Shown: piece after piece, positions 1 through 21,059 of the stretch
Layout: every line of letters starts with the position of its first letter
Position numbering within the stretch: the first letter of the stretch is position 1
IMG/VR virus record: IMGVR_UViG_3300049225_000154
Location: 1-21,059 of that record
Length of the DNA stretch: 21,059 nucleotides
DNA from: a virus
Direction: 5' to 3' (one strand)
Translations under genes and position numbers: made by a program
The notes under the pieces: generated by a model
Databases searched by the model: none
What the model was told of the DNA's origin: nothing
The model's input: only the letters and a program-made list of their open reading frames with translations

Positions 1-14
1 CTATCGTCTGATTT

Positions 15-44
15 GTTTACTTCTTAGCTTGATTCGTTTACTAT
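15..44 (+). promoter_or_regulatory. Putative promoter and twin GTTTACT operator of the recombination operon
   Basis: Two copies of GTTTACT (the reverse complement of AGTAAAC) start at 15 and 36, exactly 21 bp apart, which is two helical turns. A -35-like TTTACT (16-21) and a -10-like TACTAT (39-44) with a 17-bp spacer lie within or over these boxes, so a bound protein would cover both promoter elements. The predicted start near 51 leaves a leader of about 20 nt carrying AGGAGAAG before the ATG at 72. The promoter matches are weak (4 of 6 each). The repeated box is the stronger signal because it recurs at three better promoters in the window. Confidence 0.5.
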
Positions 45-71
45 GTAATCGTTTCAAGACAGGAGAAGACA

Positions 72-656
72 ATGGAACAATCAGAAAACATCAACGAGCT
101 AACTGCTGCGCTTGCTAAGGCACAGTCCGAGATTCGTAATCCAAGCAAAAACACGAAGAACACTTTCTTCAAGAATGAATACGCTGATCTAACGGCTGTT
201 CTAGGCTGTATCAGGCCCGTTGCTAGTGCTAACGGACTTTCATTCATCCAATCGGTAGAGGCTCGGGCAGGACATGTATGCGTGTCTAGTCAGGTTTCAC
301 ACAGTTCTGGTCAGTGGATCAAACAAACCGCAAGCGTAGAACTTCCTAAAGCATCTAAGAATCCGATCCAAGACTTGGGTTCTATGGCAACTTATCTGAA
401 GCGTTATCAGGCCCAAAGTATGTGGGCAGTCTGCGCTGACGAAGACACGGATGCACAAGATCTGACCCTTGGCATAGAAGACATCAGTGACGAAAAGGTC
501 GCACACCTTGACGCGATGCTAGATGCTACTCAATCAAGCAAGTCTGCATTCCTTAAAGTCTACGGTGTGGAAAATCTCAAGAGTCTAACTGAAGACCAGT
601 ATCAGAAAGCCAAGAAGCAGCTTCAGCAGAAGAAAGCTAAACAGGCTAAATCATGA
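72..656 (+). CDS. erf: ERF-family single-strand annealing protein
   Basis: This 194-residue protein belongs to the ERF superfamily of phage recombinases, which anneal complementary single strands during recombination-dependent replication or genome circularisation. The family pattern is visible: a YADL segment (37-40) followed by an NGLSF..Q segment (54-60), then GSMATYLKRYQ (103-113) and an acidic DEDTDAQD stretch (123-130). The C-terminus is lysine/glutamine rich (about 170-194). The start is fixed by AGGAGAAG at 61-68, just upstream of the ATG. It overlaps the exonuclease gene by 4 nt, the usual annealing protein plus exonuclease pair (compare lambda Bet and Exo). Confidence 0.9.
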   Translation: MEQSENINELTAALAKAQSEIRNPSKNTKNTFFKNEYADLTAVLGCIRPVASANGLSFIQSVEARAGHVCVSSQVSHSSGQWIKQTASVELPKASKNPIQDLGSMATYLKRYQAQSMWAVCADEDTDAQDLTLGIEDISDEKVAHLDAMLDATQSSKSAFLKVYGVENLKSLTEDQYQKAKKQLQQKKAKQAKS

Positions 657-1264
657 AGATCCACAACGTCGAACAGGGTTCCGAGGCGTGGTTTGCATTA
701 CGTCTTGGGGTTCCGTCTGCCAGTCGGTTCAAAGACCTTCTGACCCCCACGGGTAAGCCTAGCGCATCAAGTGAAAAGTATATGCATGAATTGCTTGCTG
801 AAAAGATGTCAGGAAAAAGGTTTGATAGCTTCGATACTTTTCACATGAAAAGGGGCCGTGAACTAGAACCTGAAGCTGCTAACGTCTTTAGCTTTCAGAC
901 AGATTTTGTCTGCCGAGAAGTGGGCTTTGTGACCAACGATGAAGAAACTGTTGGTTGCAGCCCTGATCGGTTAATGGCTGATTCTGGCTTAGAGATTAAG
1001 TGTCCAATGCATACAACGCATGTTAAGTATCTGATCGACTATCACAAGAACGGTGAAATGCCTTCAGAGTATTACGGTCAAGTCCAAGGGACGATGTGGC
1101 TGATGGATCTGGAAGATTACTGGTTCATGAGTTACCACCCAGATCTACCGAATTTAATTATGAACGTCAAAAGGGACGAAAAGTATATCGCTTCACTTTC
1201 AGCGGCGGTTGATAAATTGCTGGAAGACTTAGAAACCAATCTAACTCTTATAGGGAGAATATAA
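653..1264 (+). CDS. YqaJ-like (lambda-exonuclease family) recombination nuclease
   Basis: A 203-residue PD-(D/E)XK nuclease of the YqaJ/lambda-exonuclease family. It is expected to degrade one strand at duplex ends and load the ERF partner on the exposed strand. Visible motifs: GSEAWFALRLG near the N-terminus (9-19), the RGRELEPEA helix (67-75), the catalytic core GCSPDRL (Asp105) followed by LEIKCP (Glu114, Lys116), and YYGQVQGTMWL (140-150), which carries the conserved glutamines. Length is normal for the family. The ATG overlaps the erf stop (ATGA), indicating coupled translation. Confidence 0.93.
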   Translation: MKIHNVEQGSEAWFALRLGVPSASRFKDLLTPTGKPSASSEKYMHELLAEKMSGKRFDSFDTFHMKRGRELEPEAANVFSFQTDFVCREVGFVTNDEETVGCSPDRLMADSGLEIKCPMHTTHVKYLIDYHKNGEMPSEYYGQVQGTMWLMDLEDYWFMSYHPDLPNLIMNVKRDEKYIASLSAAVDKLLEDLETNLTLIGRI

Positions 1265-1495
1265 ATGGAATATGACAATCGTGGAAAAGTAAGCCTATGG
1301 AAGAACGATAGAGGCGGTAGCGGCCCGATCCTTAATGGTAAGGTCGTTGCTCATCGTGACATCAAAGAAGGCGAAACGATTGATATAGCGTTGTGGAAAC
1401 GTGATGCGGCAGGGAATCAGCCGGTCATGACTGGCAAGATCCAAGACGTTTACAATTCAAGCGCAGCGGTAGAAGACGATGACTTGCCGTTTTAA
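1265..1495 (+). CDS. Small protein with SSB-type C-terminal acidic tip
   Basis: A 76-residue protein starting right after the exonuclease stop, with GGGAGA upstream. Residues 7-63 read as a short beta-rich segment (KVSLWKND, GPILNGKVVA, IDIALWKRD, MTGKIQDVY). The last residues are DDDLPF, nearly identical to the acidic tip (DDDIPF) by which bacterial SSB recruits repair and replication proteins. There is no obvious full OB-fold. The position, next to an annealing protein and an exonuclease, fits a role in ssDNA metabolism. It may resemble the small DUF736-type proteins, but that is a guess. The function is inferred from the tip and the context only. Confidence 0.7.
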   Translation: MEYDNRGKVSLWKNDRGGSGPILNGKVVAHRDIKEGETIDIALWKRDAAGNQPVMTGKIQDVYNSSAAVEDDDLPF

Positions 1496-1691
1496 CTTCG
1501 GGAAGTCTCTTCGACTTGCACAGATCAAGAAGGGGGTGAGTTCGGTCGAACTTGCCACCCGTCTTGGCATCACTAAGCAACAGGTATCACAATGGAGGTA
1601 CAGGGAAGACGCGAAGCTGTCGCTGGTTCATAAAGTCTGCGGTCAGTTGCAGATGCATCCATTTGATTTTTTGGAGTTAAGCAATGATTGA
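1479..1691 (+). CDS. XRE/Cro-like helix-turn-helix protein
   Basis: A 70-residue protein that is almost only a Cro/CI-type HTH domain. The segment SSVELATRLGITKQQVSQWR (about 21-40) reads as helix 2, turn, recognition helix, followed by LVHKVCGQLQMHPFDFLEL. It is likely a DNA-binding regulator. It is also one candidate for the protein that recognises the AGTAAAC boxes in this phage, although nothing in the sequence proves that. The start lies inside the acidic-tip codons of the preceding gene (17-nt overlap), so translation is probably coupled. No strong own ribosome binding site is visible. Confidence 0.8.
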   Translation: MTCRFNFGKSLRLAQIKKGVSSVELATRLGITKQQVSQWRYREDAKLSLVHKVCGQLQMHPFDFLELSND

Positions 1692-1752
1692 AAAAATATG
1701 GTTTGAGATTAAAGCCATTATAGAAGACCTTTGGGATGAACTAACGCGATGA
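1684..1752 (+). CDS. Possible 22-residue ORF linking the HTH and NinB genes
   Basis: The peptide is MIEKIWFEIKAIIEDLWDEL plus two residues. GGAG lies 6 nt before its ATG. It overlaps the HTH stop by 8 nt and ends in the ATGA that starts the NinB gene, so it fills the gap exactly. The pattern of alternating hydrophobic and charged residues fits an amphipathic helix. It could be a real micro-protein or a translated linker that carries ribosomes into NinB. No function can be assigned. Confidence 0.45.
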   Translation: MIEKIWFEIKAIIEDLWDELTR

Positions 1753-2186
1753 ATGGTCAATTCTGGTTGATTCAAAATCGCAGGGATATTGATAATGTTC
1801 TGAAGTTCTTTCGAAAGTCTTTAGAAGATTGGGACTATGAAAGACCTTGTGCTTGGAAGCTGGAAGCGTATTCAACTGCAAGGTCTTTGAATCAGAATGC
1901 TTTGTTTCACATGTGGTGCGGTGAGATGTCGAGTCACTTTTCTAAGAAAGTCCCGATCACGCCGGAACAGATGAAGCAGTTGATGAAGAATGAATTCTTG
2001 GGAACTGAAGACGTGGTAGTTGGAAGTACCACTATTCCAAATCAGTTAAGGTCAACTAAGTCTTTGGATAAGGGTGAAATGCACTTCTTCATGGAACAGG
2101 TTTTTCACTGGGGTCTGGATCATGGTGTTACACTTACCAATCCAAAGAACAGCGAGTTCCAACGTGCCCGAAACGCTCAGGGCTAA
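1749..2186 (+). CDS. ninB: NinB-like (YbcN-fold) recombination protein
   Basis: A 145-residue relative of lambda NinB/Orf, a recombination mediator that binds ssDNA and SSB and can stand in for RecFOR. The hallmark is ARSLNQNALFHMWCGEMS (about 44-61), which matches the RSLDQNRKLW segment of NinB. Later conserved parts are KNEFLG (80-85), VVGSTTIPNQLRSTKSLDK (90-108) and a C-terminal helix with FFMEQVFHWGLDHGV. Length matches the family. It starts in an ATGA overlap and is followed directly by a NinG-like gene, as in the lambda nin region. Confidence 0.85.
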   Translation: MNGQFWLIQNRRDIDNVLKFFRKSLEDWDYERPCAWKLEAYSTARSLNQNALFHMWCGEMSSHFSKKVPITPEQMKQLMKNEFLGTEDVVVGSTTIPNQLRSTKSLDKGEMHFFMEQVFHWGLDHGVTLTNPKNSEFQRARNAQG

Positions 2187-2574
2187 ATGCTTGAAGGCAT
2201 TTCAGCTATTAAGAAGGCTCGAAGAATCTGATGACAATGGATTTTGTGAGTGTGTGACGTGCGGCGAAGTCAGGCATTATAAAACCGTTCACGGTGGTCA
2301 TTTTTTGCCAAAGGGTAAGTCATCCTTCTATGCATTCGATTCTAATAACGTCTGGCCCCAATGTCCCGCTTGTAATATTTACGGGATGAAACACGGATCG
2401 GCGGCACAGGTTTATACTTTATTCATGATCAGAAACTTCGGAAAAGATCATGTTGATAACATGTTGGCAAACCAACGAACCCCGATTAAGCTATACGCTA
2501 AAGACTATCGAGATATGTTGGCAGATTTCAATGCCAGAATTAAGATCGAAAAGAAAAGGATTGGTGTGCTTTGA
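2164..2574 (+). CDS. ninG: NinG-like (Rap) HNH-type recombination nuclease
   Basis: A relative of lambda NinG/Rap, a branched-DNA nuclease of the HNH/His-Me finger group. From the chosen GTG it is 136 residues. Visible: RAKCLKAFQLLRRLEES (6-22), CVTC zinc pair (30-33), GGHFLPKGKSS (44-54), NNVWPQCPACN (61-71) with the second cysteine pair, and a C-terminal helical part. The frame stays open to an ATG at 2074, but that start would overlap NinB by 113 nt and encode unrelated residues. GTG at 2164 keeps the conserved RAKCLK segment. TTG at 2191, with AGGG 8 nt upstream, is the alternative. It lacks lambda NinG's long N-terminal extension. Confidence 0.8.
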   Translation: MPETLRAKCLKAFQLLRRLEESDDNGFCECVTCGEVRHYKTVHGGHFLPKGKSSFYAFDSNNVWPQCPACNIYGMKHGSAAQVYTLFMIRNFGKDHVDNMLANQRTPIKLYAKDYRDMLADFNARIKIEKKRIGVL

Positions 2575-2983
2575 ATGTGGTTTGCAAGCAGACCACGCGC
2601 ATCACGTTGTTCCCCGTGTCTTAGGCGGGACAAAGACGGTTAATCTATGTGCGCCTTGTCATGCGAAGGTTCATTCGCCGCATTTATTAAGAACGTCAGA
2701 GCTAACCAAAGCGGCATTGCAGAAAAGACGTGAACAAGGATTAACTACTGGGGGAATCTTGCCGTATGGCTACACTCTGGAAGAAAATGGAAAGCTCAAG
2801 AAAAATCATGCGGAACAGAAGATAATCAAACAAATGTTGAAGATGCGTGATGAAGGTTTAATGCCGAAGGCGATTGGCAATCATTTCGCAGATTTAGGCG
2901 TAAAGAATCGGTCGGGAAATCCGATGAACAGAAAAGGCGTTCAGTCAATATTTAAAAGGTATGATAATGAGACAAAGGGGTAA
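2531..2983 (+). CDS. HNH nuclease fused to a serine-recombinase-type Recombinase domain
   Basis: A 150-residue two-part protein. Residues 10-48 form a compact HNH/zinc nuclease: CFEC (13-16), DHAHHVVPRVLGG (21-33), NLCAPCH (38-44) and His48. Residues 62-145 resemble the DNA-binding Recombinase domain of large serine recombinases: KRREQGLTTGGILPYGYTL, an EQKIIKQMLKMRDEGLMPKA helix, and a GVKNRSGNPMNRKGVQSIFKR end. The N-terminal resolvase catalytic domain with its serine is absent. It could be a sequence-specific nuclease whose targeting comes from the recombinase part. The ATG at 2531 overlaps ninG by 44 nt and has a poor ribosome binding site; GTG 2564 is a possible shorter start. Confidence 0.75.
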   Translation: MPELRSKRKGLVCFECGLQADHAHHVVPRVLGGTKTVNLCAPCHAKVHSPHLLRTSELTKAALQKRREQGLTTGGILPYGYTLEENGKLKKNHAEQKIIKQMLKMRDEGLMPKAIGNHFADLGVKNRSGNPMNRKGVQSIFKRYDNETKG

Positions 2984-3167
2984 AAGGTTAGCGTTTCCGA
3001 TTAAAGGAATAGCCAGCAGGGAAGAACTAGAAACAGAAGTATTTAAACGTAAGCAGTTGGGTTGGAGTACACGAAGAATCTCAATTCGGTTCGGGATCAG
3101 TTGGCGCACTGCAAGTTTAATGATTAGGAAGATGGAGAAGATCAATGAAGAAAGACGCTACGCCTGA
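2967..3167 (+). CDS. Small HTH protein, putative regulator
   Basis: A 66-residue basic protein. The ATG at 2967 is preferred over the one at 2961 because AAAAGGT (2954-2960) is then properly spaced. The segment GWSTRRISIRFGISWRTASL (about 32-51) reads as a helix-turn-helix of the homeodomain-like or sigma-region-4 kind, flanked by charged helices (SREELETEVFKRKQ and MIRKMEKINEERR). It probably binds DNA, perhaps as a transcription regulator. It overlaps the HNH fusion gene by 17 nt and the DUF3310 gene by 23 nt, so the three are probably co-translated. No closer family is recognised. Confidence 0.65.
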   Translation: MRQRGKRLAFPIKGIASREELETEVFKRKQLGWSTRRISIRFGISWRTASLMIRKMEKINEERRYA

Positions 3168-3396
3168 AGAATGGAATCAGGTCAAGTGGTTAAACGTAGA
3201 CGAGCCGCCACATTACAACGTGGGCGAGATTGAAGCGATTGATTACATCAAGCAGCAGCTAGGAAATCAGTTCGGGGCATATCTGTTGGGTAACTGTCAC
3301 AAGTATCTTCACAGACATAAGTACAAAGGATCACCGGCTGAAGACCTTAGAAAAGCCCAGTGGTATTTGAACAGGTTGATACAAGAAACGAACTAG
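3145..3396 (+). CDS. DUF3310 family protein
   Basis: An 83-residue protein with the DUF3310 signature found in many tailed phages: PPHYNVGEIEAIDYIKQQL (21-39), then YLLGNCHKYLHRHKYKG (46-62) and EDLRKAQWYLNRLI (66-79). Members sit in phage nucleotide-metabolism and replication clusters and are sometimes annotated as nucleotide kinase-like; the biochemical role is not settled. GGAGAAG lies 5 nt before the ATG. It is the last gene before a 240-nt stretch with no clear gene. Confidence 0.9.
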   Translation: MKKDATPEEWNQVKWLNVDEPPHYNVGEIEAIDYIKQQLGNQFGAYLLGNCHKYLHRHKYKGSPAEDLRKAQWYLNRLIQETN

Positions 3397-3408
3397 AGTA
3401 GTATTTGT

Positions 3409-3481
3409 GTGTCGGCGGGATTAGCAGTCCCTGAAGGCCGATTTGAGATTAGGGGAATTAGAACCGTACACAAACCGACAC
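3409..3481 (+). ncRNA. Structured 73-nt inverted-repeat element (possible RNA)
   Basis: GTGTCGG (3409-3415) pairs perfectly with CCGACAC (3475-3481), closing a 73-nt element. Inside, TCGGC+GGGA (3412-3420) can instead pair with TCCC (3428-3431) and GCCGA (3437-3441) around a TTAGCAG loop. TCCC can also pair with GGGGA (3452-3456). ATTAG occurs three times (3420, 3448 and 3457). The mutually exclusive pairings look like a folded or switching RNA or a protein-binding site. It follows DUF3310 by 12 nt. No known RNA family is recognised. The 7-bp closing stem is tRNA-like, but no anticodon or T arm fits. Confidence 0.35.
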
Positions 3482-3637
3482 GGATCTAATTTTCCCATCA
3501 TTTGAATCTGACTTCAACTGCTTTTCTGCCGATGGAAAGTGGCGTTTAATCGTGCGTCCAATCCAGAAAGCGATAATCCGTGAGCATGTTGTAGGTCTAG
3601 GCTTGACCCGATTCACGTCCCAAACGCAGAGGCCCAA
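3482..3637. other. Intergenic stretch with no supported gene
   Basis: With the hairpin element before it, this makes 240 nt without a credible gene start. One + frame is open from 3462 to a TAG at 3648 but has no ATG. Its only in-frame GTG, at 3552, has a poorly placed ribosome binding site. The frame that follows (see 3638) is open from 3584. The shift from one open frame to another could mean a decayed gene that lost a base, but no family is recognised in either half. No good promoter is seen. Confidence 0.4.
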
Positions 3638-3796
3638 GTGGGTTGGCTAGAGTCGCGTCTAGTCAGGAAACCGAAAGGACATGATTACCGCATCTTCGGA
3701 TGTAGTCACATCAGACCTAACCAGATTAACGATCTGAATGGTTGTGACTTGCAAAGGGAAAAAGCCGAGCTGTCTTTGAAATTAGGAGAAGCATGA
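3638..3796 (+). CDS. Short hypothetical ORF coupled to the downstream nuclease gene
   Basis: A 52-residue ORF from GTG with GAGG 5 nt upstream (3629-3632). It starts MGWLESRLVRKPKGHDYR and ends SLKLGEA. Its TGA (3794-3796) overlaps the next gene's ATG (3793) in the ATGA arrangement used throughout this genome, and the next gene's AGGAGAAG lies within its last codons. This supports real translation. The product is basic at the N-terminus and contains two cysteines. No family is recognised. The frame is open upstream to 3584, so it may be the 3' remnant of a longer gene. Confidence 0.5.
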   Translation: MGWLESRLVRKPKGHDYRIFGCSHIRPNQINDLNGCDLQREKAELSLKLGEA

Positions 3797-4281
3797 ACAT
3801 CACGTTGAACGAACTAGAAGAACAATTAGCGCACAATATGGCGATGGGATCTGTTAAAGCCAGTGATGATCGTGGTTATCAAAAAAGAAAACGTGATGAC
3901 ACCAAAAGCGACTATGAAATTTCCTTAGATGGTTTCGGGGCTGAACTGGCAGTAGCTAAGGCTTTGAACGTCTATCCAAGCATTTCGAATGAATACAGCA
4001 AGATCGATTTAAATTTCAACGGGACTGTCAACGTCAAATCAACGCACTATCCAAATGGTCGGTTATTGGTGCCCGATTACCAAGGCAGAACCACAGACTG
4101 GTATATCTTAGTGATCGGCAAGATTCCAGAATACCGGATAGCTGGCGTGGCTCACGCTGATCAAGTCTTCAGGCAAGAAAACATCAAAGACCTTGGTAAA
4201 GGCCCAGCCTATCTGCTGACTCAGAATCAGCTTCAACCGTTCGAAGATTGGGCATCATTTAATAGTAAACAAAAGTGTTGA
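3793..4281 (+). CDS. PD-(D/E)XK-like nuclease
   Basis: A 162-residue protein whose middle section fits the restriction-endonuclease-like fold. DGFGAELAVAKALNV (46-60) carries the first acidic residue (Glu51), SKIDLNF has Asp72, and TVNVKST (78-84) supplies the catalytic lysine (Lys82), with Asn80 in place of the usual Glu/Asp. A YQGRTTDWYILVIG strand-helix part follows. Phages use such small nucleases in recombination or host DNA breakdown; the substrate here is unknown. AGGAGAAG precedes the start. The last codons contain the AGTAAAC box, and the stop overlaps the -35 element of the next promoter. Confidence 0.65.
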   Translation: MNITLNELEEQLAHNMAMGSVKASDDRGYQKRKRDDTKSDYEISLDGFGAELAVAKALNVYPSISNEYSKIDLNFNGTVNVKSTHYPNGRLLVPDYQGRTTDWYILVIGKIPEYRIAGVAHADQVFRQENIKDLGKGPAYLLTQNQLQPFEDWASFNSKQKC

Positions 4282-4318
4282 CTATAGGGTTGGGATCATT
4301 AGAATGGGTATCACCAAC
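4264..4318 (+). promoter_or_regulatory. Sigma70-type promoter with AGTAAAC box and dyad operator
   Basis: The order is AGTAAAC (4264-4270), -35 TTGACT (4278-4283), a 16-nt spacer, then -10 TAGAAT (4300-4305). An inverted repeat GTTGG (4289-4293) / CCAAC (4314-4318) brackets the -10 with an outside span of 30 bp. The 23-nt block 4261-4283 is identical to 6691-6713. The start of transcription is expected near 4312, giving a leader of about 20 nt for the gene at 4332. The promoter is embedded in the 3' end of the preceding gene. Confidence 0.8.
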
Positions 4319-4331
4319 TAAGGAGAAGCAC

Positions 4332-4829
4332 ATGAGTTTACAAGAACAAATCAAAGCAGCTTTCGCAGAATCAGACGCGCAGTCTTTAGCCAAGTTGCCT
4401 GAAGTAATTGAACGTCAGCGCAATACTTACCGCGAACTGAAGAAAGAAATTAGAGATGCTTACCATCTTTTCGGCGGCAACAGCCACGAATATTGGAAGT
4501 TAGTTGATCAACAAAGAACGCTATTTTCCCAATCTTTTATAAACGATTGTGGCTGGAGTTATGATGAACATGTTGCCCGAGCCAGCAAGTCTCTTAAAAA
4601 AACGCATGACGCTCGCAATGACCGAATCGTTTGCAGAATGGAAAAGTACGGCATCAACAAAATTGACGTTGATAACTTCAAGGTCATCTATGGGGAAGAC
4701 TTCACCGGCTTATGGATCATTGACGGTCATCAGGTAAGCATTAAGGTTATCTGGGCTGGGGGTTACAACATCCAGTGTTTGCATCACCGAGTTCTAGTCA
4801 ACGTTAAAGTCAATAAGGCGGCGGCATAA
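4332..4829 (+). CDS. Conserved phage hypothetical protein
   Basis: A 165-residue protein of unknown function. The ATG at 4332 is chosen because the promoter's start point lies near 4312 and AGGAGAAG (4321-4328) is ideally placed. The frame is open back to an ATG at 4275, but that would lie upstream of the promoter. The N-terminal 60 residues are charged and helical (ERQRNTYRELKKEIRDAYHL). The C-terminal part is beta-like: FTGLWIIDGHQVSIKVIWAGGYNIQCLHHRVLVNVKV. The GGYNIQCLHHRVLV stretch resembles other phage hypothetical proteins. The first gene of a promoter-led unit that continues with the helicase. Confidence 0.75.
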   Translation: MSLQEQIKAAFAESDAQSLAKLPEVIERQRNTYRELKKEIRDAYHLFGGNSHEYWKLVDQQRTLFSQSFINDCGWSYDEHVARASKSLKKTHDARNDRIVCRMEKYGINKIDVDNFKVIYGEDFTGLWIIDGHQVSIKVIWAGGYNIQCLHHRVLVNVKVNKAAA

Positions 4830-4835
4830 GCCGCC
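4820..4835 (+). other. GC-rich hairpin over the stop codon
   Basis: GGCGGC (4820-4825) and GCCGCC (4830-4835) form a perfect 6-bp stem with an ATAA loop that contains the stop codon of the preceding gene. It sits 12 nt before the helicase ATG and directly ahead of AAGGGGAGAAG. There is no T-run after it, so it is not an intrinsic terminator. It could stabilise or punctuate the mRNA, or tune entry into the helicase gene. Confidence 0.6.
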
Positions 4836-4847
4836 CAAGGGGAGAAG

Positions 4848-6311
4848 ATGTTAAGGCCGCATCAAGACAAGGCGATTAATCAGCTAAGGCAATCGATCAG
4901 GAAAGGGAATACCAGATCAGTTTTAGCTGCGCCTTGTAGCTTTGGAAAGACAAGGGTTGCAGTCGAGATACTGAAGAACGTAGCTAAGAACGGCAAGATG
5001 GGCATCTTTATCTGTGACCGAGTAAAGCTGGTTGATCAAGCATTAGAAGAATTTGACCGAGCAGGGATACAGGTCGGGGTCATGCAAGCCGATCACTGGC
5101 GAACCAATCCTAGCGCACCGATTCAGATAGCATCGATTCAGACGCTTGCGAGAAGACGCTACAAGCCCTTGTTCCACGTTGCAGTGATCGACGAATGCCA
5201 TACGCATTACAAGACGACGACCGATCTGATGGAAAGCTACACCAAGTCGGTATTCATCGGTCTTAGTGCTACGCCATATTCCAAAGGATTGGGAAGGTTC
5301 TATTCTGATCTGATCGTTCCGATCACGCCTGAACAATTACTAGATCAGGGGTATTTATGTCCGGTCAAATACTACGGGGGTCATCACGCGAATCTGAAGG
5401 GCGTGAAGAAGAAGCGAATTGGTACGGGTGGAACTGACTTCGATCCCAAGTCATTAGCTTCAGCGATTGAGTCTGACGAAAAGCTGGTTGGTGATATCAT
5501 CGAAAACTTCAAGCGATTCGGTAAGGGTCAGACCATAGCCTTCAGCCCGTCTATCAAACACAGTCAGAAGCTGGTGGAGATGTTCAGGGAGCAAGGATTC
5601 ACCGCAGAGCATATCGATGGCTATATGGAACAGGACGAACGCCAGAGCCTGTACGAGTCACACGATGAAGGCGACTTTCAGATTCTAAGCTGTTCAAGAT
5701 TATTGAACACGGGATACGACGCACCCAAGGTTGAAACGCTGATCGATTGTTTCCCAACGAAGTCTTTGATCACCTACGTCCAAAGAGCTGGTAGGATCAT
5801 GCGAACGAATCCCAACAAGGTACAAGCGATCTATCTTGATCATTCAGGTAACGTCCAGAAGCATGGATTCGCAGAAACCATCGTTCCTGACATTTTGGAT
5901 GACGGTGAGAAGAAATATGACGAGCGGATTTTGACCAAAGAAAAGAAAGAGCCAGATCTGTCAATTTGCCCACAATGTTTCCAGCATTTTTTGGTACGAT
6001 GTGTGTGCGGGTATCAAAGACCACCGAAAGAAATACTCAAGTCAGATGATCAGGTCTTGAAAGAACTGAAGAAGGCCAACAGGGACTTCAGCAAAGAAGA
6101 AAAATCACGGTGGTTAGGTGAGTTCAAGTTTTACGCACGTCAGAAGGGCTATAGAGACGGGTGGGCATCATGGGCCTATCGTTCGAAGTTCGGTGTCTGG
6201 CCTAACAAGATTAATCCGCAAACGACGATCCACGTTTCATCAGAAGTGAAGGATCACATCACGCACATCAACATAAGAAGGGCCAAAGGTGTTAAGAGAC
6301 ATTCTTCCTAA
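4848..6311 (+). CDS. Superfamily 2 DEAD/DEAH-type helicase
   Basis: A 487-residue SF2 ATPase, probably the replicative or recombination helicase of the phage. Visible motifs: N-terminal LRPHQDKAI (Q-like), Walker A APCSFGKT (28-35), DECH box VIDECHTHY (113-121), motif III SATP (140-143), NTGYDAP (287-293), and motif VI QRAGRIMR (312-319) with its arginine finger. A C-terminal four-cysteine cluster CPQC...CVCG (374-388) looks like a zinc ribbon, followed by about 100 basic, aromatic residues that may bind DNA. GGGGAGAAG precedes the start. It overlaps the primase zinc-finger gene by 23 nt, so both are probably made as a pair. Confidence 0.92.
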   Translation: MLRPHQDKAINQLRQSIRKGNTRSVLAAPCSFGKTRVAVEILKNVAKNGKMGIFICDRVKLVDQALEEFDRAGIQVGVMQADHWRTNPSAPIQIASIQTLARRRYKPLFHVAVIDECHTHYKTTTDLMESYTKSVFIGLSATPYSKGLGRFYSDLIVPITPEQLLDQGYLCPVKYYGGHHANLKGVKKKRIGTGGTDFDPKSLASAIESDEKLVGDIIENFKRFGKGQTIAFSPSIKHSQKLVEMFREQGFTAEHIDGYMEQDERQSLYESHDEGDFQILSCSRLLNTGYDAPKVETLIDCFPTKSLITYVQRAGRIMRTNPNKVQAIYLDHSGNVQKHGFAETIVPDILDDGEKKYDERILTKEKKEPDLSICPQCFQHFLVRCVCGYQRPPKEILKSDDQVLKELKKANRDFSKEEKSRWLGEFKFYARQKGYRDGWASWAYRSKFGVWPNKINPQTTIHVSSEVKDHITHINIRRAKGVKRHSS

Positions 6312-6666
6312 ACTAGAAAAAGTATCACAAAGGGGTGAACGGTGGATTGCTTGTTGTCCGGTTCACAATGACAAGAATCCAAGCATGACGATGAAGGAAG
6401 AAGACGGGAAAGTCTTGATTCATTGTTTCGCGTGTCAGGCAAACGGTCAAGAAGTGGTAGAGGCGTTAGGATTACCGGCTAGTGTGTTATTCCGAGACTC
6501 CAAGCGTCAGGCCATACCCCAGAAGGTCATAGAAGCAGCGAAGGAAGACGTGTACTTCATCGAGATATTCGAGAAGGAAAAGGCCAAGGGTAGTCGGATA
6601 ACGCACAACGATTTCAAGCGATATCGATTGGCAAAAGAAAGGATCAAATTGCTAAAAGCGGTTTAG
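6289..6666 (+). CDS. Stand-alone DnaG-type (CHC2) primase zinc finger
   Basis: A 125-residue protein from a GTG. Residues 18-55 form the CHC2 zinc-binding domain of bacterial/T7-type primases: ACCPVHNDKNPSM, then KVLIHCFACQANG (ligands Cys23, His26, Cys46, Cys49), followed by VVEALGL. The TOPRIM catalytic domain that normally follows is absent; the rest is a charged helical tail (about 80-125) with no recognised domain. It may recognise the priming site for a host or separately encoded polymerase, acting with the helicase just upstream. It is the last gene before the next promoter. Confidence 0.85.
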   Translation: MLRDILPKLEKVSQRGERWIACCPVHNDKNPSMTMKEEDGKVLIHCFACQANGQEVVEALGLPASVLFRDSKRQAIPQKVIEAAKEDVYFIEIFEKEKAKGSRITHNDFKRYRLAKERIKLLKAV

Positions 6667-6693
6667 TAATCGGTCTAAAAATAATTCCTAAAT

Positions 6694-6748
6694 AGTAAAC
6701 AAAAGTGTTGACTCTATGGTTGATGTGAGTAGAATAGAACCCATCAAC
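6694..6748 (+). promoter_or_regulatory. Sigma70-type promoter with AGTAAAC box and dyad operator
   Basis: The layout matches the promoter at 4264: AGTAAAC (6694-6700), -35 TTGACT (6708-6713), a 16-nt spacer, -10 TAGAAT (6730-6735). A perfect 7-bp inverted repeat GTTGATG (6719-6725) / CATCAAC (6742-6748) again spans 30 bp around the -10. It should drive the small-gene block 6763-8904, including both hammerhead ribozymes. The start of transcription is expected near 6742, inside the right dyad arm. Confidence 0.85.
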
Positions 6749-6762
6749 AACGGAGAAGAACG

Positions 6763-6978
6763 ATGGTACAACTAAAAAAAGCAAGCCTTCCGGTTTTTCA
6801 TGGCAATGGTTTAGGGACTAGCACAGCGGGTTGGGTTGTCAAAGGTTTCGAGCATATCGCCGTGCGACAACTCGGCACTTCTTGGGTCGCGGTTGATACC
6901 TCGAAAGACGGCGCAAGAATAGCGACAGCTTTTGATCGCAAAGCCTTAACCCAAAAACTCGAATTAGTAACCTATTAA
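6763..6978 (+). CDS. Hypothetical protein, first gene of accessory block
   Basis: A 71-residue protein with no recognised family. CGGAGAAG (6751-6758) precedes the ATG. The sequence is mixed beta/loop: a glycine-rich start (FHGNGLGTSTAGW), two short strands (HIAVRQLG, SWVAVDTS), then a charged helix (FDRKALTQKLELV). Its position right after a regulated promoter suggests early high expression, as for many phage host-takeover genes, but function cannot be read from the sequence. Its stop lies 9 nt before the first base of hammerhead stem III. Confidence 0.7.
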   Translation: MVQLKKASLPVFHGNGLGTSTAGWVVKGFEHIAVRQLGTSWVAVDTSKDGARIATAFDRKALTQKLELVTY

Positions 6979-6981
6979 TTA

Positions 6982-6994
6982 ACCTTCGGGTCTA
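6982..6994 (+). repeat. Left copy of the near-direct repeat carrying the cleavage site
   Basis: The sequence ACCTTCGGGTCTA recurs at 7328-7342 as ACCCTTCGGGGTCTA. The two copies differ by one extra C and one extra G, which are compensatory because they add one base pair to the UUCG-capped hairpin. Each copy contains the GUC cleavage triplet followed by UA. The distance between the cut points is 348 bp. Confidence 0.7.
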
Positions 6995-7037
6995 CCAGCT
7001 AGGGACTGGTACTGACGAGGCCATAAGGCCGAAACCC
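6988..7037 (+). ncRNA. Type III hammerhead ribozyme
   Basis: All hammerhead elements can be read. Stem III: GGGU (6988-6991) with ACCC (7034-7037). Cleavage triplet GUC, cut expected after C6992. Stem I: UACCAG (6993-6998) and CUGGUA (7006-7011), 6 bp with a 7-nt loop. Core CUGACGA (7012-7018). Stem II: GGCC (7019-7022), AUAA loop, GGCC (7027-7030). Core GAAA (7031-7034). Stem III is the open end, so this is type III. The stem and loop sizes (6 bp/7 nt and 4 bp/4 nt) equal those of the satellite tobacco ringspot virus hammerhead. It lies in the 74-nt gap before the ATG at 7053. An upstream ACC (6982-6984) can also pair with GGU over a UUCG loop and could compete with stem III. Confidence 0.92.
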
Positions 7038-7052
7038 AAATAGGAGAAGAAG

Positions 7053-7295
7053 ATGCCAATTTACGAAGATGAAATCACCGAAGCCGACATCATGAAAGCG
7101 GCAGGAAAGTACAGGAAATATATTTTAGATATCGTTTATTCAGAAGAAGAATACATGGTCTGGCTGAAAGACGGCCACCAGATTGCGAACTACAACAATA
7201 CGATCTGGGTAATGGGATCGACTCAAGACGAGTTGGAGACGTTCGCAAGCATCATAAAATCTATCGAAAAAATACCAAAGAAGTCGGTAGCGTAA
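7053..7295 (+). CDS. Hypothetical protein flanked by two hammerhead ribozymes
   Basis: An 80-residue, mostly acidic protein, MPIYEDEITEADIMKAAGKY at its start, with a central strand pair (YMVWLKDGHQIANYNNTIWVM) and a helical, lysine-rich end. No family is recognised. Its ribosome binding site AGGAGAAG lies between the first ribozyme and the ATG, and its stop codon directly abuts stem I of the second ribozyme. The gene and its translation signal are therefore wholly contained in the 348-nt RNA that double cleavage would release. This placement is its most informative feature. Confidence 0.75.
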   Translation: MPIYEDEITEADIMKAAGKYRKYILDIVYSEEEYMVWLKDGHQIANYNNTIWVMGSTQDELETFASIIKSIEKIPKKSVA

Positions 7296-7345
7296 TCCTA
7301 CTGATGAGACTGCTGGCAACAGTCGAAACCCTTCGGGGTCTAGGA
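7296..7345 (+). ncRNA. Type I hammerhead ribozyme
   Basis: Stem I: UCCUA (7296-7300) with UAGGA (7341-7345), 5 bp. Core CUGAUGA (7301-7307). Stem II: GACUG (7308-7312), a 7-nt loop, CAGUC (7320-7324). Core GAAA (7325-7328). Stem III: ACCC (7328-7331), UUCG loop, GGGU (7336-7339). Triplet GUC, cut expected after C7340. Stem I is the open end, giving type I, a class known from prokaryote and phage genomes. Stem I may extend past an internal loop through GGU (7286-7288) and GCC (7347-7349), which would supply the bulge such ribozymes use for loop contacts. It begins immediately after the stop codon at 7293-7295 and leaves a 22-nt leader with GGAGAAG for the ATG at 7363. Confidence 0.93.
7328..7342 (+). 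repeat. Right copy of the near-direct repeat carrying the cleavage site
   Basis: This is ACCCTTCGGGGTCTA, matching 6982-6994 apart from one added C and one added G. Here the hairpin is stem III of the type I ribozyme. In the left copy the same hairpin lies outside the type III fold and competes with it. Confidence 0.7.
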
Positions 7346-7362
7346 AGCCAACGGAGAAGAAG

Positions 7363-7506
7363 ATGGAACCCACGGTTGAAGAAATGCTACGTGCGCGAAT
7401 CACGTTGTCTAAGATCTTAGAGTCTTATGGCCCTGATGATGTAGATGATTTTCATCGTCAGGTAATACCCGACATTCAGAAGCTGTTAGACAAGCTGAGT
7501 CAATGA
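7363..7506 (+). CDS. Small acidic hypothetical protein
   Basis: A 47-residue protein, largely helical and acidic in the middle (YGPDDVDDFHRQVIPDIQKL). CGGAGAAGAAG lies directly before the ATG, within the leader that would remain after cleavage of the type I ribozyme. The stop overlaps the next start in ATGA form. No family is recognised. Confidence 0.65.
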   Translation: MEPTVEEMLRARITLSKILESYGPDDVDDFHRQVIPDIQKLLDKLSQ

Positions 7507-7718
7507 GGCTAGTGTATTGGCAGACTGCCAACGATTGCGGGTATGTGACGAATCAACGGGATATCAGGTCTGCTATTGGTTTGAGTAAGCACCAACGATT
7601 GACAGAAGAAGTATGGTCAGAGCCGGTTGATATACCAACAGATAAGCATGGTCTGGCTAAGGCGTTAAACGAAGCAATAAGGAAGAAGCATGAACTATCC
7701 AGAAGGGGCATGGAATGA
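7503..7718 (+). CDS. Hypothetical protein
   Basis: A 71-residue basic protein: an N-terminal strand (MRLVYWQTANDCGYVTNQRD), then IGLSKHQRLTEEVWSEPVDIP, and a charged C-terminal helix (LAKALNEAIRKKHELSRR). The start is in an ATGA overlap with the preceding ORF and has no strong ribosome binding site of its own, so translation is probably coupled. Its last 29 nt overlap the zinc-ribbon gene. The family is not recognised. Confidence 0.6.
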   Translation: MRLVYWQTANDCGYVTNQRDIRSAIGLSKHQRLTEEVWSEPVDIPTDKHGLAKALNEAIRKKHELSRRGME

Positions 7719-7854
7719 TCCAAACGCACCGTGGAATGAGTTACGGTGTCCGATGTGCGGTGAATTGGTCGTCAAGGTAATCGGTCTTTATGATCGTCAG
7801 GAATGCACTGAATGCGATTGGGAATACGAAGAAGATGAAGCCTATTATGTTTAA
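7690..7854 (+). CDS. Small zinc-ribbon protein
   Basis: A 54-residue protein with two CxxC pairs, CPMC (21-24) and CTEC (42-45), spaced as in a treble-clef or rubredoxin-like zinc ribbon. The N-terminus NYPEGAWNDPNAPWNE is a proline/tryptophan-rich pattern seen in small phage proteins, and the C-terminus is strongly acidic and aromatic (WEYEEDEAYYV). AAGGAAGAAG precedes the ATG. It may act as a protein-protein or nucleic-acid adaptor; the target is unknown. Confidence 0.7.
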   Translation: MNYPEGAWNDPNAPWNELRCPMCGELVVKVIGLYDRQECTECDWEYEEDEAYYV

Positions 7855-8074
7855 AGTATATTCTATGCTGTACGCATTAAGCTGCATCCTGTTCACGATA
7901 GCGGTGGTCTTAGCTTTCCCCGTTGCTATGGTATTATTTCTGCTAGGATGGATGGCAAACACCTTCAGGAATAAATGCTATGGGCGATATCACACAGCTT
8001 CACAGGAACGATCTTCTGGATCATTTGCAATCTATCCAGAAGGAAGTGAGACAGGGAAAGATTACCTACATTGA
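7835..8074 (+). CDS. Small membrane protein
   Basis: A 79-residue protein with a strongly hydrophobic stretch at about 10-42 (ALSCILFTIAVVLAFPVAMV within it), long enough for one bent or two short membrane helices. A basic, polar C-terminal tail (RNKCYGRYHTASQERSSG) follows. The ATG at 7835 overlaps the zinc-ribbon gene by 20 nt; ATG 7847 is an alternative. Its last 95 nt overlap the next gene in another frame. It could be a holin-like or superinfection-exclusion membrane protein, but no lysis enzyme is adjacent. Confidence 0.55.
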   Translation: MKPIMFKVYSMLYALSCILFTIAVVLAFPVAMVLFLLGWMANTFRNKCYGRYHTASQERSSGSFAIYPEGSETGKDYLH

Positions 8075-8243
8075 GATGTTGATTCAGCGTGAGGCTGAAG
8101 ATTATGTCGAGTGGGATCATCAGGAAGCTGGCGAGAAGTCGTATGACATTCAGCATCTGTTAAGCCAGATCGGTATCCTGTATCTGGCAACTCACAGTGT
8201 ATTCAATGAAATCACAGAAGGCGAAGAAGAAGATGAAGATTGA
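7980..8243 (+). CDS. Acidic hypothetical protein
   Basis: An 87-residue protein with a helical look throughout (HRNDLLDHLQSIQKEVRQGK, YDIQHLLSQIGILYLATHSV) and an extreme acidic tail (EGEEEDED). AGGA lies about 10 nt before the ATG. It shares 95 nt with the end of the membrane-protein ORF, so one of the two may end or start differently from what is given. It overlaps the following gene by 11 nt. No family is recognised; it resembles short accessory proteins common in phage early regions. Confidence 0.6.
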   Translation: MGDITQLHRNDLLDHLQSIQKEVRQGKITYIEMLIQREAEDYVEWDHQEAGEKSYDIQHLLSQIGILYLATHSVFNEITEGEEEDED

Positions 8244-8904
8244 TCTTCGAAGCAACATCAAAGAAGTATCCAAGGGCCTAAGCCGTACCCAGAAGAAGCA
8301 GATTCCTTTCGCGGTTAGTCAAACGTTAAACGATTTGGCTAAAGATTTGACTAAGACTAAAAAAACAGGGGTTTTAGGAAAGGCAACTGCAAAAAAGTTT
8401 GACAAGAAAACCGGCAAAGGTGCGACTAAGTTCACACAGAAGAACTTTTTTTATGACAGATCATCTAAGCGTAGTCTAACCGCAACCGTATATTGGGATG
8501 ATAGTCGCGCTGACTATATGAAGTTCCAAGTGTTTGGTGGCACAAGATTGCCCAAGAAACGAGCCTTAAAGGTTCCAACTAAACATTCTAAAAGATATCT
8601 CGATACGTTCGGTAACTTTAAGCGCGGTGCATTAGATGAGATGATGCAGGACAAGTCGAAGTTCTTTTCAGGCAGTCCCAAGGGCGCTAAGAAGTACAGT
8701 GAAGGCATCTGGGAACGGTACGGACGCAAGACCAAGAAAGGTGGGCAGAAGATCCGTATGGTCGCAGCATATGAGAAGGACGCTCAATATCAGCCCTTAT
8801 TCCCTTTTGAGAAGATCGTTAATTCCTATGTATTTTCATCTAAGCATGGTTTTGAAAAAAGATTCATCAAACATTTGGTCAAAGCTATCAATGATCCCAA
8901 GTAG
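8233..8904 (+). CDS. gpZ-like (minor tail protein Z) candidate
   Basis: A 223-residue, very basic protein. The ATG at 8233, after a GAAGAAGAAG tract, is preferred over one at 8197 deeper in the previous gene. The N-terminus (LRSNIKEVSKGLSRTQKKQI then PFAVSQTLNDLAKD) resembles the opening of lambda gpZ-type tail-completion proteins: an amphipathic helix, a VPxAxxxAxNxxA-like segment, then a basic, beta-rich body with many KK pairs. Phage relatives are often annotated minor tail protein Z or a hypothetical protein. In lambda, Z lies between FII and U; here it precedes the late promoter and the terminase. The assignment rests on pattern only. Confidence 0.5.
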   Translation: MKIDLRSNIKEVSKGLSRTQKKQIPFAVSQTLNDLAKDLTKTKKTGVLGKATAKKFDKKTGKGATKFTQKNFFYDRSSKRSLTATVYWDDSRADYMKFQVFGGTRLPKKRALKVPTKHSKRYLDTFGNFKRGALDEMMQDKSKFFSGSPKGAKKYSEGIWERYGRKTKKGGQKIRMVAAYEKDAQYQPLFPFEKIVNSYVFSSKHGFEKRFIKHLVKAINDPK

Positions 8905-8916
8905 TTGCAAAAAGTG

Positions 8917-8945
8917 TTGACTCTGATTGATTAGTAAACGATAAT
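8917..8945 (+). promoter_or_regulatory. Sigma70-type promoter with AGTAAAC box in the spacer (late region)
   Basis: AAAAGTG leads into -35 TTGACT (8917-8922), as at 4278 and 6708. A 17-nt spacer then ends in AGTAAAC (8933-8939), directly against -10 GATAAT (8940-8945). Here the box lies between the -35 and -10 elements instead of upstream, which would suit repression by steric block. The start near 8952 gives a short leader to ATG 8971 with GGAGAAG. This is the last good promoter seen before the packaging and virion genes. Confidence 0.8.
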
Positions 8946-8970
8946 GATTACATCGGTTAGGGAGAAGAAC

Positions 8971-9396
8971 ATGGAAAGAATGATCAACGGTAAAGACGCA
9001 AGCGAATATTCATGCTGCGGTGTGTTTGCGTTAGCTTATATAACAGGCGATTCTTGTCAAAAAGTTTGGGATAGCATCAAAGATGTAGAAAAAAAATCTG
9101 CTGCATGGAAAGGATCTTTGGATGTTTCGCAAATCAAGAACGCTGCAATAAATCGCGGCATTCAGTTGGAAAGATTGGATAGCAGTGTAAGCCGTTTTAA
9201 GAAGGTCAAGGACTTAGATCAATTAAACCTTAGCGATGATCAATACTTCGTTACTACCCGCGACCATTGCTTCATTTATTCTAACGGCTTGATGATTGAT
9301 CAAACACAAGAAGTTGCCCTAGAAAATGCATATGGTAATCGTCAAAAGATCCAGAACATCTATTCAATCAAGTCAATGATGAAGGCAGCAGCATGA
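8971..9396 (+). CDS. Putative papain-like (C39-like) cysteine peptidase fold protein
   Basis: A 141-residue protein. The ATG at 8971 is chosen because the frame's earlier ATG (8944) lies inside the -10 element. Near the N-terminus, YSCCGVFALAYITG (13-26) places a cysteine at the head of a hydrophobic helix, as in papain-like and C39 peptidases. TTRDHCFIYSNGLMIDQT (95-112) supplies a histidine (99) and an aspartate (110) on strands in the matching order. It could cleave a phage or host protein or be an inactive relative. It is led by its own regulated promoter and followed by two tiny ATGA-coupled ORFs. The motif reading is by eye. Confidence 0.5.
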   Translation: MERMINGKDASEYSCCGVFALAYITGDSCQKVWDSIKDVEKKSAAWKGSLDVSQIKNAAINRGIQLERLDSSVSRFKKVKDLDQLNLSDDQYFVTTRDHCFIYSNGLMIDQTQEVALENAYGNRQKIQNIYSIKSMMKAAA

Positions 9397-9560
9397 ACAG
9401 ATTGCAAAAGATTCTACTGACCATCGCGGTCATTGCTGTCATCGGTTGGGTAGGCAACCAAGACTTCGAACATCAACAGCACATCAGTCAGGAATACACT
9501 CAGAACGTCTGTGGTGGCTTCTGGCCGGACTTCAAAGATCTGAGGCCGAAATGCCCATGA
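9393..9560 (+). CDS. Small membrane-anchored phage protein
   Basis: A 55-residue protein with one N-terminal hydrophobic helix (8-21, LLTIAVIAVIGWVG) after a short basic start, which could be a signal anchor. A soluble tail follows with two cysteines (Cys40, Cys54) and the pattern ISQEYTQNVCGGFWPDF...C. Many phages encode a similar tiny TM protein with a Y..NVC..GWPD(Y/F)...C tail near lysis or packaging genes; its role is unknown. It is coupled at both ends by ATGA overlaps. Confidence 0.65.
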   Translation: MNRLQKILLTIAVIAVIGWVGNQDFEHQQHISQEYTQNVCGGFWPDFKDLRPKCP

Positions 9561-9658
9561 ATGCCTTAAAACGGTACTGGGGGGCATACAAAGGTACTGT
9601 CTGGCCCTTTCCGTCATGGGTTATTCGCGAGCGCAGTGTGCAAGTAGGAATGGAATAA
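9557..9658 (+). CDS. Tiny hypothetical ORF
   Basis: A 33-residue ORF starting in an ATGA overlap with the membrane-protein gene and ending 29 nt before the small terminase. The peptide is aromatic and basic (MNALKRYWGAYKGTVWPFPS at the start). No ribosome binding site of its own is needed if it is coupled. No family is recognised. Its claim to be real rests on the overlap and on filling the space exactly. Confidence 0.45.
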   Translation: MNALKRYWGAYKGTVWPFPSWVIRERSVQVGME

Positions 9659-9687
9659 GACGAACCTAGGTTAGAACTGGAAGTTAT

Positions 9688-10119
9688 ATGGCAAGCACCG
9701 GCGGTGTCAAAATTGGCTCATCGTATGATGAAGCCAGAACGCGCAAAGTAAACGCGGAAGCAGAAATAGCTGAACTTGAATTAGCCAAGGTCAGGAATCA
9801 ATTGGTGATCGTTGAAGACGTTGTTAAGGCGTGGACTGATACGCTTGCTAATCTGAAAGCCAAGCTGACAAATGTCCCGAGCAAGGCCGCTCCGATTGTG
9901 GCTAGTGAATCTGACGCTGGCGTGATACAAGCTATGCTCGCAGACCTAATGAATGAAGCACTAGAAGAACTATCAAACTATGACCCAAAAATTTCAGCGT
10001 CGAGGACTAGCAAACCTAAAGGATCATCTGAAGGAAGCAATGAAGGCACTGAAGCCACCGCCCCGCCTAAGCGTAAGCGAGTGGGCAGACCTTCAAAGAC
10101 GACTCGACTCGCAGACTAG
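9688..10119 (+). CDS. terS: Terminase small subunit (Nu1-like, shortened)
   Basis: A 143-residue protein that fits the middle of lambda Nu1-type small terminases. YDEARTRKVNAEAEIAELEL (13-32) matches the helical segment with RxxAxAEIxELE. VRNQLVIVEDVVKAWTDTLA (35-54) and LKAKLTNVPSKAAP (56-69) match the later helices and the L..LP/VP turn. The N-terminal winged-helix DNA-binding domain of Nu1 is missing. The C-terminus instead has a low-complexity linker and KRKRVGRPSK (128-137), an AT-hook-like motif. GGAAG precedes the start. The last 140 nt overlap the large-subunit gene in another frame. Confidence 0.85.
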   Translation: MASTGGVKIGSSYDEARTRKVNAEAEIAELELAKVRNQLVIVEDVVKAWTDTLANLKAKLTNVPSKAAPIVASESDAGVIQAMLADLMNEALEELSNYDPKISASRTSKPKGSSEGSNEGTEATAPPKRKRVGRPSKTTRLAD

Positions 10120-11842
10120 CGCAGAAGCAGGGATCTGGCGAACGTCTCGCGCAGAATACCAGCGCGGGATCATGGACGCTTGTTCTGATCCTAAAGTAAA
10201 GGAAGTGGTTGTCATGGCTGGGGCGCAGCTTGGCAAGTCAGAAGCCCTTCTGAATATCATCGGGTTTCACATCGATCACGATCCTTGTCCTATCCTGATG
10301 CTTCAACCGACTGAATCAATGGCTCAATCGTTTAGTAAAGACCGGATCGCTAACGGTCTGCTAAGGGCTACGCCATGTCTTCAGGGTAAGGTCAAAGATC
10401 CAAGGGCTAGGGATTCAGGCAACACAACGCTTCACAAGATCTTTCCGTCAGGCAGTCTTTCGTTGGTCGGTGCTAATAGTCCGGCAGGGTTAGCCAGTAG
10501 ACCGATCAGGATTTTGCTTGCAGATGAGGTTGACAGATTTCCCGCATCAGCAGGATCAGAAGGTGATCCGGTCAATCTAGGTAAAAAGCGAACGTCTACA
10601 TTCTGGAATCGTAAGATCATCATGGTATCTACGCCAACGATTAAAGGCGTTTCGAGAATCGAAGATGCCTATGAAGGGTCTGATCAGCGTGAATACTATG
10701 TTCCTTGTAAGCATTGTGATCACGAACAGGTCTTGAAATGGCCTAACGTTAGATGGACTGACGAAGATCCTGACACGGCTCAATACCTTTGTGATGAATG
10801 CGGGACGCTATGGTCTGATGCCGATAGGCGATGGTCTATCAGAAACGGTCGGTGGTCTGCTGGCGAAGACTTCAAAGGCATCGCAGGATTCAAGATATCA
10901 GGATTGTATTCACCGTGGACACCATTGTCTGACGGTGTGCGCGAGTTCCTAACGGTTAAGAAAAACCCTGAACAGCTAAAGGTCTGGACGAATACTTACT
11001 TGGGTGAAGTCTGGGAAGACGAAGGTGAAAGCGTCGATGAATTGAACTTGATGCAAAGAAAAGAACACTTCAATCAAGTTCCTGAAGGCGTGATCATGGT
11101 CGTCGCTGGGGTAGACGTACAGGACGACAGGCTTGAAATAACCTTTCTGGGGATTGGCCGTGATGAAGAATCATGGGTGATTGATCATGAAATTATGTAT
11201 GGCGATCCTTCAACGCCGCAACTTTGGACAGCATTAGATACCCAGATTTCAAGAACATTCGAAACAGAAGATGGGCGTGAAATCGCTGTCAGGGCTACGG
11301 CTATTGACTCAGGTGGTCACTTTACGAACACCGTTTATCAGTACGCCAATAAGAACTTTGGTCGTCGAGTATTCGCTATCAAGGGCGTAGGCGGCGAAGG
11401 AAAGCCCATAGCTGGCAAACCATCGCGTAATAACACGGTCAAATGCCGGTTGTTTCCGGTCGGAGTTGATACGGTTAAGGATTTGATCTTTGCTAGGCTT
11501 AGAATCGAAGAAGAAGGTGCTGGTTATGTGCATTTTTCAGACACGCTAAACGATGAATACTTCCGTCAACTAACGGCAGAAAAGATCGTCACTAGATTTG
11601 TTAGGGGGTACAAGAAGCGAGTATTTCAGAAGATTCGTCCAAGGAACGAAGCATTAGATTGCATGGTGTACAGTTTGGCCGCATATAGTATAATCAATGC
11701 GAATGTCAATAGCATTGCAGAGCGGATTCAGGCAAAATCAGCAGAACCTAAGAAGGTTGAAGAACCTGAACAAAGCGAGCCAGTAAGAAGAAGGCCCGTT
11801 CAGCGTAGGCAACGACAAAACTACATCAACGCATGGCGATAA
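9980..11842 (+). CDS. terL: Terminase large subunit, GpA family
   Basis: A 620-residue packaging motor and nuclease of the lambda gpA family. Visible: N-terminal SVSEWAD (31-37) and GIWRTSRAEYQRGIMDA (51-67), Walker A-like GAQLGKSE (81-88), Walker B ILLADEVD (178-185), coupling motif STPT (217-220), a zinc ribbon CKHC...CDEC (243-246, 271-274), then the RNase H-like nuclease with AGVDVQDDRLE (Asp379), AIDSGG (Asp443) and NEALDCMVYSLAAY (Asp560). The tail is Arg/Gln rich. The start at 9980 gives a lambda-like N-terminus but overlaps terS by 140 nt. ATG 10040 (AAGGAAG just upstream) is an alternative that loses 20 residues. Confidence 0.96.
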   Translation: MTQKFQRRGLANLKDHLKEAMKALKPPPRLSVSEWADLQRRLDSQTSAEAGIWRTSRAEYQRGIMDACSDPKVKEVVVMAGAQLGKSEALLNIIGFHIDHDPCPILMLQPTESMAQSFSKDRIANGLLRATPCLQGKVKDPRARDSGNTTLHKIFPSGSLSLVGANSPAGLASRPIRILLADEVDRFPASAGSEGDPVNLGKKRTSTFWNRKIIMVSTPTIKGVSRIEDAYEGSDQREYYVPCKHCDHEQVLKWPNVRWTDEDPDTAQYLCDECGTLWSDADRRWSIRNGRWSAGEDFKGIAGFKISGLYSPWTPLSDGVREFLTVKKNPEQLKVWTNTYLGEVWEDEGESVDELNLMQRKEHFNQVPEGVIMVVAGVDVQDDRLEITFLGIGRDEESWVIDHEIMYGDPSTPQLWTALDTQISRTFETEDGREIAVRATAIDSGGHFTNTVYQYANKNFGRRVFAIKGVGGEGKPIAGKPSRNNTVKCRLFPVGVDTVKDLIFARLRIEEEGAGYVHFSDTLNDEYFRQLTAEKIVTRFVRGYKKRVFQKIRPRNEALDCMVYSLAAYSIINANVNSIAERIQAKSAEPKKVEEPEQSEPVRRRPVQRRQRQNYINAWR

Positions 11843-11843
11843 A

Positions 11844-12434
11844 ATGGCTAACCTTTTTGATCGTGAGAATTACCCGCAACAAGAACCTGAAACACTTGTC
11901 GTCGGTGATAGATGGGTTTGGAAAAGACCTGATTTAGTTACCGACTACCCCACAGCATCGTATGCTTTAACGTACGAATTTCACTGCGACTCAGGCGGCG
12001 GTGGAAGTCATCAATTCACCATCACGGCAACGGAAACCACTGATGCCTATATTGTTGAAGTCGATTCATCTACCACGGCGGCTTATAACGCGCATCAATA
12101 CAAGTGGTATGCTTACATCACAAGAAGTTCTGATTCTGAACGTTTCGCAGTAGATAGCGGTATTTCTACGCTTGTCGCTGATTACGCAAACACCAACGCA
12201 GACCTTCGAACTCACGCAAAGAAAGTCCTAGACGCGGTTCAGGCGGTTATAGAAAACAGGGCGACTATTGATCAAAGTTCATTTAGCATCGCTGGCAGAA
12301 GCCTTTCAAGGATGTCTATCGATGAATTATTCACGGTTCGGGATCGCTATCGAGCGGAATACAACGAAGAAGTCAAGAAAGCCCGAATCAGAAACAAGAA
12401 GCCTAGCGGCAATCTAATCGGAGTAAGATTCTGA
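11844..12434 (+). CDS. gpW-like head-tail joining protein with N-terminal extension
   Basis: A 196-residue protein between terL and the portal, exactly where lambda has W. The C-terminal third fits a gpW-like connector: VLDAVQAVIENRATIDQSSF, SIAGRSLSRMSIDELFTVRD, a helix with EYNEEVKKARIRNK, then NLIGVRF. lambda gpW is only 68 residues. Here about 110 extra N-terminal residues form a beta-rich domain (SYALTYEFHCDSGGGGSHQF then TITATETTDAYIVEV) that is probably Ig-like. It likely sits under the portal after DNA packaging. The stop overlaps the portal ATG. Confidence 0.75.
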   Translation: MANLFDRENYPQQEPETLVVGDRWVWKRPDLVTDYPTASYALTYEFHCDSGGGGSHQFTITATETTDAYIVEVDSSTTAAYNAHQYKWYAYITRSSDSERFAVDSGISTLVADYANTNADLRTHAKKVLDAVQAVIENRATIDQSSFSIAGRSLSRMSIDELFTVRDRYRAEYNEEVKKARIRNKKPSGNLIGVRF

Positions 12435-13909
12435 TGGCTTGGAATCCGTTCAAGAAGAAAGAAGTTCGCAAGCAGATAAAGCTGCAAAGATCATTCAAAG
12501 GGGCGCAGGGTGGTCGGCTATTCGCTGACTTTTTTAGTTCTTCAGCCAGTGCTGATCAGGAATTAAAACAAGCCCTTGTTACGTTAAGAAATAGAAGCAG
12601 GGAGTTGTCCCGAAACGATGCCTACGTCGCTAGATATCTTAATCTTCTCAATTCTAACGTGGTCGGTCATAACGGCATCAGGGTTAATGCTAAGGCGCGA
12701 GACGCAGACGGTAGTCTTGATGCAGTAGCCAACACAACTATCGAACAGGCGTGGCGTAAGTGGGCCAAGAAGGGCAACTGTACCGTTGATGGTCAGATGT
12801 CTTTGATCGACTGTCAAAGGTTGTTCATCGAAGCGTTAGCCCGTGACGGTGAGGTTATCATTCGTCAGGTGACAGATCCGGTCAGTGACTTTGGATATAA
12901 GATCGAGTTCTTAGAAGCCGATCATCTAAACGAAACCAAGAATGAAATCTACACCAACGGAAATCGGGTGGTGATGGGTGTCGAGATTGATCAGAACCGA
13001 AAGCCGGTTGCTTATCATCTTTACAAGAATCATCCGAATGACTTGGGTTTGAACCAGAACAACGAAACGATCCGTGTACCGGCAGAAGAAATAATTCATG
13101 CTTTCGTCCGTCAGCGTCCAGAACAGACTCGGGGTTATCCGTTTGTTTCTGCCGTGATGGGCAATATCAAAATGCTGAACGGCTACTACGAAGCTGAAAT
13201 CACTGCTGCTAGGGTATCAAGCGCGAAGATGGGATTCTTCACAAGCCCAGCGGGTGACGGTTATGTTGGCGAAGACATGCAAGACGAATACACTCCGATC
13301 ATGTCAGCAGAGCCAGCGACATTCGAGCAGCTACCCGCAGGGATGGATTTCAAAGCCTTTGACCCAGCACATCCAACGACAGCCTTCGAAAGTTTTTCAA
13401 CGGCTATTTTGAGAAGCATCGCGTCAGGTCTGAACATCAGCTATCACAGCTTATCTAACGACTTGTCCAGCGTGAACTATTCTTCTCTAAGGGCTGGCAG
13501 CTTAGAAGATCGTGATCAGTACAGGGTGCTTCAGAAGTTCATGATTGAACACTTCATCGAGCCGGTATTTAGGAGCTGGTTGAAGAACGCGATGACTAGA
13601 AGCATCAATCTTCCAATTCAGAAATACGACAAGTTTGCTGATGGCGTGACGTATATCCCAAGGTCTTGGGGCTGGGTTGATCCGCAGAAAGAAATGATGG
13701 CGAACATTGCAGGGCTTCAGAACGGTATCGTGACGTATCAGGATATCGAATCTAATTATGGCCGTGATGTTGAAGAACTATTTGAACAGCATGAACGCGA
13801 AGACAAACTTGCTTCGCAGTATGGCGTGAAGACAGCGTTCCAGCCATTCGGAATGAAGATGCCGGTAGACGCAGACATTCAAGGAAGCGACGATGCCAAC
13901 CCCGACTAA
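12434..13909 (+). CDS. Portal protein, lambda gpB family
   Basis: A 491-residue portal subunit that forms the dodecameric DNA channel at one capsid vertex. Matches to lambda-type portals: RNRSRELSRNDAYVARYLNL followed by VVGHNGIR near the N-terminus, IDCQRLFIEALARDGEVIIR, KIEFLEADHLN, EEIIHAFVRQRPEQTRGYPF, then SSVNYSSLRAGSLEDRDQYR and WGWVDPQKEMMA near the C-terminus. Length is close to the usual 500-530. The gene overlaps gpW-like by 1 nt and the protease/capsid gene by 17 nt. Confidence 0.95.
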   Translation: MAWNPFKKKEVRKQIKLQRSFKGAQGGRLFADFFSSSASADQELKQALVTLRNRSRELSRNDAYVARYLNLLNSNVVGHNGIRVNAKARDADGSLDAVANTTIEQAWRKWAKKGNCTVDGQMSLIDCQRLFIEALARDGEVIIRQVTDPVSDFGYKIEFLEADHLNETKNEIYTNGNRVVMGVEIDQNRKPVAYHLYKNHPNDLGLNQNNETIRVPAEEIIHAFVRQRPEQTRGYPFVSAVMGNIKMLNGYYEAEITAARVSSAKMGFFTSPAGDGYVGEDMQDEYTPIMSAEPATFEQLPAGMDFKAFDPAHPTTAFESFSTAILRSIASGLNISYHSLSNDLSSVNYSSLRAGSLEDRDQYRVLQKFMIEHFIEPVFRSWLKNAMTRSINLPIQKYDKFADGVTYIPRSWGWVDPQKEMMANIAGLQNGIVTYQDIESNYGRDVEELFEQHEREDKLASQYGVKTAFQPFGMKMPVDADIQGSDDANPD

Positions 13910-16226
13910 AGGGATGAAAGAAGATGCCCAGCGCGGTCTTGATTGGCGGCGTGAGTTTGGCCGTGGCGGCACTGAAGTCGGTATTGCTCGCGCTAGGGAT
14001 ATCGTCAACGGAAAGAACCTGTCTGATTCGACAGTAAAAAGGATGTATTCATTCTTTTCACGGCATGAAGTAGACAAGAAAGGCAAAGGTTTCAATCAAG
14101 GCGAAGAAGGATATCCGTCAAACGGCAGGATAGCTTGGGCGCTTTGGGGTGGTGATGCTGGTTTTAGCTGGTCAAAAAGACTGGTTGAACAAATGAAAGA
14201 TGATGATAGATCATCGGATTTAGTTGACAATAGTGATATTATTGACGTCACTGACGAGGTGAAAGATATGGAAAGACATGTAGTTAATGTTGAAGAAACA
14301 GAAGACTCATTCATCATCGAATTAGCCAAGGCTGATACAGGTGAAGAAGTCGAAATCGTGGACGAGGTTCAAGCAGACGATGCAGAGTATGAAGCTATGG
14401 CTGAAGATATTGAAAGAGCCGATCCTTCACAAATCGTCTACAGGACTATAGACCTTTCACGCGGTGCTATAGATGAAGAAAAAAGAATTGTTCGAATTGG
14501 CGTTTCTAGCGAAAGTCCAGTCGAACGTGATTTTGGCTTAGAGGTTTTAAGCCATAAAAAAGAAGATATAGACATGGAGTTTATGTCTTCGGGTCGTGCG
14601 CCCTTACTGAACAACCATAAAATGGATGAACAGATAGGTGTGGTGCGATCATTTTACCTTGACGAGACACAGCGGCGTACCGTTGCGTTGGTTGAATTTG
14701 GCAATTCAGCCTTGGCTCAAGAGGTTTTCGCAGACGTGAAGTCCGGTATAAAGCAGAATATTTCTGTCGGGTATAGCGTCAAAAAGCTGGTTCGTGCCAA
14801 AGACGACGAAGGAAAGGAATATTACAGGGCAAGCTGGACACCGATGGAAGCATCGATTGTTTCGATCCCTGCTGATAGTTCGAAATTCGTTGGAGTTGGT
14901 CGATCCGCAGAAAAAACTCTAAACACTAATAAGGTGGAAACTATGACTGAAGAAAATCAAGTCGATGTGCGCCAAGTCAGTGAATCAGCCAAGGCAGAAG
15001 CATTAGCATCTGTTGGTGAAATCATTGCATTGGGTAAGCACCACAACCAGCGCGATTTAGCTGAAAAAGCTATCGAACGCGGTGTAACCGTTGAACAATT
15101 CCGTGGCGAGCTTCTTGAAGCCGTTCGAAATGATCAGCCTTTAGAAACCCCTGCTGCTGTCGTTGACGTAGCGAAAAGTGAACAGCGTGAGTATAGCTTG
15201 ATCCGAGCTATCAAAGCTGCTTCATCTGGTGACTGGCGTGAAGCTGGCTATGAGCGTGAAATCTCAGACGAGATTGCAATCCGTTCTGGCAAAGAAGCCC
15301 GAGGCTTCTATCTTCCTGCTAACATCAACTGGGGCCAACGTGATCAAACTGCTGGCACTAACTCTGCCGGTGGGTTCTTGGTTGGTACTGACCATTTAGC
15401 AGATCAGTTCATCGAAGCATTGTATGCTCGATTGACTATCACTTCTTTGGGTGCCCGTGTAATGCAGGGTCTGAAGGGTGATGTTGCTATTCCTAAGCTG
15501 TCTGCTTCTGTGACCAACTCAGCATTCGTTGCTGAAGGTTCAGCACCCAGCGAAGGCGCAGCTACGTTTGCACAAGTAACTATGTCACCTAAGACTCTGG
15601 CAGCATACGTTGACGTTTCACGTCGATTGATGCAGCAGTCAGATCCTAGTGTAGAACAGGTTCTTCGTAACGACATCATCAATACTTTCGCACGAAAGAT
15701 CGACGACGTAGCTATCGAAGGCGGCGCTTCAAATGCACCATCAGGCATCATTGCAAACAGCGACACCAATGTCGTGGCAATGGGCACTAACGGTGCAGCG
15801 ATCACTTACGCTAAAGTAGTTGAACTGATGAAGGCTGTCGAAGAAGACAATGCCATGATCAACAACTCTGCTTTCTTGACCAACCCTAAAGTCATCGCGG
15901 CTTTACGGACTGTCAGCAAGCAAGCGTCTGGTGTTGAAGGCAACTTCATCATGGACCCCAACGGCACGATCTTAGGAACTGAAGTAGCTTCAAGCACTTT
16001 GGTACCTTCTGATCTGTCTAAAGGAACCGGATCTAACTTGTCTGCAATGCTTTACGGCGACTTCAGTCAAGTTATGCTTGGCTTCTGGTCTGGCGTAGAT
16101 GTTGTAGTCGATCAAAGCAGCTTGTCTACTTCTGGCGGCACGCGATTAGCGTTCTTCCAAGACTTAGATGTTGCTCTTAGATACCCCGAATCTTTCGCGG
16201 TAATCAAAGACATCGTTGCAAGCTAA
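13893..16226 (+). CDS. Fused S78-type prohead protease and HK97-fold major capsid protein
   Basis: A 777-residue polyprotein with three parts. Residues 1-100 are a small conserved phage domain (GLDWRREFGRGGTEVGIARA, GYPSNGRIAWALWGGDAGFS). Residues about 170-340 are an HK97 U35/S78-like prohead protease with His242 (LLNNHKMDEQIG), Ser291 (QNISVGYSV) and EASIVSIPAD (319-328). Residues 351-777 are the capsid protein: scaffold-like helices (351-430), then ADQFIEALYARLTITSLGAR, FVAEGSAPSEGAATFAQVTM, and a C-terminal GVDVVVDQSSLSTSG...LRYPESFAVI. Autocleavage should free the capsid subunit. In-frame starts with good ribosome binding sites lie at Met126 and Met351. Pairing with a lambda-type terminase and portal is a mosaic. 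Confidence 0.93.
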   Translation: MPTPTKGMKEDAQRGLDWRREFGRGGTEVGIARARDIVNGKNLSDSTVKRMYSFFSRHEVDKKGKGFNQGEEGYPSNGRIAWALWGGDAGFSWSKRLVEQMKDDDRSSDLVDNSDIIDVTDEVKDMERHVVNVEETEDSFIIELAKADTGEEVEIVDEVQADDAEYEAMAEDIERADPSQIVYRTIDLSRGAIDEEKRIVRIGVSSESPVERDFGLEVLSHKKEDIDMEFMSSGRAPLLNNHKMDEQIGVVRSFYLDETQRRTVALVEFGNSALAQEVFADVKSGIKQNISVGYSVKKLVRAKDDEGKEYYRASWTPMEASIVSIPADSSKFVGVGRSAEKTLNTNKVETMTEENQVDVRQVSESAKAEALASVGEIIALGKHHNQRDLAEKAIERGVTVEQFRGELLEAVRNDQPLETPAAVVDVAKSEQREYSLIRAIKAASSGDWREAGYEREISDEIAIRSGKEARGFYLPANINWGQRDQTAGTNSAGGFLVGTDHLADQFIEALYARLTITSLGARVMQGLKGDVAIPKLSASVTNSAFVAEGSAPSEGAATFAQVTMSPKTLAAYVDVSRRLMQQSDPSVEQVLRNDIINTFARKIDDVAIEGGASNAPSGIIANSDTNVVAMGTNGAAITYAKVVELMKAVEEDNAMINNSAFLTNPKVIAALRTVSKQASGVEGNFIMDPNGTILGTEVASSTLVPSDLSKGTGSNLSAMLYGDFSQVMLGFWSGVDVVVDQSSLSTSGGTRLAFFQDLDVALRYPESFAVIKDIVAS
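14256..14270 (+). promoter_or_regulatory. Internal ribosome binding site and ATG before the protease domain
   Basis: GAGGTG (14256-14261) stands 6 nt before an in-frame ATG at 14268 (Met126), exactly between the N-terminal domain and the protease part of the fusion gene. A separate product of 652 residues, lacking the first domain, could be made from it. Confidence 0.5.
14931..14945 (+). promoter_or_regulatory. Internal ribosome binding site and ATG before the capsid domain
   Basis: AAGGTGG (14931-14937) stands 5 nt before an in-frame ATG at 14943 (Met351), at the border between the protease and capsid parts. This would give a free 427-residue capsid precursor in excess over the fusion, as a phage shell needs. 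Confidence 0.6.
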
Positions 16227-16233
16227 TAGGAAA

Positions 16234-16251
16234 GGGGGGTTTCGGCCCCCC
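16234..16251 (+). terminator. GC hairpin after the capsid gene (terminator or attenuator candidate)
   Basis: Six G (16234-16239) and six C (16246-16251) form a stem around TTTCGG, starting 8 nt after the capsid stop. The sequence that follows, AATCTTATG, has only a poor T-run, so termination would be partial at best. A strong hairpin after the capsid gene may protect its mRNA 3' end or reduce downstream tail gene expression. The next gene's GGGAG lies just beyond it. Confidence 0.5.
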
Positions 16252-16269
16252 AATCTTATGGGAGTTATT

Positions 16270-16449
16270 ATGGAATTAGTTATAAAAATGCCTTGTCACG
16301 TCCACGGTGTTCCTAGAGCAATCGGTGACGTGGTTTTAGTATCTTCAGCAGAAGCCCGACAGTACATAAGTTCAGGTCATGCCGTGGAGTTCACCAAAGA
16401 AGAAAAGCCTTTGAAGAAGAAGGCTGTTGAAAAAGTCGCCAAGCGATGA
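16270..16449 (+). CDS. Small head-completion-region protein
   Basis: A 59-residue protein. The ATG at 16270 with GGGAG 5 nt upstream is chosen over an earlier in-frame ATG at 16216 inside the capsid gene. The first 40 residues read as a compact beta/alpha unit (VIKMPCHVHGVPRAIGDVVL, SSAEARQYISSGHAVEF). Similar short proteins of the form GxxxxxGdvv.l...eAr.li..G.A follow capsid genes in many siphoviruses. The lysine-rich tail (KPLKKKAVEKVAKR) may contact nucleic acid or another subunit. It stands where lambda has FI, but no homology is claimed. It is ATGA-coupled to the next gene. Confidence 0.7.
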   Translation: MELVIKMPCHVHGVPRAIGDVVLVSSAEARQYISSGHAVEFTKEEKPLKKKAVEKVAKR

Positions 16450-16790
16450 GTTTAGAGTTCGATGCTGACTTCGATGGATACTTTGACGTGCTAGGTCATG
16501 GCGTGTCTTGTACCTTTACGCCTACAGGCGGGTCAGCAGCGACAGTTAAGGTCATATTAGACCAAGAATATTTTGCCGTTTCAGGTGAATCGGTTGACGT
16601 TCAATCAAGTCAGCCGGTCGTATATGGAAAGGCTAAGGATTTACGGAACGCAGTCTTCGGTGATGCTTTAGCATTTGCAGCTATCACTGATCTTGACGGG
16701 AATACAATTAAGAACGCAACCAACTATAAGGTGGTCAGCGTCCAGCCAGATCATACCGGCGTGGTTGCTTTGGTATTGGAAGAACAATAA
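16446..16790 (+). CDS. Head-tail joining protein, lambda gpFII-like
   Basis: A 114-residue protein with the order and length of lambda gpFII (117 residues), which binds the bottom of the connector and receives the tail. Parallels: an N-terminal DFDGYFDVLG start; a VKVILDQEYFAVSGESVDVQ stretch like the FII VFDDPENISYAGQGVRVEG segment; SSQPVVYGKAKDLRNAVFGD like SSPSLFVRTDEVRQLRRGD; and a VSVQPDHTGVVALVLE end. It overlaps the preceding gene by 4 nt and the tail-terminator gene by 1 nt. Confidence 0.8.
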   Translation: MSLEFDADFDGYFDVLGHGVSCTFTPTGGSAATVKVILDQEYFAVSGESVDVQSSQPVVYGKAKDLRNAVFGDALAFAAITDLDGNTIKNATNYKVVSVQPDHTGVVALVLEEQ

Positions 16791-17236
16791 TGGCTGATCA
16801 CGTCAGACAACAGATCAGGGAACAGGTAGCAACAACGGTTACAGGATTGACCACGACAGGATCTAACGTGTTTCAGTCTAGGGTCTATCCGTTATCTGAT
16901 AGCAATATGCCAGCTTTGTTGGTTTATTCAACTAGCGAAGATTCAGCGACTGATATTATGGGTCCGTCTTTAGTGACTAACCGCGAATTATCGGTAGTCG
17001 TTGAAGGTTACGTTAAAGCGACAACAGACTTCGACGATGTGGTTGATGATATCTGCAAGGAAGTAGAAACAGCTTTAGGTGCTGACAGAACGTTAAACGG
17101 TCTAGCAAAGTTCGCGTATTTGTCAGGTACTGAAATTAGTTATAACGGTGAAGGCGAGCAACCAATAGGTGTCGTATCCTTGACTTATCTTGTACAATAT
17201 AGGACTGCTGTTGACAGTCCTGACGTACCTTTATAG
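16790..17236 (+). CDS. Tail terminator-like protein (gpU position)
   Basis: A 148-residue protein. Its opening helix HVRQQIREQVATTVTGL, the VFQSRVYPL..SNMPALLVYS strand segment and RELSVVVEGYVKAT are typical of tail-terminator and minor-tail proteins, which form a hexameric ring on top of the tail tube and stop its growth. A central acidic helix (FDDVVDDICKEVETALGAD) and a C-terminal strand (GVVSLTYLVQYRT) follow. It lies between the FII-like and tail-tube genes as U does in lambda. No Z gene lies between FII and U here. Confidence 0.72.
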   Translation: MADHVRQQIREQVATTVTGLTTTGSNVFQSRVYPLSDSNMPALLVYSTSEDSATDIMGPSLVTNRELSVVVEGYVKATTDFDDVVDDICKEVETALGADRTLNGLAKFAYLSGTEISYNGEGEQPIGVVSLTYLVQYRTAVDSPDVPL

Positions 17237-17245
17237 GAGCCAGAA

Positions 17246-17395
17246 ATGGAACTAAAAAGCCCAGATGGAAGTGTGACGGTTGATGCTCATCCGTCTAAAG
17301 TAGAGTCAATGCTGGCTAAAGGTTGGAAGCCAGCCAAAGAAAAGAAATCAGCTAAGAAAGCTGATAAAGAAGTTCATGATAAGGAGTCTGAATAA
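17246..17395 (+). CDS. Small charged tail-region protein
   Basis: A 49-residue protein with AGGAG before its ATG and a TAATG overlap to the tail-tube gene. The first 30 residues (MELKSPDGSVTVDAHPSKVE then SMLAKGWKP) read as a short strand plus a helix of the form (V)exmLakGW, found in other small siphovirus proteins near head-tail genes. The rest is a Lys/Glu low-complexity tail. It may be an assembly helper; function is unknown. Confidence 0.65.
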   Translation: MELKSPDGSVTVDAHPSKVESMLAKGWKPAKEKKSAKKADKEVHDKESE

Positions 17396-17784
17396 TGGCT
17401 ACACATATAGGCAGAGATGGTGTTATCAAAGTCGGCAGCAATTCAGTTGCTGAACTTCGATCATTTTCTATCGATGAGACGGGTGATACTGTCGAAGATA
17501 CAGTGATGACCGATACGGCTAGAAGTTATATTTCTACGCTGACATCTTTCACTGGTTCGGCTGATGTCTACTGGGACGAGACTGATACGACAGGTCAAGG
17601 TGCCTTGACTGTTGGCGCATCAGTGACTATTGGTTTCTATCCAGAAGGTGAAGCATCTGGCGATACTTATTACAGCGGGACTTGCATAGTCACCGGAGTA
17701 AGTCGTTCAGCGTCTTTCGATGGTATGGTTGAAGCATCAATTACGCTTCAAGGATCAGGTGCCCTAACAGCCGCTACTGTTTAA
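17395..17784 (+). CDS. Major tail tube protein
   Basis: A 129-residue, beta-rich protein with the pattern of siphovirus tail-tube subunits: HIGRDGVIKVGSNSVAELRS at the start, FSIDETGDTVEDTVMTDTARS, a Gly-Ser loop, TIGFYPEGEASGDTYYSG, and VTGVSRSASFDGMVEASITL near the end. These subunits stack as hexameric rings around the tape measure. The Ig-like C-terminal domain of lambda gpV is absent, so the tail surface should be smooth. It overlaps its neighbours by TAATG at both ends. Confidence 0.87.
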   Translation: MATHIGRDGVIKVGSNSVAELRSFSIDETGDTVEDTVMTDTARSYISTLTSFTGSADVYWDETDTTGQGALTVGASVTIGFYPEGEASGDTYYSGTCIVTGVSRSASFDGMVEASITLQGSGALTAATV

Positions 17785-18122
17785 TGGGTATCTTAGAAAA
17801 AGCCAAAGAACACTATCAGGGTGTCTTGGCTAGTGATCCTAAGCCGATTGAAATACCTGAATGGGGTGGGCGTTATTTTGTGCGCCCACAGATTTCCGTC
17901 AAGAAGAAGATGGAAATCCAGCAGAAGCTGACATCCGAAAAGATGGATGAAGGTTTGGCGTTGACCCTAATCTATTATCTGGTAGATGATAACGGTGATC
18001 CTTGTTTTAAAAAGCTGGAACTGGTCGAAATAGTTCGATCAGTTGACCCTGACGTTTTGATTAGGGTGGCTGGCGAGATTGCAGAGATGCAACCAAAGGA
18101 TGAGGATCTGGAAAAAAACTGA
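17784..18122 (+). CDS. Tail assembly chaperone (gpG-like)
   Basis: A 112-residue protein directly before the tape measure. The segment KPIEIPEWGGRYFVRPQISV followed by KKKMEIQQKLTSEKMDEGLALTLIYYLVDD fits the gpG-type tail chaperone, which coats the tape measure before tube assembly. The ORF ends in the heptamer A AAA AAC immediately followed by TGA, so a minority of ribosomes should slip and make the longer GT-type protein. It starts in a TAATG overlap with the tail-tube gene. Confidence 0.85.
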   Translation: MGILEKAKEHYQGVLASDPKPIEIPEWGGRYFVRPQISVKKKMEIQQKLTSEKMDEGLALTLIYYLVDDNGDPCFKKLELVEIVRSVDPDVLIRVAGEIAEMQPKDEDLEKN

Positions 18123-18259
18123 CAGACGATCATGCCCTACTGTTCTGCTATCAACTAGCGGAGCATCTTCACAAGACAGTTGAAGAAGTATTAGAGATGG
18201 GCGTGGTCGAATTTCAGGGTTGGATCGCATACTTTGAGGTGAAAAACCGTGGCTCGTGA
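17784..18259 (+). CDS. Frameshifted tail assembly chaperone (gpGT-like)
   Basis: A predicted 158-residue product formed by a -1 shift at 18113-18119. The extension of 46 residues (LTDDHALLFCYQLAEHLHKT, then VEEVLEMGVVEFQGWIAYFE) has the look of the T part of lambda gpGT, including the late W..YF motif. The extension frame stays open right up to the tape-measure start, where it overlaps by 11 nt. It has no start codon and ribosome binding site of its own at its head, which supports expression by frameshift. In this family the T part binds tail-tube protein while G binds the tape measure. Confidence 0.85.
18113..18119 (+). promoter_or_regulatory. Programmed -1 frameshift slippery site A AAA AAC
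   Basis: In the zero frame this reads gaA AAA AAC, then TGA at 18120-18122. The tandem Lys/Asn codons can re-pair one base back as AAA AAA, after which the frame continues with CTG. A AAA AAC is an established efficient X XXY YYZ slippery heptamer. The zero-frame stop directly after the heptamer, 0 nt away, may add to pausing. Confidence 0.9.
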
Positions 18260-20093
18260 AGTAAAACTACAGCTAACAGCGCAAGATAAGACAGCGGCTG
18301 CATTCAATTCGCTTAACAAAAAGTTAGGCGGTCTTAATAAATCAATAGGCGCTTCAGTAACTAAGATCGCAAAGATCGGCGCAGCATTTGGTGCTGCTGG
18401 CGTTGCTGCTGGTGTAGCCTTGACCAAGGCATCAATGGCATCTGTCGATGCTTTAGCAAAGACTTCTGATCGGTTAGGTATAGCCACAGAAAAACTAGCC
18501 GGTCTTCAACACGCTGCAAGCCTTGCGGGTGTAGAAAATAGAACCCTAGAAAAATCACTTCAGAATCTAGCCGTTGGCGTTAGTGACGCTGCCGATGGAA
18601 CTGGTGTCGCTAAGGATGCACTGCTTGAACTTGGTCTTAGTGCTGGTATTTTGGAGCAGTTGCCATTAGATCAACAGATGCTTGAAGTCGCTGACGCGAT
18701 GCAAGGTGTTAAGAATCAAGCTGATAAGGTCAGAATCGCTACAGATTTATTCGGCGCTAGGGGTGTATCTGTTTTAAACATGATCGGCAGTGGTTCTGAA
18801 AACCTTACAAAGATGGCAGAAGAAGCTGAACATTTGGGACTTGCGATTTCAAGGGTTGACGCTGCCAAGATTGAAGCTGCAAATGATCAGGTCACAAAAG
18901 CGAAAAGTGTATTCACTGGTCTAGGTAATCAACTTGCCACAGCGTTTAGTCCTATCATTAACGAAGTTGCCACTAGCTTTTATCAGGCAGCACTTGATAC
19001 CGAAGGTTTCGGCAATATAGGCCAAGACGTAGCAGAGGCTTTGGTTAGGGGATTCGGCACTTTCCTTGATACCTTGCAGATGATCAAGCATGGGATCATG
19101 GCGGTCGAGCTGATTGCCTTAAAAGCCAAAAAAAGTTTTCAAGATGTTTTTGAGCCATCGGCGGCTATGTCTGAATTCGTTAAGCAAGAAAAGCAAATGC
19201 GAATCGCGTTGATGAAAGGCGAAATGAGCCAAAAAGAATTTACTCTTTGGCAGATAGACGCGCAGAAAAGATTAAGGGACGGAACGTTTCTTGCGAACGG
19301 TGCGATCAAAGAAGGCGCACAAGAAACGCAAGCAGCAATTGACGCTTTAGTTTTAGAAATGGCGGCCCTAACATCTCAAGCACTGCCAAGCGATAGAATT
19401 GAACTTCTATATAACAGAATCATTGCTAAAGCCGAAGAAGCAGGGCAAGCGATTGCGGATAATAGTCCTGCAAAAATATTAGAAGATAGCGCAGGAGAAG
19501 GCGTTGAAACTGTTGTCAAGAAATTAACCTTCTTAGAAAAGACTGCGATAGAAGGAAGCAAACGACGAACAGAATTTGAAGCTAAGTCAATGACTGAACA
19601 AACAAGCCATGTATTAGGCGAATTGAACAATCAGTTTTCAGGCATAGCGGCAAACAATAAAAAACTGTTCGCACTGAACAAAGCCTTTCAGATAGCCCAA
19701 GCGGTAATGCAGACTTATCAGGGTGCAACGTTAGCCCTTTCAAGTTATCCACCACCACTATCCTTTATCATGGCTGGCGCACAAGTCGCTTCTGGTCTTG
19801 GTCAAGTCGCACAGATTCGCGCACAATCATTTGAAGGCGGTGGTTTTACTGGTCGAGGTGCAAGATCTGGTGGCATGGATGGCAAGGGTGGTTTCCCTGC
19901 AATGCTTCATCCGAATGAATCTGTGATAGATCACACCAAAGGCCAAGCCGGTGGAATCACTATCATTAATAACGTAGATGCAAGCGGTGCTGATGCCAAC
20001 GTAGACATGAAGATCCGAGCAGCAATGCAGCAGACATCACAGCAGACTGTCGCCACGATTCAAGACCTAATGCGTAGAAGGCGTTTCGTATGA
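18249..20093 (+). CDS. Tail tape measure protein
   Basis: A 614-residue, mostly helical, Ala/Gly/Lys-rich protein. Features: an N-terminal coiled segment (LQLTAQDKTAAAFNSLNKKL), a hydrophobic glycine-rich patch at about 43-60 (GAAFGAAGVAAGVALTKA), SDRLGIATEKLAGLQHAASL typical of tape measures, and a late hydrophobic part (QIAQAVMQTYQGATLALSSY, PPPLSFIMAGAQVASG) followed by a GGxxGxG stretch. It sets tail length; at about 0.15 nm per residue this predicts a tail of roughly 90 nm. The start is GTG with GAGGTG 7 nt upstream. Confidence 0.93.
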   Translation: MAREVKLQLTAQDKTAAAFNSLNKKLGGLNKSIGASVTKIAKIGAAFGAAGVAAGVALTKASMASVDALAKTSDRLGIATEKLAGLQHAASLAGVENRTLEKSLQNLAVGVSDAADGTGVAKDALLELGLSAGILEQLPLDQQMLEVADAMQGVKNQADKVRIATDLFGARGVSVLNMIGSGSENLTKMAEEAEHLGLAISRVDAAKIEAANDQVTKAKSVFTGLGNQLATAFSPIINEVATSFYQAALDTEGFGNIGQDVAEALVRGFGTFLDTLQMIKHGIMAVELIALKAKKSFQDVFEPSAAMSEFVKQEKQMRIALMKGEMSQKEFTLWQIDAQKRLRDGTFLANGAIKEGAQETQAAIDALVLEMAALTSQALPSDRIELLYNRIIAKAEEAGQAIADNSPAKILEDSAGEGVETVVKKLTFLEKTAIEGSKRRTEFEAKSMTEQTSHVLGELNNQFSGIAANNKKLFALNKAFQIAQAVMQTYQGATLALSSYPPPLSFIMAGAQVASGLGQVAQIRAQSFEGGGFTGRGARSGGMDGKGGFPAMLHPNESVIDHTKGQAGGITIINNVDASGADANVDMKIRAAMQQTSQQTVATIQDLMRRRRFV

Positions 20094-20848
20094 CCACTTA
20101 CAGTTTCCCATCAATAACGCCATCATCCAGCACGTTTGAACTGGTGACGAATACAAGGACGTTTCAAAGTCCATTGACCAACGCGGTTCAGACGGTGGCT
20201 AGAAAAGGTTCGCTTTGGAAAGCATCGCTTCAGTTCAACAATCTTTCGGGTGATGATCGTGCAGTGATGCAAGCATTCTTGACTAAGTTAAACGGTCAGG
20301 AGCATCGGTTCTTCTTGCCTGATCATTCCTATACTAAACGAGGCGCAGCGGCGACGGTAACAGTCAATGCGGGTGCGTTTGTCACTGGTACTATTTACGT
20401 CATCGCCGTGGTCGGAACAACTGATTTCACGGCTATCGGTGCATCAGCAAACACCGTCGGAATCGTGTTCACTGCAACGGGTGCGGGATCTGGCACAGGG
20501 TCAGCGACTGCTAATAATCTATTCGTTGCGGGTGCTGGTCAGACTGGATCGACGTTAAACGTAGACAATGCTTCTTTGAATACGACGAACTATCTTCGTG
20601 CTGGTGATTACATCGCATTCAATAATGAGCTTCACATGGTCACAGATGATGTGGATTCAACGGGAACGGGTACAGTAGCAATACCTATAGCGCCACCGAT
20701 CAGGAAGCCAACTGACAATAATGATCTGGTTGATTTTCTATATCCGGTCTTAGGCGTGTTCATGCTTGCTGGATCTACGTCTTGGGATAACCAAGCAGGG
20801 ATCATTTCATCGTTCACAGTTGAAGCCGTCGAGGACGTTCTAGCATGA
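20090..20848 (+). CDS. Distal tail/minor tail protein with inserted GTTDFT-type module
   Basis: A 252-residue baseplate-region protein that follows the tape measure. The N-terminal part (FPSITPSSSTFELVTNTRTF...LWKASLQFNNLSGDDRAVMQ) and the C-terminal part (VAGAGQTGSTLNVDN, LRAGDYIAFNNELHMVTDDV) fit a conserved phage tail family. Between them, residues about 97-140 form a Gly/Thr/Ala-rich unit (FVTGTIYVIAVVGTTDFTAI, GASANTVGIVFTATGAGSGT) known as a recurring module in many, often marine, phage structural proteins. It splits the otherwise continuous family sequence and is probably a surface-exposed insertion. The stop overlaps the next start (ATGA). Confidence 0.75.
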   Translation: MTTYSFPSITPSSSTFELVTNTRTFQSPLTNAVQTVARKGSLWKASLQFNNLSGDDRAVMQAFLTKLNGQEHRFFLPDHSYTKRGAAATVTVNAGAFVTGTIYVIAVVGTTDFTAIGASANTVGIVFTATGAGSGTGSATANNLFVAGAGQTGSTLNVDNASLNTTNYLRAGDYIAFNNELHMVTDDVDSTGTGTVAIPIAPPIRKPTDNNDLVDFLYPVLGVFMLAGSTSWDNQAGIISSFTVEAVEDVLA

Positions 20849-21059
20849 GCAGGGGATTTCCTACAAACGTAGCAACGGCGTTAGCCCAGCAGCATGTTGC
20901 AATTGTCAGTTTCGCAAAGCTAGAGTTCCCCAGCGGGACAGTATACGTTCATAACTCACTAGGAACATATACTTGGGGTGGTCAAGACTGGCTTGGTGTT
21001 GGTGATCTAGGTTCTATCAGCCCAGTCGAAGAAGGTATCGACGTTAGCCCTTATGCAAT
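20845..21059 (+). CDS. Tail protein, 5' part only (cut by window end)
   Basis: The first 71 residues of a gene that runs off the right edge. MSRGFPTNVATALAQQHVAI, then FPSGTVYVHNSLGTYTWGGQ and DWLGVGDLGSISPVEEGIDV match the start of the baseplate/tail-tip family that usually follows this distal tail gene in siphoviruses (DUF2163-like opening: a strand pair, then W.G.G.L..IS.veE). It starts in an ATGA overlap, so it belongs to the same operon. Full function cannot be given without the rest. Confidence 0.65.
   Translation, partial: MSRGFPTNVATALAQQHVAIVSFAKLEFPSGTVYVHNSLGTYTWGGQDWLGVGDLGSISPVEEGIDVSPYA

Follow-up and report, generated by a model that had tools for sequence, protein, structure and literature searches.

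Known phage hammerheads and the present locus

The closest described systems are the clustered phage hammerheads of Perreault et al. 2011 (PMC3088659), in which multiple ribozymes flank single prophage genes and processing into single-gene mRNAs was proposed. Ribozymes of these clusters cleave both in vitro and in E. coli (PMC3088659). In the haloviruses HF1 and HF2, the HHphage hammerhead lies 13 nt upstream of the start of a phage gene, and a mapped mRNA 5′ end falls no more than 3 nt from the cleavage site (Perreault et al. 2011, PMC3088659). Hammerhead self-cleavage at unit borders is also a property of retrozymes and viroid-like circular RNAs (PMC7761336).

The window analysed here, meaning the whole stretch of DNA, is a 21,059-bp virus contig (IMG/VR record IMGVR_UViG_3300049225_000154) in which a type III and a type I hammerhead are predicted on either side of a small gene, p80. 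As in the prophage clusters, where types I to III are mixed, several same-strand hammerheads surround one gene or a short block of genes that varies from locus to locus; the window has two coding-strand hammerheads flanking a gene, and ArdA is a neighbour in both data sets. The differences are an uncultured marine phage clade, the pairing of type III with type I around p80, a set of alleles that carry the two ribozymes, a single one, none, a scar or an empty site, and placement statistics over 181 ribozymes among the matches listed. The initial annotation regarded the locus as a candidate for an undescribed system, but hammerheads flanking single prophage genes were already reported by Perreault et al. 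2011 (PMC3088659); arrangement and proposed role have been known since then, and this is a further case. The present analysis adds the allelic series, a placement rule with its numbers, the tie of the ribozymes to promoter plus cargo, and the observation that current Rfam thresholds miss these copies.

The likeness to HF1/HF2 is limited to a hammerhead shortly 5′ of a phage gene start, since there a lone ribozyme with a variant core is found in an archaeal halovirus. Retrozymes share self-cleavage at the borders, but the window shows no feature of reverse transcription or replication, its ribozymes are not identical repeats around a unit, the junction is unconserved, and the insert is protein-coding and lies in an operon; a retrozyme has one ribozyme copied at both borders and restored by ligation, whereas the two types here differ. 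The cargo block resembles the morons of tailed phages in bringing extra genes and their own promoter between genes that are adjacent in relatives (23 nt apart in L184), and we call it moron-like because promoter and ribozymes are present or absent together with the cargo. It differs in comprising several genes and in ending with a ribozyme, whereas morons end with a terminator. No terminator was seen on reading the cargo interval, where a ribozyme or hairpin takes that place, and the GC content is not deviant (0.442 vs 0.456), so we do not file the block as a moron.

Genomic context

The window encodes an ERF protein, a YqaJ-type nuclease, a NinG homologue, a helicase, a primase fragment, a terminase and a fused protease-capsid protein, a gene set that identifies it as a tailed phage (Table 1). 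Positions 13893-16226 are one 777-aa ORF with prohead protease (S78, just under the cut-off) and capsid domains. The terminase has its closest isolates among marine Roseobacter phages, at 57% identity. These nearest isolates, of the CRP-8xx and CRP-406 group, are without hammerheads, and a search of 50,697 phage records for cultured relatives with hammerheads gave no DNA-level match.

Table 1. Features of the window, in order of position.
Feature	Position	Strand	Evidence and remarks
ERF annealing protein	72-656		Left of contig
YqaJ-type nuclease	653-1264		Left of contig
NinB-like	1749-2186		Left of contig; under Pfam cut-off
NinG homologue	2074-2574		Left of contig
Primase fragment, DnaG-type zinc-ribbon, 125 aa	6289..6666	+	Pfam PF01807, E 2e-11; synteny; upstream of cargo; fixed left anchor in relatives
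Sigma-70-like promoter, TTGACT-16-TAGAAT	6708..6735	+	Left end of cargo block
Cargo gene p71, 71 aa	6763..6978	+	No assigned function; 48% identity to a Roseobacter phage CRP-902 protein
Type III hammerhead	6988..7037	+	Predicted cut between 6992 and 6993; stem III 6988-6991/7034-7037, stem I 6993-6998/7006-7011, stem II 7019-7022/7027-7030, core CUGACGA; RF00008, descriptor, shuffles, near-identical copies in ~40 other contigs
Shine-Dalgarno region of p80, AGGAGAAG	7042..7049	+	A few nt past the type III ribozyme; spacing same in relatives
Cargo gene p80, 80 aa	7053..7295	+	Predicted small alpha-beta-beta-beta-alpha protein, medium confidence
Type I hammerhead	7296..7345	+	Starts right after p80 stop codon; predicted cut between 7340 and 7341; stem I 7296-7300/7341-7345, stem II 7308-7312/7320-7324, stem III 7328-7331/7336-7339, core CUGAUGA; descriptor, compensatory changes
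Loop II of type I ribozyme, UGGC	7314..7317	+	Possible pseudoknot partner of 7347-7350 (GCCA)
p47	7363..7506	+	Fixed right anchor of variable interval; preceded by type I in the window

Two hammerheads of different type flank p80

Both elements satisfy the CUGANGA and GAAA core, the three stems and the NUH cleavage site. A descriptor scan of both strands found exactly two hammerheads in the window, and the motif did not occur in 1000 dinucleotide shuffles of it. Although about 3 chance occurrences of the short core word alone are expected in the window, the three stems make the difference. At the level of sequence, two intact predicted hammerheads of different type around p80 are therefore confirmed, as the initial annotation had it, with the right coordinates. 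It was also correct that the predicted released piece, 6993-7340, is 348 nt long and that both the 80-aa ORF and its Shine-Dalgarno sequence lie within it. p80 belongs to no known family and has no significant structural (fold) match.

In Rfam, the type III element matches RF00008 with 37.9 bits (E 4.4e-5), below the curated threshold of 48.5, which as a gathering score is a database cut-off rather than a structural criterion. The sole match of the type I element is a weak one to RAGATH-1 (E 4.2), and the side matches in the window (snoRNA, CRISPR repeat) are at chance level (E >1). The near-direct repeats pointed out at the two cuts are indeed similar segments (CCUUCGGGUCUA and CCCUUCGGGGUCUA), but they consist of stem III segments plus UUCG, as expected with similar stem III, and so are not independent evidence of mobility.

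Placement in related phages

Two pattern scans of IMG/VR gave about 50 type III and at least 119 type I loci, and after removal of duplicates there were 181 distinct hammerheads among the matches listed (140 type I, 41 type III). Within this set the genes on either side of the ribozyme run in the same direction, and a start with a ribosome-binding site follows some 22 nt on. The ribozyme begins a median of 2 nt (type I) or 12 nt (type III) after the upstream stop, and the median gap from its end to a Shine-Dalgarno-preceded start codon is 21-24 nt, again among the matches listed. Such a start follows at 10-40 nt in 40/41 type III hammerheads, compared with 2.4 at random positions, and in 96 of the 140 type I hammerheads listed, compared with 9.4. 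The same placement was found for 44 of 52 hammerheads that are invisible to the fetching patterns.

Two or more hammerheads occur at 32 loci among the matches listed, none of which uses both strands. Neighbouring pairs enclose exactly one ORF in 32/50 cases, so two hammerheads around one ORF are ordinary in these phages. The flanked genes are not constant, with 87 and 27 downstream gene families among the matches listed; neighbours are mostly small uncharacterised proteins, with ArdA, ArdC, DUF932, Sak4 and helicases among them.

Covariation and folding

Some inner type I pairs are fixed by the search pattern itself and are uninformative. At stem II position 2, which the pattern leaves free, 87/89 type I ribozymes among the matches listed are paired, vs 38 when shuffled. 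An alignment of the window's type I subclass (20 ribozymes, 19 distinct) has 58 double-changed cells where 18.7 are expected, and a covariation score of 0.375 vs 0.133, neither reached in 500 shuffles (0/500 each); the signal falls sharply once the pairing partners are offset by a column. Compensatory double changes are also present in the p80-linked type I orthologues of L156, L109 and L074. This strong covariation suggests that the type I structure is under selection. The type III copies are too alike for covariation to inform in most pairs. A general pseudoknot between loop II and the 3′ flank was considered and rejected, as it has no significance in the main classes; the hint is confined to the window's subclass, where UGGC:GCCA alternates with UGGU:ACCA and 51% of cells are paired over 19 sequences.

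Folding with native flanks (ViennaRNA) gives type I stem I a probability of only ~3e-4 because the 3′ end of p80 competes with it. The p80 3′ end at 7280-7302 (GGUAGCGUAAUCCUACU) can pair with type I stem I and core. It is possible that translation through to the p80 stop codon might control type I cleavage. At type III cuts, a stem-loop tends to sit just 5′ of the cut, often over the stop codon, with a p-value that is optimistic because the sequences are related; the window's own stem-loop is weak (−2.2 kcal/mol).

Alleles of the primase-p47 interval

The contigs compared are fragments and partly redundant, with mechanical gene calls. In the window, the interval from the end of the primase (6666) to the start of p47 (7363) holds the promoter, p71, type III, p80 and type I. 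In L151 (a contig that also appears as L002 and L185) the promoter is followed by a different gene, the scar CTTCGGGTCTACACAGG, p80 and type I, while L136 and L121 have the promoter, two other genes separated by this scar, and type I, without p80. The exact scar is found in only three IMG/VR contigs; alleles with the scar seem to have lost the type III core by natural deletion, a direction of change that we infer. L156 has the promoter, another gene, the hairpin GGGGCTTCGGCCCC, p80 and type I, and L109 has the right part of this order. In L034 the promoter and two genes are followed by type III directly 5′ of p47, and L040 has the promoter, one gene and then type III 5′ of p47. Finally, some alleles have neither promoter nor ribozyme: in L184 p47 starts 23 nt after the primase, in L188 and L189 the distance is 84 nt, and in L182 and L183 a 213-nt interval holds a small ORF. 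A hammerhead and a promoter are present in all 7 cargo alleles and both are missing from the 5 empty or short ones; the promoter is similar and in the same place in 7/7 of the cargo alleles checked vs 0/5 of the others.

Of the p80 relatives, L074 shares both ribozymes with the window, type I only accompanies p80 in L151, L156 and L109, and neither is present in L028, L045, L061, L050 and L042; no ribozyme adjoins the p80 homologues of 69% identity. In L074 the order is type III, p80, type I, but the type III element is weakened, with a 3-bp stem III and the cleavage triplet GUU. A pairing of type III and type I about 350 nt apart does exist elsewhere, with cuts 346 nt apart in L074. Type III also adjoins other genes on either their 5′ or 3′ side, including the window's flanking genes, and p71 has type III before it (L003), after it and then an unrelated gene (L007), or not at all. 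Given these varied combinations, the predicted type III and type I ribozymes around p80 form a genuine pair, found with the same gene in one other case, without being a fixed unit.

In a second lineage (L021, L028, L033 and L044), the promoter, a conserved first gene (family 0) and type III are followed by a different gene each time, and gene content switches exactly past the ribozyme. The hairpins GGGGCUUCGGCCCC and GGCGGC-AUAA-GCCGCC sit at gene borders where relatives carry hammerheads (intergenic regions of L156, L109 and L034).

Proposed role and alternative explanations

We propose, with a probability of about 0.7, that the two hammerheads act as intercistronic self-cleaving boundaries by which a cargo operon would be cut into single-gene linear messages with structured ends. 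A transcript starting near 6740, or reading through from the helicase-primase genes, would be cut at the two predicted sites into three messages, namely p71, a linear 348-nt p80 mRNA that begins with the type III body and finishes with the type I body, and the operon from p47 onward with a short new 5′ leader. Type I would leave its ribozyme body as the structured 3′ end of the upstream message, while at type III cuts this end would often come from a preceding stem-loop, and the messages 3′ of each cut would carry 5′-OH ends. E. coli seems not to phosphorylate hammerhead-made 5′-OH ends (PMC4191395, there citing unpublished data). The 5′-OH and structured ends would be expected to slow decay, leaving the p80 message protected at both ends, and the cut would uncouple cargo expression from the core operon.

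Read directly from the sequence are the intact predicted ribozymes, the stop and start spacing, the type I covariation, the same placement in many phages and the co-occurrence with promoter and cargo; cleavage in the cell, stabilisation and uncoupling are what we infer from the arrangement. Against processing, a terminating ribosome on p80 would cover type I stem I, in addition to the competing fold. Several p80 relatives have a weakened type III or none, so cutting 5′ of p80 is not essential.

The initial annotation had raised a different fate for the 348-nt piece, which would be released, closed into a circular mRNA and reopened by a rebuilt type III hammerhead. The hammerhead-cut ends would be substrates of RtcB-type ligases, which counts in favour of a circle, and joining 7340 to 6993 does rebuild the type III stem on paper, with GGGGUC joined to UACCAG pairing 4/4 with GAAACCC. 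This junction is not conserved, however, as it is full in only 2/6 III-to-I pairs and fails in L074 (with the same gene), L117, L132 and L177. It is also disfavoured in folding of the 348-nt circle, where the rebuilt stem reaches 0.02 vs 0.42 for the local type I UUCG hairpin and forcing it costs 1.5 kcal/mol. A search of 30 related records, many of which are fragments, gave no RtcB, although the host could supply it. In addition, p80 occurs without one or both ribozymes, and Perreault et al. sought circles and detected none (PMC3088659). With the junction test, the circular folding and the RtcB search all against it, a circular messenger seems very unlikely, and circularisation is neither needed nor supported. 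Even less credible is an autonomous, retrozyme-like mobile cassette made of the 348 bp of ribozyme, ORF and ribozyme. The patchy presence of p80 in the primase-p47 interval would suit a cassette, but the block that varies runs from the promoter to p47, its gene content varies with p80 present or absent, and no primase-p47 allele lacks or carries exactly 348 bp. Each ribozyme moves independently of p80 and is found in relatives alone and with unrelated genes, the situation that the initial annotation had named as refuting its proposal, and the genes examined include no recognisable transposase or reverse transcriptase.

It is conceivable, if doubtful, that the hammerheads are above all DNA joints, offering near-identical border sequences for cargo exchange by homologous or annealing recombination, with ribozyme activity secondary or being what renders the joints harmless to expression. 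Nearly one and the same type III sequence recurs in about 40 contigs, with 27 gene families represented downstream of it and 19 upstream; L185 and L003 have a common upstream gene and split at CTTCGGGTCTAC. Among the phage's own genes are those for an ERF annealing protein, a YqaJ-type nuclease and a NinG homologue, and NinB gives a match below threshold. Where the upstream gene is 70-95% identical, the next gene differs in 42/49 comparisons with a hammerhead in both junctions vs 313/589 without, though these comparisons are confounded by region and not independent. On the other hand, type I keeps its structure despite changed sequence, which selection for DNA homology would not give, and the ribosome-binding sequence is also common to borders without ribozymes. 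We only tentatively suggest, and think it rather unlikely, that the same 50-bp hammerhead is both a DNA boundary for accessory-gene swaps and RNA scissors freeing any joined gene as an end-protected message; if so, cargo could be exchanged without disturbing the core operon. That the ribozymes are inactive relics carried by recombination appears improbable. The weakened type III of L074, the scar CTTCGGGTCTACACAGG that is all L151 and L121/L136 keep, and the competing fold at the window's type I all fit such relics, but the cores in the window are intact and type I covaries strongly across phages.

The role of phage hammerheads has been a question since 2011, and the natural alleles of this clade would let it be tested through comparison of messages and protein levels: some keep the two ribozymes or a single one, others have a scar or a simple hairpin in place of a ribozyme, type III stands where others have type I 5′ of p47, and empty sites have neither promoter nor ribozyme.

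Hammerheads in other phages

Rfam gathering scores miss every hammerhead in the 8 multi-ribozyme or related loci checked. The analysis also indicates that such ribozymes are common in uncultured phages but fall under the Rfam reporting score, so that standard annotation misses them. The clade's type III pattern had three matches in bacterial genomes, of which the descriptor accepts only L191 (a Chloroflexi MAG); its stems are short and the match is chance-like.

Some contigs carry 4-5 same-strand type I hammerheads within 1-4 kb (L066, 7540-10028; L068, 6300-7742; L077, 4290-5325; L099, 5387-6908; and L148). Adjacent ribozymes in these contigs often differ in stem I, and L077 alternates GCACUA and GCACAU. 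L140 and L166 (near 448 and 5966) carry type III hammerheads with a stem III of 8-9 bp and a stem I of 9 bp, in another phage group that is apparently unrelated to the window's clade.
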